Positions 1 to 63,334 of a stretch of 63,334 nucleotides of DNA are shown one piece after another. The DNA is from a virus. The notes beneath the pieces are model-generated. The model saw only the letters and a list, made by a program, of their open reading frames with translations, made no database searches and was not told the origin of the DNA. A program made the position numbers and the translations under genes. Where the stretch lies: the IMG/VR virus record IMGVR_UViG_3300021961_000090, positions 1-63,334 of that record; one strand, written 5' to 3'. Every line of letters starts with the position of its first letter. Position 1 is the stretch's first letter.

Positions 1-148
1 ACTGCTTAACTGGTTTCATTTTTGGGTTTATATATCGTTGCCAGACATGGCGTTCAATTTCTATAGAGAAAAACCGTTCCGCGCAGGACAAACATTCTCG
101 CCTGCGTTCCATGTAATAGAAATTAAAATTTTTGTCATAGAACTGTCT
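1..148. repeat. Left copy of the terminal redundancy
   Basis: These 148 bases reappear at the right end (63186-63334) with one difference: a run of five T followed by GGG near base 23 here reads TTTTCTGGG there. Such an overlap is the usual sign of a circular or terminally redundant phage genome that was opened at an arbitrary place by the assembler. It lies inside coding sequence, so it is unlikely to be a true packaging terminus. Confidence 0.95.
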
Positions 149-193
149 AGTTTCTAAGACTTTGGTTTTCTCCTCACACGACGGACAGAGCAT
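1..193 (-). CDS. NrdR-like zinc-ribbon protein (runs off the left edge)
   Basis: Starts at the ATG 193-191. The visible N-terminus has MLCPSCEEKTKVLETR followed by ERRRECLSCAERF, the two CxxC pairs and the RRRRECxxCxxRF signature of the zinc ribbon of NrdR, the repressor of ribonucleotide reductase genes. The ATP-cone domain of full NrdR is absent: read through the right-hand copy of the terminal repeat the protein ends after about 62 residues with PENETS. In the left copy one base is missing, so the frame stays open through base 1 and would fuse in frame to the downstream HNH gene; I take this as an error or variant. Likely a small DNA-binding zinc protein; regulation of nucleotide metabolism is only an analogy. 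Confidence 0.7.
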   Translation of the reverse strand, partial: MLCPSCEEKTKVLETRQFYDKNFNFYYMERRRECLSCAERFFSIEIERHVWQRYINPKMKPVKQ

Positions 194-350
194 TTTGTTT
201 TTTCTTTCTGGCGTACTGGCTGACGGTCGTTCTTTCAACACATGACTTGCAGATCCAGCGGGGTACGCCTCTGGTCTGTTTTATCACGCCGCCGCCTAGT
301 GGTTTGTGCATCTGGCAGCTACCGCAAAACTTACGGTCATACTCGCTCAT
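174..350 (-). CDS. Small zinc-finger protein
   Basis: About 58 residues beginning MSEYDRKFCGSCQ. The start at 350 is chosen because its ATG overlaps the TGA of the upstream gene (ATGA), the pattern used throughout this operon; an ATG at 368 in the same frame is possible. Two pairs, CGSC and CKSC, about 25 residues apart, suggest one bound zinc. The tail is lysine rich. It overlaps the next gene by 20 bases. Function not recognised; probably a small nucleic-acid-binding early protein. Confidence 0.65.
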   Translation of the reverse strand: MSEYDRKFCGSCQMHKPLGGGVIKQTRGVPRWICKSCVERTTVSQYARKKKQNALSVV

Positions 351-610
351 GATCGTGCCGCATCCCATCCGGCTTCAAATGTCTCGCGCGTAGTTGCGTT
401 ATCCAACCAGCCACGGCTCTTCAGGAACTCTTGGTACAAGTCTTCAAAGCTGGGCAGCTCGCGGTTAACCCACTCCATGTTGATGACTTTACCTGTGGCG
501 TCATAGTCTACACGCAGGTTGGTTTCGGGGTTAGGCGCTGTTGGCAACGGGCGCAGGTCCGCCCAATTAATAGTGTAGTGACGAGAACGAATCCAGTTAA
601 CGTTATCCAT
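347..610 (-). CDS. Hypothetical early protein
   Basis: 87 residues starting MDNVNWIRSRHYTINW, preceded by the ribosome site GGGAGAG; a longer frame to 682 has no such site. Acidic and soluble, with C-terminal LDNATTRETFEAGWDAA, a kind of ending often seen in small phage early proteins of unknown role. It overlaps its neighbours at both ends by a few bases, so it is translationally coupled within the leftward operon. Confidence 0.65.
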   Translation of the reverse strand: MDNVNWIRSRHYTINWADLRPLPTAPNPETNLRVDYDATGKVINMEWVNRELPSFEDLYQEFLKSRGWLDNATTRETFEAGWDAARS

Positions 611-806
611 GTTTACTCTCCCGTATTTTCTTAGCAGCATCTGGTAAGCCCATATCATCACAGATCTGGGCGCACCGTTCACGCTCGCCTATAGAGACAA
701 TCTCTGAGAATCTGTGCATCCACTGCACCGCAACTTCGTCAGGCGCATACACAAGGTCTTTCTCTTTGGCGACTTGTTTAGCTATCTTCAGAAGTTTCTT
801 ATCCAT
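603..806 (-). CDS. Hypothetical early protein with ERCA motif
   Basis: 67 residues, helical and charged. It contains GERERCAQICDD, the ERCA-type motif that recurs in many small phage proteins, three of which lie elsewhere in this operon (7602, 8050 and here). The motif has no assigned function. The start codon shares one base with the stop of the upstream gene. Confidence 0.65.
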   Translation of the reverse strand: MDKKLLKIAKQVAKEKDLVYAPDEVAVQWMHRFSEIVSIGERERCAQICDDMGLPDAAKKIRESKHG

Positions 807-1078
807 TAAATCAAATTGTCAGCAATAAACTTAACCACCGGTATCAATGCTGCCGTCATTAGCCATACCAGCAGTACAAACAATATCCAATCCAGTATCT
901 TGGCCGAACGTGTGGTGGCCAAATTCTGCGGGTCATGTGTGCCACAAAGAATCAAGTCCTGTACAAACTCATCTTCCGGCGTGGGTTGTTGCTGAGTACC
1001 AGGGTTGTAGTACACACCAATCTTGATAGGGGGTTCCTTAATAAATTGTCCGTCACGTAACATTTGAAGCTCCTTCAT
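806..1078 (-). CDS. Small single-pass membrane protein
   Basis: 90 residues. Residues about 62-82 form one hydrophobic segment (ILDWILFVLLVWLMTAALIP), so this is likely an inner-membrane protein with a cytoplasmic N-terminal half. The start overlaps the end of the glycosyltransferase gene upstream by 26 bases. No family recognised; superinfection exclusion or membrane anchoring would be guesses. Confidence 0.6.
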   Translation of the reverse strand: MKELQMLRDGQFIKEPPIKIGVYYNPGTQQQPTPEDEFVQDLILCGTHDPQNLATTRSAKILDWILFVLLVWLMTAALIPVVKFIADNLI

Positions 1079-1856
1079 GAATCATCTGATAACCGTAGTG
1101 GTCAGAGAATAAATCGTACACCGTAAGCTCCAGCGGGATAGATTTTGTCATTTGACTATCTATCCGCCAGGCCATCGTGTTAGCGTCTACCAGTTCTCGA
1201 AACCGGCTGTGGTGTCCAAAGATCTTTGTGATATCGATACCGCCGTGAACCTCTGGCGCAAGATGCTCGAAAGCAAATAAAGCGGCTTCGTCGTTAGGGG
1301 CAAACTTAATACCGATTCTTTCCAGCGCTGGACGCAAGAAAGCAGTCAGCTGCACGTCCTCGTTGTTCAACATGGGTACGGTGTACAGCTTGGGCATGAT
1401 CCCGTTATGCACCAAAGACTGCATAAACTTCTTACTTCTCAAACTAAATCCACCGTTTTGTACAACTATAGGATCACTAACTGCTATCCATGAGAATTTA
1501 GTGAAGAAGTCATCACCCTTGACGCCGGCGTGAGTCAGGCCGCCTATGTAGTCATATCCTAGCCAGTCATCATTCCAGTTGTCCTGCGACAGCGCCCAAC
1601 TATCGTGTTGAACTATCAGGGCGTAGTCTGTCTCGATGTAGTGGTGCAGGCTGTACATGCAGAAGTTGCTGTAGCCGATATAGTCTAGCGGCGCGGCGAT
1701 CTGTTTCTGCGGGATGTCTATGGCCAGCAGTTCGTTGGTAATCAGCAGCTTCTTACAGCCAGGAAAGCAGGCAGCAGTCTTCTCCATCGCTGGTATCGCC
1801 CGCAGCCCTTCTCCGTTGCCGTAGATAGCAACTACCGTTATCTGGTCATAGCTCAT
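1053..1856 (-). CDS. DUF5672-type glycosyltransferase-like protein
   Basis: 267 residues. The order of segments VAIYGNGEGL, YSLHHYIETDYALIVQHDSW, NWNDDWLGYDYIGG, VVQNGGFSLRSKKFM and NNEDVQLTAFL matches the DUF5672 family, a GT-A-like fold found in capsule and lipopolysaccharide loci: HD in place of DxD, the GGFSLR acceptor loop and a late ED pair. Its ATG overlaps the TGA of the second glycosyltransferase, so the two are made together. Substrate unknown; a phage could use it to decorate its DNA, its virion or the host surface. Confidence 0.8.
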   Translation of the reverse strand: MSYDQITVVAIYGNGEGLRAIPAMEKTAACFPGCKKLLITNELLAIDIPQKQIAAPLDYIGYSNFCMYSLHHYIETDYALIVQHDSWALSQDNWNDDWLGYDYIGGLTHAGVKGDDFFTKFSWIAVSDPIVVQNGGFSLRSKKFMQSLVHNGIMPKLYTVPMLNNEDVQLTAFLRPALERIGIKFAPNDEAALFAFEHLAPEVHGGIDITKIFGHHSRFRELVDANTMAWRIDSQMTKSIPLELTVYDLFSDHYGYQMIHEGASNVT

Positions 1857-2602
1857 GCTTTCTCCGGGAAGGCGGGCGCAAGCGATCCGTCAAACAGATA
1901 TGTGCCGACATGCCCTAGCTGCGCCCACGGGGCTGCGTATATCTTCCCGCCGGCCTCACGCCAGATGCGGCAGAAGTGATAGTCCTCCGACAGTAGGTGT
2001 TGTGTCTCCGGCTCAATGCTGGTGGTGAAGAACTCCTTAATCTCCTCTGCGCCTAGCTTGCCACTCAAGTCTGTTGCGTTGTTGATGTACGTAGGAACTA
2101 GCGGGGATAGCTTCTCGAATACCTCGCGCTTGATTAGCATGAAGCCTGTGCCGCCATTCAGTATCTCGCCTGGCGTACCCACTTCAAACTCTGCGTAGCC
2201 AGACCGATCGGCTAGGTTGACTACGTGCGTACCGGAGTAATACTTCAACTGGTCCGCAGGAATGCCAGCCTCAACAGCCTGCCTGACCATATCCCAGTTA
2301 ATCTCTTTCTTGGGGTAGATGCCGCAGATAACCTCTTTGTCCGCCAGCAACATGGCGATCACGTCATTAGGATTAAACCGGATGTCGGCATCAATAAACA
2401 TCAGGTGAGTAAAGCCAGACTTCAGAAAGCCGTGAGCAAGAGAGTTGCGCGCGCGGGTAATCAGGCTTTCGTTAAACATAAAGCTAACTGCCATGTCGAT
2501 CCGGCTCTGCTGGCACAACCCCTGTAGTTGCAGAATAGACTGTGTGTAGTGACCTGCACACTGCCCACCATACATCGGGGTCGCTACGAATAGTTTTGCC
2601 AT
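1853..2602 (-). CDS. Family-2-like glycosyltransferase
   Basis: 249 residues. Residues about 45-80 read ITRARNSLAHGFLKSGFTHLMFIDADI: an ARN segment, then FIDAD as the DxD metal/nucleotide-sugar site of a GT-A enzyme, then ICGIYPKK and NGGTGFMLIKREVFE. The same architecture, with GED for DAD, forms the N-terminal half of the fusion protein at 43000. It lies between a methyltransferase and the DUF5672 enzyme in one operon, which suggests a small glycan-building pathway. Confidence 0.8.
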   Translation of the reverse strand: MAKLFVATPMYGGQCAGHYTQSILQLQGLCQQSRIDMAVSFMFNESLITRARNSLAHGFLKSGFTHLMFIDADIRFNPNDVIAMLLADKEVICGIYPKKEINWDMVRQAVEAGIPADQLKYYSGTHVVNLADRSGYAEFEVGTPGEILNGGTGFMLIKREVFEKLSPLVPTYINNATDLSGKLGAEEIKEFFTTSIEPETQHLLSEDYHFCRIWREAGGKIYAAPWAQLGHVGTYLFDGSLAPAFPEKA

Positions 2603-2611
2603 GCTTTTCTC

Positions 2612-3130
2612 CTATGGTTTTTTAATGCCGATAAAGTAAAGATCTTGCGCTGCTTTGTTGACTAAGAATTTGTAATTAATGAACGCATCCATGTTGCACT
2701 TCTCTAGGAAGTCAGATGCTTTCAGGTTCTGGTAATAGTCTCCGCAGAAGGGTGCGTCTTGCGGCGTGGTTCTGGGTGTGCCGTGTTCTGGGCGGCCTGT
2801 CGTAGCGCAGGAGAAGAAGACCAGACTCCTAGCCATCCTTGCCATGTTGTCGAACGTGCGCGCCCACTCAGGGTTGTGTTCAAAACATTCGCAGGAACAG
2901 ACAACATCAAAGCTCTTATCAGGAAAGCTGAGATCTTCTCCACGGGCAACCATGTCAACGTCCTTGCCAGGCGCTAGGTCCACGCCGGTGTAGTCGCAGT
3001 CAATAAAGAACTGCCGAATAGATCCGTTGATGTTGAGGCTGCCAATCTCCAGCACCTTCTTGCGGATAAATAGATTGACGTAGTTCTGCTTAACAGATTC
3101 CACGAATATCATCTGTGCAGGGTGGCTCAT
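2612..3130 (-). CDS. Class I SAM-dependent methyltransferase
   Basis: 172 residues. Motif I is VLEIGSLNINGS (about residue 26), followed by YTGVDLAPG (acidic residue that holds the SAM ribose) and SFDVVCSCECFEHN at motif IV, as in Methyltransf_11 proteins. Short for the family, but all SAM-binding elements are present. Placed directly beside two glycosyltransferases; the likely acceptor is a sugar or small metabolite rather than DNA, as no DNA-methylase motif is visible. Confidence 0.8.
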   Translation of the reverse strand: MSHPAQMIFVESVKQNYVNLFIRKKVLEIGSLNINGSIRQFFIDCDYTGVDLAPGKDVDMVARGEDLSFPDKSFDVVCSCECFEHNPEWARTFDNMARMARSLVFFSCATTGRPEHGTPRTTPQDAPFCGDYYQNLKASDFLEKCNMDAFINYKFLVNKAAQDLYFIGIKKP

Positions 3131-3411
3131 CGTTCTGATATCTCTGAGATAGCTGCGATCATTGAATCTGCGACAGACTCGCCGGCGAACGCAAGATCAT
3201 TGGCCAGTTTGTGTGTGCGGATAACCCTAGTCACATCCCGCATAGCCTGTGTGTAGCCGGCATTGAAAGGATCTTCTTTGCTGATAATCATCTCAATAGC
3301 GTTGCGCACAAGGGTAGATGCCTGCCGGTTCTTAGCGTGTTTACGCAGTTCCAGATAAGTTTCTTCTGGAAGGTTGACCGAGTACGGGATCATTCGTTTG
3401 CTAATTTCCAT
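3127..3411 (-). CDS. Ribbon-helix-helix (CopG/Arc-like) regulator
   Basis: 94 residues. The N-terminus, MIPYSVNLPEETYLELRKHA then ASTLVRNAIEMII, has the strand-helix-helix pattern of RHH DNA-binding proteins: alternating hydrophobics in the strand, PEE at the turn and a second helix after ASTLVR. The C-terminal 40 residues are helical and may aid oligomerisation. A candidate autoregulator of the early operon. It overlaps the next gene by 4 bases and the previous by 22. Confidence 0.65.
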   Translation of the reverse strand: MEISKRMIPYSVNLPEETYLELRKHAKNRQASTLVRNAIEMIISKEDPFNAGYTQAMRDVTRVIRTHKLANDLAFAGESVADSMIAAISEISER

Positions 3412-3812
3412 GTCTTAAATTCCTCTTTCATTCCTAGAAGCTTCTCGATGGCCGCTTGGCTTTTGGGAATGTCCGCCCGGCTGTCCACTTTCAGATACTG
3501 GTACATCCACTCTGTAGCTGCCTTCTCTGACTGCCCGAATATCTCGCCCGCGTCCTCAAGAAACGCCCAGAACTTAGGGTCACGGCATAACATCCCAGAT
3601 ACCCGCACCATATCCTTGGCCAGCTCCTGCTCGCGGTTCATAGGTCTTTCGTCCTCATTGATCCGCACAAGAACTGCCATGTATCTGGCGCCAACAAAGT
3701 CACGCATGATCTCTTCCGGCAGATCATCTGGGTGTATACGCAGCGTCAGGATGTAGCCAGAGTTGTCCTGCTTCATTGCCACCTTCACTGCTTCAAACTG
3801 GCTAGTCTCCAT
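3390..3812 (-). CDS. Conserved phage protein, role unknown
   Basis: 140 residues. It contains QDNSGYILTLRIHPDDLPEE, then GARYMAVLVRINEDE, then RDPKFWAFLEDAG. I recognise this as a type of protein common in phage early operons, usually next to recombination or replication genes, but without an assigned function. It may be a processivity or DNA-metabolism accessory protein; that is inference from company only. Confidence 0.7.
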   Translation of the reverse strand: METSQFEAVKVAMKQDNSGYILTLRIHPDDLPEEIMRDFVGARYMAVLVRINEDERPMNREQELAKDMVRVSGMLCRDPKFWAFLEDAGEIFGQSEKAATEWMYQYLKVDSRADIPKSQAAIEKLLGMKEEFKTWKLANE

Positions 3813-3815
3813 TAT

Positions 3816-4112
3816 TTATCCTATCCCGTGCCATTTTTCTATCAACACACCAAGCTCTAGACCGGTTTTGTTTGGACATAAGTCGTACAATCTTTTCATT
3901 TCATAAACACCCATCGGACGCCTATCTTTTCTATCAGCTAGCAACTGGCCATAAGTCATGCCACAGTGGTAAATCACCGGCCATACAGACACCCATAATT
4001 CGTATAGCTCTTCATCGCTTAGAGGAAAATCATAGCCTTCTGGAAATTTGGCGTACACACTAGAAAACCAATCCCAGAATTTTTCATCACGTTTGTTTAA
4101 TTTAATTTTCAT
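3816..4112 (-). CDS. Hypothetical protein with a duplicated 5' end
   Basis: 98 residues, aromatic-rich and AT-rich. Its leader and first codons (about 4079-4135) closely resemble an internal stretch of the upstream gene (about 4284-4336): both encode NKRDEK and share the context TGTTCCCTT on the plus strand. The ribosome site and start therefore look copied from the neighbour. No family recognised. Confidence 0.6.
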   Translation of the reverse strand: MKIKLNKRDEKFWDWFSSVYAKFPEGYDFPLSDEELYELWVSVWPVIYHCGMTYGQLLADRKDRRPMGVYEMKRLYDLCPNKTGLELGVLIEKWHGIG

Positions 4113-4138
4113 CTTGTTCCCTTACTCTCATCATTGAT

Positions 4139-4477
4139 TTAATCTTTGAATCCATATTCCTCTATATCTTCTGGTGCAGTTTGTTCAAAACAACCATTTG
4201 GAGCTTCATCACAATTTGGATACGAGTAACATGCAACGTGGCTAAATGGTTTTTTTCTTTTTCTACTGCCGGTTTTGCGACCTATTTTTTCATCACGTTT
4301 ATTTACATTTTGTTCCCTTGCTTCCATCATTGCGTCTGCCCAGCGATACGCCCTTTCTGCTGCTGCTGCGCCTGATACCCAGTTTGAATCAAAAGCAAAG
4401 CCTTGCATAATTTTTGCCGCAAAGTAATCGCGCAGGTCCATACCCTTCTCGCCGGTCACGTTTGGAAATGCTTTCAC
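4139..4477 (-). CDS. Phage early protein with DLRDYFAAK motif
   Basis: 112 residues. The N-terminal half (GMDLRDYFAAKIMQGFAF then AAAERAYRWADAMMEARE) is a recurrent phage module of unknown function. The C-terminal half is basic (KIGRKTGSRKRKK) and then Cys-bearing (CYSYPNCDEAPNGC), perhaps a zinc site. The ATG overlaps the stop of the nuclease gene upstream. Confidence 0.65.
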   Translation of the reverse strand: MKAFPNVTGEKGMDLRDYFAAKIMQGFAFDSNWVSGAAAAERAYRWADAMMEAREQNVNKRDEKIGRKTGSRKRKKPFSHVACYSYPNCDEAPNGCFEQTAPEDIEEYGFKD

Positions 4478-4791
4478 GATATATCCTCCACTCTCAGTGC
4501 ATACTTCCCGTTAGCCCGCTTAGTCCAGCCGTGTACTTCCACTCTGATGCCAGCCTCCCTGACGTGCGCGATGGTGTCGGATTCTTGGATCTTCTTGATC
4601 CGTGATGAGACACCACTGCTCGTCACCTGCACGGCCAGCACTTCTCCTCGACGGATAGCCAGGACATCGCACCAGCCCCACAGGTCTTGACGTATACGCC
4701 GCCAAGGATTCCACTTCTCTACAACCTCGCAGTGGTATCCCTGTTCCCGCAGATACTCAAGACTCCGTTGGGTGGGCGACTTAGCTGCCAT
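4474..4791 (-). CDS. PD-(D/E)XK-like nuclease (resolvase type)
   Basis: 105 residues. RRIRQDLWGWCDVLAIRRG followed by EVLAVQVTSSG fits the core of restriction/resolvase-like nucleases: the D of WCDVLAI, then a strand where the usual ExK is QVTS. The Q for E change is seen in several phage relatives and could still bind metal. Length is typical of small VRR/Holliday-junction-type enzymes. Position next to SSB and ERF supports a recombination role. Confidence 0.6.
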   Translation of the reverse strand: MAAKSPTQRSLEYLREQGYHCEVVEKWNPWRRIRQDLWGWCDVLAIRRGEVLAVQVTSSGVSSRIKKIQESDTIAHVREAGIRVEVHGWTKRANGKYALRVEDIS

Positions 4792-4984
4792 GTGCTATCT
4801 GCTTAATCTCTTTGATCGGCATATCAAATGCTTCGTGAACCTTTAGAATGAAAGCCGGTGTCAGAGGCATATGGCCATGCCGCATCTTCGAGATAGTCGG
4901 CGGGTGAACGCCTAACAGCTTTGCCAATGCAGCGTCATTCTTAATACTGTATTGGCTCAATAGATGATCTATTAGATGGTTCAT
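4781..4984 (-). CDS. Small HTH (Xre/Cro-like) regulator
   Basis: 67 residues starting MNHLIDHLLSQYSIKND. AALAKLLGVHPPTISKMRHG is a classical helix-turn-helix with the recognition helix PPTISKMRHG; the rest completes a four- to five-helix Cro-type domain. I prefer the ATG at 4984, which lets the gene overlap the SSB-like gene by few bases, over the ATG at 5011. Likely a repressor of the early or the divergent operon. Confidence 0.75.
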   Translation of the reverse strand: MNHLIDHLLSQYSIKNDAALAKLLGVHPPTISKMRHGHMPLTPAFILKVHEAFDMPIKEIKQIAHGS

Positions 4985-4988
4985 GGCA

Positions 4989-5273
4989 TCAGAAGGGCAG
5001 GTCTTGATCATCCACCACTGGCGGTGGCGCTGGCTTGGTAAGCGGTGGTTCTGTCTTCTTCCAAGTGTTTACTTGGATAGAAAACCACGGGCCATAGTTG
5101 CCGCTCTTCTCCCAGCCGGACAGACGGATAACGATGTTGTCCTCATCTGTCTCCTCCAGCAGTTGCCGCAGCAGGCCGCGCTCGATCGCAATCTCACCGT
5201 ACAGATCAGGGCTAGACTGGTTGATCTTCTGCTTGCTGTAGTTCAGGCGCCCTCTATTCGGGAACGTACTCAT
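4989..5273 (-). CDS. Single-stranded DNA-binding protein-like
   Basis: 94 residues starting MSTFPNRGRLNYSKQK. The C-terminus is a Pro-rich linker ending VVDDQDLPF, which closely resembles the acidic SSB tip DDDIPF that recruits recombination and replication partners. The body (DNIVIRLSGWEK then YGPWFSIQVNTW) is strand-rich, consistent with an OB-fold. It is co-transcribed with the ERF gene, the normal phage partner. Confidence 0.7.
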   Translation of the reverse strand: MSTFPNRGRLNYSKQKINQSSPDLYGEIAIERGLLRQLLEETDEDNIVIRLSGWEKSGNYGPWFSIQVNTWKKTEPPLTKPAPPPVVDDQDLPF

Positions 5274-5970
5274 TCTCTTGCTCCTTAAATTTTTTCTTAA
5301 ACTCACCAAACCGATCCAGCAACATCGAGTACGTCACACTGTCCAATGCTTGCAGTCTGTCATACACAACCTTGTTGATCTTGTAGATGCTGTTGACATC
5401 ATTGACTGACTGCGCCATCTCCAGGGCAAAGTTAGTAGTATCAGCAATAGTTGATGACCAATCATCCACGGTAGTCTCAGGCTCGGCAGATACCTTCAGC
5501 TGCCATTGACTGACTGTGCCTGCCAGCTTAGGCGGTGGTGCTGGTGGTGCTTCTGGCGCTTTTGCTACGGCCTTGGGCATAACCTTTGGTGCAACTGGCT
5601 TCGATGCAGCGTTACCGTCATCCTCTTCTGGCGCGATACCGCAGGCGGCCATCAGACTATATCTCCGAGCGTACGACAAAGCGCTGCCAAAACCCTGCGC
5701 GTCATGCTTACTGGCCGGCATGAACAGCGTTCCACCTGACAGCTGCTCACCTGATTCATGAATGAAGGTAGTAGATACCTTTACCCCGCCGTCATGCTCG
5801 TCGGTCAGCTGCATCAGGTAGATGCCGTTGTTATTTAATGCGTCGATGACAGCCTCCACACAGGCAGACAGGTCTGCGTAGCGGCTGCGAAAGTGTGGAT
5901 TGGTACTGGTCTTCAGCGCAGGACCAAATTCCTTCTGCGCCTTCACCAGTGCGGCGGCAATAGCTTTCAT
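5254..5970 (-). CDS. erf: ERF family single-strand annealing protein
   Basis: 238 residues. The ERF domain (residues about 1-120) is clear: KTSTNPHFRSRYADLSACVE, then GVKVSTTFIHESGEQLSG and AQGFGSALSYARRYSLMAACG, the family signature GSALTYARRYSL. A Pro/Ala-rich linker leads to a helical C-terminal region. ERF anneals complementary strands in phage homologous recombination and genome circularisation, in the host cytoplasm. Flanked by SSB and an exonuclease, together a standard recombination pair. Confidence 0.9.
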   Translation of the reverse strand: MKAIAAALVKAQKEFGPALKTSTNPHFRSRYADLSACVEAVIDALNNNGIYLMQLTDEHDGGVKVSTTFIHESGEQLSGGTLFMPASKHDAQGFGSALSYARRYSLMAACGIAPEEDDGNAASKPVAPKVMPKAVAKAPEAPPAPPPKLAGTVSQWQLKVSAEPETTVDDWSSTIADTTNFALEMAQSVNDVNSIYKINKVVYDRLQALDSVTYSMLLDRFGEFKKKFKEQENEYVPE

Positions 5971-5979
5971 TCGTTCTCC

Positions 5980-6129
5980 TTATGAGCAGGTGGTTGTGCA
6001 TGAACCGCCGTAGCAACAAGTCATGCAAAAAGTACAGCGGCCATAGTTGTCGCAGAAGTTGTGGGATGTGCAGCTTGCGTATGCCAAAGATGCTGAAGCG
6101 AGCGCCCAGACAGCGATCAGATATTTCAT
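5980..6129 (-). CDS. Tiny secreted cysteine-rich peptide
   Basis: 49 residues starting MKYLIAVWALASASLAYASC, a signal peptide with a hydrophobic core and an AYA-S cleavage site, preceded by a good ribosome site (GGAGAATGAC). The mature ~30-residue part carries eight cysteines in pairs (CTFCMTCC, then GGSC and TTTC) with Asn, Gly and Thr, so it is likely disulfide-bonded or metal-bound in the periplasm. Wedged between the exonuclease and ERF genes. Function unknown. Confidence 0.7.
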   Translation of the reverse strand: MKYLIAVWALASASLAYASCTSHNFCDNYGRCTFCMTCCYGGSCTTTCS

Positions 6130-6130
6130 G

Positions 6131-7024
6131 TCATTCTCCTGATTCAAAAGTTGATTGGGTTTGTTGCAGGTACTGCTGGTACTGAGAGCAGAACTGACTG
6201 ACATTGCAGAAGCTTGCGCATCTGGTTCTGCCGCCCTGCCTGGTCTCAATCTCATGATCCTTTACCGTTGCCAGAAACTCCTGCGCCTCTGGCAAATTGT
6301 TGAATACTCGCTTGGCACGTACGCCGCCCGTCTTCTTGACGGCATACGTCGTAGGCTTCTCCCACATATCCTCTGCTGTACATTCGGGTAACGTGTCACC
6401 TATCTGCACAGACAGACTGGCCTCACTGTGTTTGTTCAGCCGGCCAAGTACCAGTGATTCCATCTCCTGATGAGGCCAAATAGGGATGTCGATGGTGACG
6501 ATAGGCGCTTGTGGGTAGCCCTCTTTATTCACTGCATCGCGGCGGTTCCAGTCTCTGATGATGGCCACAATCTGTAGGCTCTTTACTTCTACGCCCTTAG
6601 CGCGCTCGACTAACCAAGCGTAGATGTTCAGCTGGTTGTGCCATTCCTGCTTCTCAGCCTGCACCGCCCAGGCAGATGTGACTTTGTAATCTTTGATAGC
6701 GATACCGTCTTCGTAGACTTCTTGCAGATCTATCTGGCCACTGATACGCCAGCCGTCTAGGTCAGTGAAGATGCGCTCTTCTACGATATGGTGGTCATCC
6801 TTGCCGCGTTCGAGTACGTTGTGTACAGCAGTGCCAAACAAAGACCAGACCATCTCACTGGCGTCCTGCTCAATCTCTGCGTCATGCTTAGCGCGGAGTT
6901 GAACTATCTGCGGCGGCGAGAGCATCTCTGTAACAGAGATATGGCTATCGCCCTTGCTGTACTGCGGGCGCTTAAGTACGTTGACTATGGTATCCGGCAG
7001 CCCAAATTTATTTGTCAGTATCAC
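6131..7024 (-). CDS. PD-(D/E)XK exonuclease, RecB/Cas4-like
   Basis: 297 residues. Conserved nuclease elements in order: FGTAVHNVLERG (His of motif I), WRISGQIDLQEV (catalytic D), GIAIKDYKVTSAW (DxK) and WHNQLNIYAWL (QxxxY motif). Near the C-terminus GRTRCASFCNVSQFCSQY has three Cys, suggesting an Fe-S or zinc knot as in Cas4/AddB relatives. It would make 3' single strands for the ERF annealing protein encoded just downstream. Confidence 0.85.
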   Translation of the reverse strand: MILTNKFGLPDTIVNVLKRPQYSKGDSHISVTEMLSPPQIVQLRAKHDAEIEQDASEMVWSLFGTAVHNVLERGKDDHHIVEERIFTDLDGWRISGQIDLQEVYEDGIAIKDYKVTSAWAVQAEKQEWHNQLNIYAWLVERAKGVEVKSLQIVAIIRDWNRRDAVNKEGYPQAPIVTIDIPIWPHQEMESLVLGRLNKHSEASLSVQIGDTLPECTAEDMWEKPTTYAVKKTGGVRAKRVFNNLPEAQEFLATVKDHEIETRQGGRTRCASFCNVSQFCSQYQQYLQQTQSTFESGE

Positions 7025-7605
7025 ATTTCCCCCTTACGTATCGCAGCAGCTATAGCCAGTGTGCCGTAGCCTTCCATGCCCATCTTCTTAACTAATAAAG
7101 CAATAGCTTCTCTGTCCTCACGCTGTGGTGGGGCGGTGTAGAGTGGCACATCATCATCTTCAGGCTTTAATCCAAGATTTGTTTTCCAATCAGTTTTGCC
7201 ATGCGCTGCTACCGCTTGCATATACAACAGTTCACGTTCTTTTATCCACGCCACCGGCTCCTGCTCTGACTGCTTTACGCTGGCTCGTCCTTTCTCATAC
7301 CCTGCCGCCCAAGCGTTACTCACCTCGTGCCGCCACCATTTCTCTGAGCGTTGCTCTGGCTGCACGTTTTCACGTTCGCACCCTGTTTCCTTGCAAAACC
7401 CGCCGCAACTTGGGCATTGTCTATCCCGCTGTTTGGGTGGCTTACTGAATCCAGCCGCAGACCAGTCTGGTTCCTCTGGCTGCGCGAGTCGATCTCGTAG
7501 AGCTTCTTTTATTTCAATTATTTTTCTAGCCCAAGCTGAGTTGCCGCCATCAACAAAAATCTTCAACACATTCAATGCTTGCTGCATTAACTCTCGGTCG
7601 GTCAC
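7021..7605 (-). CDS. Hypothetical early protein with CPSCGG site
   Basis: 194 residues. Contains CPSCGGFCKETGC, a likely zinc site, then EPVAWIKERELL and a later DVPLYTAPPQRE, two linked motifs seen in many Gram-negative phage accessory proteins of unknown function. It ends EGYGTLAIAAAIRKG, a sequence echoed at the end of the gene at 8050 (DGYGTLAAALLIRERG), so the two share a C-terminal module. Overlaps the exonuclease gene by 4 bases. Confidence 0.65.
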   Translation of the reverse strand: MTDRELMQQALNVLKIFVDGGNSAWARKIIEIKEALRDRLAQPEEPDWSAAGFSKPPKQRDRQCPSCGGFCKETGCERENVQPEQRSEKWWRHEVSNAWAAGYEKGRASVKQSEQEPVAWIKERELLYMQAVAAHGKTDWKTNLGLKPEDDDVPLYTAPPQREDREAIALLVKKMGMEGYGTLAIAAAIRKGEM

Positions 7606-7931
7606 GGCGCACCTCTCTCGCGGATAGCGAACGCGCAGTCTGCCGGATTTGCGTCAGCGTACTCATCGCCTAGCGCGTCACAGATTGCTGCACACATTTC
7701 GCGCTCGTCTTCCCTAGCCCTTCTTACCGCAACACAAGCAGGTCGATCACAGTGTGGGTGGCATGTATGAAGCTCCTCCCACTGCCACTTTTCGCGCTCC
7801 GCTGCTGCGACTAGGTTGGCAAAGCGTTCAAGTTGTTCATGGTCAAACACGACGCCCCAACCGTTGAAATACTCAAGTTGCTTGCCATTACAGGCTTCTT
7901 CAGCCATGCGAATAATGTCATCTCTGGTCAT
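7602..7931 (-). CDS. Hypothetical early protein, ERCA-like
   Basis: 109 residues starting MTRDDIIRMAEEACNG. Segment LERFANLVAAAEREKWQWEE is typical of phage MazG-adjacent small proteins; a Cys/His group follows (CHPHCDRPAC) and the C-terminal EREMCAAICDALGDE is the ERCA-type motif. The tail FAIRERGAP is shared with the gene at 8050. Role unknown. Confidence 0.65.
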   Translation of the reverse strand: MTRDDIIRMAEEACNGKQLEYFNGWGVVFDHEQLERFANLVAAAEREKWQWEELHTCHPHCDRPACVAVRRAREDEREMCAAICDALGDEYADANPADCAFAIRERGAP

Positions 7932-7933
7932 CC

Positions 7934-8053
7934 CTACCCCCAAACCACACCAAGAACAAAATAAGTAATTGCCAGCACGTAGGCAAAGCGACGAGGCAAG
8001 TGCGGCGCAAGAAACGCTACCCCTGCTAACACAAACATTTGCTTGTCAGTCAT
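7934..8053 (-). CDS. Small hydrophobic membrane protein
   Basis: 39 residues (MTDKQMFVLAGVAFLAPHLP, then RRFAYVLAITYFVLGVVWG). Two hydrophobic stretches joined by a basic PRRF turn suggest a tiny inner-membrane hairpin. The ATG overlaps the stop of the upstream gene (ATGA). No family recognised. Confidence 0.6.
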   Translation of the reverse strand: MTDKQMFVLAGVAFLAPHLPRRFAYVLAITYFVLGVVWG

Positions 8054-8262
8054 GGCGCACCTCTCTCGCGAATGAGCAGCGCCGCTGCTAGCGTGCCATA
8101 ACCGTCAATTCCTGCTTGCTCTGCAACTCTCGCACACGCCTCGCGCTCTTCTTCCACCGCCTTGGTAACAACACGCAGCATCATCAAATCAAAATCAAAT
8201 TTGTCCATGCCCGCGTTCTTATAAACCTCATCCCTGATCCGGTGGTATTCTTCTTTGGTCAT
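8050..8262 (-). CDS. Hypothetical early protein, ERCA-like
   Basis: 70 residues starting MTKEEYHRIRDEVYKNAG; the ATG at 8262 has the ribosome site AGAGG, better than the TTG at 8277. Contains EEEREACARVAEQAG and ends RERGAP like the gene at 7602, so the family has expanded within the operon. Function unknown. Confidence 0.6.
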   Translation of the reverse strand: MTKEEYHRIRDEVYKNAGMDKFDFDLMMLRVVTKAVEEEREACARVAEQAGIDGYGTLAAALLIRERGAP

Positions 8263-8471
8263 AGCTTCCTCTGACAAGTGAACGCCTGAATGTCCACGCG
8301 GAATGCCTGTGCAAACTTGCAGTCACTGGCCACCCGTCCTTCTGTCTGGACTATGCCTATCCATAGGCCAAGGAAGAATAGGAAGACCGCTACCAGGCTC
8401 TTCGCCCAGATCCGATTGACCCATTCCCACGCGGCCTGCCAGTTGAATGTCTCAAATAGTTTGTCGCTCAT
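8259..8471 (-). CDS. Single-pass membrane protein
   Basis: 70 residues starting MSDKLFETFNWQAAWEWVNR. The central SLVAVFLFFLGLWIGIV is a transmembrane helix; the C-terminal ~25 residues contain two Cys and would lie outside the cytoplasm if the basic-inside rule holds. Its ATG overlaps the stop of the first gene of the operon. Confidence 0.6.
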   Translation of the reverse strand: MSDKLFETFNWQAAWEWVNRIWAKSLVAVFLFFLGLWIGIVQTEGRVASDCKFAQAFRVDIQAFTCQRKL

Positions 8472-8698
8472 CACCACGCCCGCTTGTTGGTTATCGCCCG
8501 GCCAGACCAATGGCCACTGAACGGCTGATGCACAAACACCCGTAGTCCCAATCTGGGATCTTTCTCACCATGAAAGAACTTCTCCGGCGCTATTGCTTTT
8601 ACCATCTGGATAGTGTCGTTAAACTCATCGCGATCCCGCGTTTCCTTGAACCGACGATGCGCTTCCACCAAGATTTGCCGATGCTCATCACTCAACAT
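8471..8698 (-). CDS. First gene of the leftward early operon
   Basis: 75 residues starting MLSDEHRQILVEAHRRFKET. The ATG at 8698 is preceded by GGAGGGCGAT, a strong ribosome site, about 12 bases from the predicted transcription start. The middle (NDTIQMVKAIAPEKFFHGEK then PRLGLRVFVHQPFSGHWSGR) looks like a compact soluble domain. Being promoter-proximal it should be among the earliest proteins made; function unknown, a host-takeover role is possible. Confidence 0.6.
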   Translation of the reverse strand: MLSDEHRQILVEAHRRFKETRDRDEFNDTIQMVKAIAPEKFFHGEKDPRLGLRVFVHQPFSGHWSGRAITNKRAW

Positions 8699-8716
8699 AT
8701 CGCCCTCCTTCATCTA

Positions 8717-8745
8717 AATATAGTTCGACATCTAGTGTATGTCAA
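8717..8745 (-). promoter_or_regulatory. Strong sigma-70 promoter of the leftward operon
   Basis: Read on the minus strand: TTGACA (8745-8740), a 17-base spacer, then TATATT (8722-8717). The -35 is a perfect match and the -10 differs at one position. Transcription would start near 8710, giving a very short leader before the ATG at 8698. Confidence 0.85.
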
Positions 8746-8780
8746 CAGTTTATTTGTAACAGGAACAGTGTATTGAAAAG

Positions 8781-8794
8781 TGGCAACGTTGCCA
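8781..8794. promoter_or_regulatory. Perfect palindrome TGGCAACGTTGCCA, candidate operator
   Basis: A 14-base perfect palindrome followed by TT. The same 14-mer occurs at 20155-20168, just in front of the LexA-type DNA-binding gene. Here it lies 35 bases upstream of the leftward promoter and ~60 bases before the rightward small-RNA promoter, where a repressor or activator could act on both. Confidence 0.55.
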
Positions 8795-8853
8795 TTTTGC
8801 CCTGAAAACCCGCATGTTTCCTAGAGCTGCCAATACATGAGTTTGTGTGCTAT

Positions 8854-8862
8854 TGTTATATT
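8854..8862 (+). promoter_or_regulatory. Extended -10 promoter of the small-RNA candidate
   Basis: TGtTATATT is an extended -10 element (TGn followed by TATATT at 8857-8862). No good -35 is visible at 17 bases, as is usual for this class. Start predicted near 8869. Confidence 0.5.
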
Positions 8863-8868
8863 GAAGCT

Positions 8869-8966
8869 GCCTGATCTGCTCTCTTTCTCCTCTGATCAGG
8901 TTTCTTCGCGGCGGCAATGCTCCTTCGGGAGTTGAGGGCGCGACGATCTCCGGCGCCCTCTTTTTT
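8869..8966 (+). ncRNA. Candidate small RNA of about 98 nt
   Basis: Bounded by an extended -10 promoter and an intrinsic terminator, with no start codon and ribosome site. Three hairpins can be drawn: CCTGATC pairing with GATCAGG (about 8870-8900), CTCC-TTCG-GGAG with a stable UUCG loop (about 8921-8932), and the terminator stem. This is the layout of trans-acting or attenuator RNAs. No known family recognised. Confidence 0.5.
8934..8966 (+). terminator. Rho-independent terminator
   Basis: GAGGGCGC (8934-8941) pairs with GCGCCCTC (8953-8960), followed by six T. Strong eight-base GC-rich stem; orientation rightward. Confidence 0.85.
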
Positions 8967-8970
8967 GTCG

Positions 8971-8999
8971 TTGATGTCAATACATTGTTCCGGTACACT
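8971..8999 (+). promoter_or_regulatory. Sigma-70-like promoter for the large structured RNA
   Basis: TTGATG (8971-8976), exactly 17 bases, then TACACT (8994-8999); each hexamer matches the consensus at four positions. It begins four bases after the preceding terminator, so the two transcripts are insulated. Predicted start near 9006, where the first structured helices begin. Confidence 0.6.
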
Positions 9000-9005
9000 C
9001 TCAAT

Positions 9006-9665
9006 ATCGAAAGCGGATACTGCCGAGTTCCCGGACACACCACCGGATGAGAGAAGCGGCAGGCGTAGCGAGTAGTGACAGCCAGGAAAGACTGGCCACT
9101 TGCATCACATCTGAATCTGTCCTACACTGTGCGCGTCACTGTGTGGGCAGCGACGAAACTGAAGCCTCAAGCTTTGGTTCTCACCCTTCGGGGACGTGCC
9201 CACACACGGAGAGCCAAGCCTTGAGGCTTTTTTCATGGGCGCTCTCCTGACCGTGCAAGAGTCTATCGGGTAAAGCATCCAAGGCTACGGCTGGAACTGA
9301 GTAACCGTAAAGCGTCATGGCGGCGGGGAAAGGGTAGATCCTATGGTACAGATGCGCTACGTTCTGGCTTGCATGTATTCCCGGACAGAAGAATCCACAG
9401 CCGGGCGCGTAGGAAGACGTGACGTAACAGTAGCTGCCTTGGATGGCGACACCAATCCGGTTCTTCAATGGGACGGTAGACGGTGGTGAGGATAGCGTTG
9501 CTCCCCAGATACGTGGTTAGGGAAAGCCGTGAGTCACACGGATAAATTCTGGGGAATAGGAATGGCCACTGACAGGCTGTTCCCCTGCGCCGGCGAAACG
9601 ACCGACCGACGACATGGAAAGGTCTTAAGGGTAGACTGCTGTCTGCCCTAGGAAGATCTTTGCCT
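9006..9665 (+). ncRNA. Large highly structured RNA, about 650 nt
   Basis: No convincing reading frame fills this stretch, but paired segments do. Examples: CTGCCG 9020-9025 with CGGCAG 9057-9062 enclosing a CCGG/CCGG stem; GCCAG with CTGGC near 9080-9096; a ~21-bp arm 9162-9182/9208-9230; TCCCCAGA 9502-9509 with TCTGGGGA 9548-9555 enclosing CCGTG/CACGG; GGAATGGCC 9559-9567 with GGCTGTTCC 9575-9583; and nested helices 9618-9626/9653-9661 and 9628-9636/9641-9649. Several helices use G-U pairs that work only if the plus strand is transcribed. Size and phage setting recall the large ornate RNAs GOLLD and ROOL, but I cannot confirm homology. It could alternatively be a long leader of the methyltransferase gene. 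Confidence 0.65.
9162..9233 (+). terminator. Long hairpin followed by T6, possible internal terminator
   Basis: AAGCCTCAAG (9162-9171) pairs with CTTGAGGCTT; the arm continues with CTTTGGTTCTC against GAGAGCCAAGC (two G-U pairs, one mismatch). The loop holds a CCC-TTCG-GGG mini-hairpin. Six T follow at 9228-9233. It may terminate a ~228-nt RNA starting near 9006, or be a structural arm of the larger RNA with partial termination. Confidence 0.55.
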
Positions 9666-9697
9666 GCTGAAGCTCACTCCCTCCCTTCAACATAACT

Positions 9698-10231
9698 ATG
9701 CTACTGACAGACTTCACAACTGACACGGACAAGTTTGATCTTGGATACGTAGACTGCTTCTACCAGAGGTTGTTCTGCCGGCGGGCGGTTGGGCGGCTGC
9801 TGGAGATTGGGATGTACAGGGGTGAGAGTATCCGGCTCTGGCGGCAGGCTTTCCCCGAGGCTGAGATATACGGCGCTGACATCCAACCTTGTCCGGCGGT
9901 TGCGAATCTGGAGCGGGTGGTGCAGCTGGTGGGGGATGCCTACACGCCAGGATTTGTGAAGGGTCTGCCGACATTTGATGTGATCATCGATGACGGTCCT
10001 CACACTTTTGCTTCTATGGCCTTCTTCCTACAACACTACCTGCCACTGTTGAATGACGGCGGCGTGATGGTGCTGGAGGATATTATCGATCCCGCTTGGA
10101 CGCCAGACCTGCTGCTGCTGATTCCTGGTGGCTACAGGGTGGAGGTGGTAGACATGCGCGGCAAACAGAAAACACCAGAACTGCTGAAGAAATGGCAGCA
10201 CGGGCTGGATGTGATCATCATCCAGAAGTAA
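9698..10231 (+). CDS. Class I methyltransferase (Methyltransf_24/TylF-like)
   Basis: 177 residues. RLLEIGMYRGESIRLWRQAF is motif I with the glycine turn, YGADIQPCP the ribose-binding acidic loop, and FDVIIDDGPHTFASM the motif IV with the DDGxH metal/substrate site of macrocin- and cephalosporin-type O-methyltransferases. Hence probably sugar O-methylation. The ribosome site is weak and the gene directly follows the structured RNA, whose 3' part could act as its leader. Partners may be the glycosyltransferases at 1053-2602 and 43000. Confidence 0.8.
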   Translation: MLLTDFTTDTDKFDLGYVDCFYQRLFCRRAVGRLLEIGMYRGESIRLWRQAFPEAEIYGADIQPCPAVANLERVVQLVGDAYTPGFVKGLPTFDVIIDDGPHTFASMAFFLQHYLPLLNDGGVMVLEDIIDPAWTPDLLLLIPGGYRVEVVDMRGKQKTPELLKKWQHGLDVIIIQK

Positions 10232-10308
10232 CTATCACAAATTCCCTGACGATATAAATTCACAATTGGACACAATAGTCTGTTCCGGTAGGATGTCAAC
10301 TGTCGTTC

Positions 10309-10400
10309 GGCACGGCATGTTCGGGCGTGGCGTGGTCCGGCGGGGCAGTGCCTGGCATGGTGAGTTGCGGTTGGATACGGCTGGTTGGGGTTGGGTAAGG
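10309..10400 (+). repeat. Pentamer array GGCNN, block 1
   Basis: Eighteen consecutive pentamers in unbroken 5-base phase, most starting GG (GGCAC, GGCAT, GGCGT, GGCGT, GGTCC, GGCGG, GGCAG, GGCAT, GGTGA, GGTTG, GGCTG, GGTAA). Degenerate but strictly phased; ends exactly where the first 56-nt structured unit begins. No ribosome site or frame uses it. Confidence 0.85.
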
Positions 10401-10456
10401 GCTGCTGTGCAGCGTACAGATAGTTCTCTGAGCTTTCTGTGCGATGCGTAAGCGTC
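10401..10456 (+). ncRNA. Three-hairpin RNA unit, copy 1
   Basis: 56 bases. Hairpin 1: GCTGC-TGT-GCAGC (10401-10413). Hairpin 2: ACAGA near 10416 with TCTGT 10436-10440, extended by AGT/GCT with one mismatch. Hairpin 3: GATGC-GTAA-GCGTC (10443-10456), a GNRA tetraloop with one U-G pair. See copies 2 and 3 for covariation. Confidence 0.8.
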
Positions 10457-10460
10457 ATCG

Positions 10461-10512
10461 GGCACGGCGTGGCAAGTTGCGGCGGGGCAAGCACCGGCAC
10501 GGCTAGGCAAGG
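10461..10512 (+). repeat. Pentamer array GGCNN, block 2
   Basis: Ten pentamers in phase (GGCAC, GGCGT, GGCAA, GTTGC, GGCGG, GGCAA, GCACC, GGCAC, GGCTA, GGCAA) filling the gap between RNA copies 1 and 2. Confidence 0.85.
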
Positions 10513-10568
10513 GCTGCTATGCAGCGTTCAGCAGGTTGATTCAGTCTGCTGAGCGATGCGTAAGCATT
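10513..10568 (+). ncRNA. Three-hairpin RNA unit, copy 2
   Basis: 56 bases. Hairpin 1: GCTGC-TAT-GCAGC. Hairpin 2: TCAGCAGGTT (10528-10537) with AGTCTGCTGA (10543-10552), ten pairs including two G-U; its base pairs differ from copy 1 on both arms, i.e. compensatory change. Hairpin 3: GATGC-GTAA-GCATT with a G-U closing pair. Confidence 0.8.
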
Positions 10569-10572
10569 ATCC

Positions 10573-10615
10573 GGTCTGGCAAGGATTGGCAGGGCCAGGC
10601 GGGGTGTGGCACGGA
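10573..10615 (+). repeat. Pentamer array GGCNN, block 3
   Basis: Eight pentamers in phase (GGTCT, GGCAA, GGATT, GGCAG, GGCCA, GGCGG, GGTGT, GGCAC) between RNA copies 2 and 3. Confidence 0.85.
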
Positions 10616-10671
10616 GCTGCTAGGCAGCGTACAGGGGCTTGTAAAAGGCTTCTGTGCGATGCGTGAGCATC
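10616..10671 (+). ncRNA. Three-hairpin RNA unit, copy 3
   Basis: 56 bases. Hairpin 1: GCTGC-TAG-GCAGC. Hairpin 2: ACAGGGGCT (10631-10639) with GGCTTCTGT (10647-10655), nine pairs with three G-U. Hairpin 3: GATGC-GTGA-GCATC, all Watson-Crick, with a different GNRA loop from copies 1 and 2. Confidence 0.8.
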
Positions 10672-10675
10672 ATGA

Positions 10676-10725
10676 GGTTCGGTTAGTCCCGGCTGGGTCT
10701 GGCAGGACTTGGCAAGGTATGGTTT
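10676..10725 (+). repeat. Pentamer array GGCNN, block 4
   Basis: Ten pentamers in phase (GGTTC, GGTTA, GTCCC, GGCTG, GGTCT, GGCAG, GACTT, GGCAA, GGTAT, GGTTT), ending a few bases before the ribosome site TAGGAG of the next gene. Confidence 0.85.
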
Positions 10726-10743
10726 TTAACTAGGAGAAAGATA

Positions 10744-11358
10744 ATGTCAAAAGCAAAACAAGTCGCTGAAGTAAGTAATGGTGGTGCGGAATCCATTGAA
10801 ATTGGGTTCCCGTATGTGGCGCATGTCACGATCGAAGGCAACACAGATTTCCTTTTCCATCGCTGGAATTGCGAAGCTGTTGAAACAAAAGCAAAAGCAC
10901 CTAAAAACTCTGCATTAAAAAAGTTTGACGATATTGAGTCTTACGTTTGGCGTAATGACGCTGGTGAGCTGTGCTGTCCAGGCGAGTACTTGCGGCAATC
11001 AATCATCATGGCCTCGAAGTTTAAGCAGGATCCCCGTTCCCCCCGTAAGAGCGCGATGGATCTGACGAAGGCTGGGTTAGTCAGCCTTACTAACTTGGCC
11101 TCATTCGGCAAAACCACATGGGATTACGAAGACAAGCGCCGCGCTGTAGTCCAGCGGCAGGCTGTCAATCGCGTCCGCCCAGCCATCTCCGCAGGCTACA
11201 GGCTTGATTTTGATTTGATGGTGCTGGTGCCAGAATACATCGATAAGTTCTGGCTGCAAGATACGTTACACATGGCTGGCCGGCTGGTCGGGATAGGCGA
11301 CTTCCGCCCAACGTACGGACGATTTAATGTAGTGTCGTTTAATGTTTCTGAAAACTAA
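10744..11358 (+). CDS. Conserved phage protein, possible RAMP-like fold
   Basis: 204 residues with a good ribosome site (TAGGAGAAAGATA). Recognisable family features: NTDFLFHRWNCEAVE, a Lys/Ala-rich stretch, DDIESYVWRNDAGELCCPGE, QDPRSPRKSAMDL and a C-terminal VGIGDFRPTYGRFNVVSF. I have seen this family in uncultured tailed phages without a function. The GIGDFRPTYGRF turn (about residues 183-194) resembles the glycine-rich loop of RAMP/RRM-fold RNA-binding proteins such as Cas5/Cas7. It is flanked on both sides by pentamer arrays and preceded by three structured RNA units, so RNA or repeat binding is a reasonable but unproven idea. Confidence 0.75.
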   Translation: MSKAKQVAEVSNGGAESIEIGFPYVAHVTIEGNTDFLFHRWNCEAVETKAKAPKNSALKKFDDIESYVWRNDAGELCCPGEYLRQSIIMASKFKQDPRSPRKSAMDLTKAGLVSLTNLASFGKTTWDYEDKRRAVVQRQAVNRVRPAISAGYRLDFDLMVLVPEYIDKFWLQDTLHMAGRLVGIGDFRPTYGRFNVVSFNVSEN

Positions 11359-11362
11359 TTCT

Positions 11363-11432
11363 GGCTAGGCGAGCCGTGCTCAGGCAAGGTTTGGTTTTGT
11401 GGGGTCAGCTACGGTCAGGTATGGCATGGGTA
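11363..11432 (+). repeat. Pentamer array GGCNN, block 5
   Basis: Fourteen phased pentamers (GGCTA, GGCGA, GCCGT, GCTCA, GGCAA, GGTTT, GGTTT, TGTGG, GGTCA, GCTAC, GGTCA, GGTAT, GGCAT, GGGTA) start five bases after the stop of the 10744 gene. No 56-nt structured unit is present in this block. Confidence 0.8.
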
Positions 11433-11455
11433 GTTCAAAACGATTAGGAGGGCGT

Positions 11456-11653
11456 ATGGAAAATTTTTATGAAGCGCATTTACTTTTTACCGCTAGACTA
11501 GCGTTCTCCAATTCCCAGCCGTTGAGTTCTGAATTGGTGGGTCATTTACAGAAAGCGCTGGAGCGAACGCTAGAGCAGATTGCCAGAGACAATGGCTTTC
11601 TGTTTGATGCGGCCAGGGTGTGCGTCAACACGAAGGAGGAGGGGATACTGTGA
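11456..11653 (+). CDS. Hypothetical small protein
   Basis: 65 residues starting MENFYEAHLLFTARLAFS; ATG preceded by TAGGAGGGCGT. Helical, with KALERTLEQIARDNGFLFDA. Lies just after pentamer block 5 and starts a chain of overlapping genes leading to the ParB-like protein. Not recognised. Confidence 0.65.
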   Translation: MENFYEAHLLFTARLAFSNSQPLSSELVGHLQKALERTLEQIARDNGFLFDAARVCVNTKEEGIL

Positions 11654-11856
11654 TTAAGTCTAAGGCCGATGCGATTGCTGACTATCTTGACGGCAGCGCC
11701 CGTAACGGGATGGATACAGAAGCGGCGCGTCTGCTGCGGTACTTTGCACAGGTTCACGCTGCTGCGTTTGACATGGTTATGTCCAGAGATGACATGGCCA
11801 GCAAGGCAGCCTACTGCGAAATGATTGATTTGATTAGGGGTAAACAGGGGGAGTGA
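11650..11856 (+). CDS. Hypothetical small helical protein
   Basis: 68 residues starting at GTG 11650 (VIKSKADAIADYLDGSARNG), whose GTGA overlaps the stop of the gene before; ribosome site GGAGGAGGGG. MDTEAARLLRYFAQVHAAAFD continues a helical domain. Function unknown. Confidence 0.65.
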   Translation: MIKSKADAIADYLDGSARNGMDTEAARLLRYFAQVHAAAFDMVMSRDDMASKAAYCEMIDLIRGKQGE

Positions 11857-11960
11857 TGGATACATTCACCACCATCGTTTTGTTTGGCGGCATCCTCATC
11901 GGCGCGGGCTGCATCCTTGGCCTAGCGGTCGCTGCATTTATTGCATTTACATGGGAGTAA
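11856..11960 (+). CDS. 34-residue membrane peptide
   Basis: Encodes MDTFTTIVLFGGILIGAGCI followed by LGLAVAAFIAFTWE: one long hydrophobic helix with glycines. The ATG overlaps the previous stop and the frame ends just before the ParB-like start. Too short for family assignment. Confidence 0.55.
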   Translation: MDTFTTIVLFGGILIGAGCILGLAVAAFIAFTWE

Positions 11961-11962
11961 AT

Positions 11963-12745
11963 ATGCACCTAAGTTTAGACAAAATAACAATTGACGCCGG
12001 TACACAAGCCAGAGCAACACTGAAGAAGGACACCATCGCAGATTATGCGGAGGCTATGAAAGATGGGGCGCAGTTCCCGCCATGCCTGTTGTATCACGAC
12101 GGCGACAAGTACTATCTGGTTGACGGATTCCACCGTTACTTCGCAGCCAAGAAGATCAAGGCGCCTAGCATCCTTGTAACGACTGTGCCTGGCACGTTGC
12201 AGGAAGCGATAGAGAAAAGCTGGTCGGTCAATGACAAGCATGGTTTGCCCCGCACCAGAGAAGATAAGCGCAAGGCGGTGGTATCTGCGCTGGCAACGGA
12301 CGCGCATCGCGGCAAGTCTGATCGTGAGATAGCCAAGCTGTGCAGCGTCAGTCACACGTTTGTTGCTGCTGTTAAGAATGAACTAACACAGGACAAGCCG
12401 AAGGTGGATACGAATCCACCTCCTAAATCTGATGTGGATACGAATCCACCTCAAGAGCCGGACGAGTCAGCGGTATTCAAGGAAGAACTAGAAGCAACGA
12501 TTGAGTTACTGAAGTCGGAGAACGAAGCGCTGTCTGACAAGCTGGCGATCGCCGCGATGGATGCAGATGAACTCGACAAAGCCATGGCCGAATCAGTCAT
12601 CAAAGATTTGCGCGCACAGATCAGATTGTTAGAGATAGAATTAAAAGGTGTCACGGATTCCCGTGATTCTCTCTTGAGGGAAAACAACCAGCTGATGAAG
12701 CAGGTTGCGTCCCTTACCAAAAAGCTCAAGAAACTCGAACAATAA
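11963..12745 (+). CDS. ParB/Sulfiredoxin-domain DNA-binding protein
   Basis: 260 residues, start ATG 11963 after GGGAGTAA. LDKITIDAGTQARA then AQFPPCLLYHDGDKYYLVDG and FHRYFAAKKIKAP form the ParB N-terminal (NTP-binding/nuclease-like) domain, residues about 1-85. GKSDREIAKLCSVSHTFVAA is the central HTH. The linker repeats VDTNPP twice. The C-terminal ~100 residues are a coiled coil. Phage ParB-like proteins may act in replication control or plasmid-like maintenance; no ParA is encoded here. Confidence 0.85.
   Translation: MHLSLDKITIDAGTQARATLKKDTIADYAEAMKDGAQFPPCLLYHDGDKYYLVDGFHRYFAAKKIKAPSILVTTVPGTLQEAIEKSWSVNDKHGLPRTREDKRKAVVSALATDAHRGKSDREIAKLCSVSHTFVAAVKNELTQDKPKVDTNPPPKSDVDTNPPQEPDESAVFKEELEATIELLKSENEALSDKLAIAAMDADELDKAMAESVIKDLRAQIRLLEIELKGVTDSRDSLLRENNQLMKQVASLTKKLKKLEQ
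12404..12449. repeat. Twin inverted repeats inside the ParB-like gene
   Basis: GTGGATACGAATCCAC (six-base arms, four-base centre) occurs at 12404-12419 and again at 12434-12449, 30 bases apart. The arms resemble a parS-type site; the repeat also encodes VDTNPP twice, so coding duplication alone could explain it. Confidence 0.6.
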
Positions 12746-12786
12746 GCCCAAGCCGGCGGGCGTGTGTGCCGGAGGAGGAGGAATGT

Positions 12787-14280
12787 ATGTCGCTTGAACT
12801 CCGTAGTTATCAGGAGGATGCTCTGACATTACTACGTCAGGGCTTTGCAGAAGGTAAGAAGTCGCAGGTGTTGGTAGCGCCTACGGGTGCTGGCAAGACT
12901 GAGATGGCCATAGCATTGATGAAGGCTGTCAAGGAGAAGGGTAACAAAGCGGCCATGATTCTTGACCGCATTGTTCTGTGCAACCAAACCAGCAAGCGGC
13001 TAGAAAAGTACGGTATCGATCACGGTGTACTGCAATCAGGACATTGGCGCTACCGCCCGTATGAAAACATCCAGGTTTGTTCTGCCCAAACGCTAGAGAA
13101 GCGCGGGGAGTTTCCCGATCTCGACCTTCTTATAATCGACGAGGCGCATCAAACGCGCAAGGCAACAGTCGATTTCATCAAAGCCAACCCGCACATCCGT
13201 GTCATAGGTCTGACTGCTACGCCATTCACCAAAGGTTTGGGCAAGGTCTATGACAACGTGGTTAGTCCTGTCACCACTAAGCATTTGGTAGGTGAGCAGC
13301 TGCTAGTACCGCTTCGTGTGTTCATCGCCAAAGAGATTGATATGTCTGGCGCGACGAAGGTTGCGGGCGAGTGGTCGCAGGCAGATGCAACTGAGCGCGG
13401 CATCAAGATCACCGGCGATGTAGTGGCAGAGTGGATTAAGAAAACTCATGAGATATTTGGTGCGCCACGCAAGACCATCGTGTTCTGTGCAGGTGTCGAT
13501 CATGGCGTAGATCTGTCACGGAAGTTTGCGGACGCAGGTTATAACTTTGTGTGCGTCAGCTACAAGGATGATGACGAGTGGAAGCGCGACATTATTGAAG
13601 ATTTCAGTCGGGCAGATACCAAAATTCATGGCCTGATTGCAACCGATATTTTGACCAAAGGATTTGATGTGCCGGACGTAATGATCGGCATATCTGCGCG
13701 GCCATTCAGCAAGAGTCTGTCATCACACATTCAGCAGATGGGTCGTGTGATGCGGGCGAATCTAAATAATCCGGCAGACAAACCATTCGCTGTCTGGCTG
13801 GATCACAGCGGCAACTATCTCAGATTCCAAGAAGATTGGGATGATGTGTTTGAGAATGGTGTGCGCAGGTTAGATGACGGCAAGGAAAAGCCAAAGCCGG
13901 AACCGTCTGAGCGCAAGAAGAAGGACAGTAAGTGTCCGGCCTGTCACGCATTGTGGGTAGTGGGTGAGGACAAGTGTATTAACTGTGGTCATGTGAGGGA
14001 AAGGGTCAATGCAGTACGCACAACTGATGGAAAGATGGAAGAACTTATTGCTGGCGTTGGAGTCAGTCGATCCTCGAAGCAGCACTTCTGGAACCAGATG
14101 GTCTGGTATCAGCGATACAAAGGATGGTCAAGCGGACGCGCGGCACACACCTACCGAGAGCAGTTCGGAGTCTGGCCGCGTGGACTAGATGACAACAAGC
14201 CTGTGATGCCGACGATGGAAACTCAGCGGCTAGTGGATAAAAAACTAAGACAGTTTCTTAAGACGATAGGACGGAGATAA
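12787..14280 (+). CDS. Superfamily II DNA/RNA helicase with C-terminal zinc ribbon
   Basis: 497 residues from ATG 12787, preceded by GGAGGAGGAGG. Motif Q RSYQEDAL, Walker A VAPTGAGKTEMA (about 30-41), Walker B LLIIDEAHQTRK, motif III VIGLTATPF, then HGLIATDILTKGFDVPDV (motif V) and HIQQMGRVMRA (motif VI) place it with SSL2/RecG-type DEAH helicases. After residue ~385 a CPACHALW...CINCGH zinc ribbon is added. Likely opens DNA for phage replication with the primase encoded downstream. Confidence 0.92.
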   Translation: MSLELRSYQEDALTLLRQGFAEGKKSQVLVAPTGAGKTEMAIALMKAVKEKGNKAAMILDRIVLCNQTSKRLEKYGIDHGVLQSGHWRYRPYENIQVCSAQTLEKRGEFPDLDLLIIDEAHQTRKATVDFIKANPHIRVIGLTATPFTKGLGKVYDNVVSPVTTKHLVGEQLLVPLRVFIAKEIDMSGATKVAGEWSQADATERGIKITGDVVAEWIKKTHEIFGAPRKTIVFCAGVDHGVDLSRKFADAGYNFVCVSYKDDDEWKRDIIEDFSRADTKIHGLIATDILTKGFDVPDVMIGISARPFSKSLSSHIQQMGRVMRANLNNPADKPFAVWLDHSGNYLRFQEDWDDVFENGVRRLDDGKEKPKPEPSERKKKDSKCPACHALWVVGEDKCINCGHVRERVNAVRTTDGKMEELIAGVGVSRSSKQHFWNQMVWYQRYKGWSSGRAAHTYREQFGVWPRGLDDNKPVMPTMETQRLVDKKLRQFLKTIGRR

Positions 14281-14459
14281 TGGAGCGAGTGGACAGATGC
14301 CCGATCTGCAAACAGCGGAACATCACGCAGACCAGTAGCTATCACGAGAAGAACAAAGTCAAGGCGGATATGGAGTGTTCGGACTGTCGCGCTACATGGC
14401 AGAACGTCTTTACATTCAGCCACCACTACAAAATAAAGGAGGATCCGTGGACTTCATAA
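14280..14459 (+). CDS. Small zinc-ribbon protein
   Basis: 59 residues beginning MERVDRCPICKQRNITQTSS; ATG overlaps the helicase TAA (TAATG). CPIC and CSDC, about 27 residues apart, make one zinc ribbon, ending FTFSHHYKI. Similar to transcription- or replication-linked zinc ribbons between helicase and primase genes. It overlaps the primase start by 13 bases. Confidence 0.65.
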   Translation: MERVDRCPICKQRNITQTSSYHEKNKVKADMECSDCRATWQNVFTFSHHYKIKEDPWTS

Positions 14460-15298
14460 ACTTTTGCAAGTCGCATGGCATCCTTATCTCAGAGCATCCA
14501 CCGTTCGGACAGTGGAAGCGTTACCCAACAGAGGATCATCCTCGCAGCCGGAATGGAGCAGTGAAATATATGGGCGATCATGGGTTCGTACAGAATCACG
14601 CAACATCTACAGTGGTCAGCATATGGAAGCCTGACTCGCGTCCGTCTGATCTCCCATCAGCTAGAGAGCTGGCGATAAGACAGAAGCAGGCAGAAGAAGA
14701 TGCTCGCAAGAAGCAGCGAGATGCGGTGCGGCGGGCGGTGGACATGCTGAATCAAAGCGTGACCCAATCGCATCCATACCTTGTGAAAAAGGGGTTCCCA
14801 GACGAGCAGGCGCACGTTTGTTTTCAGGGCGGGCAGCCTATCCTTCTGATCCCCATGCGCGTGGGCGGCAGCCTGGTAGGGGTGCAGCAGATAGATGCAG
14901 AGGGTACGAAAAAGTTTTTGTACGGACAGCGGACAGCGGGCGCAACCTTTACGTTTGATAACAAGGGCGTGAATATCGTGTGCGAAGGGTATGCGACTGC
15001 GCTTTCGGTGCGGGCTGCGCTGAAGCAGTTGAAGCAGCGTTATTGTCTGCACGTTTGTTTTTCTGCGGGCAATATGGTGCGGGTTGCCGGTGGACTAGAG
15101 CGCGGGATTGTCATCGCGGACAATGATGAATCTGGCACAGGGCAACAAGCGGCGCGGGAAATAGGCTGGCCGTTCTGGCTGTCTGATCTTGTCGGGGAAG
15201 ATGCCAACGATTACCACCAGCGGCGCGGATTGTTTGCGCTATCACAAAGCCTGACTCAGTTAATGCTCGATGTCGGTGCGAGTTGGCAGCACAAATGA
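14447..15298 (+). CDS. Toprim-domain DNA primase
   Basis: 283 residues from GTG 14447 with the ribosome site AAGGAGGA. The N-terminal part (FINFCKSHGILISEHPPFGQ, then WKRYPTEDH) matches phage primases with a leading zinc-less domain. Toprim signatures: VNIVCEGYATALSVRAAL (catalytic E) and GIVIADNDESGTGQQAA (DxD-like DND), then DANDYHQRRG. It would make primers for replication; no helicase domain is fused, consistent with the separate helicase upstream. Ends 39 bases inside the convergent gene at 15260. Confidence 0.88.
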   Translation: MDFINFCKSHGILISEHPPFGQWKRYPTEDHPRSRNGAVKYMGDHGFVQNHATSTVVSIWKPDSRPSDLPSARELAIRQKQAEEDARKKQRDAVRRAVDMLNQSVTQSHPYLVKKGFPDEQAHVCFQGGQPILLIPMRVGGSLVGVQQIDAEGTKKFLYGQRTAGATFTFDNKGVNIVCEGYATALSVRAALKQLKQRYCLHVCFSAGNMVRVAGGLERGIVIADNDESGTGQQAAREIGWPFWLSDLVGEDANDYHQRRGLFALSQSLTQLMLDVGASWQHK

Positions 15299-15460
15299 CA
15301 GCTCGCCATTGGTGAAGGGCTGGATATCTCGCAGGGACTGCATGATCTCAATGCCGAGCGCGAGGCATCTTTGCCCTTCTCCAGACCAATCAGAAACAAC
15401 CCTTACCTGACCGTCTGAATCTTCGATCAGGTGAAGGGTGAACATCATTTGGCTAGTCAT
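15260..15460 (-). CDS. Hypothetical protein, last gene of the middle leftward operon
   Basis: 66 residues (MTSQMMFTLHLIEDSDGQVR then VVSDWSGEGQRCLALGIEIM). A two-strand, one-helix pattern and convergent overlap with the primase gene. ATG overlaps the stop of the upstream gene. Not recognised. Confidence 0.6.
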   Translation of the reverse strand: MTSQMMFTLHLIEDSDGQVRVVSDWSGEGQRCLALGIEIMQSLRDIQPFTNGELSFVLPTRTDIEH

Positions 15461-15699
15461 TCCGCAAGCATATCATTGATAACAGAATGAAAAGTTCTTT
15501 TGAAAGCCCATTTGGTACTTTCGATCATCTCGACGATCTTTTCTGCGGGTTCATCTTCGACTTGTTCCCAAACTGAAATGTCCTCGTGGTAATCGTCTGA
15601 TCTGATAGCGTCGATGATCTCATCGTATGACCATTCGCTAGGCCAATCTGATAGCCATTCGCATAGGGCAAAGTTCTCGGCGGCTTCTGGTAGTTTCAT
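15457..15699 (-). CDS. Acidic hypothetical protein
   Basis: 80 residues, rich in Glu, Asp and Trp (CEWLSDWPSEWSYDEIIDAI). Strongly acidic small proteins encoded by phages sometimes mimic DNA, but nothing more specific can be seen. Preceded by the duplicated leader AGGAGATCAGAC. Confidence 0.6.
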   Translation of the reverse strand: MKLPEAAENFALCEWLSDWPSEWSYDEIIDAIRSDDYHEDISVWEQVEDEPAEKIVEMIESTKWAFKRTFHSVINDMLAE

Positions 15700-15881
15700 G
15701 TGTCTGATCTCCTGTTGATAATTTCTTCTGCTTTTTTCTCGGCGGCGGGGCGGTTAGTGAATCTGTAAACCGCTACGGTTTCGCCGTCTTGCTTGCGCTG
15801 AGATACCGTAAACCCGCTATCGGTCTTGTAAATCAGCGCGGATTGTTCGGGCGTGTAGTACTCGGCAACGATCTTCATCAT
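15696..15881 (-). CDS. Hypothetical small protein
   Basis: 61 residues (MMKIVAEYYTPEQSALIYKT then DSGFTVSQRKQDGETVAVYR). Alternating strand pattern. Carries the same AGGAGATCAGAC leader. Function unknown. Confidence 0.6.
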   Translation of the reverse strand: MMKIVAEYYTPEQSALIYKTDSGFTVSQRKQDGETVAVYRFTNRPAAEKKAEEIINRRSDT

Positions 15882-15896
15882 CCGTCTGATCTCCTG

Positions 15897-16049
15897 TTAG
15901 TTCTGGTTGAATGCTTTCTCTTGCTCTTGCTCGGTGGTAAACCACTCAACATCAACTAAGTCGATGCCTTCAGGGTCGTTTGCATATTCAATACCCCACT
16001 TGTGCGTATCGTGGGAATAGTCGTAGCACTTAAATTTGAACTCGTTCAT
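15897..16049 (-). CDS. Hypothetical 50-residue protein
   Basis: Translates as MNEFKFKCYDYSHDTHKWGI followed by EYANDPEGIDLVDVEWFTTE. Leader AGGAGATCAGAC two bases from the ATG. The aromatic, acidic composition resembles its operon neighbours. Not recognised. Confidence 0.6.
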   Translation of the reverse strand: MNEFKFKCYDYSHDTHKWGIEYANDPEGIDLVDVEWFTTEQEQEKAFNQN

Positions 16050-16060
16050 CGTCTGATCTC

Positions 16061-16375
16061 CTATGCGTTTACCGTCTGATCGCCTGTTGCGCGGGCGATA
16101 GCGGCGCGGGCGGCTTCGATTTTCGGGGCGGTGTACTCGTCAACCTCGCCCAAATCGGCTTCGTCTAACAGGTCGCGCAGGGCTGCCAGCAAATCGGGCG
16201 CAGCCGCCATTAGTCGGGCGTTGGCGATTGCTTCGTATAGGTAATCGTTGGCTACACCATCATCTAGGTCGCAAACGTGGGCGATATGTTCACCCTGTGC
16301 ATCTCGAATGTATCTAACGTACTCATGCGAGTGACTGTGCGACAGTTTCCAGGGGGCGATTGAGAATTTATTCAT
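16061..16375 (-). CDS. Phage accessory protein with MAAAPDLLAAL motif
   Basis: 104 residues. NARLMAAAPDLLAALRDLLD is a motif that recurs in small accessory proteins of Gram-negative phages; function unknown. Preceded by AGGAGATCAGAC; a diverged copy of the leader also lies just inside its 3' end (16074-16085). Confidence 0.65.
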   Translation of the reverse strand: MNKFSIAPWKLSHSHSHEYVRYIRDAQGEHIAHVCDLDDGVANDYLYEAIANARLMAAAPDLLAALRDLLDEADLGEVDEYTAPKIEAARAAIARATGDQTVNA

Positions 16376-16390
16376 GGGTCTGATCTCCTA

Positions 16391-16609
16391 TCAAGCGGTG
16401 ATATTGGCGGCGCGTCTGATCGCATCGTGGGCGCGGTCTAAAATTTGCAGCGCATCCTCGGCTTGCTGCTCTCCTATAGGGTCGGTTGCCACTTCCCAAA
16501 GGGCAGCAACTTCATTTTCAGCGTATGGCAGCAGGTCGCGCAGGGCGGCATATAAGTCAAGCGCGGTAGCGTGTAGGGTCGGGGTCGGTGGGTGGTCGGG
16601 GTATAACAT
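16391..16609 (-). CDS. Hypothetical helical protein
   Basis: 72 residues (TLHATALDLYAALRDLLPYA then DALQILDRAHDAIRRAANIT). Its LYAALRDLLPY segment echoes the LLAALRDLL of the next gene, so the two may be diverged duplicates. Leader AGGAGATCAGAC. Confidence 0.6.
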   Translation of the reverse strand: MLYPDHPPTPTLHATALDLYAALRDLLPYAENEVAALWEVATDPIGEQQAEDALQILDRAHDAIRRAANITA

Positions 16610-16621
16610 CGGTCTGATCTC

Positions 16622-16822
16622 CTATGCGCTGGCAAGGGCGCGGAATGTTTTCGGCGTGGTCTGTTCTATCTCTATCTCGTAGCCAAGTAGGTCAACGTCA
16701 CGCAGGGTCGCGCGGGTTAACGTTTTGGTTCCGGCTATGCGGGCGAATAGTTCGGATTGTTTGCAAGCGGGATAGAACACTTCGACACCATAATTTTTTT
16801 CGCAGCGGATAGTAATTTTCAT
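16622..16822 (-). CDS. Hypothetical small protein
   Basis: 66 residues from MKITIRCEKNYGVEVFYPAC; the ATG at 16822 sits behind the leader AGGAGATCAGACGCT, so I reject the longer frame to 16924, which runs into the upstream gene. Pattern suggests a small alpha/beta domain. Similar proteins occur in other phages without known function. Confidence 0.65.
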   Translation of the reverse strand: MKITIRCEKNYGVEVFYPACKQSELFARIAGTKTLTRATLRDVDLLGYEIEIEQTTPKTFRALASA

Positions 16823-16838
16823 AGCGTCTGATCTCCTC

Positions 16839-17519
16839 TTAGTTGGTGGCGTGAATCGGGATAACTCGGCGCGCGCGCTGGTCGGTTTGCTTGGCGCGTG
16901 TGCCGTGGGCGCGGAATCCGACAATCACCTTGCGGGTCGGTCGCGCGCATAGTCCGCAGGTTTTGCAGGTCTTATCGTCGCGGGCCTGAGCGGGGCAGAC
17001 TACGATTGCTCGGCCTTCCGGCGTGGTGGTGCGTTCGGGCGTGTCCATCGGCACTATGCACACTACCGGCAAGCCGGTCGCGGCAAGCTTGTCCGCTTCT
17101 CCGGCATCGTCGGCGGATAAATTGATGGTGAATCCCCACTCGTTGGCGTGGCGCGCCCACCTAATCGCATCGTCTGATTTTTTATGCGTGAAGGTGAATC
17201 CTCGTTTCCCGATATTGGCTCGGACTATTTCACCCAGGGCGGCGGGGTCGACGGTTTCCCCTTTCCCTGGTAGGTCGCCGGCGATATTGAATCGCCACAG
17301 TTCCCCATCCGGCAGGGCGGCTATGCGGTCGCAAGTGTCGGCTAATGATGCGCCCCTGGTCGGTACTTTGTTCCAAACTAGGCGAGTGTAAAAATCCTCG
17401 CCGTAGCAGTCGGATTCGTAGTGCGGGCAAGTCGGCGGACAGGTGCTGCGCTCGCTATAGGTTACCGGTATCGCGCCGGTTTTCCGGTTCCTTGATTTGT
17501 TGATGAAATGAATTTTCAT
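16839..17519 (-). CDS. Cysteine-rich phage protein, DUF7227-like
   Basis: 226 residues. TGAIPVTYSERSTCPPTCPH then DCYGEDFYTRLVWNKV places Cys at 27, 31 and 38; a second cluster near residues 174-190 reads CPAQARDDKTCKTCGLCA. Between them are strand-helix units with GFTFTHKKSDDAIRWA and INLSADDAGEADKLAAT, a TIM-barrel-like rhythm. The layout suggests an Fe-S protein distantly like radical-SAM enzymes, though the exact CxxxCxxC is not met. I recognise the family from phages; the DUF number is from memory. No known substrate. Confidence 0.7.
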   Translation of the reverse strand: MKIHFINKSRNRKTGAIPVTYSERSTCPPTCPHYESDCYGEDFYTRLVWNKVPTRGASLADTCDRIAALPDGELWRFNIAGDLPGKGETVDPAALGEIVRANIGKRGFTFTHKKSDDAIRWARHANEWGFTINLSADDAGEADKLAATGLPVVCIVPMDTPERTTTPEGRAIVVCPAQARDDKTCKTCGLCARPTRKVIVGFRAHGTRAKQTDQRARRVIPIHATN

Positions 17520-17522
17520 ATC

Positions 17523-17747
17523 TCACTCCAGCGTCACGCGTTGCGCGAGTGCGTCTGATATCAGGCCATCGCGGTGCAGACTGTCAACAAAATTGACAAA
17601 AGCGCAGCGGGTGTCAACGTGGTGAATCAATTCGGCGCTGCGGTCGGACTGAGTCCAGCTATAGCGGTGGCGGCGGCGTGGCAAGTCCGGGAAAGCTTCA
17701 AAAAAAGCGGCGCGGATTTGCTTCTGGTTTGTATAAATCGGTTTCAT
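17523..17747 (-). CDS. Hypothetical phage accessory protein
   Basis: 74 residues starting MKPIYTNQKQIRAAFFEAFP. The segment FVDSLHRDGLISDALAQRVT is typical of small phage accessory proteins co-located with the DUF7227-like and DUF6876-like genes. Basic middle (PRRRHRYSW). Role unknown. Confidence 0.65.
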   Translation of the reverse strand: MKPIYTNQKQIRAAFFEAFPDLPRRRHRYSWTQSDRSAELIHHVDTRCAFVNFVDSLHRDGLISDALAQRVTLE

Positions 17748-17768
17748 TTTTTCCCCTCGGTGAGTAAT

Positions 17769-17788
17769 GCCCCGGCGCTGGCCGGGGC
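17769..17788 (-). other. Intercistronic hairpin
   Basis: GCCCCGGC and GCCGGGGC pair across a four-base loop between the stop of the 17796 gene and the ribosome site of the next. No T run follows on either strand, so it is more likely a processing or translation-control hairpin than a terminator. Confidence 0.5.
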
Positions 17789-17795
17789 GGTCGGA

Positions 17796-18185
17796 TCACC
17801 GCTCGCGCGGTAGCATATGAGTCCAGCCGGTGCCGTTGTACTCGGCATAAAGCTTGATCTCGTCCAGCGGAAAGTCGGTAAACCCGATCCGCTGCGTTGC
17901 GTATATCGTGCCGTTGCCATCGTCTAGCGTTAACTCGGCGACATCGTCCGGCAGGCGGCGGAGTCGTGCGACTGTGAACTCGGTCAAGTCGTTAACACCC
18001 CGGGTCGTGAGATGCGAGTCAATAGCATCAAAAAGCCAGTATGCCCCGGCGTTTTCGGCCAGATACAGCGCGCCATCGGATAGCACCGAGCGGGTGAGTG
18101 GGTTCCAGCGGGTGAGGGTTTCGCTTGCGTAGAATTGAGCGAGCGAGTGCTTCAAGTCGGCGGCGGATTTTTTTGTGGTTTGCAT
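17796..18185 (-). CDS. DUF6876-like protein
   Basis: 129 residues from ATG 18185 (MQTTKKSAADLKHSLAQFYA). LTRSVLSDGALYLAENAGAY then WLFDAIDSH and DGNGTIYATQRIGFTDFPLD match the DUF6876 family, common in plasmids and phages and without assigned function. The longer frame to 18218 lacks a ribosome site. Overlaps nothing. Confidence 0.75.
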   Translation of the reverse strand: MQTTKKSAADLKHSLAQFYASETLTRWNPLTRSVLSDGALYLAENAGAYWLFDAIDSHLTTRGVNDLTEFTVARLRRLPDDVAELTLDDGNGTIYATQRIGFTDFPLDEIKLYAEYNGTGWTHMLPRER

Positions 18186-18198
18186 GGTCGGTTCCCTC

Positions 18199-18282
18199 TC
18201 AAATTGAAAGCAAAACAAAAAGAAAAGCCCACATTATTAAAAAACCAATAATGCCAGCGATGATCTCGGCGATAGTTTGCAT
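18199..18282 (-). CDS. 27-residue membrane peptide
   Basis: Encodes MQTIAEIIAGIIGFLIMWAF followed by LFVLLSI, a single transmembrane helix, with a good ribosome site (GGAGTGGAC). The first residues MQT repeat the start of the DUF6876-like protein. Function unknown. Confidence 0.55.
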   Translation of the reverse strand: MQTIAEIIAGIIGFLIMWAFLFVLLSI

Positions 18283-18293
18283 GTCCACTCCGG

Positions 18294-18464
18294 TCAAATT
18301 AGGTCGAAAACGTAGTCCGGCTCGAGTCCGAATTCATCCTGCAAAACCTCTTCCGGATCGGCGCCCTCGTTGTATACGAGATGGCGCGCGTAAGCGATGG
18401 CCTCGGCGGCCTCGTCGCGGGTCAATTTGTCGCGCTGAATCAAGATCTGCATTAATTCGGTCAT
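18294..18464 (-). CDS. Small acidic hypothetical protein
   Basis: 56 residues: MTELMQILIQRDKLTRDEAA then EAIAYARHLVYNEGADPEEV. Helical, with the DEAAEAIAYAR and DPEEVL elements typical of a known kind of phage accessory protein. Leader CTGAAAGGAA shared with two other genes here. Confidence 0.65.
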   Translation of the reverse strand: MTELMQILIQRDKLTRDEAAEAIAYARHLVYNEGADPEEVLQDEFGLEPDYVFDLI

Positions 18465-18516
18465 GGTGTAGTTTCCTTTCAGGTAGCGCCCAAACGCGGC
18501 GGCGCGGGCGGTCGGT

Positions 18517-18768
18517 TTATGGTTGAAAACGTGGCAGGTTGCGAACGAAAGTATTTTCCTGGTACAGCTCGGTGTACTTCACAGGCTCGGCGCGGGCGGC
18601 TTTGGCGGCAGCAAAGCGGGCAAAATCGCAATCCTCCTCCAAATAAACCATCTCATCGCGTTGATATGAGTATTCGCTGATGGAATGGCGGATTCCGAGC
18701 GCGTCAAGTTCAGCGCGTGGCACTTCAAGCCAGCCATGCCCAGGGTCGGTGATAAAACGATATGTCAT
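18517..18768 (-). CDS. Phage accessory protein, TDPGHGWLEV family
   Basis: 83 residues beginning MTYRFITDPGHGWLEVPRAE, then SYQRDEMVYLEEDCDFARF. I recognise this as a widespread small accessory protein of phages and plasmids with no assigned function. Leader CTGAAAGGAA. Confidence 0.7.
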   Translation of the reverse strand: MTYRFITDPGHGWLEVPRAELDALGIRHSISEYSYQRDEMVYLEEDCDFARFAAAKAARAEPVKYTELYQENTFVRNLPRFQP

Positions 18769-18782
18769 TGGTCGGGTTCCTT

Positions 18783-19007
18783 TCAGGGTTCGCTGCGGGC
18801 AGCTAAACGGTACACGGCAACGCGCTCGGCAAAGCTATGCGGGTCTGCTTCGATAAAATCTAAAACCTCTGGATAAATGTTTATCCACAATCCTTGCATC
18901 AAACCTAAATCTAGGGAAACCTCATAAGGCGTAATAGCAAAGGGTTGGTCTATATGCTCTGCCCAGGCGCGGGCGGAATCTTCGTAATTTTGAGCTACAC
19001 AGTCCAT
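18783..19007 (-). CDS. Hypothetical protein
   Basis: 74 residues (MDCVAQNYEDSARAWAEHID, then LDLGLMQGLWINIYPEVLDF). Preceded by hairpin 19022-19040 and leader CTGAAAGGAA. Not recognised. Confidence 0.6.
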   Translation of the reverse strand: MDCVAQNYEDSARAWAEHIDQPFAITPYEVSLDLGLMQGLWINIYPEVLDFIEADPHSFAERVAVYRLAARSEP

Positions 19008-19021
19008 GATTGATTCCTTTC

Positions 19022-19040
19022 AGGCCGGATTTACCGGCCT
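19022..19040 (-). other. Intercistronic hairpin
   Basis: AGGCCGG and CCGGCCT pair around ATTTA, between the first and second genes of the operon and abutting the ribosome site of the second. Could adjust the expression ratio of the two genes; lacks a T run in the direction of transcription. Confidence 0.5.
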
Positions 19041-19047
19041 TTCATAA

Positions 19048-19149
19048 TTACTTGCGGTTTTTGATGAGTTCTTTGGCGCTATCAAAAATGATAAAAGCCA
19101 AAACAGTAAAAGCAGGTACTAAGAAAATGATTTTGTCTAGCGTTGTCAT
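19048..19149 (-). CDS. 33-residue membrane peptide, first gene of operon
   Basis: Encodes MTTLDKIIFLVPAFTVLAFI then IFDSAKELIKNRK: one membrane helix with a basic C-terminus. Very good ribosome site (GGAGGTGCTCACC). Lies right behind the promoter at 19197-19224. Confidence 0.6.
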   Translation of the reverse strand: MTTLDKIIFLVPAFTVLAFIIFDSAKELIKNRK

Positions 19150-19196
19150 GGTGAGCACCTCCAAGTAAGCGATACAGAGTGCATCGCATGAGGGTC

Positions 19197-19224
19197 ATAT
19201 TAGCTCGTCAATACAATACGTCAA
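19197..19224 (-). promoter_or_regulatory. Promoter of the middle leftward operon
   Basis: Minus strand TTGACG (19224-19219), 16-base spacer, TAATAT (19202-19197). Two further TTGACR hexamers lie nearby (19211-19206 and 19247-19242), giving an AT-rich region with several potential -35 elements. Leader to the first ATG is about 40 bases. Confidence 0.75.
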
Positions 19225-19404
19225 GACCTAACAGTATATTTTGTCAATGATATATTTCTATCGGTTTTGCGGTATCCATAGCACTGCTATTGCCAGGCTG
19301 GCGGCGATAGATTCAGGCTATTGTTGATTTTCCGGTTTTGTTCCTGTATCTTCGGGCGCGTGATTGTCCGGCGGGCGGGCAAGTGAGCGCAGCGAACATC
19401 AGCA

Positions 19405-20148
19405 ATGAAGCCACCTACCAGGAAGCAACTAAAAGAAGCAATACAGAAGAAGGATATAGGCGCAGTCCTACATATCCCCAAAGGAACACTAACAACAAGA
19501 CAAAAGAAGTTCGCCCAGGCTATTGCTATCGATGGGATGACGGGTGCGGATGCCTACAGATCAGCATACAAGGCTGCGGGGAAGCCCAAAACCATAGGCG
19601 ATGCCGCTAGTAGGCTGAAGGCCGATTCCAGAATCCAGGCGGAAATTGCCGCGCTGGAACACGCCCAGGCTGTGAGTGCGTTACATTCTGCAGAGGCTTT
19701 GCGCTCTCTTGTAATTTCTTCCCTCACTTCTGCACTCATCGACCCTGACGTGAAGGCTGCAACGAAGATACAAGCGGCTAAAGTTCTTGGCACTGTGACA
19801 GAAGTTGCGGCTTTCACTGAGCGCAAGCAGATCACAACGATCAACGACAGCGCACAGATACGCGAGCGCATATTGCAGGAACTCAAGACCATCGCGCTAC
19901 GATCGGATGACGTGCAGGATGTAGATGCGACCGCGCTACTGACCGAGCTGGTGGGCGGGGTTGATGATGCCAGCCTGGGCGACCCCACCGGAGGGGGACA
20001 CCCCCAAACGGCAGCATGGGACTCCGGCTCTGACATACATAGTACTCCACACGAACCATCCTCCCCAGAAACCACCCCCATCTCTTCCCAAACGCCCACC
20101 CCCCGGGGGGATATTTTTGAAGAAAATGACGATGCTGCACCGCAATAA
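19405..20148 (+). CDS. terS: Terminase small subunit
   Basis: 247 residues. The N-terminal half (LTTRQKKFAQAIAIDGMTGA, then DAYRSAYKAAGKPKTIGDAA and a following LKADSRIQAEIAALE) is the HTH of small terminases that recognise the packaging site. A helical oligomerisation region follows. The last ~60 residues are a low-complexity Pro/Ser/Thr tail after a Gly-rich stretch. It works with the large subunit at 20551. The ribosome site is weak. Confidence 0.85.
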   Translation: MKPPTRKQLKEAIQKKDIGAVLHIPKGTLTTRQKKFAQAIAIDGMTGADAYRSAYKAAGKPKTIGDAASRLKADSRIQAEIAALEHAQAVSALHSAEALRSLVISSLTSALIDPDVKAATKIQAAKVLGTVTEVAAFTERKQITTINDSAQIRERILQELKTIALRSDDVQDVDATALLTELVGGVDDASLGDPTGGGHPQTAAWDSGSDIHSTPHEPSSPETTPISSQTPTPRGDIFEENDDAAPQ

Positions 20149-20154
20149 GTCGAC

Positions 20155-20168
20155 TGGCAACGTTGCCA
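20155..20168. promoter_or_regulatory. Second copy of the palindrome TGGCAACGTTGCCA
   Basis: Identical to 8781-8794 and placed at the 5' edge of the LexA-type gene, as expected for an autoregulated operator. No clear promoter hexamers are visible beside it, so control might be by roadblock or of translation. Confidence 0.5.
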
Positions 20169-20192
20169 TTCGGGTCTGAGAACGTAGTGTTT

Positions 20193-20519
20193 ATGCCAAA
20201 TAGTGTCGTGATGCAGCGCACCAAATTGTTGATAAATAGGGAGATGGTGGCCAGGAGGCGGGAGAAGACGTATGAGGAATGTGAGGGGATGGAGATGACG
20301 CCGGCGCAGCGTGAGGTGTTTTTGATCGTGGATGAGTGGTGGAAGCAGAAGGGGTTTGGGCCGTCGATTCGGGATATATGTGAGTTGCGGGGTAAGGGTG
20401 GGATGGGGAATACGAGTGAGATTATTGGGCGGTTGGTGAAGTTGGGGGTGTTGAAGAAGGTGAAGGGTGCGGTGAGGAGTGTGCGTCCGGTGTATATACA
20501 GTTTAGGTATCTGGAGTGA
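20193..20519 (+). CDS. LexA-type winged-helix DNA-binding protein without peptidase
   Basis: About 108 residues if begun at ATG 20193; ATG 20211 and downstream ATGs are alternatives and the ribosome site is unclear. MTPAQREVFLIVDEWWKQKG then FGPSIRDICELRGKGGMGNT and a following SEIIGRLVKLGVLKK match the LexA DNA-binding domain (helix-turn-helix then wing ending AVRSVRPV). The Ser-Lys autoprotease half is missing, so it cannot self-cleave like LexA. Lying between the terminase genes, it may time late expression. Confidence 0.75.
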   Translation: MPNSVVMQRTKLLINREMVARRREKTYEECEGMEMTPAQREVFLIVDEWWKQKGFGPSIRDICELRGKGGMGNTSEIIGRLVKLGVLKKVKGAVRSVRPVYIQFRYLE

Positions 20520-20550
20520 ATTTTGTGGTTAGTCCGAATTAATCAAAGAG

Positions 20551-22026
20551 ATGGATCTTTCTGAGCTGATAGGGAAGTTGCCGCGTGCTGAGCAGGAGAA
20601 GCTGCTGGAGCAGGTGGGGCAGTACCGGGATGCGGTGGTGCGGGAGAAGGCGCAGGCATCTTTTATGGCTTTTGTGAAAGAGATGTGGCCGGGGTTTATA
20701 CATGGCAGACATCACGCACTTATGGCCAAGAAGTTTGAGGAGATAGCGGAGGGGAAGTTAAAGCGGCTGATAATAAATATGCCGCCGCGCCACACGAAAT
20801 CAGAGTTTGCGAGCTATCTGTTGCCGGCCTGGTTTTTGGGGAAGTATCCGAATAAGAAGGTAATCCAGACGTCGAACACGGCTGAACTGGCGGTGGGGTT
20901 TGGCCGGAAGGTCAGGAACTTAGTGGATAGTGATCAATATGCAAAGATCTTTCCGAATGTCGGGTTACGCGCGGATTCCAAGGCAGCGGGACGCTGGGCG
21001 ACTAGCCACGGTGGCGATTACTTTGCTATTGGTGTCGGGGGTACTGTTACTGGTAAGGGTGCTGACCTACTTATCATTGATGATCCCCACTCGGAACAGG
21101 AAGCGAGATTAGCGCAGGGGGATCCGAGCGTATTTGACGGGGTGTACGAGTGGTATACGTCAGGTCCGCGTCAGCGTTTACAGCCTGGCGGGGCGATAGT
21201 TGTGGTGATGACCCGGTGGAGTGACAAAGATCTTACTGGCCGGGTGGTGAAGAGTGACAGTACGGAGTGGGAAGTAATAGAACTGCCGGCGATTTTGCCG
21301 TCGGGAAATGCGCTGTGGCCAGAGTTTTGGGCGCTGGAAGAGCTGGAGGCGTTAAAAGAAGAACTGCCGCCGTATAAATGGAACGCGCAGTATCAACAAA
21401 AGCCTACCGGAGAAGAGGGGGCGATCGTAAAGCGGGATTGGTGGCGCCGATGGGAGCGAGATAAGCCGCCGGCGTGTGAATTTATCATCCAAAGTTGGGA
21501 TACGGCGTACTCAAAAAGCCAGCGGGCGGACTATTCTGCGTGTACGACATGGGGAGTTTTCCATCTGAACGAGGATCCGAGCGATGTGAACATCATTTTG
21601 CTGGATGCTTTTAAGGAAAAGCTGGAATTTCCCGAGTTGAAGGTGGCGGCGAAGCGGTTTTATGATGAATGGCAGCCGGATTCCTGCATTATTGAAGCAA
21701 AAGCGGCGGGTGCGCCGTTGATATATGAGCTAAGACGCATGGGTGTGATGGTTCAGGACTACACGCCGACGCGGGGAAATGACAAGTTCGTGCGTTTGAA
21801 CAGCGTTACAGACCTATTTTCTTCCGGTAAAGTGTGGGCGCCCGAGACCAGATGGGCGGACGAGGTGATAGAAGAGATGGCGCGGTTCCCGAACGCGGAA
21901 CATGACGATTTGGTGGACTCCAGTGTGCAGGCTTTGATGCGATTTCGCCAAGGCGGCTTCTTGCGACTGGATTCAGATGAAGATGATGATGACTTAGGCT
22001 TCCGGCGTAAGCGAAGCTACTACTGA
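20551..22026 (+). CDS. terL: Terminase large subunit
   Basis: 491 residues. ATPase: LIINMPPRHTKSEFASYLLP (Walker A-like, residues ~74-90), GGTVTGKGADLLIIDDPHSE (Walker B plus catalytic acid), then GGAIVVVMTRWSDKDL (coupling motif). Nuclease: IQSWDTAYSKSQRADYSACT (first Asp), IIEAKAAGAPLIYELRR (Glu) and NAEHDDLVDSSVQALM (final Asp pair). Packages DNA into the prohead through the portal. Complete in length. Confidence 0.95.
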   Translation: MDLSELIGKLPRAEQEKLLEQVGQYRDAVVREKAQASFMAFVKEMWPGFIHGRHHALMAKKFEEIAEGKLKRLIINMPPRHTKSEFASYLLPAWFLGKYPNKKVIQTSNTAELAVGFGRKVRNLVDSDQYAKIFPNVGLRADSKAAGRWATSHGGDYFAIGVGGTVTGKGADLLIIDDPHSEQEARLAQGDPSVFDGVYEWYTSGPRQRLQPGGAIVVVMTRWSDKDLTGRVVKSDSTEWEVIELPAILPSGNALWPEFWALEELEALKEELPPYKWNAQYQQKPTGEEGAIVKRDWWRRWERDKPPACEFIIQSWDTAYSKSQRADYSACTTWGVFHLNEDPSDVNIILLDAFKEKLEFPELKVAAKRFYDEWQPDSCIIEAKAAGAPLIYELRRMGVMVQDYTPTRGNDKFVRLNSVTDLFSSGKVWAPETRWADEVIEEMARFPNAEHDDLVDSSVQALMRFRQGGFLRLDSDEDDDDLGFRRKRSYY

Positions 22027-22035
22027 GGATAGACC

Positions 22036-24510
22036 ATGGCAACGAATTTTGACAAAGCCTTGTACCAAGCACCTGTTGGATTGGATGCGATCGAGCAGGA
22101 AGAGCCGGATTTTGAGATTGAGATTGAGGATCCTGAGTCGGTAAGCATCGGGATCGGCGGGTTGGAGATTGAGATTGAGCCGGATGAGGGGGCTGATGAC
22201 GATTTCAACGCTAACTTGGCGGAAGTGCTGCCGGAAGACGTGCTGCAAGAGATTGCAGGGGATGTGATCTCTGATTATGACGATGATATCGCCAGCCGGA
22301 AGGACTGGATGCAGACGTATGTCGATGGCCTAGAGCTTTTGGGGATGAAAATTGAAGAACGTTCCGAGCCGTGGGAAGGTGCTTGCGGGGTATATCACCC
22401 CCTCCTTTCGGAAGCCTTGGTTAAGTTCCAGTCTGAGACGATCATGGAAACTTTCCCTGCCGCTGGGCCGGTCAAAACCAAGATTATCGGGAAGGAAACG
22501 CCCCAAAAGAAAGAAGCCGCCGAGCGAGTCAGGGATGACATGAATTATCAGCTGACCGAAGTCATGGTTGAGTACCGGCCAGAGCATGAGCGCATGTTAT
22601 GGGGCTTGGGTCTGTCGGGTAATGGGTTCAAGAAGGTGTATTTTGACCCGTCGATGGATCGGCAGGTGTCTATATATGTACCGGCTGAGGATGTAGTTGT
22701 GCCATACGGGGCGAGTAATCTGGAAACGGCGCCGCGTGTGACGCATGTCATGCGCAAGACTAAGAATGATCTGCGTAAGTTGATGGTTGGCGGCTTTTAT
22801 CGGGATATCGATCTACCAGAACCAGAAAATATTCTGGACGATATCGAGAAGAAGATCGCTGAGAAGATGGGATTTCGGGCTACCACGGACGATCGGTATA
22901 AGCTTCTGGAAATGCAGGTGTATTTAGACCTGCCTGGCTATGAGGACAAAGACGATGACGGCAAAGAGACGGGGATTGGCCTACCTTATATTGTTACGGT
23001 GGAAAGAAGCTCGCAGGAAGTACTGGCCATACGGCGCAACTACCACCCGGACGATGAGACAAAGCAAAAGCGCACCCACTTTGTCCATTATCCCTACATA
23101 CCGGGGTTTGGATTTTATGCCTTTGGTCTCATACATCTTATTGGCGCTTTCGCTAAGTCTGGCACTAGCATTATTCGCCAGCTCGTGGACGCTGGTACGT
23201 TATCCAATCTACCTGGCGGACTTAAGACCAAAGGGATGCGAGTCAAAGGTGATGACACCCCGATTGCACCGGGAGAGTTTCGAGATGTGGACGTTGCGGC
23301 AGGAACGATTAGAGACAATATCCTGCCTCTTCCCTATAAGGAGCCAAGTCAAGTTCTCTTGACCCTGATGAATCAGATTGTCGAGGAAGGTAGGCGTTTC
23401 GCTTCGGCAGCTGATCTCAAAGTGGCTGATATGTCGGCCAACTCGCCAGTCGGTACAACACTGGCCATCCTTGAGCGCACCCTGAAAGTGATGTCTGCGG
23501 TGCAGGCGCGTATGCACTACGCGATGAAGCAGGAACTAAAACTGCTGAAAGACATCATCCGTGACTACACCCCAGAAGAGTACAGCTATGAGCCGGTAGA
23601 AGGTACGCGCCGCGCGAAACAGTCTGACTACGATCAGGTGGATGTGATTCCAGTGTCCGATCCTAACTCGGCCACGATGGCGCAGAAGGTTGTGCAGTAC
23701 CAGGCTGTGATGCAGATGGCGCAGGCCAACCCCCAGATATATGACATGGTGGAGTTGAACCGTCAGATGTTGGATGTTCTGGGTATTAAGAACATCGGCA
23801 AGCTTGTGCCATCGGCGGAGGATCAAAAGCCGAAGGATCCTGTGTCGGAAAACATGGCCATCATGAATATGAAGCCGGTCAAGGCGTTCATTTATCAGGA
23901 TCATCAGGCACACATTCAGGTGCATACGTCTGCGATGCAAGATCCCAAGATCATGCAGGCTATTGGCCAAAACCCGAACGCCCAAGCTATGCAGGCGGCG
24001 ATGATGGCACACATAGCTGAGCATACGGCGTTCGAGTATCGCAAACAGATTGAAGAGATGCTGGGTGTTCCGCTGCCGGAAATGGACAAGGAGTTGTCGC
24101 CGGAGATGGAAGTTGAGGTATCTCGGATGATGGCTGCGGCGGCAAGCAAGTTGTTGCAGAAGGATCAGGCCGAAGCGCAGCAACAGCAGGCTCAGCAGGC
24201 AGCGCAAGATCCTATTGTCCAGATGCAGCAACAAGAGTTGCAACTAAAACAGCAGGAACTGGAGCTTAAGAAGCAGAAGCTGGCGATTGAGACGGCTGAG
24301 AAGGCCGATCGCATTCGCATTGAGGAAGAGCGGATTGAGGCGCAGAAAGAGATTGCTGGTATGCAGGTTGGCGCCAAGACTGCCAAAGATAAGGCGGATC
24401 TTGAGGCGCGCATGGAGTTAGAGGGCGTGAAGATTGGCTCTCAAATTGCCAAGGATCAGGTTGGCACGAATCGTCCACAGTTACCAAGGCCGACAAAAGG
24501 CAAGGAGTAA
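22036..24510 (+). CDS. Portal protein (P22-type)
   Basis: 824 residues. After a very acidic N-terminus (FEIEIEDPES repeated as LEIEIEPDEG) come SRKDWMQTYVDGLELLGMKI, YHPLLSEALVKFQSETIMET and FPAAGPVKTKIIGK, the hallmarks of the large podovirus portal family, then the stem and a long Gln-rich helical C-terminal barrel. It forms the dodecameric vertex for packaging and tail attachment. Good ribosome site; adjoins terL. Confidence 0.9.
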   Translation: MATNFDKALYQAPVGLDAIEQEEPDFEIEIEDPESVSIGIGGLEIEIEPDEGADDDFNANLAEVLPEDVLQEIAGDVISDYDDDIASRKDWMQTYVDGLELLGMKIEERSEPWEGACGVYHPLLSEALVKFQSETIMETFPAAGPVKTKIIGKETPQKKEAAERVRDDMNYQLTEVMVEYRPEHERMLWGLGLSGNGFKKVYFDPSMDRQVSIYVPAEDVVVPYGASNLETAPRVTHVMRKTKNDLRKLMVGGFYRDIDLPEPENILDDIEKKIAEKMGFRATTDDRYKLLEMQVYLDLPGYEDKDDDGKETGIGLPYIVTVERSSQEVLAIRRNYHPDDETKQKRTHFVHYPYIPGFGFYAFGLIHLIGAFAKSGTSIIRQLVDAGTLSNLPGGLKTKGMRVKGDDTPIAPGEFRDVDVAAGTIRDNILPLPYKEPSQVLLTLMNQIVEEGRRFASAADLKVADMSANSPVGTTLAILERTLKVMSAVQARMHYAMKQELKLLKDIIRDYTPEEYSYEPVEGTRRAKQSDYDQVDVIPVSDPNSATMAQKVVQYQAVMQMAQANPQIYDMVELNRQMLDVLGIKNIGKLVPSAEDQKPKDPVSENMAIMNMKPVKAFIYQDHQAHIQVHTSAMQDPKIMQAIGQNPNAQAMQAAMMAHIAEHTAFEYRKQIEEMLGVPLPEMDKELSPEMEVEVSRMMAAAASKLLQKDQAEAQQQQAQQAAQDPIVQMQQQELQLKQQELELKKQKLAIETAEKADRIRIEEERIEAQKEIAGMQVGAKTAKDKADLEARMELEGVKIGSQIAKDQVGTNRPQLPRPTKGKE

Positions 24511-24513
24511 TGT

Positions 24514-24705
24514 ATGGAAAAAACGCTAGAGATACTGCTTGAGCAGATACGTCTAAAGCGACAACAGATAGTTGAGGCCGTGTCCACAAACGCGGCTAAG
24601 GACTATGCAGAGTACCAAAAGCTCTGCGGGGAAATCCGAGGTCTTTCTATGGCCGAGGGTTTTATTCTTGATTTAGCAAAACAAATGGAGTTTTCCGATG
24701 ACTGA
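24514..24705 (+). CDS. Small helical protein between portal and co-chaperonin
   Basis: 63 residues (MEKTLEILLEQIRLKRQQIV, then AEYQKLCGEIRGLSMAEGFI). Two helices; a common companion of this portal family in uncultured podoviruses. It overlaps the next gene by 8 bases. Possibly an assembly cofactor. Confidence 0.7.
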   Translation: MEKTLEILLEQIRLKRQQIVEAVSTNAAKDYAEYQKLCGEIRGLSMAEGFILDLAKQMEFSDD

Positions 24706-25099
24706 AATCGCCATCGCTACAGAAAGCGGTGAAGTATCCACTCTGCCACAAACCGCAGAGGAGAAAGCGAAACAACTTCCAGATCCGACGGGTTACCACA
24801 TTCTGGTAACGCTGCCAGAGAAGGAAGACAAATTTGAAAGCGGGCTGCTTAAAGCGGATTCAACCATCCACTATGAGCAAGTACTGGCTACAGTGTTTTT
24901 TGTCGTAAAGATGGGACCAGACTGCTACCAAGATGAAAAGCGGTTTCCCAACGGACCGTGGTGTAAGGAAGGGGATTTTATTCTCGCCCGTCCTAACACT
25001 GGAACCCGGCTAAAGATTCATGGCACCGAGTTCAGGTTGATCAACGACGATTGCGTGGAGGCCGTGGTTCAGGATCCTCGCGGCATCAGTCGGGCTTAG
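24698..25099 (+). CDS. GroES-like co-chaperonin
   Basis: 133 residues. PDPTGYHILVTLPEK then KADSTIHYEQVLATVFFVVK, CKEGDFILARPNTGTRLKIH and FRLINDDCVEAVVQDP follow the Cpn10 beta-barrel, including the mobile-loop position (FESGLLKADST). Phage co-chaperonins such as T4 gp31 help host GroEL fold the capsid protein, which fits its place before scaffold and capsid genes. Confidence 0.75.
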   Translation: MTEIAIATESGEVSTLPQTAEEKAKQLPDPTGYHILVTLPEKEDKFESGLLKADSTIHYEQVLATVFFVVKMGPDCYQDEKRFPNGPWCKEGDFILARPNTGTRLKIHGTEFRLINDDCVEAVVQDPRGISRA

Positions 25100-25111
25100 T
25101 AAAGGAGAAAC

Positions 25112-26074
25112 ATGATGGCAGGTCAAATGCAGATGGATGAATTTGAGTTTCCTGATGAGAAGCAAGCCAAGGCGGAGGCTGCTGATCAGGAAGAGGAATT
25201 CGAGATTGAGATAGAGGACGATACCCCGCCGCCCGATCGTGGCCGGGAGCCGTTGCCCAAAGATATTGTTGATCAGCTGGACAAGGACGAGTTGGAAGAA
25301 TATTCCGAGAACGTCAAGACCAAGCTGAAGCAGATGAAAAAGGTCTGGCATGACGAGCGCCGAGAGAAAGAGCAGGCGTTGCGGGAGCAGCAGGAAGCGA
25401 TCGCTTATGCCAAGAAAGTCCTTGAGGAAAACAATGCTCTCAAAGGCCGACTAAGCCGAGGTGAGCAGAGCTTCATTAATACGTACAAAAGCGCGGCTGA
25501 GCTGGAGTTGGATGCGGCAAAGCGGGCTTACAAGGAAGCCTATGACATGGGCGATCCTGACAAGCTGGTGGATGCTCAGGAGCGGTTGAACGACGCGCAG
25601 TACAAAGTTCGTCGTGCCAACGAATACGTGCCTGCTTTACAACAAGAGGAAGTTGAGGTACAACGCCAGCCAGAAGTGCCGGTAGCACGTCCTGACCCAA
25701 AGATGGTTGCGTGGCAAGAGCGCAATCAGTGGTTTGGGAAAGACCCTGAGATGACCAGTTTGGCGCTGGGCTTACACCAAAAGCTTGTAGCGGAATACGG
25801 TCAGAGCTACCCGTCAACGGATGAGTACTGGCAGAAGGTCGATGACACCATGCGTCGGCGCTTCCCAGAGGCATTTCCAGAGCAACAGGAAACGCAGTCC
25901 ACAAACAGACAGCGTACAGAGAAGGCAGCAACGGTTGTAGCTCCTGCGACTCGCACGACGGCCTCCAAAAAGGTCAAGTTAAAACAGTCTACGGTAAACA
26001 CAATCAAGAAATTGGGTATTACCCCCGAAGCTTACATCCGTGAAATGCGAAAATTGGAGGCCACAAATGGCTGA
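25112..26074 (+). CDS. Scaffolding protein
   Basis: 320 residues. Acidic N-terminus (EEEFEIEIEDD), then a long charged coiled coil (residues ~70-190), a flexible Pro/Gln linker and a basic C-terminus ending KLGITPEAYIREMRKLEATN, the usual capsid-binding tail. The position between portal and capsid genes is diagnostic. The FEIEIEDD block echoes the portal N-terminus, possibly a shared assembly signal. Confidence 0.85.
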   Translation: MMAGQMQMDEFEFPDEKQAKAEAADQEEEFEIEIEDDTPPPDRGREPLPKDIVDQLDKDELEEYSENVKTKLKQMKKVWHDERREKEQALREQQEAIAYAKKVLEENNALKGRLSRGEQSFINTYKSAAELELDAAKRAYKEAYDMGDPDKLVDAQERLNDAQYKVRRANEYVPALQQEEVEVQRQPEVPVARPDPKMVAWQERNQWFGKDPEMTSLALGLHQKLVAEYGQSYPSTDEYWQKVDDTMRRRFPEAFPEQQETQSTNRQRTEKAATVVAPATRTTASKKVKLKQSTVNTIKKLGITPEAYIREMRKLEATNG

Positions 26075-26507
26075 TAAAACACCACGTAGTATTGAAACGA
26101 GAACCATGGCAGAGCGTCCCAAAGCGTGGGCGCCACCGGAACTTTTACCGGAACCGGACAAGCAGCCAGGTTTTGCGTACAGATGGATTAGGGTTTCTAC
26201 TTTGAACACAGCTGATGCTCGCAACATCGCCTCTAAGCAGCGCGAGGGTTGGGAGCCGGTGAAGTTGGAAGAGCAACCCCAGTTTCAATTGATGGTAGAC
26301 CCCGACAGTCGATTTAAAGACAGCGTTGAGGTCGGTGGATTATTGCTCTGCAAGACGCCGATTGAGTTTGTTGAACAGCGTAATGCTTACTATCAGAAGC
26401 AGGCTGACGGCCAACTTACGGCAGTGGACAATAATCTGATGCGTCAAAATGACCCACGGATGCCTCTCTTTAAGGAATCGAAGTCTTCGGTTTCCAAGAT
26501 GGGCTAA
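26067..26507 (+). CDS. Capsid-region conserved protein
   Basis: 146 residues from ATG 26067 (MADKTPRSIETRTMAERPKA), with ribosome site TTGGAGG inside the scaffold gene end. YRWIRVSTLNTADARNIASK then REGWEPVKLEEQP is a conserved element seen next to the scaffold in related phages. Perhaps a minor head protein or assembly factor. Confidence 0.75.
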   Translation: MADKTPRSIETRTMAERPKAWAPPELLPEPDKQPGFAYRWIRVSTLNTADARNIASKQREGWEPVKLEEQPQFQLMVDPDSRFKDSVEVGGLLLCKTPIEFVEQRNAYYQKQADGQLTAVDNNLMRQNDPRMPLFKESKSSVSKMG

Positions 26508-26526
26508 CACTTTTTTGGAGTAAGAC

Positions 26527-27195
26527 ATGGCATATCCGACTGTATCGGCCCCTTACGGCCTACGTCCGGTGAACCTGATCGGCGGTCAGGTGTACGCTGG
26601 CTCTACTCGTCTAATGAAAATTGCTAGTGAATACAACACGAACATTTTCTACGGCGATGTAGTTAAGCTAGTGTCATCTGGTACTGTTGAGAAGGACACT
26701 GGTACTTCTACTGCAACCCCTGTTGGCGTTTTCGTGGGCTGCACGTATACCAATCCCACAACCAAGCAGAAGCTGCAAGCTCAGTACTGGCCGGCTAACA
26801 CCGTTGCCACTGACGCCTACGCTTATGTTGTGGACGATCCTGATGTTTTGTTTAAGGTGGCTGCTGTTTCTGGCACAACCGTCGTGGCTTTCTATGCACA
26901 GACTGTTGTTGGCTCGAACGCACCGCTGGTTCAAAACGACGGCTCGACTACTACGGGTGACTCTGCTGTTGCAATTAACGGTGGTTCGGTAGCTACTACC
27001 GCATCGCTGCCGATTCGTATCATTGACGTTGTGCCGGATACGGCCAACTCGACTGGTAGTTTCTGCGAGTTTATTTGCAAATTCAATGCGCCCTACATGG
27101 TTGCGGCTTCCACGCTGAACACCTCGACGAACGTAGTTACGACTACTGTGACCGTCACTGGTGGCCATCAGTACAACAACCCAGTTGGCGTTTAA
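26527..27195 (+). CDS. Head decoration/minor capsid protein
   Basis: 222 residues. The start MAYPTVSAPYGLRPVNLIGG and the Thr/Val-rich strands (VSGTTVVAFYAQTVVGSNAP) are characteristic of the protein encoded just before the capsid gene in uncultured podoviruses. All-beta; likely decorates the capsid surface. Strong ribosome site; 10 bases before the capsid gene. Confidence 0.75.
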   Translation: MAYPTVSAPYGLRPVNLIGGQVYAGSTRLMKIASEYNTNIFYGDVVKLVSSGTVEKDTGTSTATPVGVFVGCTYTNPTTKQKLQAQYWPANTVATDAYAYVVDDPDVLFKVAAVSGTTVVAFYAQTVVGSNAPLVQNDGSTTTGDSAVAINGGSVATTASLPIRIIDVVPDTANSTGSFCEFICKFNAPYMVAASTLNTSTNVVTTTVTVTGGHQYNNPVGV

Positions 27196-27205
27196 GGAGT
27201 AAAAC

Positions 27206-28114
27206 ATGGCTATTTCACGCGCACAACTACTGAAAGAGCTACTCCCTGGCCTGAACGCCTTGTTTGGCATGGAGTATGAGCGTTACGGTGAGGAACACAA
27301 AGAGATCTACGAAACAGAGACCTCAGAGCGTTCCTTTGAAGAGGAAACCAAACTGTCTGGCTTTAGTGCCGCACCGGTCAAGAACGAAGGTTCTGCGATC
27401 TCGTACGACAACGGTCAGGAAGCTTGGACTGCTCGCTACAACCACGAAACCATCGCACTGGGTTTCTCGCTGACCGAAGAGGCCATCGAAGATAACCTGT
27501 ATGACAGCCTGTCGGCTCGTTATACCAAGGCGCTGGCTCGTGCTATGTCGTATACCAAGCAGGTCAAAGCGGCAGCAGTACTGAACAACGGCTTCTCAGC
27601 ATCCTATCCGGGTGGTGATGGTGTTGCTCTGTTTAGTGCTTCACACCCGCTGGTATCTGGTGGTACCAACAGCAACACTCCGTCAACCCCGGCAGACCTG
27701 AATGAAACATCGTTGGAAAACGCTGTAATTCAGATCGCTGCCTGGACTGACGAACGTGGTCTGCTGATCGCAGCTAAACCCCGCAAGTTGATTGTCCCGC
27801 CTGCATTGCAGTTCGTGGCAACCCGCCTGCTGGAAACAGAACTGCGTGTTGGCACTAACGACAACGACGTGAACGCAATCAAGAGCAACGGTTCGATCCC
27901 AGAAGGTCATACGATCAACCACTTCTTGACTGACATCAACGCCTGGTATCTGACCACTGACGTACCCAACGGCATGAAGCACTTTGTGCGTACCCCGCTG
28001 GCTCAGTCAATGGACGGGGATTTCGATACAGGGAATGTACGCTACAAAGCACGTGAGCGCTACAGCTTTGGGTGGTCAGATCCGCTCGGAATGTTTGGTT
28101 CACCTGGTGCTTAA
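27206..28114 (+). CDS. Major capsid protein (HK97 fold)
   Basis: 302 residues. LPGLNALFGMEYERYGEEHK, then FSLTEEAIEDNLYDSLSARY, KAAAVLNNGF and GVALFSASHPLVSGGTNSN match the Mu-gpT-like branch of HK97-fold capsid proteins; the C-terminal RERYSFGWSDPLGMFGSPGA is also typical. No protease or delta domain is seen, consistent with a separate scaffold. Followed by an intrinsic terminator. Confidence 0.92.
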   Translation: MAISRAQLLKELLPGLNALFGMEYERYGEEHKEIYETETSERSFEEETKLSGFSAAPVKNEGSAISYDNGQEAWTARYNHETIALGFSLTEEAIEDNLYDSLSARYTKALARAMSYTKQVKAAAVLNNGFSASYPGGDGVALFSASHPLVSGGTNSNTPSTPADLNETSLENAVIQIAAWTDERGLLIAAKPRKLIVPPALQFVATRLLETELRVGTNDNDVNAIKSNGSIPEGHTINHFLTDINAWYLTTDVPNGMKHFVRTPLAQSMDGDFDTGNVRYKARERYSFGWSDPLGMFGSPGA

Positions 28115-28145
28115 TGCAGTAAAATCAATCACTTACGCGATTGAG

Positions 28146-28172
28146 AACCCCGCCTTGCGCGGGGTTTTTATT
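28146..28172 (+). terminator. Rho-independent terminator after the capsid gene
   Basis: AACCCCGC pairs with GCGGGGTT across a five-base loop, followed by TTTTATTT. Would cap the high-level capsid transcript. Confidence 0.9.
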
Positions 28173-28211
28173 TAGTGTATGATTCCTCGTGTCGTATAAC
28201 AGGAGGAAGAA

Positions 28212-28802
28212 ATGGACTACTCTCAATATCCACAAGACCGCACAACTGCTAAGCAAACGGGCGCCAAGTTCTACTACACGGGCAAACCTTGCTCGCGTGG
28301 GCATGTAGCGTTACGCAAAACCAAAGGATCTTGCGTTGAATGCATGAAAGAAGACTGGGCAATTGATAATAAGAAGCGCGCGGAGAAGCCTAAGTCAGAG
28401 GCCGCCAAAGCCGCTGGCCGTCGGTACTACGAAAAGAATAGGGAGACGGTTAAAGCTAGGGCAAACGCTCGGCCTAAAGAAGAAGTGACTCAATACAAGC
28501 GAAAGTACAAAGAGGCCAATCCAGATCTGTACAAAGCTTTGGTTAGCATTCGCAAGCGCCGCCACCGCAACGCTACGCCCAAGTGGGTGACTAAAGAAGA
28601 GAAGTTGGCAATCCGAAAGCTGTACTTGCAGGCGATGAAGCTGACCAAACTAACTGGGGTGAAGTATGTGGTTGACCATGATTATCCGCTTCATGGGAAA
28701 GAAATATGCGGGCTTCATGTCTTGGCAAATTTAAGGATCATTACGCAGGAAGAAAACCTCCGTAAGTCCAACAAGTTACTTGACTCTCCCCCTGCTACCT
28801 AG
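28212..28802 (+). CDS. Free-standing HNH homing endonuclease-like protein 1
   Basis: 196 residues. N-terminal FYYTGKPCSRGHVALRKTKG followed by CVEC looks like a zinc-binding DNA reader; a basic helical linker follows; VKYVVDHDYPLHGKEICGLH then VLANLRIITQEENLRKSN is an HNH-type core (DH, H, N). Strong ribosome site (AGGAGG). It sits alone between a terminator and a promoter after the capsid gene. Related to the protein at 35591. Confidence 0.8.
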   Translation: MDYSQYPQDRTTAKQTGAKFYYTGKPCSRGHVALRKTKGSCVECMKEDWAIDNKKRAEKPKSEAAKAAGRRYYEKNRETVKARANARPKEEVTQYKRKYKEANPDLYKALVSIRKRRHRNATPKWVTKEEKLAIRKLYLQAMKLTKLTGVKYVVDHDYPLHGKEICGLHVLANLRIITQEENLRKSNKLLDSPPAT

Positions 28803-28808
28803 TATAAA
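28780..28808 (+). promoter_or_regulatory. Near-consensus promoter
   Basis: TTGACT (28780-28785), 17-base spacer, TATAAA (28803-28808). Located in the last codons of the HNH gene, it restarts transcription toward the small structural genes. Leader contains CCGGGTTACCCGG, a short hairpin. Confidence 0.8.
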
Positions 28809-28892
28809 ACTCTCAATCCGGGTTACCCGGTGCGTTAGACAGTCCCGGCTGACTTCATGCAGACTAACGTACCTAACCGCATGAGGGAAAAC

Positions 28893-29345
28893 ATGGCTCT
28901 TTCTACCACCCAATCCATTTGGCGTTCGGGCGGCGGCGACACAACTCGCACTGCCTACTGTGGCTCTGGCTTGATGGCCGCACAGTTTTACGTTCCTAAC
29001 GCTGCTGCTACTGGCGCGACTGTCAAAGTATCTGACGCTTCTGGCGCTGCTGATTTGATTCTGCCTGCGGGCGCGGTTGTCGTATCTGTGGCTGTTAATG
29101 ACGCAGGTTCTGGCACTATCGACCTTGGCACTTCTGGTACTGTTAGTGGCACGACTGCTGGCGATATCGCACTGGCGCTGAGCGCAGCTGCTGGCACGAC
29201 ATCGATCGGTTCTGTTGTGACTGGTACTGCTACTACCGCGATGGCGTATGTCACATCGTCTGACAACAGTTCGGGCAGTGGCACTGTTGGCGGCTACATT
29301 ATTTACTTCGTAGCAGATCCGCTTGTTGGTCAGCAGAACGTCTGA
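28893..29345 (+). CDS. Structural protein, beta-rich
   Basis: 150 residues from ATG 28893 (MALSTTQSIWRSGGGDTTRT) with ribosome site GAGGGA. Gly/Thr/Ser/Val-rich strands (ATGATVKVSDASGAADLILP) suggest a surface-exposed beta domain. First gene of the promoter at 28780. Probably a head or head-fibre component. Confidence 0.65.
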   Translation: MALSTTQSIWRSGGGDTTRTAYCGSGLMAAQFYVPNAAATGATVKVSDASGAADLILPAGAVVVSVAVNDAGSGTIDLGTSGTVSGTTAGDIALALSAAAGTTSIGSVVTGTATTAMAYVTSSDNSSGSGTVGGYIIYFVADPLVGQQNV

Positions 29346-29357
29346 TAGGAGGCCGTC

Positions 29358-29627
29358 ATGGCTATGCAAACAGACGTTAAGCCAACTACACTGACCTCTT
29401 CGGGCGTGGTATTTGAAGGCCGCGCCCGCGTGAAGGGTATGGCTATCACGCCCAGCGGCAGCGCTGGCAGCGTAGCAATTGCGGACGGCAGCACGACAGT
29501 CTTTACTATTTACACCATCGCATCTGGTGAGACGTTTAACGTCATCATTCCGGGCGAGGGTGTGCTGTGTCAGACAAACGTGTACGCGACGATTAGCAAC
29601 GCAAACTGCACGGTGTTCTATGGCTAA
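29358..29627 (+). CDS. Small beta-rich structural protein
   Basis: 89 residues (VVFEGRARVKGMAITPSGSA then GSVAIADGSTTVFTIYTIAS). Jelly-roll-like strand pattern; similar short proteins occur beside capsid genes in uncultured podoviruses. Overlaps the next start by 8 bases. Confidence 0.65.
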   Translation: MAMQTDVKPTTLTSSGVVFEGRARVKGMAITPSGSAGSVAIADGSTTVFTIYTIASGETFNVIIPGEGVLCQTNVYATISNANCTVFYG

Positions 29628-29874
29628 GAAGACCCCATCCTTATCGATCGGTCGCGGCGAAAAGCTGCCCGTATCTAAGGGTGCGGGGCTAACGGCCAAG
29701 GGACGTGCAAAGTACAACAAGGCGACTGGCAGCAACCTGAAAGCTCCACAGCCGGAAGGTGGTCCGCGCAAGAAATCTTTTTGCGCTCGGATGTCAGGTA
29801 TGCCAGGTCCGATGAAAGACGAGAAGGGCAGGCCGACAAGGAAGGCGGCTGCTCTTAAGAGATGGAAGTGCTAA
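29620..29874 (+). CDS. Basic small protein, DUF6321-like
   Basis: 84 residues beginning MAKKTPSLSIGRGEKLPVSK. GAGLTAKGRAKYNKATGSNL, then KAPQPEGGPRKKSFCARMSG and MPGPMKDEKGRPTRKAAALK is a well-conserved sequence I associate with DUF6321. Extremely basic, likely binds DNA in the head. First of the island of basic proteins. Confidence 0.75.
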   Translation: MAKKTPSLSIGRGEKLPVSKGAGLTAKGRAKYNKATGSNLKAPQPEGGPRKKSFCARMSGMPGPMKDEKGRPTRKAAALKRWKC

Positions 29875-30125
29875 CCGTGGATCTTGCATTTGTCTGGAAC
29901 GGCGCGCTGACGCTGTTTGTGGGCCTGTTTGCGTATGTGGCTCATGAAAAGTTCTCTGAGCTTGCGCGTATCACGATCTTGTTGAACAAGACCCGTGAGG
30001 AAATTGCACGGGATAACGTTACCAAGGCGGAAGTCGATCGCATCACGGATCACATAGATCAGCGATTTAATCGGTTGGAAAACAAGATTGACCAGCTGAT
30101 TGAGTCTCAACGGAGAGTGTTATGA
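29862..30125 (+). CDS. Membrane-anchored coiled-coil protein
   Basis: 87 residues: a helix FVWNGALTLFVGLFAYVAHE near the N-terminus, then a heptad-repeat helix (VDRITDHIDQRFNRLENKID). Topology resembles small phage membrane proteins of the holin or signal-arrest type, but it lies in the head region. Overlaps both neighbours. Confidence 0.6.
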   Translation: MEVLTVDLAFVWNGALTLFVGLFAYVAHEKFSELARITILLNKTREEIARDNVTKAEVDRITDHIDQRFNRLENKIDQLIESQRRVL

Positions 30126-30721
30126 AAAAGCGCAAGGTAAAGCGTTACGACGAAGGCGGCACAACTGAAGCTGTTGAGATGCCGGAGATTACCGAAGAGA
30201 CTGAGTCGGAGCGTCGGTCAAGAGATTTGCTGCGGCAGCAGGGCGAGGCCATTCGTGGCGAGGGTCCACGCACTATTGAGAAGTACATGTCCAACAAGCC
30301 TGCCACTCGGTCGGGCAGCTACACATCCCCAGTTGCAGAGACGTCAGCAGAAGATGAGGCAGAAGAAGTTCGCGCTGAGATGATGCGCCGCCGTGCTGCT
30401 GAGCGTCGTGCGCGTGAGCGTCGCAAGGCTGAAGCAGAAAGACAGAAAGCTGCTGAAAAACAATCTGTATTGCGCGGCGAGGAGTACGCAGCTCGCAAGA
30501 TTGGTGAGGGATACAAAAAAGCAGCGGAAGCTGGCATGGCCAAACCAGCCGAGAAGAAGTCAGGCTTTGGTCCAAAGATTACATTTGGTACGCCGGCACA
30601 GTTGGAGAAAGCCAGAAAGGCTTATTACTCTGGCTTTAAGGCGGGCGGTAAAGTTTCGTCGGCATCTAAACGTGCAGACGGTATTGCCACTAAAGGCAAG
30701 ACACGCGGGAGGATCTGCTAA
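30122..30721 (+). CDS. Basic island protein with shared C-terminal module (1)
   Basis: 199 residues: an N-terminal KRYDEGG motif, a highly charged Arg/Glu/Ala coiled coil (RAEMMRRRAAERRARERRKA), and the C-terminal module GGKVSSASKRADGIATKGKT followed by RGRIC, which recurs in the genes at 30721 and 32093 and, diverged, at 31137. Overlap of start and previous stop (ATGA). Probably virion-associated; function unknown. Confidence 0.7.
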   Translation: MKKRKVKRYDEGGTTEAVEMPEITEETESERRSRDLLRQQGEAIRGEGPRTIEKYMSNKPATRSGSYTSPVAETSAEDEAEEVRAEMMRRRAAERRARERRKAEAERQKAAEKQSVLRGEEYAARKIGEGYKKAAEAGMAKPAEKKSGFGPKITFGTPAQLEKARKAYYSGFKAGGKVSSASKRADGIATKGKTRGRIC

Positions 30722-31140
30722 TGGCTACGCAACCAAAGCCAAAACCTGGCTCTGGCACTACAGAGGGTACGGATCCGGGATCGGCGGAACGCAATCTGCG
30801 TTTAATGTATGACGAGATGAAAGCTGACGAGCGCCAACGTAAGGCGCGCGAGCAGTATGACAAGGACAAGGCCAAGAACTTTAAGAAAGGTGGTCGTGTG
30901 AAACGATATGCAGACGGTGGCAATGTTTCCACTCAGCAGCCTACCTACCCGTTCTACGGCAATACGCCACAGCCTTCTACAACTCAACCAGAGACTGGCG
31001 TAAACCAAACTTTTAACATTCAGCCTTCTGCTTCAGCTGGTCAGCCTACTCAGATGAAGAAGGGCGGCAAGGTTTCATCTGCCTCTAAACGTGCAGACGG
31101 TTGCGCGACTAAGGGCAAGACACGCGGGAGAATGGTGTGA
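30721..31140 (+). CDS. Basic island protein with shared C-terminal module (2)
   Basis: 139 residues. Contains KKGGRVKRYADGGNVSTQQP, a Pro/Thr linker and the module GGKVSSASKRADGCATKGKT then RGRMV. At the DNA level the module differs from copy 1 mainly at third codon positions, so it is conserved as protein. Confidence 0.7.
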   Translation: MATQPKPKPGSGTTEGTDPGSAERNLRLMYDEMKADERQRKAREQYDKDKAKNFKKGGRVKRYADGGNVSTQQPTYPFYGNTPQPSTTQPETGVNQTFNIQPSASAGQPTQMKKGGKVSSASKRADGCATKGKTRGRMV

Positions 31141-31547
31141 AACCGCAAGCAAAAGTTTCTCGTGTGATGCGGGAGTTTAAGAAGGGCGATCTGAAGTCAT
31201 CGTCCGGTCAGAAGGTGACCAACCCCAAGCAGGCCATTGCAATTGGCCTTTCCGAAGCTGGTATATCCAAGAAAGCAAAAGGTGGCGAAATGAAAGAGTC
31301 AAAGGCAATGATGAAGAAGGAAGTGTCGTTCATGAAAAAGAAGGGCGCTCCTAAAGCTATGTTGAAGCACGAAGAGGCTGAGATGGGCGCAATGAAGCAT
31401 GGCGGCAAGGTTAAGAAAATGGCAGGCGGTGGCCTGGCTGCTGGTCACAAATCAGCTGACGGTGTTGCCTCTAAAGGCAAGACTAAAGCCAAGCAGGTTG
31501 TGATGAAGGGCGCCGGCAAAGGCATGAAAAAAGGCGGCTACTGCTAA
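31137..31547 (+). CDS. Lys/Gly/Met-rich basic protein
   Basis: 136 residues starting at GTG 31137 (GTGA overlap). VMREFKKGDLKSSSGQKVTN then PKQAIAIGLSEAGISKKAKG is a recognisable phage/DNA-packaging-associated motif (often annotated DUF6496). Then KKGG/MKHGGKVKKMAGGG repeats and KSADGVASKGKTKAKQ, a diverged module. Predicted pI very high; candidate DNA-condensing protein. Confidence 0.75.
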   Translation: MKPQAKVSRVMREFKKGDLKSSSGQKVTNPKQAIAIGLSEAGISKKAKGGEMKESKAMMKKEVSFMKKKGAPKAMLKHEEAEMGAMKHGGKVKKMAGGGLAAGHKSADGVASKGKTKAKQVVMKGAGKGMKKGGYC

Positions 31548-31559
31548 TAGGGGTATGAC

Positions 31560-31829
31560 ATGATGCCTTCACGCGGGATGGGTGCTGTGCGCCCAGCGGT
31601 TATCAGGAAGATCAAGAAGCGGGACGGCAACGAACCCGTGACGATCTACAAGGACGGCGGGAAGGTAAACGCCGCTGGCAATTACACCAAGCCAGAACTG
31701 CGCAAGCGGATCGTGGCGCAGGTAAAGGCAGCGGCTACGCATGGCACTGGTGCAGGTCAATGGTCAGCCCGCAAGGCACAGCTAGTGGCAAAGAAGTATA
31801 AAGCGGCAGGAGGAGGCTATCGTGGCTAG
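31560..31829 (+). CDS. Small basic protein
   Basis: 89 residues. IYKDGGKVNAAGNYTKPELR then KRIVAQVKAAATHGTGAGQW and SARKAQLVAKKYKAAGGGY is a conserved phage sequence of unknown function. Contains the xDGGKV motif shared across the island. Confidence 0.7.
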   Translation: MMPSRGMGAVRPAVIRKIKKRDGNEPVTIYKDGGKVNAAGNYTKPELRKRIVAQVKAAATHGTGAGQWSARKAQLVAKKYKAAGGGYRG

Positions 31830-32091
31830 CAAGTTTCCAGATCTCACCGGCGACGGCAAGGTAACGCAAGCAGACATCTTGAAAGGTCGCGGCGTTGAAG
31901 GTATGAAGAAAGGTGGCTCCACAAAAAAGTGGATCCAGAGCGCGATCAAGAAACCGGGCGCACTACGCGCTCAACTTGGCGCAAAAGAAGGCAAGCCAAT
32001 CCCCGCTAAGAAACTGGCGGCTGCTGCTCAAAAACCCGGAAAATTGGGCCAAAGAGCGAGACTTGCTCAAACTTTGAAGAAGATGAAGTGA
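31822..32091 (+). CDS. Small basic protein with EF-hand-like loop
   Basis: 89 residues, start GTG 31822. FPDLTGDGKVTQADILKGRG has the D-x-T-x-D-G spacing of a calcium loop as in dockerins. The rest (KKWIQSAIKKPGALRAQLGA) is a Lys-rich helix seen in other phages. Overlaps the gene before by 8 bases. Confidence 0.7.
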   Translation: MASKFPDLTGDGKVTQADILKGRGVEGMKKGGSTKKWIQSAIKKPGALRAQLGAKEGKPIPAKKLAAAAQKPGKLGQRARLAQTLKKMK

Positions 32092-32092
32092 T

Positions 32093-32590
32093 ATGAAGAA
32101 GCGCAAGAAATTTGACGGTGGCGGTTCGGTGATGGATAAGCCGAACAAAGATATGCGCGACCCCGCATATCGCAAACAGCTAGAGCGTGAACAGGCGCTT
32201 GAAACTTCCACGCCAGAGTTAATGCTTGCGGGTTCTGCGATGGGGGCAAGGCCGGTCATCAAAAAATTAATGGCACGCTCTAAACAACCATCTAAATCTT
32301 TAACAAAAAATATTACGATTGGGCAAGATGTTGAAAAAGCAAATAAATACGGCTTGCCAAAAGAATTAAAAGACATCGCGAATGAGACAGAGCTAACGGA
32401 AAGGGGTTTAAAAGGCTTCATAAAATCCATGGGTCGTTTAGCGCTTGACATTCCAGCGCTAGACGCTTTGCGCAGAAGCTCTTTTAATAATTCACAAGAG
32501 GGCTATAAAAAAGGCGGAAAAGTATTGTCTGCCTCCAAGCGTGCAGATGGAATAGCGCAGCGCGGTAAGACGCGGGGTATGATGAAATGA
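32093..32590 (+). CDS. Basic island protein with shared C-terminal module (3)
   Basis: 165 residues: MKKRKKFDGGGSVMDKPNKD, a variable middle, and C-terminal GGKVLSASKRADGIAQRGKT then RGMMK. The middle is more AT-rich than its flanks, as if the module were attached to a different core. Confidence 0.65.
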   Translation: MKKRKKFDGGGSVMDKPNKDMRDPAYRKQLEREQALETSTPELMLAGSAMGARPVIKKLMARSKQPSKSLTKNITIGQDVEKANKYGLPKELKDIANETELTERGLKGFIKSMGRLALDIPALDALRRSSFNNSQEGYKKGGKVLSASKRADGIAQRGKTRGMMK

Positions 32591-32820
32591 AAGCCCCACA
32601 GCAAAGTTTAAAAGCGTGGGGCGAGCAAAAATGGCGCACAAAGAGTGGCAAGCCGTCCTCAAAGACAGGCGAGAGATATTTACCGGAGGCAGCGATAAAG
32701 TCACTGACACCGGCGGAGTACGCAGCAACGACGAAGGCAAAACGGGCAGGCAAGAAAGCTGGCAAGCAGTTCGTCGCGCAACCAAAACGTATAGCCCAGA
32801 AGACCGCGAGGTTTAGATAA
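32587..32820 (+). CDS. Small basic conserved phage protein
   Basis: 77 residues: SLKAWGEQKWRTKSGKPSSK then TGERYLPEAAIKSLTPAEYA. A conserved Lys/Arg-rich sequence (GERYLP) found in many phages, some annotated DUF5872; role unknown, nucleic-acid binding likely. Last of the basic island before the adaptor gene. Confidence 0.7.
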   Translation: MKAPQQSLKAWGEQKWRTKSGKPSSKTGERYLPEAAIKSLTPAEYAATTKAKRAGKKAGKQFVAQPKRIAQKTARFR

Positions 32821-33552
32821 ATGGCTGAGACTACAACCACAACGAGCTTTAACCCAACGCTCAACGATCTTATTGAAGAGGCGTTTGAACGTTGCGGACT
32901 TGAGCTGCGTAGTGGCTATGATTTTCGTACTGCCCGTCGCAGCCTGAACTTCTTGCTGACAGAGTGGGCGAACCGAGGCATCAACCTGTGGACGATCGAG
33001 CAGGGTCAAATCACGTTAGTACAAGGGACACATACCTATGATCTGCCTATCGACACCGTTGATCTTCTTGAGCATGTTATTCGTACTTTCCCTGGCTCTA
33101 CTGCCAACCAGATTGATATCAACATTAACCGGATCTCAGTATCCACGTACGCAACCATCCCAAACAAACTGACGCAAGGGCGCCCGATTCAGGTTTGGGT
33201 GAACCGTCAGTCTGGTCAGACAACGGATGGAGAAATAGCGTACCCGCAGATTAATGTGTGGCCAACGCCAGATCAGGGGACATTAGAGTCGCCGTACTAT
33301 TACTTTGTGTACTGGCGGCTGCGCAGGATATTTGACGCCGGCAACGGTGCGAACGTGGAAGATATTCCATTCCGTTTCCAGAACTGCTTGGTAGCGGGCT
33401 TGGCGTATATGCTGGCCATGAAGCTGCCGAATGCGTTTGAGCGGTTGCAGATGTTGAAGGCGCAGTATGACGAGGCATGGGAAATGGCAGCTGGGGAGGA
33501 TCGTGAGAAGGCGCCAGATCGTTTAGTGCCACGGATGATTACTTATAGGTGA
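32821..33552 (+). CDS. Head-tail adaptor, P22 gp4-like
   Basis: 243 residues. FNPTLNDLIEEAFERCGLEL, then FRTARRSLNFLLTEWANRGI and NLWTIEQGQITLVQGTHTYDLP match gp4-like tail accessory proteins that dock beneath the portal. Ends with FERLQMLKAQYDEAWEMAAG and RLVPRMITYR, also typical. Confidence 0.85.
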   Translation: MAETTTTTSFNPTLNDLIEEAFERCGLELRSGYDFRTARRSLNFLLTEWANRGINLWTIEQGQITLVQGTHTYDLPIDTVDLLEHVIRTFPGSTANQIDININRISVSTYATIPNKLTQGRPIQVWVNRQSGQTTDGEIAYPQINVWPTPDQGTLESPYYYFVYWRLRRIFDAGNGANVEDIPFRFQNCLVAGLAYMLAMKLPNAFERLQMLKAQYDEAWEMAAGEDREKAPDRLVPRMITYR

Positions 33553-33555
33553 TGT

Positions 33556-34053
33556 ATGCCTAGCCCATTTGACAGAGATGATTTGCTGTTAGCTTGGATC
33601 GCTGGTTTTTTTGACGGCGAAGGGTGCGTCATTGTTGAGCTATCAAACATGCCAGGCTGCATTAGGGGTAAAAGAACTTCATTGCATGCAACATTGACTC
33701 AAACCAGCACAGACTGCCTTGAGATTGTTAAGGAGCGGTTTGGCGGAAACATTAAAGTGTCAGACGTGCGCAAAGAGAATACGCGACGGTGGGCAGTGCA
33801 ATACACATGGGTAGTCAGAAATGAAAACGCCTTAAAGTTTTTTAAGGAAATATTACCGTACGCTATAGTTAAAAAATCTCAGATTGAGCTGGCCTTGCAG
33901 TATCCCTTATTTAATGAGCAGGGTAAAAAGTTTGGCCGGGCAGACAATCCGATTCCAGATGATGTATGGGAAAAAAGATTGCAGATTAGGTTGGGTTTGC
34001 AAGAAATTAGGCAAAGCATGAAAACTGCCGCAACTGTGCTAGAGGCTGCATAA
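33556..34053 (+). CDS. LAGLIDADG homing endonuclease
   Basis: 165 residues. LLLAWIAGFFDGEGCVIVEL is a LAGLIDADG helix with the catalytic Asp/Glu (DGEG); LHATLTQTSTDCLEIVKERF then WAVQYTWVVRNENALKFFKE and ILPYAIVKKSQIELALQYPL complete a single-motif enzyme that would dimerise. Its first nine bases (ATGCCTAGC) are identical to the first nine of the next gene, marking an insertion at that gene's start. Confidence 0.88.
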   Translation: MPSPFDRDDLLLAWIAGFFDGEGCVIVELSNMPGCIRGKRTSLHATLTQTSTDCLEIVKERFGGNIKVSDVRKENTRRWAVQYTWVVRNENALKFFKEILPYAIVKKSQIELALQYPLFNEQGKKFGRADNPIPDDVWEKRLQIRLGLQEIRQSMKTAATVLEAA

Positions 34054-34481
34054 TGCCTAGCAAGTATGCATCGGGCAAAAGATCTATTGCTGAGTGCGAT
34101 AGATGCGGTTTTCGCTACATGCTTAAGGAGCTAAAAACTCTTACCATTAAGACAAAGAATGTAAAGATTAAGGTATGCCCAACGTGTTTTGAGCCGGATC
34201 AACCTCAACTTAGCCTTGGTCTTTACCCAATTAATGATCCACAAGCCGTACGGGAACCAAGGCCGGATGTCAGTTACACCCAGTCTGGTTACACGGGGAT
34301 TCAGACAAAGTTTCAAACTGGACCTGCTGAAGATGAGACTGGATATCCGGGCGGTGGTAGTAGGATTATTCAATGGGGCTGGTATCCAGTAGGCGGATCT
34401 AGGGCTAACGATGCTGGACTGACGCCAAACAATTTGGCAGTGCCTGGGGTAGTAAATAGCGTAACGGTATTAACAACGTAG
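34053..34481 (+). CDS. Zinc-finger virion-region protein
   Basis: 142 residues: ECDRCGFRYMLKELK with CPTCFEPDQPQ gives one zinc site; the remainder is Gly/Pro/Thr-rich (YPGGGSRIIQWGWYPVGG). Conserved in related phages between the two adaptor genes. Start overlaps the endonuclease stop (TAATG). Confidence 0.7.
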   Translation: MPSKYASGKRSIAECDRCGFRYMLKELKTLTIKTKNVKIKVCPTCFEPDQPQLSLGLYPINDPQAVREPRPDVSYTQSGYTGIQTKFQTGPAEDETGYPGGGSRIIQWGWYPVGGSRANDAGLTPNNLAVPGVVNSVTVLTT

Positions 34482-34490
34482 GAGTTCAAA

Positions 34491-34655
34491 ATGGATACGA
34501 GCAAGATGAAGTCTATTGCTTCCAAGGCGGTCAAAACCCACGAGAAGCGTATGCACAACATGGCAAAAGGTGGCGTAACTGGCGAAGCCATGAAAAAATA
34601 CGGGCGGAATGTAGCGCGCGCGATGAATCAGCGTGGATCTGGAAGGGGTCGATAA
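34491..34655 (+). CDS. Small basic protein
   Basis: 54 residues: MDTSKMKSIASKAVKTHEKR, then MHNMAKGGVTGEAMKKYGRN and VARAMNQRGSGRGR. Good ribosome site (AGGAG). Conserved in type with other phages; resembles the basic island proteins, with AKGG. Confidence 0.65.
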   Translation: MDTSKMKSIASKAVKTHEKRMHNMAKGGVTGEAMKKYGRNVARAMNQRGSGRGR

Positions 34656-34921
34656 TGGCTAAGTTTTCCCAAAAGGTAAAAGGCAAAGAGGTTGGCTCTG
34701 CATCCACGTACGCTCAGCCGCATACGATGGAAGGCAGCGCGACGAACGTTAATGCCTACAGCGGATATACGCCTGGTGCTAAGGTGCTAGACCAGATTAA
34801 CCCGTCGATCGGCGGTATTAGCAAAGGCAACTACAAGCCGATCAATCCATACGGTGTTGGTGAGATGCGTGGTTACGGCGCGGCTACCAAAGGGCGCAAG
34901 ATCAGCGGGAAGATGGGCTGA
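34655..34921 (+). CDS. Small Gly/Lys-rich virion-region protein
   Basis: 88 residues (FSQKVKGKEVGSASTYAQPH then GKMG at the end). Its ATG overlaps the previous TAA. Little predicted structure. Similar short proteins occur at this place in related phages. Role unknown. Confidence 0.65.
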   Translation: MAKFSQKVKGKEVGSASTYAQPHTMEGSATNVNAYSGYTPGAKVLDQINPSIGGISKGNYKPINPYGVGEMRGYGAATKGRKISGKMG

Positions 34922-34922
34922 G

Positions 34923-35591
34923 ATGACATATACAGAGCTAGTCAACGCCATCAAGGCGTACACAGAGAACTACGATTCAGACTTTGAATCGTACATTCCC
35001 ACGTTTGTCCGGCAGACGGAGACGCGGGTATACAACTCTGTGCAGATTCCTGCGCTGCGTAGGAACGTGACTGGCCTGCTAACGGCAGAGAATAAATATC
35101 TGTCGGCGCCATCTGACTTCTTGGCGGTGTACTCACTGGCAGTAGAGGATCAAGAGGGACAGTATCACTACTTGCTGGATAAGGATGTGAACTTTATCCG
35201 CGAGGCGTATCCCACGCCCACAGATCTTGGCCTGCCTCTGTACTACGCCATCTTTGGCCCGACAGTGGTGAACAACTCGGTTACGACAGAGCTAACGTTC
35301 ATCTTGGGGCCGACACCCAATCAGGCGTACAACGTAGAGATGCACTACTACTATTACCCTGAGTCGATTGTGACCGCAGGGACTACGTGGCTGGGCGACA
35401 ACTTTGATCCAATCCTTCTGTATGGTTCCTTGAGAGAAGCGATTTTGTTTATGAAGGGCGAACAGGATATAGTTTCTTACTACGAAAAAATGTATCAAGA
35501 GGGACTATCTCAGCTTGTGAGACTTGGTGCTGGTCTAGAGCGTCAGGATTCATATCGTTCTGGACAAGCTCGAGTAAAGGTTTCAACATAA
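34923..35591 (+). CDS. Phage adaptor protein (SU10-adaptor-like)
   Basis: 222 residues from ATG 34923. MTYTELVNAIKAYTENYDSD then FVRQTETRVYNSVQIPALRR and KYLSAPSDFLAVYSLAV match the family of podovirus adaptors typified by SU10. Two adaptor-like proteins (here and 32821) with no tape measure support a short tail. Confidence 0.85.
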   Translation: MTYTELVNAIKAYTENYDSDFESYIPTFVRQTETRVYNSVQIPALRRNVTGLLTAENKYLSAPSDFLAVYSLAVEDQEGQYHYLLDKDVNFIREAYPTPTDLGLPLYYAIFGPTVVNNSVTTELTFILGPTPNQAYNVEMHYYYYPESIVTAGTTWLGDNFDPILLYGSLREAILFMKGEQDIVSYYEKMYQEGLSQLVRLGAGLERQDSYRSGQARVKVST

Positions 35592-36151
35592 TGAAATTAA
35601 CAAGGAAAGAAGCATTGCTTGCCAAGGAATCCCAATATTTCACTGGGGTTCCTTGTAAGCATGGGCATTTGGCTGCAAGACGAGCAAAAACTGGTGAATG
35701 CTTAAAATGCAGAGCTTTAAAATTAACAGTCTGGAGAAAAGAAAATTGTGAAAAAGTAAAAATTCACAACACTCACCAGTACAAAAAACATTCTGAAAAA
35801 ATAAAAATACAAGCGAAAAAATATTACATTGAAAATTCTGACGTAGTTAAACAAAAACAAAGAGAGTATCAAAAGAAAAATATTTCAAAATATATTGCAA
35901 ATAACACAAAAAGAGAATTGTCAAAAAAACAGAGAACGCCGGCATGGCTTACGGAAGAAGATTATTGGATGATTGAACAGGCCTATGAGTTGGCTACTTT
36001 GCGAACTAAACTTTTAGGGTTTCCTTGGAGCGTAGATCACGTTATTCCATTGCAGGGCAAAAATGTCTCTGGGTTGCATGTGCCGATAAATTTACAAGTT
36101 ATTTCGGCTAAAGCAAATCGACAAAAGTCCAATAGGTATGAGGTGACGTAA
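35591..36151 (+). CDS. Free-standing HNH homing endonuclease-like protein 2
   Basis: 186 residues. Same architecture as 28212: YFTGVPCKHGHLAARRAKTG then CLKC, a Lys-rich linker, and WSVDHVIPLQGKNVSGLHVP then INLQVISAKANRQKSN. The coding sequence is markedly A-rich compared with its neighbours. Start and stop each overlap the flanking genes by one base (TAATG at both ends), so it is inserted cleanly without breaking expression. Confidence 0.82.
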   Translation: MKLTRKEALLAKESQYFTGVPCKHGHLAARRAKTGECLKCRALKLTVWRKENCEKVKIHNTHQYKKHSEKIKIQAKKYYIENSDVVKQKQREYQKKNISKYIANNTKRELSKKQRTPAWLTEEDYWMIEQAYELATLRTKLLGFPWSVDHVIPLQGKNVSGLHVPINLQVISAKANRQKSNRYEVT

Positions 36152-36567
36152 TGGCGCTCCGTCAAGGATTGACCACAAGTTTTAAGAAAGAGATTTTGCT
36201 GGGTCAGCACAATCTGGAATCGAACACGCTGAAGATTGCGTTGTATACGGCGCTGGCAACCCTTGATGAGAACACGACTGAGTACACCACAACCAACGAA
36301 ATTACTGGTACGGGGTACACGGCAGGCGGTGAGACGCTATCGGGTGTGTCTGTGTCAACGTCAGGGCTAATTGCGTACGTGAGTTTTGACAATGTGGTGT
36401 GGGATCCTGCGTCGTTTACGGCTAGAGGCGCGTTAATTTATAACGAGAGTGTTGGCAATAAGTCGATTGCAGTTTTGGATTTTGGGTCAGACAAGATCAC
36501 GACAACGAAGTTTACTATTGAGGTCCCGCCAGACACGGCAACGGCGGCGATTATTCGCATAACGTGA
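36151..36567 (+). CDS. Structural protein, tail/neck
   Basis: 138 residues: MALRQGLTTSFKKEILLGQH, KIALYTALATLDENTTEYT and GTGYTAGGETLSGVSVSTSG are features of a beta-rich structural protein present in many podo- and siphoviruses. Exact role not known. Confidence 0.75.
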   Translation: MALRQGLTTSFKKEILLGQHNLESNTLKIALYTALATLDENTTEYTTTNEITGTGYTAGGETLSGVSVSTSGLIAYVSFDNVVWDPASFTARGALIYNESVGNKSIAVLDFGSDKITTTKFTIEVPPDTATAAIIRIT

Positions 36568-36576
36568 GGAGTTATC

Positions 36577-37161
36577 ATGCAAGTAGAACAGGCCAAAGCT
36601 AACGACATTGTTACCAGCACGGTAACTCGCACGGGATCAACTGTTGATACTGCCTATGCCGGCGGTGTATTTCACTTTGAGTGCTATGACATGAATGGCA
36701 ATCTCAAGTGGGAAGACAGCTGCCATAACTTGGTGGTCAATGTCGGCTTGAAGTTTATCAACGACACGGTACTGACCGGATCTGGTTACACGGCGGCGTG
36801 GTATGTGGGATTGATCACTGGTCCAGCAGCTAACACGACGATCAGCGCTACAGATACGCTGGCATCTCACGGTGCAACAGGTTCTGGCGGCTGGACAGAA
36901 GATACCAATTACTCGGGCAGCAGGCCGGCGATTACGTTTGGCGCGGCTACTACTGCTAATCCAGCGGTATCGACTAACGGCACAGCTGTGCAATTTACGA
37001 TGAACGGCACAACGACGGTTGCAGGCGCATTCTTGGCAAACGTTGCATCTGGCACGTCAGGTACGCTGCTGTGCGCATCTGACTTCCAAGCGCCAGGCGA
37101 TCGATCGGTGGTAAGTGGTGACGTGCTGAATGTGACCTACACATTCAACATGGCTGCTTAA
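36577..37161 (+). CDS. Structural beta-sandwich protein
   Basis: 194 residues. GVFHFECYDMNGNLKWEDSC then HNLVVNVGLKFINDTVLTGS and WYVGLITGPAANTTISATDT. Recognised as a common phage tail-region protein. The Gly/Thr-rich C-terminal half is probably an exposed domain. Confidence 0.75.
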   Translation: MQVEQAKANDIVTSTVTRTGSTVDTAYAGGVFHFECYDMNGNLKWEDSCHNLVVNVGLKFINDTVLTGSGYTAAWYVGLITGPAANTTISATDTLASHGATGSGGWTEDTNYSGSRPAITFGAATTANPAVSTNGTAVQFTMNGTTTVAGAFLANVASGTSGTLLCASDFQAPGDRSVVSGDVLNVTYTFNMAA

Positions 37162-37174
37162 TAAGGGGTAGATC

Positions 37175-37348
37175 ATGTTCAAAAAGGGTGATGTAGTCCG
37201 CGCGAAGGTAACTGTACCGCAGGGTCCGATTACCAAAATGCGCATGGATGAGGATGGCGTGGTTGAGTATTTGGTGGAGTGGACTGACGGCGCTGGGATG
37301 GTGCAGCAGCGTTGGTTTACGGAAGATCAGATTGAGGCTGTGGGCTAA
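37175..37348 (+). CDS. Small SH3-like protein (YodC/DUF2158-like)
   Basis: 57 residues: MFKKGDVVRAKVTVPQGPIT, then EYLVEWTDGAGMVQQRWFTE. The GDVV strand, V-W-D turn and terminal RWF/FTEDQ resemble the DUF2158 barrel. Good ribosome site. Inferred from short motifs only. Confidence 0.65.
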   Translation: MFKKGDVVRAKVTVPQGPITKMRMDEDGVVEYLVEWTDGAGMVQQRWFTEDQIEAVG

Positions 37349-37350
37349 AC

Positions 37351-38073
37351 ATGCCAGAGGGCGGCTGGTCTTCTGGCGCATGGGGTCAGGCTGGCTGGGG
37401 TTGTTCTGTTTATGACAGAGCTGCCTCAGATTCTGCTACTGCGTCTGAGGCGGCAACCGCAACAATTAATTTTGGTTGTGCGGTAGCTGAAACGGCAACA
37501 GCGTCAGATTCTTGTATTCGGTTTTTAAGTTTTTCTGGTGTTGTAAGTGAGACGACAACAGCTTCTGAGTCTGTATCTGCGGGCGCGGAGTTTGCGGTAA
37601 ATGTATCTGAGACGGCAACTGCTTCAGACAGTGTATCGGCTGGTGCGGTGTTAGGAGCCAATGTTTCAGAGACGGCGACGGCATCAGATCAAGTAAGTGC
37701 AGCACAAACATTTGTTACAGCTATTGTAGAAACGGCCACTGCATCTGACCAAGTTTCAGCATTAGCAGAGTTTATGGCGACGATTTTAGAGTCGGCGTCA
37801 GCATCAGATCAGTCAAGTTGTTTGGTAAATTTTGCAGTATCAGTTTCTGAGACGGCGACGGCATCTGAGACGTGTTCGGCAGCAGCGTCTTTTATAGTCA
37901 ACATTATAGAAACAGCAACGGCATCAGACAGCATAACGAGACGATTGTTGTGGGAATTGATAGATGACAACCAGACGGTCAACTGGCAAAATGTTAGCAA
38001 CAATCAAACGGAAACTTGGGATGATGTAGCCAACAACCAGACGGTGACTTGGCAGAAAATCAACACGATATAA
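37351..38073 (+). CDS. Repeat-rich fibre protein
   Basis: 240 residues. From about residue 20 it consists of eight or nine 20-residue repeats of the form ETATASDSVSAGAVLGANVS, followed by three ~12-residue repeats around NNQTVTWQ. Low complexity with Ser/Thr/Ala, no charged core: likely an extended fibre or stalk. The 60-bp DNA repeat has diverged, so it is not recent. Sits directly upstream of the other fibre genes. Confidence 0.8.
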   Translation: MPEGGWSSGAWGQAGWGCSVYDRAASDSATASEAATATINFGCAVAETATASDSCIRFLSFSGVVSETTTASESVSAGAEFAVNVSETATASDSVSAGAVLGANVSETATASDQVSAAQTFVTAIVETATASDQVSALAEFMATILESASASDQSSCLVNFAVSVSETATASETCSAAASFIVNIIETATASDSITRRLLWELIDDNQTVNWQNVSNNQTETWDDVANNQTVTWQKINTI

Positions 38074-38085
38074 AAGGGAAGCATC

Positions 38086-38796
38086 ATGGCAAGCACTTAT
38101 AGCAGCCTGAAGATTGAGTTGATTGGTTCGGGCGAGCAGGCCGGTACGTGGGGAACCACGACAAACACCAATCTTGGTACGGCGGTAGAGGAAGCCATTA
38201 CAGGTTCTGCCAACGTTACGTTTGCAAATGCTTCTGTAACTCTGACGCTGACAGACACTAACGCGACACAGACCGCTCGCAACCTGCGGCTTAACTTAGT
38301 CGGCACGGCAAATGCTGCTTATAACTTAATTGTTCCCGCGATTGAGAAGCAGTATATCGTCAACAATACTCTGTCATATCCAATCACTGTTAAGAACTCT
38401 ACTGGCAACGGTATTGAGGTTGCGCCCAGCACGACGCAAGTTGTGTTTAACGACGGCACAGATGTAAACCTAGCCAGCACGGTTTATCTTGGTGTACCGC
38501 AATCAGGGTCAGATAAAACTGCCGAATACACATTAGCATTGTCTGACCGCAGCAAAGTTGTGGCGATCGGGTCAGGCGGATCTATCAACGTGCCTGATAG
38601 TGTGTTTAGCAACGGCGATGCAGTGTTGGTGTTTAACAATACGAACGCCACGTCTAACATGACGATGAGCATCACGACTGCGTATATCGCCGGCGCGGAT
38701 ACAGATAAGGCTTCGATCTCCTTGGCCACCAGGGGCGTAGCAACTATTCTGTTTGTAAGCGGAACTACCTGCGTTGTGACTGGGAACGTATCGTAA
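38086..38796 (+). CDS. Tail fibre/structural protein
   Basis: 236 residues. MASTYSSLKIELIGSGEQAG then TWGTTTNTNLGTAVEEAITG is a well-known phage fibre N-terminal motif, followed by beta-strand-rich sequence. Its stop overlaps the start of the first propeller fibre (TAATG), so they are co-made. Confidence 0.8.
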   Translation: MASTYSSLKIELIGSGEQAGTWGTTTNTNLGTAVEEAITGSANVTFANASVTLTLTDTNATQTARNLRLNLVGTANAAYNLIVPAIEKQYIVNNTLSYPITVKNSTGNGIEVAPSTTQVVFNDGTDVNLASTVYLGVPQSGSDKTAEYTLALSDRSKVVAIGSGGSINVPDSVFSNGDAVLVFNNTNATSNMTMSITTAYIAGADTDKASISLATRGVATILFVSGTTCVVTGNVS

Positions 38797-40181
38797 TGCC
38801 ACTAATCCTCAAAAACAGAGTCAAGTCCACTACCACGACGACGGGTACTGGCACGATCACGCTCGGCTCCGCTGCGGCAGGCTATCAGGATTTCTCTGTC
38901 ATTGGTAACGGCAACGAAACCTACTACGTCATCAAGAGCGCGACAGAGTGGGAAGTTGGCAAGGGTACGTACACTTCTTCCGGTACCACGTTATCCAGAA
39001 CACAGGTCTTTGGATCGTCTAACAACGGTGCGTTAGTCAACTTTTCAGCAGGTACGAAAGATGTGCTGTGTGCTTATCCATCAGCAGCTACAGCAGGCGG
39101 TGTTCCGTATGGCGATGACAGCTCGGTAGGCACTGACTTATCAGGCTGGCAGGCGTTTTCTACAGCGTTGAATAATGGTGTAGTAGGTGGGCAGACGTTC
39201 GGGAACAATAATACGAACGGAGTGGTGAGTACGTATTCATTGGTTTATACGGCATCAAGTGCGTATAGGGGCGGTGTTTTAGATGTAAATGGAAATTTAA
39301 ATTTTATTCCTTTCTCTGGCGCGGTTGGGCAAAAAGTATCTTTAACAGGAGCTGTGTCAACATATTCAATTTTATTGTCTGGAGATGGATCAAAATATTC
39401 TGGCGGCGTTCTTGCCTCTAATGGGGATATTTATTTTGTGCCTTGGGTTTCGGTTGTAGGACAAAAGATAAACTCGTCTGGCGTTGTTTCAACTTATTCA
39501 AGTCTAAACAATAGTTATTCTGGAGGCGTTTTATCCCCAAGTGGAGAAGTGCATTTTATTCCGTTTGGCGCGGCTACAGGACAAAAAGTATCCGCATCGG
39601 GCGTTGTTTCAACTTACTCGTTGGTCTATACAAATGGGTCTGGCGCATACTTTGGAGGCGTATTAGCCCCTAATGGAGACATTCATTTTGTTCCTTATTC
39701 CGCCGCTGTTGGTCAAAAAATATCTACATCAGGAGTTGTTTCGACTTATTCTTTGGTATATACAAATACAGCGATAGCTGCATATTCTGGAGGCGTTTTA
39801 GCTCCTAATGGCGATATACACTTTATTCCCAGAAGCGGAGTTGTTGGGCAAAAAATATCTGCCTCTGGTGTCGTGTCTACGTATTCATTGGTATATACAA
39901 CAACTGGCGCATATTGGGGCGGCGTGCTTGCTCCCAACGGCGACATACATTTTGTTCCGGGAAGTGCAAATAGAGGTCAAAAAATATCCGCAGCGGGCGT
40001 TGTTTCTACTTACTCTTTGGCCTATACGATAGCCAATAGTTATACAGGTGGAATTTTGATGCCTAATGGCGACATACATTTTGTTCCGTTTAGCGCAGCC
40101 GTAGGCCAAAAAATCTCCACCAACCCCGGCGCACCGCTCGGCCCCGGCATTTGCCTTAGCCCATTCTTGAACAAGCTATGA
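38796..40181 (+). CDS. Propeller-type tail fibre 1
   Basis: 461 residues. Residues ~1-110 (LKNRVKSTTTTTGTGTITLG then GNGNETYYVIKSATEWEVGK) are the virion-attachment domain common to all three paralogues. Then seven ~41-residue repeats around GGVLAPNGDIHFVP, GQKIS and VVSTYSLVYT. Four strands per repeat and the count of seven point to a seven-bladed propeller. C-terminal cap ends SPFLNKL. GC content falls sharply where the repeats begin. Confidence 0.85.
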   Translation: MPLILKNRVKSTTTTTGTGTITLGSAAAGYQDFSVIGNGNETYYVIKSATEWEVGKGTYTSSGTTLSRTQVFGSSNNGALVNFSAGTKDVLCAYPSAATAGGVPYGDDSSVGTDLSGWQAFSTALNNGVVGGQTFGNNNTNGVVSTYSLVYTASSAYRGGVLDVNGNLNFIPFSGAVGQKVSLTGAVSTYSILLSGDGSKYSGGVLASNGDIYFVPWVSVVGQKINSSGVVSTYSSLNNSYSGGVLSPSGEVHFIPFGAATGQKVSASGVVSTYSLVYTNGSGAYFGGVLAPNGDIHFVPYSAAVGQKISTSGVVSTYSLVYTNTAIAAYSGGVLAPNGDIHFIPRSGVVGQKISASGVVSTYSLVYTTTGAYWGGVLAPNGDIHFVPGSANRGQKISAAGVVSTYSLAYTIANSYTGGILMPNGDIHFVPFSAAVGQKISTNPGAPLGPGICLSPFLNKL

Positions 40182-41578
40182 CATTCGTACTCAAAGACCG
40201 CATAAAGGTAACTAGCACCACGACTGGTACGGGTACGTTCACACTCGGCGCTGCGTCAACTGGTTATCAGGACTTCTCTGGCATCGGCAACGGTAATCAG
40301 ACTTACTACACGATCACCAATGGAACAGACTGGGAAGTAGGGATAGGCACTTACACTTCTAGCGGTACTACGCTGTCTCGGGATTATGTACTGGCGTCAT
40401 CTAACAGCGGCGCGAAAGTAGATTGGGCGGCAGGCAGTAAAGATGTCTACGTCCCGCAGCCCGCAGAGAACACGCAGGGATCAGCCCCGACAGCAGACAA
40501 CAGCAGTATTGGCACTGACGGGGTGGCGTTCGACAACTTCCAGAAGAACCTACAGCTAAGCGTCAACGGTGGTGTGACGTTTAAGAACAATAATACGAAT
40601 GGAGTGGTGAGTACATATTCGTTGATTTATACAACAAGCACTGGCGCTTATTCTGGTGGCGTTCTTTCCCCAAATGGAGATTTGCATTTTGTCCCAGAAA
40701 AAGCTGCAAGAGGGCAAAAAATAAATACAAGCACAGGTGTTGTTTCTACATATTCATTAATTTATACAACGTCTCTTGGCGGCGCGTACAGCGGTGGAGT
40801 ATTGGCTCCTAACGGTGATATACATTTTGTTCCATTTAGAGCGCCAAGGGGGCAAAAAATAAATGCGTCAGGCGTTGTTTCTACTTATTCTTTGGTATAT
40901 ACGGCAACTGAAGGATATTTGGGCGGCGTTCTTGGAGTTGACGGGTCAATATATTTTGTGCCACAAACTGGCGCCGTAGGGCAAAAAATATCTACGACTG
41001 GTGTTGTTTCTACATATTCATTAATTTATACAAACGCGTCTGGCGCATACTCTGGCGGAGTTTTAGCCCCTAACGGTGATATACATTTTGTTCCGCATTA
41101 CGCTGCCGTAGGGCAAAAAATATCTACGGCGGGAGTTGTGTCAACATATTCGCTAACCTACACCGCAAACAATGCGTATCAAGGTGGCGTTCTTGCGCCT
41201 AACGGAGATATACATTTTGTTCCACATGCTGCGGCAGTGGGTCAAAAAATATCGGCAACTGGAGTTGTGTCAACATATTCGTTGGTTTATACAACAAGCA
41301 GTGGGGCATATATTGGCGGCGTACTAGCCCCTAATGGGGACATTCATTTTGTTCCAAATTGGGCAAATAGAGGACAAAAAATATCAGCAGTAGGCGTTGT
41401 ATCTACGTACTCACTAAATTACACAGTTAATGATGCTTACGCAGGCGGAATACTTGCGCCAGATGGGAATATTTATTTTGTGCCTTCTGGTGCTGCCGTA
41501 GGTCAACGCATCTCCACCAACCCCGCCATACCTTTCGGCATAGACACTTGCCTAAGCTCTTACCTGAACAAGTTCTGA
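40178..41578 (+). CDS. Propeller-type tail fibre 2
   Basis: 466 residues, paralogue of 38796 (start overlaps its stop). Attachment domain with FVLKDRIKVTSTTTGTGTF, then seven repeats; cap SSYLNKF. Repeats in this copy have the highest mutual identity, especially AYSGGVLAPNGDIHFVP, but differ at the residues between strands, where ligand contacts would be. Confidence 0.85.
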   Translation: MTFVLKDRIKVTSTTTGTGTFTLGAASTGYQDFSGIGNGNQTYYTITNGTDWEVGIGTYTSSGTTLSRDYVLASSNSGAKVDWAAGSKDVYVPQPAENTQGSAPTADNSSIGTDGVAFDNFQKNLQLSVNGGVTFKNNNTNGVVSTYSLIYTTSTGAYSGGVLSPNGDLHFVPEKAARGQKINTSTGVVSTYSLIYTTSLGGAYSGGVLAPNGDIHFVPFRAPRGQKINASGVVSTYSLVYTATEGYLGGVLGVDGSIYFVPQTGAVGQKISTTGVVSTYSLIYTNASGAYSGGVLAPNGDIHFVPHYAAVGQKISTAGVVSTYSLTYTANNAYQGGVLAPNGDIHFVPHAAAVGQKISATGVVSTYSLVYTTSSGAYIGGVLAPNGDIHFVPNWANRGQKISAVGVVSTYSLNYTVNDAYAGGILAPDGNIYFVPSGAAVGQRISTNPAIPFGIDTCLSSYLNKF

Positions 41579-41588
41579 GGATTCAATC

Positions 41589-42977
41589 ATGCCGTATGTT
41601 GTCAAAGACAGAGTAAAAGTAACCAGCACAACGACAGGCACTGGCACGTTCACACTGGGTGCGGCGGTCGCAGGATTTCAAGACTTCTCAGCTATTGGCA
41701 ATGGCAATCAGACTTACTACTGCATCACTAACGGTACTGCTTGGGAAGTAGGCATAGGCACATATACGTCATCTGGTACGACGTTATCCCGCGACACAGT
41801 TCTGGAATCCTCTAACAGCAACAACAAGGTTGACTGGGCGGCTGGAACTAAAGATGTGTTCTGTACTTACCCCGCAGATGCGACAGAGGGTACAGTGCCG
41901 ACAGCAGACAACAGCAGCGTTGGTACGGATTTGTATGCTTGGACTAACCTGAAGAAGCAGCTAGACGCAGGGGTAATTAATGGTGTGCCGTATGCCAACG
42001 GTAATATGAGTGGGATGGTGAGTACCTATTCATTGGTGTATACAGCTGGCGCAACTGTTAATGGGTCTTATGCTGGCGGTGTATTGGCTCCTAATGGTGA
42101 CATTCACTTCATACCTTTTACAACAGTAGGTCAAAAAATAAATTACTTAACTGGAGTTGTTTCTACATACAGTTTGGTAAGAACTGCCGGAAGCACTAAT
42201 TATTGGGGAGCAACTTTGGTAGGAAATGGAGATATTATAATGTCTCCTTATGGAACTAACGTAGGACAAAAAATAAACTCGTCGGGCGTTGTATCAACAT
42301 TTAGTTTGGTAAATGTTGCTGGATATTCTGGCGCGGTTCTTTCTCCAAGCGGAGAAACGCACTTTATTCCTTGGGATGCAGCTGTTGGTCAAAAAGTATC
42401 TGCGGCAGGAATAGTTTCCACTTACACATTGAGATACACAGTTGCTGGCAATGCTTATTTTGGCGGCGTACTTGCGCCAAATGGAGAGATACATTTTGTT
42501 CCGGGGACTGCTAATAGAGGTCAAAAAGTAGCAATTGATGGAACAGTATCTACTTATTCATTAGTTTACACAACTCCTAGTGCCTATCGAGGAGGGGTTT
42601 TAGCCGCAAATGGTGATATACACTTTATTCCCTTGAATGCCGCTGTAGGACAAAAAGTATCTGTTACGGGTGTAGTTTCTACTTATTCACTAGTTGTTGC
42701 TGGTGGATATGCAGGTGGAATCTTGGCGCCAAATGGAGACATTCACTTTATCCCTAGCGACGCAACAGTTGGTCAAAAAATATCAGCGGCTGGCGTTGTG
42801 TCTACCTATTCTTTAGCTTACACACTTAGCGGGGGTAACGCATATAGAGGTGGAGTTTTAGCCCCAAACGGAGACATTCACTTTATTCCATTTTTAGCAA
42901 GAGTAGGTCAAAAAATATCTACAAACACAACAAGACAAATAGGCTACGCTTTATCGCCGTTTTTTAATAAGTTTTAA
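41589..42977 (+). CDS. Propeller-type tail fibre 3
   Basis: 462 residues, third paralogue: PYVVKDRVKVTSTTTGTGTF, seven repeats, cap SPFFNKF. Repeats 2 and 3 are shortened and divergent (GDIIMSPYGTN, GYSGAVLSPSGE), so specificity should differ from copies 1 and 2. Confidence 0.85.
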   Translation: MPYVVKDRVKVTSTTTGTGTFTLGAAVAGFQDFSAIGNGNQTYYCITNGTAWEVGIGTYTSSGTTLSRDTVLESSNSNNKVDWAAGTKDVFCTYPADATEGTVPTADNSSVGTDLYAWTNLKKQLDAGVINGVPYANGNMSGMVSTYSLVYTAGATVNGSYAGGVLAPNGDIHFIPFTTVGQKINYLTGVVSTYSLVRTAGSTNYWGATLVGNGDIIMSPYGTNVGQKINSSGVVSTFSLVNVAGYSGAVLSPSGETHFIPWDAAVGQKVSAAGIVSTYTLRYTVAGNAYFGGVLAPNGEIHFVPGTANRGQKVAIDGTVSTYSLVYTTPSAYRGGVLAANGDIHFIPLNAAVGQKVSVTGVVSTYSLVVAGGYAGGILAPNGDIHFIPSDATVGQKISAAGVVSTYSLAYTLSGGNAYRGGVLAPNGDIHFIPFLARVGQKISTNTTRQIGYALSPFFNKF

Positions 42978-42999
42978 CCACCACACAAAGGGAGAGCTT

Positions 43000-44352
43000 G
43001 TGTATAGCAGAGAGAAAATAGTTGCCGTAATGCAGGAGATTTACGACGAGTCCAAAACAATCAAGCCGTACGTCGTAATTGCTCAGCCACGCCGTGACCT
43101 AAACGAAACAGCAGCACAGAACTTTGACGGGTACGACGGGCTACACGTTGACCTGATGGGCTTCTCACATGGCTTTTGCAACATCGGCGGTGAGAAGGTA
43201 GACGTTGCCCGTAACTACCTGATAGAGCAGGCGCTGGAGTCTGGTGCCAAGTATCTACTGTTTATCGGGGAAGATACGGTTGTCCCATACGACGCATTCA
43301 AGAAGTTGCTGAGAACGTCGGAAGAACATCCTGACGCGGTGATCACAGGTGTCTACTACATCAAGTGTTCAGACGCCATGATCATGGTGCGGGAGGGTGA
43401 TTGGATTACGATCCCTGATGTCGCGCCTGGGCAGTTGATTGAAGCATGGCAAACTGGCATGGACATTATGCTGATCCCAATCAGTATCCTAAAGGCCATG
43501 AAAGAAGAGGAGCCAGAGCTTCCTTTCTGCTGTATCGGCAACAACATCAACGATGAGATTCCGTTCATTGGGGAAGACAACTTCTTCGTTCACCGCCTGC
43601 ATAAGCGCGGCACTAAGTTGTTGGTGAATACAGACGTTCAGTGTCTGCACATGGATTTGGCGACAGGTATGTACACCGCCCATCCGTCGGTAGACCTAAA
43701 GAACTACTACACCAACATCAAGCCTACCCGTCCGCTGACGCTGGATGACAAAGACTTCATCGACAAGCGCTGGCATGATCGGTTGCCTAAAGGTACTGGT
43801 GGCGCCAACTACGCTGCGATCATTGCTCAGATGATGGAAGAGAATCAGCCTATCCGCTTCAACATGGGCTGTGGTCGTGATCGGCTGGAAGGCTACATGG
43901 GCGTGGACATGCACAGTGACACGGCTGATATTAAGCAGGACATCATGGAGCTTGATCTACCGGAGAACTGCGCAGACGAGATATTTGCCAGCCATGTTAT
44001 TGAACACATGCCGCAGCACCGTGCGCCGGAAGTTTTGGGCAAGTGGTTGGCTACGCTAAAAGCTGGCGGCAAGCTGGTAATGGAGCTGCCTGACTTAGCG
44101 GCCTTGTGCAAAGACTATCTGGAGCAAGACGGCGAAGATCAGCGCATGACGGCTATGTGTATCTTCGGGGCGCACGTAGATCGGTTGACACCTGAGACTC
44201 AGGAGAAGGGTGCCTTGTCACCTCATCTGTGGGGCTACACGCCGAAGTCATTGACAGATTTATGTATGAACGTAGGATTTAAGGACATCCAGATTCTGCC
44301 TGCACAGGGGCAGCATCCGGGCAAGAACTTTAGATTGGAGGCTACAAAATGA
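43000..44352 (+). CDS. Glycosyltransferase-methyltransferase fusion
   Basis: 450 residues, start GTG 43000 after AAAGGGAGAGC. Residues ~1-240: VARNYLIEQALESGAKYLLF then IGEDTVVP (GED in the DxD place), TGVYYIKCSD and GEDNFFVHRL, as in the GT at 1853. Residues ~285-440: IRFNMGCGRDRLEGYMGVDM (SAM motif I and acidic loop), ADEIFASHVIEHMPQHRAPE (motif IV) and LKAGGKLVMELPDL. Placed just after the fibres, it may modify the fibres or the surface glycan they bind. Confidence 0.85.
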   Translation: MYSREKIVAVMQEIYDESKTIKPYVVIAQPRRDLNETAAQNFDGYDGLHVDLMGFSHGFCNIGGEKVDVARNYLIEQALESGAKYLLFIGEDTVVPYDAFKKLLRTSEEHPDAVITGVYYIKCSDAMIMVREGDWITIPDVAPGQLIEAWQTGMDIMLIPISILKAMKEEEPELPFCCIGNNINDEIPFIGEDNFFVHRLHKRGTKLLVNTDVQCLHMDLATGMYTAHPSVDLKNYYTNIKPTRPLTLDDKDFIDKRWHDRLPKGTGGANYAAIIAQMMEENQPIRFNMGCGRDRLEGYMGVDMHSDTADIKQDIMELDLPENCADEIFASHVIEHMPQHRAPEVLGKWLATLKAGGKLVMELPDLAALCKDYLEQDGEDQRMTAMCIFGAHVDRLTPETQEKGALSPHLWGYTPKSLTDLCMNVGFKDIQILPAQGQHPGKNFRLEATK

Positions 44353-44777
44353 TTTCACTTGAGGGTATTGCGTCCAACCTTGCAAACGAGGAGCGTGGGC
44401 TGGCCTATCTGAAGGTTGAGCATAACGGGCAGACGTATGACTGGCAGCTATTTGTCCCGCAAGGGGCGGATCTGTCGGCATACATCGCATCCAAAGAGGC
44501 GGCTATTAAGGCGGACATTGATGCCAAGGAAGCTGTTTGGGCTGCGCTGACACCGAAGACCCGCGAGATTCCTGACCCGTTTGGTGGTGAGCCGACGGTT
44601 GTGGATATTGATAAGTCGGAGATTGTGCGGCCCGACAACCCTGATTACTACGCTAGGCGTCGGGCTGAGTACCCAGCCCTTGGCGAGCAGTTGGATGCGC
44701 TGTGGAAAGGTGGTGAGGCAGCGGCTGCAATGACTGCCAGGATTGCAGAGATCAAAGCCAAGTATCCGAAACCATGA
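44349..44777 (+). CDS. Tail-fibre-region protein
   Basis: 142 residues. NGQTYDWQLFVPQGADLSAY then YYARRRAEYPALGEQLDALW is a familiar phage motif (YPxLxEQLDxLWK) from fibre or baseplate accessory proteins. Overlaps the previous stop (ATGA). Possibly a fibre assembly factor. Confidence 0.75.
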   Translation: MISLEGIASNLANEERGLAYLKVEHNGQTYDWQLFVPQGADLSAYIASKEAAIKADIDAKEAVWAALTPKTREIPDPFGGEPTVVDIDKSEIVRPDNPDYYARRRAEYPALGEQLDALWKGGEAAAAMTARIAEIKAKYPKP

Positions 44778-45046
44778 CATTTGTCCTGACTAAAGATCAC
44801 GCTAACAAGCTGATCAGGATAGAAGAATCCTCGGTGGTAGTAATACCAACCGGGGAATTTTCTATGGGCGATGCGCTAATTCTGTACAACAGTTCTGACA
44901 AGTCAATCAGCCTGGAATCCAGGGTGGTTAATTCTTACCAGTCATGCAGGATGGGTCGGCGTCAGTTCTTTGAATGGCCGCCAAGAGGGCTGATAAATGT
45001 ACTGTTTGTTAATGACGATGAGTTAATCGTTACAGTGGGGTACTAA
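44774..45046 (+). CDS. Small beta-rich protein
   Basis: 90 residues: MTFVLTKDHANKLIRIEESS then FSMGDALILYNSSDKSISLE. Strand pattern resembling the C-terminal domain of the fibre at 38086 (NGDAVLVFNNTNATSN there, MGDALILYNSSDKS here), so perhaps a related domain alone. Confidence 0.65.
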   Translation: MTFVLTKDHANKLIRIEESSVVVIPTGEFSMGDALILYNSSDKSISLESRVVNSYQSCRMGRRQFFEWPPRGLINVLFVNDDELIVTVGY

Positions 45047-45162
45047 TGAGCGGAATACTATTAGCGTTTTTTAACGTTGCTGGTGGCGCTACTCCGGTAG
45101 GCGTTGTTGCTGACGGCACGTTTTCTGGCGCGCCGATTGCAGATGTTTCATTTGGCGGGTAA
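45046..45162 (+). CDS. 38-residue hydrophobic peptide
   Basis: MSGILLAFFNVAGGATPVGV then VADGTFSGAPIADVSFGG. Start overlaps the previous stop (TAATG). Hydrophobic N-terminus; too short to classify. Confidence 0.5.
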   Translation: MSGILLAFFNVAGGATPVGVVADGTFSGAPIADVSFGG

Positions 45163-45169
45163 CTAGGAT

Positions 45170-45871
45170 GTGGATCCGCTAACTCTTTTGGCTGCTGCTA
45201 ACGCGGCGGTCGCGGCAGTAAAGAAGGGCGTTGCGCTCTATAAAGAAATTAAGGGCGCAGCGGGCGAAGTCAAAGAAGTATTGGATGACTTGAAGGCGCA
45301 GTACGAAAAAGTAACGGGCGGGAATCCAACGCCAGCACAGAAGCAGCAGTACCACGCGGAAGTACAGCGTGTGCAGGAGATAGCCAAGGCTGATCCAAAT
45401 GATGTGTTTACTGACATTGGCACTCAGCTTGGCGCATTGATGGATAGCTATGACGCCATCAGTAAGGCGTTCTTGAAAGAACAGTTGGAAGCAAAGCAGG
45501 TATATCGAGGTGAAGAGAGCATCGGCAGACGAGCGTTGAAACGTATTCTTATTACAACAAGGCTAGATGCAATGTTGGCAGAAATTAGAGAGACGATGGT
45601 ATACCAAGCCCCGCCTGAATTAGGCAATCTTTGGGGCAAGTTTGAAGAGATGTGGCAGCGGATTATCGTTGAGCAGGAGGAAGCCCACGCGGAGGAACTG
45701 AGGTTGGCTCAGATAGCAAGATGGCGACGCAAAAGAAGAATAGCGGAACTCAGGGCAAAAGCAGTGTGGATTTCAGCAGTCGTTTTCGTAATAGCGTGGG
45801 CGGTGGGTCTAATGTGGCTGACAACGAGAAGCGCAACTCAGAGGACGTACCTTGGTCACTTATCGTGGTAG
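45170..45871 (+). CDS. Coiled-coil protein with C-terminal membrane helix
   Basis: 233 residues from GTG 45170. N-terminal Ala/Lys-rich helix, coiled coil (residues ~25-190), a basic patch RWRRKRRIAELRAKA and the helix VWISAVVFVIAWAVGLMWL. The last 50 codons overlap the next gene in another frame. Lies at the start of the lysis cassette. Confidence 0.7.
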   Translation: MDPLTLLAAANAAVAAVKKGVALYKEIKGAAGEVKEVLDDLKAQYEKVTGGNPTPAQKQQYHAEVQRVQEIAKADPNDVFTDIGTQLGALMDSYDAISKAFLKEQLEAKQVYRGEESIGRRALKRILITTRLDAMLAEIRETMVYQAPPELGNLWGKFEEMWQRIIVEQEEAHAEELRLAQIARWRRKRRIAELRAKAVWISAVVFVIAWAVGLMWLTTRSATQRTYLGHLSW

Positions 45872-46026
45872 TGATGACTGTGCTGTTGATGTTTTTCATC
45901 ATCATGCCGGTGTTAGCTTTTATGTACTACGACATGTATTACGCAACGCAGGCGGCGGTGCATGAAGTCAGGAAGATGCGGGAACTGCGCAAAGAGATAC
46001 AGATTGAACGGATGTACGGACAATAA
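45721..46026 (+). CDS. Small membrane protein, overlaps previous gene
   Basis: 101 residues. Ser/Asn-rich N-terminus, membrane helix LIVVVMTVLLMFFIIMPVLA, then a charged helix (VHEVRKMRELRKEIQIERM). 151 bases overlap the preceding gene in a different frame, and both frames encode a membrane helix near there. Could be a holin partner or antiholin. Confidence 0.65.
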   Translation: MATQKKNSGTQGKSSVDFSSRFRNSVGGGSNVADNEKRNSEDVPWSLIVVVMTVLLMFFIIMPVLAFMYYDMYYATQAAVHEVRKMRELRKEIQIERMYGQ

Positions 46027-46035
46027 GGAGCGGTG

Positions 46036-46548
46036 ATGCTGACACTTATCTCAACCATCGGCGGCTACATAGTCGCTCTCTTCCCAAGACTGTTTGACAT
46101 GCTGCAAGATCGTGCGGACAAGAAGCACGAGCTGGACATTATGCAAATGCAGATGCGCCAGCAGTTATCGTTGACCGAGCGTGGCTATTCTCCAGCAGAT
46201 AAGACCGAGGAAGTGCGCGGCAACGACGAGCAGGATCATCAGCAATACATGGCCCAGATGGGCATGATCTACAACAATCAAGAGAAGCTACTGGAATCTT
46301 CTTCTCAGTGGGTCAAAGACATGACTGCGGCTACCCGTCCGTTCGTCACGTTCATCTTCGTGCTTGAGCTGGTGCTGATCAACCTGCTGACTATGCTGTG
46401 GATCTTCCTGCATGGCGACAAGGTGACATCGATTGGTGAGCTAATTCAGATCATGGAGATTGTGTTTGACGCAGACGAGATGGCGCTGCTGGGTACGATC
46501 ATCGCCATGTGGTTTGGTTCTCGTGGTAACTCGAAGGCTGGCAAATGA
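46036..46548 (+). CDS. Holin-like protein (3TM type)
   Basis: 170 residues. MLTLISTIGGYIVALFPRLF, then a helical middle, then TAATRPFVTFIFVLELVLIN and LLTMLWIF, and a final ALLGTIIAMWFGSRGN match the three-helix holin family of phages and gene-transfer agents. ATG 46036 follows AAGGAG; GTG 46033 is an alternative. Overlaps the lysozyme start. Confidence 0.8.
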   Translation: MLTLISTIGGYIVALFPRLFDMLQDRADKKHELDIMQMQMRQQLSLTERGYSPADKTEEVRGNDEQDHQQYMAQMGMIYNNQEKLLESSSQWVKDMTAATRPFVTFIFVLELVLINLLTMLWIFLHGDKVTSIGELIQIMEIVFDADEMALLGTIIAMWFGSRGNSKAGK

Positions 46549-47030
46549 AACTGCCGGTTGCCACAATTGCAATGATTAAGCACCACGAAGGTGTTCGATA
46601 CAAGCCGTACAAGTGTCCGGCTAAGTTGTGGACGATTGGGGTAGGGCATGTGCTTTACCCTGAGCAGGGCAAGATGCCGATAGATCAGCGCGACAAGTTT
46701 GCGCTCAAGCCGGAGGACTTCCGTGTATTTAGCAAAGACGAAGTGGATAAGATCCTTGAGAAAGACCTACAGCGCTTTGTCGCTGGTGTTCTTCGTTACT
46801 GCCCTGACAATCTTAACGAAAATCGCTTGGGGGCGTTGGTCAGCTTTGCATTCAATGTTGGGCTAGGCACACTCCAGCGGTCTACTCTGCGGCAGAAGCA
46901 TAATCGTGGAGACTTTGAAGGCGCAAAGCAGGAGTTTCTGAAGTTCACTAAAGCTGGCGGCAAGGTTTTGCCGGGGCTGGTGAAGCGCAGGAATGATGAG
47001 ATAGCGCTGTATTTTGCGGAGCCGAAATGA
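46545..47030 (+). CDS. GH24 lysozyme (endolysin)
   Basis: 161 residues. KHHEGVRYKPYKCPAKLWTI then GVGH gives the T4-lysozyme site: Glu15, position 24, Thr30 with exact T4 spacing, but position 24 is Cys instead of Asp. LGALVSFAFNVGLGTLQRST and GLVKRRNDEIALYF complete the fold. No signal sequence, so it needs the holin. It cuts peptidoglycan. Confidence 0.93.
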   Translation: MKLPVATIAMIKHHEGVRYKPYKCPAKLWTIGVGHVLYPEQGKMPIDQRDKFALKPEDFRVFSKDEVDKILEKDLQRFVAGVLRYCPDNLNENRLGALVSFAFNVGLGTLQRSTLRQKHNRGDFEGAKQEFLKFTKAGGKVLPGLVKRRNDEIALYFAEPK

Positions 47031-47500
47031 ATCCTTGGTTGATACTTGGCGCTGTTCTTGCCATTGGCGCGGCAGCAGTAGGGGGATATCATACGGGTAA
47101 GGAAAGCGGCATGGCAGAAGTGCAGCAGGCGTGGGACAAAGAGAAGACCGCGCAGTATGCTCAGTACGCTAAGGCTATGGAAGAATCTGTTGAGATACAG
47201 CAGCAGCTCCAGATGGGGGCAGACAAGTTGAGACAGGAGAAGGATCGTGAGATTCGGGATATTACTGCTAGGAATACCGCTCTTGCTAACAGCCTGCGCG
47301 ACCGCCAAAGTCGCCCCACCACCCCTACCAGTTCCGTGTCCGGTTCCGCCAGCGCTGGACAAAGTGCCTGTACCGGAAAGCAGCTTTACCGAGAGGATGG
47401 CGAATTTCTTGTCGGGGTCGCTAGAGAAGCTGACGAACTCCGGGCAGCCCTCAAACAATGCTACGCCCAGTACGACGCAGCAAGACAAACGGTGAAATAA
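47027..47500 (+). CDS. Inner-membrane spanin (Rz-like)
   Basis: 157 residues: N-terminal anchor NPWLILGAVLAIGAAAVGGY, then a periplasmic coiled coil (TAQYAQYAKAMEESVEIQQQ and on) and C-terminal ELRAALKQCYAQYDAARQ, the usual end of Rz proteins. Start overlaps the lysozyme stop. It fuses inner and outer membrane with the nested lipoprotein. Confidence 0.88.
   Translation: MNPWLILGAVLAIGAAAVGGYHTGKESGMAEVQQAWDKEKTAQYAQYAKAMEESVEIQQQLQMGADKLRQEKDREIRDITARNTALANSLRDRQSRPTTPTSSVSGSASAGQSACTGKQLYREDGEFLVGVAREADELRAALKQCYAQYDAARQTVK
47247..47495 (+). CDS. Outer-membrane spanin lipoprotein (Rz1-like), nested
   Basis: 82 residues from GTG 47247, wholly inside the Rz-like gene in another frame. MRFGILLLGIPLLLTACATA is a lipoprotein signal with lipobox LTAC; Pro-rich stretch follows (APPPLPVPCPVPPALDKVPV), as in Rz1. 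The nested arrangement is the classical lambda-type spanin pair. Confidence 0.85.
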   Translation: MRFGILLLGIPLLLTACATAKVAPPPLPVPCPVPPALDKVPVPESSFTERMANFLSGSLEKLTNSGQPSNNATPSTTQQDKR

Positions 47501-49909
47501 ATGCCACTACAGCAGCTACAGTTCAGGCCTGGCGTCAATCGCGAAGGCACGACGCTGGCCAACGAAGGCGGTTGGTTTGAATGCGACAAGATTCGTTTTC
47601 GCTCTGGGTACCCTGAAAAGATTGGTGGCTGGACGCCGATTACCAACCAGACTTATGACGGTGTAGCTAGGAATCTAATTAACTGGATTACTAACAAAGG
47701 TTACAACCTGCTGGGGGTTGGTACTAACACTAAGTACTACATTGAGAGCGGTGGCTTCTACAACGATGTCACGCCGTTTCGCGTCTTTGCTGTTACAAAT
47801 ACAGCAGCAAATATCTTTTCTGTTACCAACACGTCGGCCAACGTCACAGTTACTGTTACCAATCACAATCTTGTGGCGGGCGATGTTGTTTACTTTGAAA
47901 ACTCCAGTGCGGTAGATGGTATTCCTGCGGCGCAACTAAACACGCGGCATCTTGTTGCATCAGTCACAAATGCGAATGCGTTTGTGGTAACAGTTACTTC
48001 TTCTGCCAACAATACTACGACAGGCGGCGGCAACGTTACCTACAGCCTGTATCCATTCCAGCAGCGACTAATAGATCCGTTTACGACGGTCAGTGGTTCT
48101 GACATTGTGACCGTTACAGATTTCAACCATGGTGCAATTAACGGAGATACGGTGTTCTTCTCCGGCGCTAGTGCGGTAGGCGGCCTGACTATTAATGGCG
48201 GTTATGAGATTACGTATATTGATTCCAATACGTATACGATTGACACAGACTCACCGGCATCTTCAAGTGCTACAGGCGGCGGTGAAGTTATTGCAGAGTA
48301 TGAAATAAATATTGGTCTGCGTATATTTACTTCTTCGACTGGTTGGGGAGCTGGGCGCTGGGGTGGATTTAGCACCAACGCGGCGGTAGATTATTTGAAC
48401 GGTGCGATTAACGCATCAGCCACCACAATCACTGTAGATTCTACAGCTGGTTTTTCAACAACCGGTACGATCTTAATTGATCAAGAACTAATCACATACA
48501 CTGGGAAAACAGGCACTACGTTTACTGGTTGCACACGCGGGACAAACGGAACAACAGCGGCTTCTCATAACGACAACGCTACTGTTTACAACGCTAGTAC
48601 GTTTAATGGCTGGGGTCAGTCTGCGGACACATCTACTGGCACGCAGTTGCGGTTGTGGAGCGCAGCTAACTATGGCGACTATCTCATCATCAATCCCAGA
48701 GATGGTGCGCTGTACATGTGGATACCAGAGTACAACATCAGTGATGAATTAGTTACGCTGACCACACATGCCAAGTTGCTATCGCTTGATAGCCCTGGGC
48801 TATACGAAACAGACGCCAGCTGTCCAGTAGTTTCAACCATGGTGATGGTGTCGGATTCGTCACGATTTGTCATATCGTTTGGGTGCAACGATTACGGATC
48901 TACGGATCAGAATCCTATGTTGGTGCGCTGGTCAGATCAGGAAAACTATGCGCTGTGGACGCCAGCCATTACTAACCAAGCAGGTAGTTTCCAGCTAAGT
49001 GCTGGGTCTTACATTGTCACAGCGGTACAAACTCGGCAAGAGATTCTGGTAATTACTGACAGTTCTATTTGGTCTATGCAGTACGTCGGCCCACCGTATG
49101 TGTGGAGCTTCAACATTCTGTCGCACAACATTTCCATTATTGGTCCAAACGCCATATCGGCGGCTAACAATATTGTGTACTGGATGGGAATGGACAAGTT
49201 CTACATCTACACTGGTCGAGTAGAAACGTTGCCTTGTTCGCTGCGTCAGTATGTTTACAACAACATCAACATGGATCAGAGCTTCCAGTTCTTTGCTGGA
49301 AGTAATGAGGCGTACAGCGAGATCTGGTGGTTCTATTGCTCGGCTAATTCAACGGTGATTGACCGTTACGTTATATACAACTACTTGGATAAGGTTTGGT
49401 ACTACGGCACGTTGGAGCGCAGTGCGTGGTTGGATTCGTCATTGCGTGAGTATCCGATGGCAGCAACGTACAACAGGTCGATTGTGTTTCATGAGAATGG
49501 TGCTGACAACGTGGAGCTTTCGGGCGAGATAAACCCGATTGAGGCGTATATCCAATCTTCAGACTTCGATATTGGTGATGGTCATAACTTTGGTTTTGTG
49601 TGGCGCATCATCCCTGACATCACATTTGATGGGTCTACAACGCCAGCGCCAAATAAGCCGGAGGTTACGTTTACCGTGCGTCCGAGGCAAAACCCTGGCG
49701 CAGCTTATGGCTCAGGTGCAACGCCGACAGTTGAATCAGCACAATCGTATGCGAACCAAAGGCAGTACACGGTTCAAGAGTTTACGGAGATTGTGTACAC
49801 ACGGGTGCGCGGGCGTCAGATGGCGTTCAAGATCAGTTCCAACACTATTGGAACACAGTGGCAGCTAGGTGTGCCGCGAGTGGATGTGCGTCCTGATGGC
49901 AGGCGTTGA
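47501..49909 (+). CDS. Tail hub / stabilisation protein (gp10-like)
   Basis: 802 residues. Start LQQLQFRPGVNREGTTLANE then GGWFECDKIRFRSGYPEKIG is a strong signature of the large podovirus tail protein. Residues ~95-260 hold two Asn/Thr-rich inserted beta domains (TVTNHNLVAGDVVYFENSSA, VTDFNHGAINGDTVFFSGAS). Later NIVYWMGMDKFYIYTGRVET and WRIIPDITFDG indicate a propeller-like core. Builds the tail tube below the adaptors. Confidence 0.85.
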   Translation: MPLQQLQFRPGVNREGTTLANEGGWFECDKIRFRSGYPEKIGGWTPITNQTYDGVARNLINWITNKGYNLLGVGTNTKYYIESGGFYNDVTPFRVFAVTNTAANIFSVTNTSANVTVTVTNHNLVAGDVVYFENSSAVDGIPAAQLNTRHLVASVTNANAFVVTVTSSANNTTTGGGNVTYSLYPFQQRLIDPFTTVSGSDIVTVTDFNHGAINGDTVFFSGASAVGGLTINGGYEITYIDSNTYTIDTDSPASSSATGGGEVIAEYEINIGLRIFTSSTGWGAGRWGGFSTNAAVDYLNGAINASATTITVDSTAGFSTTGTILIDQELITYTGKTGTTFTGCTRGTNGTTAASHNDNATVYNASTFNGWGQSADTSTGTQLRLWSAANYGDYLIINPRDGALYMWIPEYNISDELVTLTTHAKLLSLDSPGLYETDASCPVVSTMVMVSDSSRFVISFGCNDYGSTDQNPMLVRWSDQENYALWTPAITNQAGSFQLSAGSYIVTAVQTRQEILVITDSSIWSMQYVGPPYVWSFNILSHNISIIGPNAISAANNIVYWMGMDKFYIYTGRVETLPCSLRQYVYNNINMDQSFQFFAGSNEAYSEIWWFYCSANSTVIDRYVIYNYLDKVWYYGTLERSAWLDSSLREYPMAATYNRSIVFHENGADNVELSGEINPIEAYIQSSDFDIGDGHNFGFVWRIIPDITFDGSTTPAPNKPEVTFTVRPRQNPGAAYGSGATPTVESAQSYANQRQYTVQEFTEIVYTRVRGRQMAFKISSNTIGTQWQLGVPRVDVRPDGRR

Positions 49910-50583
49910 TGGCAAATCTACCGGACAGACTAATACCGCTGAAATCCCCAGCTTTACCGTTGGGGCCAACAGAGTATTCGCGCCAGTATCAAGACCAGCT
50001 TAATAGCATCTTACGTCTGTACTTTTCTTTAATAGATAGTCAAAGCCAAGCGTTGTTTTCTAATACTGGCGGGCGGTTTCTGGCTATGCCGCACGGGTCT
50101 TTTTATGACACTGAGACACAGAGCGATGGCATTGATACTCCGAATGCCGTCCAACTGAACAGTACGTTCGTTGACGAAACAATAGGCTTTTCCATAGAGA
50201 ACAACGCTAACGGCAATCCAACAAGGGTTGTCTCTGAGTATTCCGGTATTTACAACTATCAATTTAGTTTACAGCTTGAAAACCAAGACAACTCACAACA
50301 TGAAGTTGCAATTTGGGTAAGAATTAATGATGAAGATGTAGATAGCACGTCTACCTTAGTTACGGTTCCAGCTCGAAAGTCGGCATCTATTTATGGGTAT
50401 GCCGTGGCGGCATGGAATTTTGTGTTGCCCATGCAGGCTGGCGATTATTTTGAATTAATTTGGGCTACTGGCAGTACGCTGGTAACTCTCCCTGCGACAG
50501 CAGCGCAAACATCACCTTATCCAAGGCCGGCAGTTCCTTCAACAATACTGACCGTTTCTTTTGTTTCCGCGATACCCGCGTGA
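49909..50583 (+). CDS. Tail protein with C-terminal jelly-roll domain
   Basis: 224 residues from ATG 49909. N-terminal part (YSRQYQDQLNSILRLYFSLI) then VDETIGFSIENNANGNPTRV, and a C-terminal jelly-roll (IYNYQFSLQLENQDNSQHEV, MQAGDYFELIWATGSTLVTL). Reads like a C1q/TNF-type domain common in phage fibres. Directly follows the hub gene. Confidence 0.75.
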   Translation: MANLPDRLIPLKSPALPLGPTEYSRQYQDQLNSILRLYFSLIDSQSQALFSNTGGRFLAMPHGSFYDTETQSDGIDTPNAVQLNSTFVDETIGFSIENNANGNPTRVVSEYSGIYNYQFSLQLENQDNSQHEVAIWVRINDEDVDSTSTLVTVPARKSASIYGYAVAAWNFVLPMQAGDYFELIWATGSTLVTLPATAAQTSPYPRPAVPSTILTVSFVSAIPA

Positions 50584-50614
50584 TACTATTGACAAAACTT
50601 TCTAAAGGTGCGTT

Positions 50615-52939
50615 ATGAGCCTTCATACTCTAGCTCAACAACTCCAAAGCGCTGGTAGGGGCGATGACAAACTCTTGGTTCACATGACCCCGCGTGAGGT
50701 TGGTGGACTACAGCAGCTGGCCATGGCGCACGGTGGTAGTTTAAGTATTAACCCACAGACTGGATTGCCAGAGGCTGGGATCTTAGGGAAGCTGCTTCCC
50801 ACTGTGTTGGGATTTGCGCTCGGCCCAGCGGGCATGAACATTTCATTTGGCGGCTTATCCAGTGCGGCTTCTGCTGGATTAATTTCCGGTGCGGTCGGCA
50901 CTCTTACCAGCGGCAGTCTGGGCAAAGGCATCATGGCTGGTCTAGGCGCTTATGGTGGCGCTAGTTTAGGGCAGTCGTTGGTGAACGCAGGCGGCGGTAT
51001 TGGTCAAACATTCCCATTAACCGCTCCTACCCCTACCCCCACCCCTTCCTTAGCCAATATTCCTCCTCCTAAAGTTCCGCCAGTACTACAAGCCGCAACA
51101 GATCCATCTATGGGTGGTATGACAACCGGACCGCAGGGGGTACCAGTTTCAACAACAGGTAAGCCATTTGCTAACTGGGCGCAGGGAAATTTGGGTACAG
51201 GTGTAAAACCGCTTGATGTAAAAATTTCACAACCGTCAACAGATTTGCTTGGCGATAGACTTGGTGCCGACCGTATGAGGGCAGCCGGCAGAGGCGCTGC
51301 AAAAGTATTTGAAAGTCCAGAAACAGCATGGAGTTTTGCAAAAGAGAACATGCCATCTTTAGCGGCTATTGCAACATCTGCATCTAGCGACATTTTTGCT
51401 GGCCCACCTAAAGAAAAAGAAAAGTCTAAGGGCATGGAGAAGTACCGTTACGTCTATGACCGGCAGCCAATAGGCGTTGCGGCCTCAAGATCTGCTGAGC
51501 GCGACTACTTCCCCGGCGCTCGTTATGAACCAACAGGTGAATACTACGCGGCAGGCGGTGGGCTGATGGGGTTGGCCAATGGCGGCACGGTAGAGGATAT
51601 GTCCCGCTTAAATGCAATCGGCGCTAACACTGGCTATCCTATGGCAAATCAGATGTCATCAGGATATGCAACGCCCGCAGAGCGCCCAATATCAGAGAAT
51701 GTGATCCGTCCTCAAGGAGATGCCAACATAGATCCGTATACGGGTGAGCAGAAGTTTGCTGATGGTGGGTATACGCCACCGCAGGAGTACCGTCGTTATT
51801 ACGGGGAAGGCAAGCCTCCGGGAGAAGATTACTATTACGTAAGTGGCGGTATGGGGCCAAGTTATTACATGTATCGTTCCGCCGGCGGGGCTGATGCAGA
51901 TAGTGCAGGCGGCGTTTCAGGTTTCTTTGATCCAAACTACTTCAATCCCAAGACTGGTACATACGGCACTACAACGGCTGCTACGCCAAAGCTTGGCACT
52001 GAGGCGGTAGAGCAGACAAGAGAGACGCTGGAGCCTATGTATCAAAAGTATTTTGGGCGCGGTATTGATGAGGCTGGACTGGCAGCGTACACCGCCCGTC
52101 CATTCTCGGAAGCTGAGCTAGACAAAATCTTTACTGGATCAGAAGAGTACAAGCCTATTGCGGCGGCCAAAGCAGCGGCAGCAAAAGAAGCGAGCTACGC
52201 CACGCCTGAGCAGGCGGCAGACATTTATGAACGCGTAATGGGCAGGCAACCAGATATTGGCGGGTTGAAGTATTACGCTAAAACAAACCGCATGACTCCA
52301 GAAGAAATGGAAAAGTCTTTGCGTGGATCTGAAGAATATTTTTACAACCTAACAAAACCGTTTGTGCCAGCAATTACATACGGGGCTGGCAATATCGCGT
52401 CTATTGAGGGCGCTCCGTATTACGATCCAACTCAATATGGATTTCCTGCAAGTCAAACAAATGCCAGAAATGAAATTAAGGGCATGTATCAAAATCAACT
52501 TGGACGTATAGCAGATCCTCGTGGAGAGCAGTATTGGGCTGACACCATAGGTTCAGATAACCGACTAAGCCAAGAAGATGTAAACAGATTCCAAATTGAA
52601 GCAGCCAAGGAAATGCAATCTCGTCAGGCTGGTTATGCAAGCGGCGGCATCGCCGATCTAGGCGCGTATTCTGACGGTGGCAGATTGTTGAAAGGACCGG
52701 GCGATGGAGTATCTGATTCTATCCCTGCTGTCATTGGTGAGCGTCAGCCTGCTCGTCTTGCTGATGGTGAGTTTGTGATTCCTGCCCGTATTGTGTCAGA
52801 GCTTGGCAACGGATCTACAGATGCCGGCGCCCGCAAGCTGTACGCAATGATGGAAAGAATTCAGAGCGCACGTAAGAAGTCAGTAGGAAAAGGTAGGGTT
52901 GCAACTAATACTAAGTCGGAGAAATATCTGCCTGCATGA
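50615..52939 (+). CDS. Large virion protein with DUF4214-like repeats
   Basis: 774 residues. N-terminus with glycine-rich membrane-like helices (residues ~50-130); a Pro-rich linker; motifs GGGLMGLANGG and KFADGGYTPP; then three DUF4214-type modules (MYQKYFGRGIDEAGLAAYTA, IYERVMGRQPDIGGLKYYAK, MYQNQLGRIADPRGEQYWAD); and C-terminal YASGGIADLGAYSDGGRLLK, then LADGEFVIPARIVSELGNGS, a conserved phage ejection-region signature. Probably an internal or ejected protein. Confidence 0.75.
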   Translation: MSLHTLAQQLQSAGRGDDKLLVHMTPREVGGLQQLAMAHGGSLSINPQTGLPEAGILGKLLPTVLGFALGPAGMNISFGGLSSAASAGLISGAVGTLTSGSLGKGIMAGLGAYGGASLGQSLVNAGGGIGQTFPLTAPTPTPTPSLANIPPPKVPPVLQAATDPSMGGMTTGPQGVPVSTTGKPFANWAQGNLGTGVKPLDVKISQPSTDLLGDRLGADRMRAAGRGAAKVFESPETAWSFAKENMPSLAAIATSASSDIFAGPPKEKEKSKGMEKYRYVYDRQPIGVAASRSAERDYFPGARYEPTGEYYAAGGGLMGLANGGTVEDMSRLNAIGANTGYPMANQMSSGYATPAERPISENVIRPQGDANIDPYTGEQKFADGGYTPPQEYRRYYGEGKPPGEDYYYVSGGMGPSYYMYRSAGGADADSAGGVSGFFDPNYFNPKTGTYGTTTAATPKLGTEAVEQTRETLEPMYQKYFGRGIDEAGLAAYTARPFSEAELDKIFTGSEEYKPIAAAKAAAAKEASYATPEQAADIYERVMGRQPDIGGLKYYAKTNRMTPEEMEKSLRGSEEYFYNLTKPFVPAITYGAGNIASIEGAPYYDPTQYGFPASQTNARNEIKGMYQNQLGRIADPRGEQYWADTIGSDNRLSQEDVNRFQIEAAKEMQSRQAGYASGGIADLGAYSDGGRLLKGPGDGVSDSIPAVIGERQPARLADGEFVIPARIVSELGNGSTDAGARKLYAMMERIQSARKKSVGKGRVATNTKSEKYLPA

Positions 52940-53388
52940 GTGAGCTTGTTTACAAGTGTGAAGACTTCTTTGACTTCTTGCCGGAAATGGAAAAACTCCT
53001 GCCGGTTCACTATGATGAGTTGTGTGTAACAAAAGACTTCCCGCTGGCGCCTGACTATGACCAGTACAGAAAAGTCAACGATGCGGGAATGTTATGTTGT
53101 GTGACGTGTAGATGTGATGATGAACTTATTGGCTACATTATTTTTTTCTTGCAGCCGCACATACATTACAAGACCTGCATGACAGCGTTTGAAGATGTTT
53201 ACTACGTAAGTCCAGAGCATCGCAGGGGTAGAGTTGGAATTAGGCTATTTCAGTATGCAGAGAAGGTGTTGCGTAACATCGGCATTAACAGAATTATTTT
53301 GCACACAAAGATTCATTTAGATAACTCTCGGTTGTTTGAGTATCTTGGATACAAAAACTCCGACAAGGTGTACACAAAATTATTGTAG
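52936..53388 (+). CDS. GNAT-family acetyltransferase
   Basis: 150 residues. YVSPEHRRGRVGIRLFQYAE is motif A with the acetyl-CoA loop (R-R-G-R-x-G), preceded by ELIGYIIFFLQPHIHYKTCM and followed by INRIILHTKIHLDNSRLFEY then LGYKNSDKVYTKLL. Overlaps the previous stop (ATGA). Acetylates an amine; the target could be a virion or host protein. Confidence 0.85.
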   Translation: MSELVYKCEDFFDFLPEMEKLLPVHYDELCVTKDFPLAPDYDQYRKVNDAGMLCCVTCRCDDELIGYIIFFLQPHIHYKTCMTAFEDVYYVSPEHRRGRVGIRLFQYAEKVLRNIGINRIILHTKIHLDNSRLFEYLGYKNSDKVYTKLL

Positions 53389-53396
53389 AGGTGGTT

Positions 53397-54638
53397 ATGA
53401 GTTACTCCCGCAGACAGCTTGAAGCCCTTGGCGAACCGTTAGGCGAAAGCGTAACCCGCGTTAAGCCGGGCGGAAGAATTTATGGCGGAGGTGATTCTGC
53501 TGCGCCTACTTCAATGACGCAGACTTCTCTTACGTATGGGGAAGAGTTTCAGCCGTTTGCCAAAGAGTTAATGAAGCGAGCGGGCGCGTTAGCTAGTCAG
53601 CCATACGAACGTTATCAGTACAACCGCATAGCAGGATTTGATCCTATGCAGCTGCAAGCCCAGCAGGCTGCGGCAAATATGCGTGTATCTCCGTATTTGG
53701 GGCAGGCTGGTGGAATTGCTGGCAACGTTGCCAACCGCGCGATGAACATTAATTACACGCCTGCACAATTTCGAGAAGAGCGAGTAGCTGCTGAACGTGC
53801 TGCTGCTGAACGCGCATCTACTGGCCGGTTCACAGATCCCGGTGTCGCACAGTCTTACATGTCTCCGTACATGCAGAATGTGGTGGACATTCAAAAGCGT
53901 GAAGCACAGCGTCAGGCAGATATTGCAGGCACACAGCGTGGTGCTGAGGCGGTGCGGTCAGGCGCGTTTGGTGGATCACGTCAGGCAATTATGGAAGCGG
54001 AAGCCCAGCGTAATCTAGCTCAACAGATGGGTGACATTCAGGCGCGCGGATCTCAGGCTGCATACGAGCAAGCAGCACAGCAGTTCCAGACAGATGAGCA
54101 GCGCAATCTGGCCATGCAGCAGGCTAATATTCAGGCTCAGTTGCAGGCAGCTTTAGCCAACCAGCAGACAGGTTTGGCAGCAGCACTGGCTAACCAGGCT
54201 AAGAATCTTGAGGCACAGCAACTATCGGAACAGTCCCGTCAGTTTGGTGCGGATCTGGGGTTGCGTGGATTGCAAACAGCGCTACAGGGATCCAGTCAGT
54301 TAGGCCAACTAGGTCAGCAGCAATTTGGTCAAGCCAAAGATATCGTGGGTATGCAGGCAACCGCTGGCGCAGAAAGACAGGCTATGCAGCAGCGTAAACT
54401 TCAACAAGATTATGAGGACTTCTTGCAGCAGAAGAAGTTCCCATATCAGCAGTTACAGTTTGCGCAAGAGATGTTGCGTGGCATGCCGATGTCTTCGACA
54501 GAATCAATTTACCGTGCGCCAGCTTCTGCCGCTTCTCAACTTGGCGGTCTTGCTGCTATGTACTTGGGTGGTCAGCGGGCAGGATATTTTGCAAGCGGCG
54601 GTCTGACAGACTTGGCGCTATACAACATGACGAGGTAA
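53397..54638 (+). CDS. Gln/Ala-rich internal virion protein
   Basis: 413 residues from ATG 53397 (ribosome site GAGGTGG); GTG 53391 is an alternative. Long Ala/Gln/Arg helices (EERVAAERAAAERASTGRFT, LAQQMGDIQARGSQAAYEQA) as in ejection proteins. C-terminal YFASGGLTDLALYNM carries the ASGG motif shared with its neighbours. Likely part of the internal core. Confidence 0.75.
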   Translation: MSYSRRQLEALGEPLGESVTRVKPGGRIYGGGDSAAPTSMTQTSLTYGEEFQPFAKELMKRAGALASQPYERYQYNRIAGFDPMQLQAQQAAANMRVSPYLGQAGGIAGNVANRAMNINYTPAQFREERVAAERAAAERASTGRFTDPGVAQSYMSPYMQNVVDIQKREAQRQADIAGTQRGAEAVRSGAFGGSRQAIMEAEAQRNLAQQMGDIQARGSQAAYEQAAQQFQTDEQRNLAMQQANIQAQLQAALANQQTGLAAALANQAKNLEAQQLSEQSRQFGADLGLRGLQTALQGSSQLGQLGQQQFGQAKDIVGMQATAGAERQAMQQRKLQQDYEDFLQQKKFPYQQLQFAQEMLRGMPMSSTESIYRAPASAASQLGGLAAMYLGGQRAGYFASGGLTDLALYNMTR

Positions 54639-54641
54639 GAA

Positions 54642-56564
54642 ATGGCTATCCCCGGCATTCAAGAGATACAGGCGCTGGCGACTAAGTACAGCAAGCCTCA
54701 GTTGCAGAAGATGGCGCAGATGGGTTTGATAGACCCGACCAAGGCCGTGATGGCTGGGATGATGATCGACCGCATCCAGAAGCAGAACATGCAGCCTCCG
54801 CAGCAGACCGTGGCAGAGGAAGTTATGGGCGCTCCGCAGCCTCCTCAACAGGCGCCACAGCAAATGCCACAGGCAGCAGGCGTGGCTGGGCTGCCTTCTA
54901 ATCTTCCTCCGCAGATGGCAGGCGGCGGGATAGTTGCGTTTGCAGATGGCGGGGATATAGACGATTACGCTGACGGCGGCGTAGTGCGGTTTGATAAGGG
55001 TGGGGCAACAAGATACGATAAATTGTCTACTCCGTATGATGAGTTAATTAATAAAGCTGCAAGAGAATATGGAATTGATCCAGTTGTATATAAACGATTG
55101 CTTGGTACTGAATCAAACTTCAAAACCGATGTGCCATCGTATCGTGGACCAGAATATGGGTATGGGATTGCACAGATTGCAGATATTCATGGATTAACTC
55201 GTGAGCAACGCGCCGATCCAACTGTGGCAATTCCGGCAGGAGCAAGAATTTTTAAGGGCTTTTTAGACAAGGCTGGTGGAGACTACGAAAAAGCTTTACA
55301 AATGTACAAAGGCGCCGTTTCTCCTGGTGGCAAGTCAAGGATGAAAAGCGTAATTGAAAGTATTTTAGAGGGCGTTACCGGTACCTCTGAAGCGCGCGCA
55401 GCAGAGCCAGCCCGTGCAGAGCCAAGTAAATCAAGAACATCGAGCTTGCCAAATGAGCCTGTATACACGTCGGAAGGTGTGCTGTTATATGGTGAAGAAC
55501 CAACTGAGCCGGCAGTACGTCGCACTTTACCGGGGCAGACTTATGAGCCTAGTCTGATCCGAGACATCTTAGAGGGTAGGCCTAACGTACGGATTGCTCC
55601 GCCCAAGAAAGAACCAAAACCTGAAACCGCTCCTGCGCCTGTTCCTGCGCCTGCGCCTAAAGCAGCAGAGAAGGCTGAGCCAACAGTAGAGAAGAAGGCT
55701 GAGATGGGTCCAGCGCGTCCGTCCGCAGAGCAGCGTTTAGAAAGTCAGCTAGCAGGCTTGTCTGGTAAAGCTGGTAAAGAACTTACGGCAGATGAAGTAA
55801 TAAGCGAGCAAGACAGAATGTTTGAGCGGCTGGGGGTCAATAAAGACTTCTTTACCAATCTTCGCAAAGATTACGAATCTACCCGTGGCAAGTTTCAAGA
55901 CCGTGCGGACAAGGCTGCCGGCCATGCGCTGATGATGTTTGGCGCTGGCTTAATGGGCGCTCGGCGTGGCGAGGAGTTTGCAACTGCAAGTAAAGCAGCG
56001 CAGCAATCTCTGATGATGTACATGTCATCTATGGATAAGATCTCTGATCAGGAAGAGAAGTTGAACAAAGACCTGCGTGATCTGGCTATATCTGAAGAGA
56101 ACTATAAGCGTAGTCGTGCAACGTCTGCGCTAGAGGCTGTTCAAAAGAATAGAGAGAAGGTTGCGGACAGACAGGTGCAAATTGCCGAACTGGAAAACAG
56201 AGGTCTTGTTGCATTAACAAATGCCGCTGTAGAAAGATACAAAACAGAAAATCCAGCCAAGTACATGGAGGCCAAAAGGATTGCAGAAGATACCGGTAAG
56301 CCCATTGAAGAAGTTATTAGGATGTTTACTTCTGGTGGCGCTGGATCTGCTGGATCTCTGGCAGACAAAGCCTATGACAATGTAATGAAGAGAGCGCAAG
56401 TTGATTTGTCATTCCAAATGCAAATAAATCGAGATCCTCAAGCATTGCAGGCTGCGATTGACGCAGAAACTAGACGGCTGCAAGGAGGCGGGGCAGCGCA
56501 AGGCGGTGGAGCCGGGGGCGGTGGTGGTAAAGTAGACACCAGTAATCCACTTTTGCGTCAGTGA
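54642..56564 (+). CDS. Internal virion protein with lytic transglycosylase domain
   Basis: 640 residues. Helical N-terminus, Gln/Pro linker, then AGGGIVAFADGGDIDDYADG and VVRFDKGG. Residues ~125-240 are an SLT domain: YKRLLGTESNFKTDVPSYRG (catalytic Glu157), YGYGIAQIADIHG. Pro/Glu-rich linker, then coiled coil and Gly-rich end. It would open peptidoglycan during DNA entry. Confidence 0.85.
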   Translation: MAIPGIQEIQALATKYSKPQLQKMAQMGLIDPTKAVMAGMMIDRIQKQNMQPPQQTVAEEVMGAPQPPQQAPQQMPQAAGVAGLPSNLPPQMAGGGIVAFADGGDIDDYADGGVVRFDKGGATRYDKLSTPYDELINKAAREYGIDPVVYKRLLGTESNFKTDVPSYRGPEYGYGIAQIADIHGLTREQRADPTVAIPAGARIFKGFLDKAGGDYEKALQMYKGAVSPGGKSRMKSVIESILEGVTGTSEARAAEPARAEPSKSRTSSLPNEPVYTSEGVLLYGEEPTEPAVRRTLPGQTYEPSLIRDILEGRPNVRIAPPKKEPKPETAPAPVPAPAPKAAEKAEPTVEKKAEMGPARPSAEQRLESQLAGLSGKAGKELTADEVISEQDRMFERLGVNKDFFTNLRKDYESTRGKFQDRADKAAGHALMMFGAGLMGARRGEEFATASKAAQQSLMMYMSSMDKISDQEEKLNKDLRDLAISEENYKRSRATSALEAVQKNREKVADRQVQIAELENRGLVALTNAAVERYKTENPAKYMEAKRIAEDTGKPIEEVIRMFTSGGAGSAGSLADKAYDNVMKRAQVDLSFQMQINRDPQALQAAIDAETRRLQGGGAAQGGGAGGGGGKVDTSNPLLRQ

Positions 56565-56571
56565 GGCTTAA

Positions 56572-59500
56572 ATGCCATCTCTGCTTGAGATCCTTAATGA
56601 TCCTAATTACACCGGTGCAAATCTAGCTACCAAGCAGGCGATCTTTGATCGATGGTCTGCTATGGATGACAATTACACTGGAGCAAATGAGGCAACCAAA
56701 CAGGCTATTAGAGCGAGATTTGGTTTAGGCGTCGCAGCACCAGTAGAAGATAGGTCAAAAGAACGCACCTTTGGGGAGGCGGCTACTGACATCTATGCAG
56801 GATTGAAAGGTGGGTTTGGATCACTACTCCAACTGCCATCTCAGCTTGCGGGCGTAGTCGGCGGTGAGTATGAGAAGCCGGGCGAAGAGACTGGCCTAGC
56901 AGCTGTCGGCAAAGAACTCCGCACAGAAGCAGAGGCTATGAAGTCTCCGGGACTAAAAGCCCGCGAGGCTGCCCGTGCGGCCAAGGTTGCAGAGGCAGAG
57001 AAGAAGGGGCAGCTGGATGCTTTTTTCACCGCATTCTCTGAAACCCTTAGAGATCCTGCCCTGCTGACAAGCTTCCTAGCAGAGCAAGCGCCACAGCTGC
57101 TCCCATCTTTGGGTGCTGCCCGACTGGTTGCCCCGCTGGCTGGTACAACGGCTGCGGTCAGGGCTGCTGTGGGTACGGGCGCAGTCCAGCAAGGCGCGGA
57201 TATCGCGGCAGGCACGTACGAGCAGGTCTATAAAGAACTCATCAAGCAGGGCGTATCCGAGACAGAAGCGGCTGGTCAGGCGCTAGGATTGGCACGTCTG
57301 AATGGTGTTGGAGCCACGGGATTATCGATACTTTCGCAGCGACTGCCAGGTGCAAGAGCGCTGGAAGAAGCATTTGCCGGTAAGAAAGGTGAGCTTGGCC
57401 GCATCCTTGGCGGTGTTAAAGGCGCGGCTGGTGAGGCGGTCAGTGAGGTGGCAGAAGAGACGCCGGCCAGATTCCTCCAGAACCTTGCTATGGCGCAGGT
57501 AGCGCCGGAGACATCTCTGACAGCAGGGCTGGGAGAAACAGCTGCTATGGCCGCTCTAGGCGGTGCTGGACTAGGCGGTGCAGCAGGTCTGCTACAGCGT
57601 CAGGCGCCCAGAGAAGCAGCGCCTCCAGCAACCACCATCCCATCACAGTTTGCGCCAACACCAGAACCAGAGCCAGAGCCGGAACCACCAAGGATACAGT
57701 TGCCGCCTGAGCCGCCGATAGAACCTGGCTTGCCTCCAGAAGTGGAGCCGCCCGCCCCGCCAGTGGAAACATTACCACCTGAAGGACCGCCCCCGCCGCC
57801 TGCGCCAACATTTGCGCCGCCGTCAGACGAAACAGTTGAGGCGATGCGTAACTACTGGCAGGGTAGGCCAGAAGACTTTGGCTTATCGTTTGGCGCTATT
57901 CAGAACCGCGATCGTTCTAAGCCGGCATCTATTCAGCAGATGACCAGCATTGCCGCTGAGCCGGACTACAACCGTCTGTCCGTGTCCAAAGACTTTGGCG
58001 CCGGCGCGCCTGTGGTAATCAGCGATGTTGAGTTGACCCCAGCGCGACTTGGGCGAATTGATACCGTATCCGCATCTGATGGCACAAAGATACCGGTGCA
58101 GTACGCTGTCATAGATGCTGGGTTTATTACACCTAGCAACCGTGCAGACGGCACAATTATTGAGCAGTACGCAGATCCTAACTTTCAAGGCGTTCGCCCG
58201 GTTGCCGGAAATGGTCGGATTGCTGGATTGCAACGGGCTTTTCAAGAAGGAACTACTCAGGACTATGTGCAAAGCTTGATTAATGACCCAAGTCACGGCG
58301 TTGACCCTGAAGTAATTCGATCTATAGCGCAACCTGTACTTGTCCGGTTGATGCCCAAGTCTGCGCTTACCCCCGATATTGCTGACAAGAGCAACGTCGG
58401 CGGCCAGCTTGGCATGTCGCCTACAGAGCAGGCCAAGATTGATATGGGCAGGTTTGATCTGCAAGGCATAGAGTTTCTTGCGGACGGCACTCCTAACCTG
58501 AAATCGCTCCGGCAATTTGTTGCCGCTATGCCGCAGGAAGAACAAGCCAACCTGCTGAACAAACAGGGGCAGCCCAATCCTCTGGCAAAGATTCGTCTAG
58601 CAAATGCGCTGTTTGCCCGTGCGTATGAGAACGATGCGCTGATTGATCTATACGCAGAAGCCACAGATCCAGAGGCCCAACAGATCCTGCGCGGCATGGC
58701 TATCGCTGCACCTGCCATGTCTAATCTATCTGGCGCTGGCAACTATGACATCCGTCAGTATGTATCCAAGGCTGCTGAGTTGGCGGTAAATGCGCGTCGC
58801 CAAAACATGGATCTGGCTGCTTATGCAGATCAGGGTGACATCGAGATGGATCCGCTGACCCGCGAGGTTGTCAGCATGTTTGCCGCCAACAAGAATGCAC
58901 CCCGTCGAGTCGGTGATGCGTTGGCTAGTCTAGCGGCTGAAGCACAAAAAGCGTATGAGGAAACACAGGGGGGTCCAGATCTATTTGGTAATGAGCCGGT
59001 CGGGCGCCCGCTAGAAGACATATTCCAAGTCTTGCGTGGTGAGCCAACTGTTACCACGCCTATAGTGGAAGAGGTAAAACCTGAGCGTGTTGAATTTGTT
59101 ATTGACAAAAATCCAGCCGAAATTGCTAAAGAGATTAAAGGCAAAAATGTACCGTGGATAGCGCAATGGCTGGTGGATAACGCGCCCAATAGCGCTGCCA
59201 AAGCTATTGCAGAAAAGATAGTTGATCGGATTACTGACTACGACAAGCGTGGTGTGCCGATGACTGTAGTCATTCGCAACGGTGCGAATCGCCCACGCGG
59301 AGCCTATGGCAGCTCTAAGATTTCATGGGGATCTGAAGGAATTAAATTCAGAGTTACCTTTAATGGAGTTGATGCAAAAGGTAAGGCTGACAGGCTAACC
59401 GGAACTACTTATGAAACCATCATGCACGAGTTGTTGCATGTGGCTACACAACCGCAGTTATATTTGTTACCAGAGTCTGCGCCTGAAGTAAAAGAACTCC

Positions 59501-62500
59501 AACGGTTACTTGATCTTGTAAACAAAAAAATAGTAGCTGATATTGCCGCAAACGTAGACCATCCTTTCATCAGGATGATGCAAAGGCAGAAGGCTGCGTC
59601 CCCTAAAGCATGGAAAAAGTTTGGCCCCATGAAAAACGTCCACGAGATTTTGACGTGGGGCTTAACAGATCCTGAGTATCAAAGTTACATATCACAAATT
59701 CAAGTTACGCCACAGCAAAGCGCATTTACAAAATTTGTAGATGTGCTGCGTAAGCTATTGGGGCTGGATCCAAAATATCAGACCGCGCTAGAACAAGTGG
59801 CTATGGTGGCGGAAGAACTTATTTCTGAGCCGGGCGTAAACGTTGCCGCTGTTGCAGAACGAGCAGGCACATTCTTGGGAACAAGAGTTGGACCGCAGCA
59901 AAAAGGTGCGCCATCCGAAACAATCAGAGAAGAGTTTATTGAAGTCCCAGAGTTCATTAGCAAAGGTGCTAAGAAACTTGGAGAGATCGGTAAGAAGCCT
60001 GGCATCACGCCAGACCAAGGATTCGCGCACGTTGATCCAGAAGTATTGAAGAAGCTTGGTCCAATCTTTGCCCCTGAAGGCAAGACCTTTGCTGACAAGA
60101 TGGATACGTACAAAGACCGTACGTTCCAGCGGTTGGCGCAGGGTATCGCAGACCAGTACCGCACTATCAAGGACTACAGCCCGCTGGCTTATATCAAAGC
60201 CCGGATGTCCAAAACTGTTGACGGCGCGCTAGAAGGTCTGACCTTCTATGGGCAGGTCAAGCTAACAGACGGTGCGCTGGATATCAAACAAGGCACGGAT
60301 GGTTTGGTCAAAGTGCTTGAGCCAATTGGTAACGAGGTCAACAGCTTCCTAATCTGGCGGGCGCTAAGCCGCGACTTCAACATTGTTGAGAAGTCTAAGC
60401 GGACGCAAGAAGAAATAGAAGGAATTGAGGACAAGATCCAACAACTATTGGCATCAAAGAATGTAGCCAACAGAGGGTTTGAAAAAGAACTCAACAGAAT
60501 TATTAAAGATCAAACTCTTTCTGACAAAGAAAAGCGCGATGCCATTTCAAAAATTAAAAAAGAAACGGACAAGTACAAGAAAGAAATTGATCAGCAGGTT
60601 TCTGTTGAGCGAGCAACTATTGCAAAACTCAAAGAGACTATAAAGCTTCCATCCATTTCTCCTGAAGTGGTGGCGCAGCGTAACGAGTTGGCGGTCGGCA
60701 AGATCGGTAATGAATCTAGGCTTGAGGTGTACAACCGCGTCAGCCGCGAGTTGAACAAGTTGAACAAGTCTGTGCTGGATATCGCTCTGGAAAAGGGGCA
60801 GATAGACCGCCGTTCATACGAAACATTCTTGCAGGACATTTACTACATCCCGTTCTACAAAATGGTGGAGGATGGCCAGGTAGCAGATATCCGCACGGCA
60901 TCTGGGCTGGCCAATCAGTATTTCTCCAAGGCGCTGAAAGGTGGCGAGAAACCTTTTGGCGATCTGATGGAGAACCTGCTGCGCAACTGGAACCATATCT
61001 TGTCTGCGTCTATGAAGAACGACGCGGCAGTGGAAACATTGAAGGCAGCTACAGAAGCAGGTGCTGCCTATCCCAATCTTAAAGTTCAGTATGACTGGCG
61101 TGATGGCAAGGTCTACAAGGGTGAGGCACTGCTAGAACCGCAGGTTATTGACGGCGTTCAGTACAAGGCTGGTGAGTTGCGGCCTGGCATCTTCTCTTCT
61201 GACGGCAAGGGGTTGGTCAAGGTCATGATGAATGGCTACCCCGCCTACTATGAGGTAGTAGATCCGCTGCTGGTGGAATCCATCATGTCGATTGGATACA
61301 TGGGGCCGAAGTCCAAGTTCCTAGACATGGCGCGAGACTTCAAGAACATCTTGCAGTATGGCGTGACACTCAGCCCTGCGTTCAAGGTGCGTAACCTTGT
61401 ACGGGATTCGTGGCAGTCGGCAGCGGTGTCTCAGCTTGGATTAAACATTGGCAAGAACGTGACGGAAGGCTTGGCTGCTAGTAAGAAGGGCAATCCTGAT
61501 TACATCTCTGCACTGGCGGGCGGCGCGATCTTCAACTTTGGTTCCTATATGGAAGGGGATCAGGCTAGACAGGTAAAGCGCTTGATTAAGCAGGGCGTTA
61601 ATCCTGACAACATCCTCAATACAGAAGATAAGATTAAGAATGGCCTGAAGAAGATGTATGACGCCTACCAAGAGTTAGGCAACCGTTCGGAAGCAGCCAA
61701 CCGTATGGCGCTGTACAAGCAGCTGCGGGCTAAAGGTCTAAGCCATCTGGAGGCATCCTTTCAAGCGCGTGATCTGCTGGACTTCTCTATGCAGGGCGCG
61801 TGGCCGGCAGTGCGTTTGGTAACGCAGGTCATCCCGTTCCTGAATGCGCGTATCCAAGGTCTGTACAAGCTTGGCCGTGACGGCATCATTCCTACCAGCC
61901 GGGTGCTGTATAACTCTGTCACTGGCAAGCCATTAGATCTGACTGACAAGCAGAAAGCTCAACAGTTTTCTATTGTTACCGGCGCTACTGTATTAGCGTC
62001 CTTAATGCTGTACATGGCATTCAAGGATGATGACGAGTTCAAGAAGCGTGAGCAGTGGGACCGTGACAACTTCTGGTGGTTCCGCCTGCCAGGTATGGAA
62101 GCAGCCATTCGTATTCCTAAGCCATTTGAGATTGGTGCTATGGGTACGTTTGCTGAGCGTATCGCTGAGCAGATGTTTGATGAAGGCGCAGAGGGTCGTG
62201 TGTTCGAGCAGAGCATGAAGCGTATGCTGACTGACACGTTCGCCATCAACCCAATCCCGCAGATGATCAAACCACTGGTGGATCTGTACGCCAACAAGGA
62301 CAGCTTCACAGGTGCGCCGATCGAGACTGCCGGCATGGAGCGTCTGTCGAAAGCAGAGCGCGTGGCTATCAACACCAGCCCGCTGGCAAAGGCACTCAGT
62401 CAAGTAGCTAACGTCTTCCTACCAGAAGCAACAGAGGTTTCTCCCGTACAGACAGACTACGCTATCAAGGCTTATCTGGGCTGGATGGGTGCAACCATCT

Positions 62501-62928
62501 CTGCTACGTCGCACTACGCGGTGATGCCGTTCTCGAAGAGCGCCTATCCTGACCACAACTGGACAGATACCATGTCGCTGGGATTCGTGCGGACGCTGCC
62601 GGCCAACCAGTCTGGATATGTGACCAGCTTCTACGAGAACATGAAGACTATCGAGCAGGCGTACGCTGACATGCGTCACTACGCCGAGCTAGGTCAGGCA
62701 GACAAGGTGCAGGAGATCCTGGAAGAGAAGGGTGACAAGATCCAGCTGGCCAAGTTCTATGACAAGACCAGCAAGGATATGGCAAAGGTACGGCAGGCCA
62801 TCCAAGTTATCCAGCGGGATGAGACTATGGACGGCGCGCAGAAGCGGGAAGAGATTGACCGCTTGAAGCAGCTGATCGGGATGCTGGCCAAGCAAGCAGA
62901 GGATGTACGGAAGTCACTCCGCCAGTGA
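56572..62928 (+). CDS. Giant polyvalent ejection protein (ddrB-ParB, HExxH, LPD38)
   Basis: 2118 residues. (1) ~1-340: two NYTGANxATKQAI repeats, then amphipathic, Ala/Gly-rich membrane-active helices. (2) Pro-rich linker ~360-420. (3) ~425-640: ddrB-type ParB domain (ITPSNRADGTIIEQYADPNF, VRPVAGNGRIAGLQRAF). (4) TYETIMHELLHVATQP with HELLH at 952-956, a zinc-metallopeptidase motif. (5) ~1150-1400 coiled coil. (6) ~1580-1850: LPD38-like (KNILQYGVTLSPAFKVRNLV, ARDLLDFSMQGAW). Matches large polyvalent proteins delivered with phage DNA, possibly for entry and host takeover. Confidence 0.88.
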   Translation: MPSLLEILNDPNYTGANLATKQAIFDRWSAMDDNYTGANEATKQAIRARFGLGVAAPVEDRSKERTFGEAATDIYAGLKGGFGSLLQLPSQLAGVVGGEYEKPGEETGLAAVGKELRTEAEAMKSPGLKAREAARAAKVAEAEKKGQLDAFFTAFSETLRDPALLTSFLAEQAPQLLPSLGAARLVAPLAGTTAAVRAAVGTGAVQQGADIAAGTYEQVYKELIKQGVSETEAAGQALGLARLNGVGATGLSILSQRLPGARALEEAFAGKKGELGRILGGVKGAAGEAVSEVAEETPARFLQNLAMAQVAPETSLTAGLGETAAMAALGGAGLGGAAGLLQRQAPREAAPPATTIPSQFAPTPEPEPEPEPPRIQLPPEPPIEPGLPPEVEPPAPPVETLPPEGPPPPPAPTFAPPSDETVEAMRNYWQGRPEDFGLSFGAIQNRDRSKPASIQQMTSIAAEPDYNRLSVSKDFGAGAPVVISDVELTPARLGRIDTVSASDGTKIPVQYAVIDAGFITPSNRADGTIIEQYADPNFQGVRPVAGNGRIAGLQRAFQEGTTQDYVQSLINDPSHGVDPEVIRSIAQPVLVRLMPKSALTPDIADKSNVGGQLGMSPTEQAKIDMGRFDLQGIEFLADGTPNLKSLRQFVAAMPQEEQANLLNKQGQPNPLAKIRLANALFARAYENDALIDLYAEATDPEAQQILRGMAIAAPAMSNLSGAGNYDIRQYVSKAAELAVNARRQNMDLAAYADQGDIEMDPLTREVVSMFAANKNAPRRVGDALASLAAEAQKAYEETQGGPDLFGNEPVGRPLEDIFQVLRGEPTVTTPIVEEVKPERVEFVIDKNPAEIAKEIKGKNVPWIAQWLVDNAPNSAAKAIAEKIVDRITDYDKRGVPMTVVIRNGANRPRGAYGSSKISWGSEGIKFRVTFNGVDAKGKADRLTGTTYETIMHELLHVATQPQLYLLPESAPEVKELQRLLDLVNKKIVADIAANVDHPFIRMMQRQKAASPKAWKKFGPMKNVHEILTWGLTDPEYQSYISQIQVTPQQSAFTKFVDVLRKLLGLDPKYQTALEQVAMVAEELISEPGVNVAAVAERAGTFLGTRVGPQQKGAPSETIREEFIEVPEFISKGAKKLGEIGKKPGITPDQGFAHVDPEVLKKLGPIFAPEGKTFADKMDTYKDRTFQRLAQGIADQYRTIKDYSPLAYIKARMSKTVDGALEGLTFYGQVKLTDGALDIKQGTDGLVKVLEPIGNEVNSFLIWRALSRDFNIVEKSKRTQEEIEGIEDKIQQLLASKNVANRGFEKELNRIIKDQTLSDKEKRDAISKIKKETDKYKKEIDQQVSVERATIAKLKETIKLPSISPEVVAQRNELAVGKIGNESRLEVYNRVSRELNKLNKSVLDIALEKGQIDRRSYETFLQDIYYIPFYKMVEDGQVADIRTASGLANQYFSKALKGGEKPFGDLMENLLRNWNHILSASMKNDAAVETLKAATEAGAAYPNLKVQYDWRDGKVYKGEALLEPQVIDGVQYKAGELRPGIFSSDGKGLVKVMMNGYPAYYEVVDPLLVESIMSIGYMGPKSKFLDMARDFKNILQYGVTLSPAFKVRNLVRDSWQSAAVSQLGLNIGKNVTEGLAASKKGNPDYISALAGGAIFNFGSYMEGDQARQVKRLIKQGVNPDNILNTEDKIKNGLKKMYDAYQELGNRSEAANRMALYKQLRAKGLSHLEASFQARDLLDFSMQGAWPAVRLVTQVIPFLNARIQGLYKLGRDGIIPTSRVLYNSVTGKPLDLTDKQKAQQFSIVTGATVLASLMLYMAFKDDDEFKKREQWDRDNFWWFRLPGMEAAIRIPKPFEIGAMGTFAERIAEQMFDEGAEGRVFEQSMKRMLTDTFAINPIPQMIKPLVDLYANKDSFTGAPIETAGMERLSKAERVAINTSPLAKALSQVANVFLPEATEVSPVQTDYAIKAYLGWMGATISATSHYAVMPFSKSAYPDHNWTDTMSLGFVRTLPANQSGYVTSFYENMKTIEQAYADMRHYAELGQADKVQEILEEKGDKIQLAKFYDKTSKDMAKVRQAIQVIQRDETMDGAQKREEIDRLKQLIGMLAKQAEDVRKSLRQ

Positions 62929-63204
62929 TTTCTGGTGGCGCTCAATAGTCATGGCCATAAGATCCCACTCTTCGAGTCTGTACCGTGTATAAAAGCCTCT
63001 GCTTCCTAGTCCGTGGTAGCCAGACTTTCCAACATGGTGTTCAGGACAAAGAGGGATTACCAGCCAGTCAGACGCCCGCTGCGCCCCGCCTACAGCGTCA
63101 CGAGGATGATGCAAGACAGCGGGGGTATAGCCGTTCCCGAGATGGTGACAAAGCACACAACCAAGCCCGGCTACTTCGTCCATATACTGCTTAACTGGTT
63201 TCAT
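62914..63204 (-). CDS. HNH/Ref-like nuclease
   Basis: 96 residues. CVLCHHLGNGYTPAVLHHPR, then QRASDWLVIPLCPEHHVGKS and GYHGLGSRGFYTRYRLEEWD match the Ref/DUF968-type His-Me-finger nucleases found in phages (CxxC, HH, CPEHH). Its end overlaps the giant gene's end by 15 bases, convergently. Its start lies within the right terminal repeat, where it overlaps the stop of the zinc-ribbon gene. Confidence 0.82.
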   Translation of the reverse strand: MKPVKQYMDEVAGLGCVLCHHLGNGYTPAVLHHPRDAVGGAQRASDWLVIPLCPEHHVGKSGYHGLGSRGFYTRYRLEEWDLMAMTIERHQKSLAE

Positions 63205-63334
63205 TTTCTGGGTTTATATATCGTTGCCAGACATGGCGTTCAATTTCTATAGAGAAAAACCGTTCCGCGCAGGACAAACATTCTCGCCTGCGTTCCATGT
63301 AATAGAAATTAAAATTTTTGTCATAGAACTGTCT
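63186..63334. repeat. Right copy of the terminal redundancy
   Basis: 149 bases equal to 1-148 plus one inserted C (TTTTCTGGG). This version gives a sensible stop codon (63193-63191) for the zinc-ribbon protein and separate genes, so it is probably the correct reading. Confidence 0.95.
63191..63334 (-). CDS. 3' part of the NrdR-like zinc-ribbon gene
   Basis: Continuation of the gene at 1-193 across the circle junction: on the joined molecule it is 62 residues, ending HVWQRYINPENETS. The stop TAA lies 11 bases inside the following HNH gene. Confidence 0.7.
   Translation of the reverse strand, partial: RQFYDKNFNFYYMERRRECLSCAERFFSIEIERHVWQRYINPENETS

What the first reader, a model, noticed from the sequence alone, without database searches (positions are those of the whole stretch)
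9006..9665. About 650-nt ornate structured RNA with its own promoter
A terminator (8934-8966), then a 17-bp-spaced promoter (8971-8999), then some 650 bases without a credible gene but dense with nested helices, several needing plus-strand G-U pairs. This resembles in size and setting the GOLLD and ROOL families of phage-linked RNAs but I see no sequence I can tie to them. It could be a new large RNA class or a very distant relative.
Basis: partly seen in the sequence, partly recalled or inferred. Interest (0 to 1): 0.85.

Follow-up and report, generated by a model that had tools for sequence, protein, structure and literature searches.

The report
Two new structured phage RNA genes
A stretch of a freshwater phage genome that makes no protein holds two adjacent, previously uncatalogued folded RNAs, a 100-base one with its own promoter and terminator and a roughly 430-base one behind it, and both keep their shape across dozens of related phages; the larger sits in a slot where a sister phage carries a completely different folded RNA.

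Summary
Promoter A (8971-8999) starts a hairpin arm (r1a). A second promoter, TTGCAT-17-TACACT (9100-9128), starts r1b (9135-9233), a ~100-nt RNA whose 10-bp crossing (pseudoknot / loop-loop) helix is kept by covariation and whose long stem is an intrinsic terminator; r1b occurs in 51 distinct viral sequences. From 9251 lies r2 (to ~9680), a pseudoknotted RNA with no promoter of its own. A covariance model built without the window finds the r2 5' domain at 9251-9410 (29.5 bits, E 2.6e-4). About 35 phage copies of r2 are known here; 37 of 70 consensus pairs change on both sides. A sister phage 95% identical on both flanks carries an unrelated structured RNA in place of r2 plus its methyltransferase gene. 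No Rfam family, GOLLD and ROOL included, matches the region. Function is unproven; I favour an early RNA operon in which the r1b terminator gates r2. The RNA families and the exchangeable RNA slot are new as far as Rfam and my literature searches show.

The parts
8971..8999 (+). Promoter A, TTGATG-17-TACACT, upstream of r1a
   Evidence: Read directly; the element TGTTCCKGTA with a -10 box is conserved before r1a in relatives
9005..9096 (+). r1a: hairpin arm with conserved internal loop GAAAGCnGAT (9009-) / GCGAGTA (-9074), variable inner arm, followed by hairpin GCCAGgaaagaCTGGC (9081-9096)
   Evidence: 14-sequence alignment A4; 23 distinct instances with changing outer stems. In the window itself the outer stem is weak
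9100..9128 (+). Promoter B, TTGCAT-17-TACACT, six bases before the r1b start
   Evidence: -10 box at fixed distance in most of 50 upstreams; score >=8/12 in 34 of 50 against 7% of shuffles (the window's own scores 7)
9135..9233 (+). r1b: ~100-nt small RNA gene; hairpin H1 9135-9154, terminator hairpin H2 9162-9182 x 9209-9229, T-run 9228-9233
   Evidence: Alignment A3, covariation; covariance model R1 hits; z -5.26
9140..9149 (+). 5' strand of the crossing (pseudoknot / loop-loop) helix, TGTGTGGGCA
   Evidence: 100% paired in 21 sequences, 6 of 11 pairs changed on both sides
9197..9206 (+). 3' strand of the crossing helix, TGCCCACACA, in the apical part of H2
   Evidence: own vs cross-phage pairing control
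9251..9680 (+). r2: ~430-nt pseudoknotted RNA (type I member of the r2 type I/II family); 3' end approximate
   Evidence: Held-out covariance model R2 hits 9251-9410; homologue L058 over the whole length
9252..9259 (+). r2 helix P1, 5' strand CGTGCAAG (pairs with 9368-9375 CTTGCATG)
   Evidence: P1 own vs cross test, 7 of 7, permutation p 0.00025; coordinates
9362..9405 (+). r2 P2 (TTCTG 9362-9366 x CAGAA 9386-9390, crosses P1) and P3 (CCCGG 9380-9384 x CCGGG 9401-9405, crosses P2)
   Evidence: in type II phages P3 is GCGC x GCGC
9254..10241 (+). Exchangeable cassette: r2 plus methyltransferase gene 9698-10231, replaced by 333 bp of type III RNA in sister phage L130
   Evidence: blastn of window against L130: 95.7% identity to 9253, 95.2% from 10242; Pfam Methyltransf_24

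Best explanation
The block is an early non-coding RNA operon. Shown by comparison: r1b is a self-contained small RNA gene (promoter B, ~100 nt, intrinsic terminator) held together by a covarying helix between the loop of its first hairpin and the apex of its terminator hairpin; r2 is a separate pseudoknotted RNA that follows it and has no promoter. Inferred: host RNA polymerase starts at promoters A and B early in infection; most transcripts stop at the r1b terminator and give the free 100-nt RNA; a minority read through, or are cut at the long stem, and give r2, sometimes with the gene behind it, so the r1b fold gates r2. Also inferred: both RNAs act in trans as folded RNAs, most likely by binding and occupying a host or phage protein complex, because their shape is kept while the sequence of the shape-holding helices drifts freely, and because the r2 slot can be filled by different RNA classes.
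For: r1b crossing helix 100% paired with 6 of 11 pairs changed on both sides, terminator stem 95.9% with 7, 0 of 500 shuffles for pairing and covariation; own loop/partner pairing >=7 bp in 49 of 51 sequences against 24% of cross pairings; promoter with -10 box at a fixed distance, 34 of 50 against 7% shuffled. r2: P1 in 7 of 7, p 0.00025, 26 of 29 against 21% cross; 17 of 31 pairs with both-side changes, 0/500; full length 37 of 70; held-out model hit in the window. No promoter at the 5' end of r2 in 35 copies. Same tandem order in MW202426.1 at another place in the genome. Slot swap against L130.
Against: No expression data. The gating and trans-action steps are inference. r2 folding energy is not better than shuffles (z -0.95). 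In several phages an ORF starts 5-22 nt after r2, which also fits a cis leader. In some type II loci no T-run was seen within 70 nt upstream.
Confidence: 0.45

Rival explanations
1. r1b and r2 form one long cis-regulatory leader: r1b is an attenuator and r2 a riboswitch-like or translation-controlling 5' UTR of the gene behind it.
For: r2 has no promoter; an ORF starts 5-22 nt after the conserved CCACCA in many phages, and directly behind r2 in the window.
Against: The gene behind r2 changes (HNH nuclease, methyltransferase, others) and in L054, L064, L068, L070 and others no ORF starts directly behind it. r1b and r2 have no fixed downstream gene.
Confidence: 0.25
2. r2 with its cargo gene is a mobile homing-type cassette, and r2 may be a ribozyme (splicing or cleaving) that lets the cassette insert without harm.
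For: HNH nuclease genes directly behind r2 in L055 and L058 (Pfam) and HNH-like proteins in L221, L226, L229, L230, L231; precise swap between sister phages.
Against: No group I or II intron or other ribozyme family of Rfam matches. The slot is filled by another RNA (type III) and not empty in the sister phage. Cargo in the window is a methyltransferase, not a nuclease.
Confidence: 0.15
3. RNA-only assemblies as in GOLLD and ROOL: the complementary loops pair between molecules and build rings or cages.
For: Variable but self-complementary loop pairs in r1b; GOLLD and ROOL are phage RNAs that use kissing loops between molecules (PMC12286853).
Against: No sequence relation to GOLLD or ROOL. Pairing within one molecule explains the data equally well.
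Confidence: 0.1
4. No conserved RNA: chance inverted repeats in GC-rich intergenic DNA, or an unrecognised gene.
For: r2 energy z-score is only -0.95.
Against: Covariation far beyond shuffled, slid and cross-phage controls in both RNAs; indels and stops exclude coding.
Confidence: 0.02

Closest known systems
ROOL RNA
   Same: Large multi-pseudoknot RNA carried by phages, function unknown, no fixed protein partner (PMC12286853)
   Different: No Rfam match; r2 is ~430 nt against 659 nt for the solved ROOL; no tRNA island; tandem with a terminator RNA and exchangeable slot not described for ROOL
GOLLD RNA
   Same: Large structured phage RNA of unknown function, found in lake and other metagenomes (PMC12286853)
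   Different: No Rfam match; GOLLD often exceeds 800 nt and lies near tRNAs; none here
HEARO (HNH-associated RNA and ORF) / IscB omega-RNA
   Same: Structured RNA directly upstream of an HNH protein gene in some carriers of r2
   Different: No Rfam match; the HNH proteins in L055 and L058 are 117 and 160 aa with an HNH domain only; in the window the gene is a methyltransferase
phi29 pRNA and phage small RNAs such as lambda oop, P4 CI RNA, T4 RNAs C and D (from my own knowledge)
   Same: ~100-nt phage RNAs; pRNA has covarying complementary loops
   Different: No Rfam match; this phage has a phrog_38-type large terminase, not the phi29 motor; the r1b stem is also its terminator

Membership tests
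ROOL | Match to the Rfam covariance model | tested here: not met
   No match at gathering in the window nor at E<=5 in 8700-10760
ROOL | Located near a tRNA island | tested here: not met
   No tRNA in the window
GOLLD | Match to the Rfam covariance model | tested here: not met
   also none in relatives
GOLLD | Size (many members above 800 nt) | tested here: not met
   Units are ~100 and ~430 nt; size from PMC12286853
ROOL / GOLLD | Forms RNA-only multimeric cages | not testable with these tools
   Needs biochemistry or cryo-EM
HEARO | Match to the Rfam model | tested here: not met
   (HEARO being in Rfam is from my own knowledge)
HEARO | Followed by an IscB-type (RuvC+HNH) gene | tested here: not met
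   Window gene is Methyltransf_24; L055 and L058 genes show only an HNH domain
Group I / group II intron | Match to the Rfam intron models | tested here: not met
   No match at E<=5 in the window block, none at E<=2 in L054, L055, L064
tRNA / tmRNA | ARAGORN or Rfam detection | tested here: not met
r2 type I/II family defined here | Recovered by a covariance model built without the window | tested here: met
   29.5 bits, E 2.6e-4 over 320 kb; next best window hit 12 bits
r1b family defined here | Promoter, H1, crossing helix, terminator hairpin in that order | tested here: met

The most novel reading that the evidence does not exclude
A previously unknown type of phage locus: a conserved small RNA whose loop-loop fold is also a transcription terminator and acts as the gate to an RNA slot into which phages swap unrelated classes of large folded RNA (types I/II, III and others), each doing the same job for the phage and sometimes carrying a homing nuclease as cargo.
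Probability: 0.3. Interest if true: 0.9.

Novelty: new variant of a known kind. Interest (0 to 1): 0.75.

Why it matters
Large structured RNAs of phages with no known job are a long-standing puzzle. Here are at least three new families (r1b; r2 types I/II; type III), each with dozens of natural variants and clear covariation, in a fixed order, with a natural swap experiment between near-identical phages. That makes it directly testable whether such RNAs are interchangeable, what they bind and whether they are needed. The families can be added to RNA databases now; in MW202426.1 the region is annotated as hypothetical proteins.

Tried and rejected
Single 650-nt RNA: rejected (homologues split it). 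Rfam membership: none. tRNA/tmRNA: none. Coding: rejected. r1b in cellular genomes: 2 pattern hits in 257 Gb, about the number I expect by chance; the R1 model found nothing in those two loci. r2 in plasmids: none. Pattern scans for r2 type I alone found only L058 plus chance coding hits. RNAalifold on all 40 type III sequences gave a weak fold because of length variation; a 14-sequence set gave 57 pairs, 14 with both-side changes. My first script for type III stems failed on its patterns and the second was under-powered. R1 did not report the r1b-like RNA of MW202426.1; it was recognised by eye from position, promoter, hairpins and a 6-bp loop contact, so it is weaker evidence. Folding energy as proof for r2: rejected. 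Literature searches gave nothing describing these RNAs.

Full report
The window is a 63,334-bp IMG/VR virus record with phage terminase, portal, capsid, helicase and primase genes. The finding lies in the gap between leftward genes (PD-(D/E)XK nuclease and others, ending at 8713) and rightward genes (methyltransferase 9698, then 10744 onward). Rfam release 15 has no match in the window at gathering and nothing relevant at E<=5 in 8700-10760.

To see what is conserved I fetched 80 relatives of the helicase (12766-14280; 67-99% identity) and compared the region. The block breaks into units. r1a (9009-9075) is a hairpin arm with an invariant asymmetric internal loop, GAAAGCnGAT opposite GCGAGTA, and a variable inner arm; 23 distinct instances were found with changing outer stems. 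r1b (9135-9233) is found with its own promoter and terminator in many relatives, where other hairpin arms may be inserted between r1a and r1b.

r1b: in 21 aligned sequences the helix 9140-9149 x 9197-9206 is 100% paired with 6 of 11 pairs changed on both sides, and the terminator stem 9162-9182 x 9209-9229 is 95.9% paired with 7 such pairs. None of 500 shuffles reaches the observed pairing, covariation score or both-side changes, and slid controls collapse. The two helices cross (H-type pseudoknot). In the wider family the 5' strand sits in the loop of a small hairpin H1 (e.g. TCTATG[TGTGGG]CATAGA in L129), so the contact can be read as a kissing loop between H1 and the apex of H2. A covariance model (R1) extended the family, including distant members at 27-40 bits with the same topology (L050, L081, L076, L065, L068). 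Over 51 distinct sequences the loop and its partner pair over at least 7 bp in 49, against 24% of pairings mixed between phages. A sigma70-like promoter with its -10 box mostly six bases before H1 is present at score >=8/12 in 34 of 50 against 7% of shuffled upstreams; the window's own promoter B scores 7/12. A tight pattern finds 55 viral stretches and, in 257 Gb of bacterial and archaeal genomes, two hits, about chance by my estimate. r1b is therefore a phage-borne small RNA gene.

r2: immediately downstream, 9251 to about 9680, the window aligns to L058 (78% mean column identity, gaps apart) with a consensus fold of 78 pairs, 13 changed on both sides. Weak matches led to a larger set (type II) in L054, L055, L064, L068, L070, then in 34 contigs by pattern and in the complete genome MW202426.1. 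All share CTATCGGG preceded by the 5' strand of helix P1, whose 3' strand follows GTTCT: own pairing runs 7-10 bp in 7 of 7, cross pairings average 4.45, permutation p 0.00025; in 29 sequences >=6 bp in 26, against 21% of cross pairings. P2 (GTTCT x AGAA) crosses P1, and P3 crosses P2. On 19 type II sequences the 5' domain is 93.5% paired, 17 of 31 pairs change on both sides, 0/500 shuffles. The full-length consensus of 14 sequences has 70 pairs, 37 with both-side changes. As a held-out test, model R2 was built without the window and L058: it hits the window at 9251-9410 with 29.5 bits, E 2.6e-4 in 320 kb, the next window hit being 12 bits (26.4 bits, E 9e-6 with filters off), and L058 at 20.8 bits. 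Energy alone would not have shown this: r2 has z -0.95 against shuffles, r1b z -5.26.

Arrangement: none of 35 r2 copies has a promoter at its 5' end (3% expected by chance), and a T-run lies 23-36 nt before CTATCGGG in most copies that have one within 70 nt, so r2 must be made by read-through of, or processing after, the terminator before it. In MW202426.1 a similar order (promoter, r1b-like RNA with a 6-bp loop contact, r2) lies downstream of the primase gene rather than upstream of the ParB gene, under hypothetical-protein annotations. In most r1b-bearing relatives of the window the slot holds a different RNA, type III (about 40 distinct sequences; 57 consensus pairs, 14 changed on both sides in a 14-sequence set), sometimes with a small ORF between r1b and it, and in L002 a fourth sequence type. 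The sister phage L130 is 95.7% identical over 8401-9253 and 95.2% over 10242-11443, yet has 333 bp of type III RNA where the window has 9254-10241 (r2 plus methyltransferase). The left break coincides with the r2 5' end. Genes directly behind r2 vary: HNH nuclease-like proteins in several phages (confirmed by Pfam for L055 and L058), methyltransferase in the window, others or none elsewhere.

Mechanism. Shown (by sequence comparison): two structured RNA units, separate promoter-like sites A and B, a terminator at r1b, no promoter for r2, conserved tandem order, exchangeable slot. Inferred: early transcription by host polymerase; gating of r2 by the r1b terminator; action in trans as folded RNA, probably through a bound protein complex. 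The free drift of the helix sequences with pairing kept argues that shape, not an antisense target, is under selection. The main rival, a cis-acting leader, is weakened by the changing or missing genes behind r2. A homing cassette explains the swap but not why an RNA seems always to fill the slot.

Known families. GOLLD and ROOL resemble it in being large phage RNAs of unknown function (PMC12286853) but differ in size and setting and fail the covariance-model test. HEARO, intron, tRNA and tmRNA models also fail. I found no paper describing these RNAs in the open library, which does not hold most subscription journals or preprints. I call it a new variant of a known kind: new phage structured-RNA families in an arrangement I have not seen described.

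Noticed in passing
window 8851-8966: r0: another promoter-to-terminator RNA unit just upstream (-10 TATTGT 8851-8856, terminator 8934-8966), present in many relatives, with pyrimidine loops rich in CTCC (36 in 14 sequences against 19.7 in shuffles, maximum 32), which could pair with Shine-Dalgarno sequences.
   Followed up: partly
window 10290-10740: r3: three copies of a three-hairpin motif GCTGCTnnGCAGCG-hairpin-GCGATGCGTAAGCRTCAT set in GGNNN five-base periodic sequence, upstream of gene 10744-11358 (phrog_4652); similar sequence precedes the same gene in L016 and L069.
   Followed up: partly
window 8978-9004 and 10273-10299: A 27-nt promoter-like element (core TGTTCCGGTA) is repeated before r1a and before r3, and 10250-10306 is conserved in L002, L004, L006, L007 and L009.
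   Followed up: partly
L004:5800, L018:743, L019:5310, L035:3637 and 3841, L026:2992 and others: Hairpin modules with a conserved base and a variable arm (ACGCATGAGGATT...TCCTCAGYCGTGTTG; GCGTAGGCTGATAC...GCCGGAGATCAGC) are chained between r0 and r1b in relatives, a modular RNA region.
   Followed up: partly
L061:873-1140 and about 40 other sequences: Type III: a ~270-nt strongly conserved structured RNA with no Rfam match in the loci scanned, downstream of r1b in most relatives; deserves its own study.
   Followed up: partly
L215 (MW202426.1) 7505-8090: In this complete phage genome the r1b-like/r2 pair is covered by predicted hypothetical proteins that are probably spurious.
   Followed up: yes
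L002:436-933 and L215:7650-7725: The fourth slot sequence of L002 shares AAGTGGGACTCWGAACCCAGCC with the stretch before r2 in MW202426.1, hinting at another shared RNA module.
   Followed up: no
window 39519-41357: Long in-gene tandem repeats (periods 129-135 and 261 bp) in consecutive genes with no PHROG match for the one tested.
   Followed up: no

What the first reader, a model, noticed from the sequence alone, without database searches (positions are those of the whole stretch)
10401..10671. Three tandem 56-nt RNA units with covarying hairpins
Each unit is exactly 56 bases and folds into three adjacent hairpins. Hairpin 1 is constant in stem and variable in loop; hairpin 2 keeps pairing although both arms change (ACAGA/TCTGT, TCAGCAG/CTGCTGA, ACAGGGGCT/GGCTTCTGT); hairpin 3 is GATGC-GNRA-GCRTY with loops GTAA, GTAA, GTGA. 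Compensatory change within one window is direct evidence of selection on RNA structure. G-U pairs and GNRA loops exist only on the plus strand, fixing orientation. I know of no described phage RNA with this form.
Basis: partly seen in the sequence, partly recalled or inferred. Interest (0 to 1): 0.92.

Follow-up and report, generated by a model that had tools for sequence, protein, structure and literature searches.

The report
Guide-RNA tails of a phage VIPR system
The three folded RNA pieces are real: each follows a tract of five-base repeats that spells a guide RNA for a recently described CRISPR-like system (VIPR), and one of these guides matches a conserved gene of other freshwater phages.

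Summary
Three 56-nt plus-strand units fold far better than shuffles, and hairpin 2 covaries across 11 homologues (23 double-change cells vs 6.2 expected). They are not strictly tandem: tracts of GGYNN pentamers separate them, and each tract ends in GG directly before a unit. The next gene (10744-11358) encodes a RAMP protein. Its profile matches SUSP1 Vipr (PDB 36pp, E=2.8e-10) and its model matches Csm3/Cas7. This is a VIPR locus (Viral Interference Programmable Repeat; PMC13142463), and the units are the structured segments that cap its guide RNAs (vrRNAs). Reading tract 2 by the published 1-nt-skip rule gave one IMG/VR hit, in a conserved phage gene (TVKTGKPTYK), with the skipped base at the codon wobble position. 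The twin phage L002 matches 10/10 dinucleotides, the window 9/10. Two unrelated guides from sister phages hit the neighbouring gene of the same phage family at 18/18. Other skip rules and shuffled guides never reached 17/18. New here are the member, its three-hairpin cap (hairpin 2 recurs beside every SUSP1 array), the lack of a detected linked accessory gene, and a natural target. Transcription and processing are untested.

The parts
10309..10400 (+). vrRNA tract T1: 18 GGYNN-type pentamers (NN: AC AT CG GT GT CC GG AG CT AT GA GC TG AC TG GG TG AA) plus terminal GG
   Evidence: 5-nt GG periodicity
10401..10456 (+). 56-nt unit 1: hairpin 1 (10401-10413), hairpin 2 (10414-10442), hairpin 3 with GUAA loop (10443-10456)
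10461..10512 (+). vrRNA tract T2: 10 pentamers (NN: AC GT AA GC GG AA CC AC TA AA) plus GG; matches TVKTGKPTYK / TLKAGKPTYK codons in L091-family phages at 9/10 dinucleotides under the 1-nt skip rule
10513..10568 (+). 56-nt unit 2: hairpin 1 (10513-10525), hairpin 2 (10526-10554), hairpin 3 (10555-10568); an alternative long fold is slightly more stable
10573..10615 (+). vrRNA tract T3: 8 pentamers (NN: CT AA TT AG CA GG GT AC) plus GGA
10616..10671 (+). 56-nt unit 3: hairpin 1 (10616-10628), hairpin 2 (10629-10657), hairpin 3 with GUGA loop (10658-10671)
10676..10722 (+). tract T4: 9 pentamers plus GG, without the three-hairpin unit; runs into TTTTTAAC and the vipr ribosome-binding site (AGGAG 10732-10736)
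   Evidence: in L004 and L011 this position carries a version of the T2 guide
10744..11358 (+). vipr homologue, 204 aa, RAMP (Cas7/Csm3-like) fold
   Evidence: PDB 36pp SUSP1 Vipr E=2.8e-10; hhalign 97.4%; AlphaFold2 pLDDT 86.9; Foldseek Csm3/Cas7 E about 1e-6
11363..11429 (+). tract T5: 13 pentamers plus GG downstream of vipr; no three-hairpin unit
10267..10294 (+). weak sigma-70-like promoter just upstream of T1 (TGGACA-16-TAGGAT)
   Evidence: 9 of 12 matches, not above the shuffle expectation

Best explanation
The locus is a phage-encoded VIPR system. A plus-strand transcript carries three to five vrRNA guides, each a tract of GGYNN pentamers. Tracts T1-T3 are each capped by the 56-nt structured unit. 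Vipr, encoded immediately downstream, is inferred to coat the GGY scaffold as a filament, leaving the NN dinucleotides to pair with double-stranded DNA with one target base skipped per repeat. T2 is inferred to repress a conserved early gene next to a Sak4-like recombinase gene in another phage family that uses freshwater hosts, and so to act in phage-phage competition. Shown here: the tracts, the Vipr homology and fold, RNA structure under selection, and a target match in three independent guides of the clade that follows the 1-nt-skip, wobble-aligned rule. Inferred: transcription, processing, RNP assembly and repression. Within the unit, hairpin 1 is most likely the tail stem of the preceding vrRNA. 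Hairpin 2 is probably a boundary or processing hairpin, because a related hairpin lies at every SUSP1 array boundary. Hairpin 3 is an optional elaboration of the GAUG that precedes the next tract.
For: Vipr: profile hit to PDB 36pp E=2.8e-10, hhalign probability 97.4%, model fold Csm3/Cas7. GGYNN tracts: matching the GGY/NN vrRNAs described in PMC13142463 and those in the SUSP1 locus itself. Each unit follows the terminal GG of a tract; all 28 model hits above noise lie upstream of vipr in the window and its close relatives. Covariation. Target: the T2 pattern hits one IMG/VR contig; of 42 distinct guides, 4 reach at least 17/18 in 49 loci of that phage family under skip 1, none under skips 0, 2 or 3, none in 12 order-shuffled sets; 135 versus 3, 1 and 1 places at 16/18 or better. 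The L003 guide is 11/11 dinucleotides on L102 and the L002 guide 10/10 on L091. Skipped bases fall at codon position 3 for L003, L011 and T2.
Against: The window's T2 guide has one mismatched dinucleotide in every target tested (at most 9/10). T1, T3, T4 and T5 have no convincing target. T3 (8) and T1 (18 repeats) fall outside the published range of 9-16, and several pentamers are imperfect. No accessory gene shared by the loci was found within 3.5 kb of vipr on the same strand. No transcript data exist.
Confidence: 0.92

Rival explanations
1. The whole 56-nt unit is the mature 3' tail of the vrRNA (three hairpins retained and bound by Vipr), not a boundary or processing element.
For: The unit directly follows the terminal GG of each tract, has constant length, and PMC13142463 describes an invariable structured 3' tail.
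Against: Hairpin 3 is absent in several relatives, where the next tract starts right after GCGATG (L005, L006, L008). The hairpin 2 element occurs in SUSP1 between a different tail and the next tract.
Confidence: 0.4
2. The tracts and hairpins are mainly a 5' leader of the vipr mRNA through which Vipr controls its own synthesis.
For: The array abuts the vipr ribosome-binding site, and T4 lacks a cap and runs into it in the close relatives inspected.
Against: NN positions match conserved sites in foreign phage genes, which a leader would not need. Tracts also lie downstream of vipr (T5; L004-L012).
Confidence: 0.06
3. The unit is a self-cleaving ribozyme, like the hammerheads interspersed in some VIPR arrays.
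For: PMC13142463 reports hammerhead-interspersed arrays, and hairpin 2 sits at array boundaries.
Against: No hammerhead core is visible; no Rfam family matches at gathering score, and only chance-level hits at relaxed thresholds.
Confidence: 0.06
4. A DNA element such as a replication origin, with strand-specific hairpins and G-rich repeats.
For: It lies at the switch from leftward to rightward genes near replication genes, with positive GC skew.
Against: GNRA and UUCG loop swaps and G-U pairs point to RNA. The GGYNN register and target matches are explained by VIPR.
Confidence: 0.02

Closest known systems
VIPR system of Escherichia phage SUSP1 (type II; PMC13142463, PDB 36pp)
   Same: Vipr RAMP protein; GGYNN guide tracts beside vipr; structured element after each tract; 1-nt-skip targeting with the skipped base at the wobble position; a hairpin with UCUUCUAxGAGGG...GAUG at array boundaries.
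   Different: Cap is three hairpins rather than the pseudoknot-containing tail reported for SUSP1; the array is upstream of vipr, with T5 downstream; no vap1 homologue seen; Vipr is only distantly related (hhalign 28% identity).
Class 1 CRISPR-Cas backbone proteins Csm3/Cas7
   Same: RAMP fold of the protein.
   Different: No Cas gene was seen among the neighbouring proteins scanned; the guide is a pentamer tract, not a repeat-spacer array, and pairing is discontinuous.
TIGR-Tas (PMC12045711)
   Same: Phage-encoded RNA-guided system with tandem guide RNAs (abstract).
   Different: The protein here is a RAMP, not a Tas protein; tract design and code differ.

Membership tests
VIPR | Vipr protein: single-RRM RAMP homologue | tested here: met
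   36pp E=2.8e-10; hhalign 97.4%; AlphaFold2/Foldseek Csm3-Cas7
VIPR | vrRNA tract of 9-16 YNNGG repeats with conserved GGY and variable NN | tested here: met
   T1 18, T2 10, T3 8, T4 9, T5 13 repeats; period-5 peak in many relatives. T1 and T3 lie outside 9-16 and some pentamers are imperfect, as in SUSP1 itself
VIPR | Structured invariable element 3' of the tract | tested here: met
   56-nt unit directly after the terminal GG; covariation
VIPR | Targets specified by NN with one skipped base | tested here: met
   sequence evidence only, and 9/10 for the window's own guide
VIPR | Accessory vap gene beside vipr (typical, not universal) | tested here: inconclusive
   No ORF shared across loci other than vipr with consistent placement within 3.5 kb on the + strand; the DSL-LC04 neighbour is not similar to the SUSP1 gene after vipr
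VIPR | About 100-nt vrRNAs made and bound by Vipr | not testable with these tools
   needs small-RNA sequencing and pull-down
VIPR type II (SUSP1/P. fulva clade) | Tail with pseudoknot | tested here: not met
   Consensus of 11 units is three nested hairpins; no pseudoknot-aware prediction was run. So membership of type II is not claimed
Hammerhead ribozyme | Rfam hammerhead match | tested here: not met
CRISPR-Cas | Repeat-spacer array with cas genes | tested here: not met
   Repeats found are GGYNN pentamers; no Cas families among the neighbouring proteins scanned

The most novel reading that the evidence does not exclude
Hairpin 2 is a conserved vrRNA boundary element shared by distant VIPR lineages (this clade and SUSP1). 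It marks where a multi-guide precursor is cut, leaving a GAUG 5' handle (expanded to a GNRA hairpin here) on each vrRNA, so VIPR would have a crRNA-like processing logic not described in the main text of the founding paper.
Probability: 0.35. Interest if true: 0.75.

Novelty: new member of a known kind. Interest (0 to 1): 0.68.

Why it matters
VIPR rests so far on one preprint and two characterised relatives. This locus is an independent lineage, found blind from its RNA structure, whose natural guides obey the published 1-nt-skip rule. It supplies a natural target: adjacent early genes, upstream of a Sak4-like recombinase gene, of a phage family found in freshwater metagenomes. It also offers a covariation-supported cap and a boundary hairpin shared with SUSP1, which makes vrRNA maturation testable.

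Tried and rejected
Rfam at gathering and relaxed thresholds: nothing meaningful. ARAGORN: no tRNA or tmRNA. Targets for T1 (10 repeats exact, 0 hits; 8 repeats, 12 hits whose flanking repeats match at chance level), for T5 (0 hits) and for T4 (4 contigs of one homologous T4-like region whose wobble frame is interrupted by stops, judged chance). T1, T4 and T5 patterns with mismatches in nine whole records holding the target family: none. L082 and L084, fetched by the unit pattern, are coding regions of unrelated phages without arrays and were rejected as chance. Negative-strand hits of the covariance model are the mirror of the true hairpins. vap homology: none found. Considered and dropped: DNA origin, ribozyme, TIGR.

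Full report
What is there. The three 56-nt units are at 10401-10456, 10513-10568 and 10616-10671 on the plus strand. They fold at -27.4, -29.7 and -30.7 kcal/mol with z-scores of -3.9 to -4.9, and the minus strand folds much less well. Unit 2's best fold is one long hairpin instead of three, so the three-hairpin form rests on units 1 and 3 and on the homologues.

Selection on RNA structure. Eleven distinct 56-nt homologues from phages with closely related downstream genes (82% identity or more) keep 99.2% of the cells paired. There are 23 double-change cells against 6.2 +/- 2.0 in shuffles, and slid registers fall to 28-49%. All double changes are in hairpin 2; hairpins 1 and 3 are too constant to test by covariation. 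In wider relatives hairpin 1 swaps its triloop for GAAA, GCAA or UUCG loops, and hairpin 3 is missing in some. So hairpins 1 and 2 are the core.

What lies between them. The sequence around the units is a series of pentamers of the form GGYNN. GG dinucleotides in the 600 nt upstream of the next gene repeat at spacings 5 and 10 in the window and in many relatives; in the window the strongest signal is at 10201-10800 and a second at 11301-11500, on the plus strand only. Each of the tracts T1-T3 ends with GG directly in front of a unit. T4 has no unit and runs into the ribosome-binding site of the next gene; T5 lies after that gene.

The gene. ORF 10744-11358 has no Pfam hit and one PHROG of unknown function. 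A profile of 50 relatives hits one solved structure, PDB 36pp 'SUSP1 Vipr protein', E=2.8e-10. Profile comparison with the SUSP1 protein gives 97.4% probability. The AlphaFold2 model (mean pLDDT 86.9) matches Csm3/Cas7 backbone proteins of type III and type VII CRISPR complexes. The VIPR preprint (PMC13142463) describes exactly this pairing: a minimal RAMP protein and vrRNAs of alternating GGY/NN, read with one skipped base per repeat, followed by a structured tail. The SUSP1 locus itself shows the same tracts.

A target. T2 reads AC GT AA GC GG AA CC AC TA AA. With one skipped base, and allowing the two variants seen in relatives, the pattern occurs in one contig of the IMG/VR collection (L091). 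By my own rough estimate from the pattern's specificity and an assumed collection size, about 0.3 chance hits would be expected, so this alone proves little. But the site reads ACG GTC AAG ACC GGC AAG CCC ACC TAC AAG, that is TVKTGKPTYK in frame in a conserved gene, with every skipped base at the wobble position. The near-identical phage L002 differs in one T2 dinucleotide (AC for GC), and its guide then matches 10 of 10. Relatives of L091 were then fetched and all guides of the clade tested against them. Guides of L003 and L011 with different sequences match the neighbouring gene at 18/18 over nine repeats, the L003 guide at 11 of 11 dinucleotides, again with skipped bases at codon position 3. 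Of 42 distinct guides, 4 reach 17/18 or better under skip 1, none under skip 0, 2 or 3, and none in 12 order-shuffled sets. Two of the four (T2 and its L004 homologue) were used to find the family and are not independent; the other two are. The targeted gene pair lies just upstream of a Sak4-like ssDNA annealing gene. Among window ORFs only a distant helicase resemblance (about 26% identity) links the two phage families.

How it most likely works. Shown: tracts, protein, structure under selection, target matches. Inferred from the preprint: Vipr assembles on the vrRNA and silences the target gene. The part played by the unit itself is less certain. A covariance model of hairpins 1-2 finds 28 copies above noise, all in arrays of this clade. 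Searched against the SUSP1 locus alone, its five best hits are hairpins at the array boundaries and before vipr, sharing UCUUCUAxGAGGG, and two of them end in GAUG just before a tract. In SUSP1 the spacing between consecutive such hairpins is about 100-125 nt, close to the reported vrRNA length of about 100 nt. I therefore think hairpin 2 marks where guides are separated, hairpin 1 closes the upstream guide and the GAUG/hairpin 3 leads the next one; the alternative, that all 56 nt are the mature tail, is nearly as likely.

Membership and novelty. All testable defining features of VIPR are met, so I file it as a VIPR system. I do not assign it to type II: the tail pseudoknot reported for the SUSP1 clade was not found, though no pseudoknot-aware prediction was run. 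The type could not be checked because the preprint's supplement could not be opened here. It is a new member of a known kind, with a cap that may prove to be a distinct variant.

Limits. No RNA data; hosts unknown; only one of the window's five tracts has a target, and that with one mismatched dinucleotide.

Noticed in passing
L016 4810-4912; L015; L088 5800-5885: Guide tracts in more distant relatives are enclosed by inverted repeats (GTTTCATTGGAAAAAC / GTTTTTCCAATGAGAC; CTTAGTGGGG / CCCCACTAAG), so the tract would sit in the loop of a long stem: a different vrRNA architecture without the three-hairpin unit.
   Followed up: no
L021 4424-4909 and 2971-3266: Very long, nearly perfect runs of GGYNN repeats (73 in a row, then 24 more after a one-base frame shift; a second cluster of 22 and 37) without a visible cap.
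   Followed up: no
L066 4443-5023; L067 3081-3641: Several tracts, each followed by the same GGGCCTTATTGCRAGGAAT sequence: another constant tail type downstream of vipr.
   Followed up: no
L009 854-900, L011 4749-4800, L012 4360-4515: A second cap class in the same clade: GCTG-ACTA/GCAA-CAGC followed by GGATAGGTGATTGGCAACAGTCATCCTTCC in place of hairpin 2.
   Followed up: partly
window 10461-10512 versus L004 4927-4981 and L011 4920-4979: The same guide sits at the capped position in the window and at the uncapped position directly before vipr in L004 and L011, so uncapped tracts are probably guides too and guides move between positions.
   Followed up: partly
window 10513-10568: Unit 2 has an alternative long hairpin in which hairpin 1 pairs with hairpin 3, of slightly lower energy than the three-hairpin form.
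   Followed up: no
window 1-148 and 63186-63334: Near-identical direct repeat at the two ends (one small indel), suggesting that the record is a complete genome cut at a repeat.
   Followed up: no
window 38796-42977: Three paralogous 450-466 aa proteins built from about 43-residue repeats (GGVLAPNGDIHFVP...), probably tail-fibre-like and recently duplicated.
   Followed up: no
window 33556-34053, 28212-28802, 35591-36151: Small ORFs resembling homing endonucleases (a WIAGFFDGEG motif; Cys/His-rich HNH-like proteins) among the structural genes; judged by eye only.
   Followed up: no
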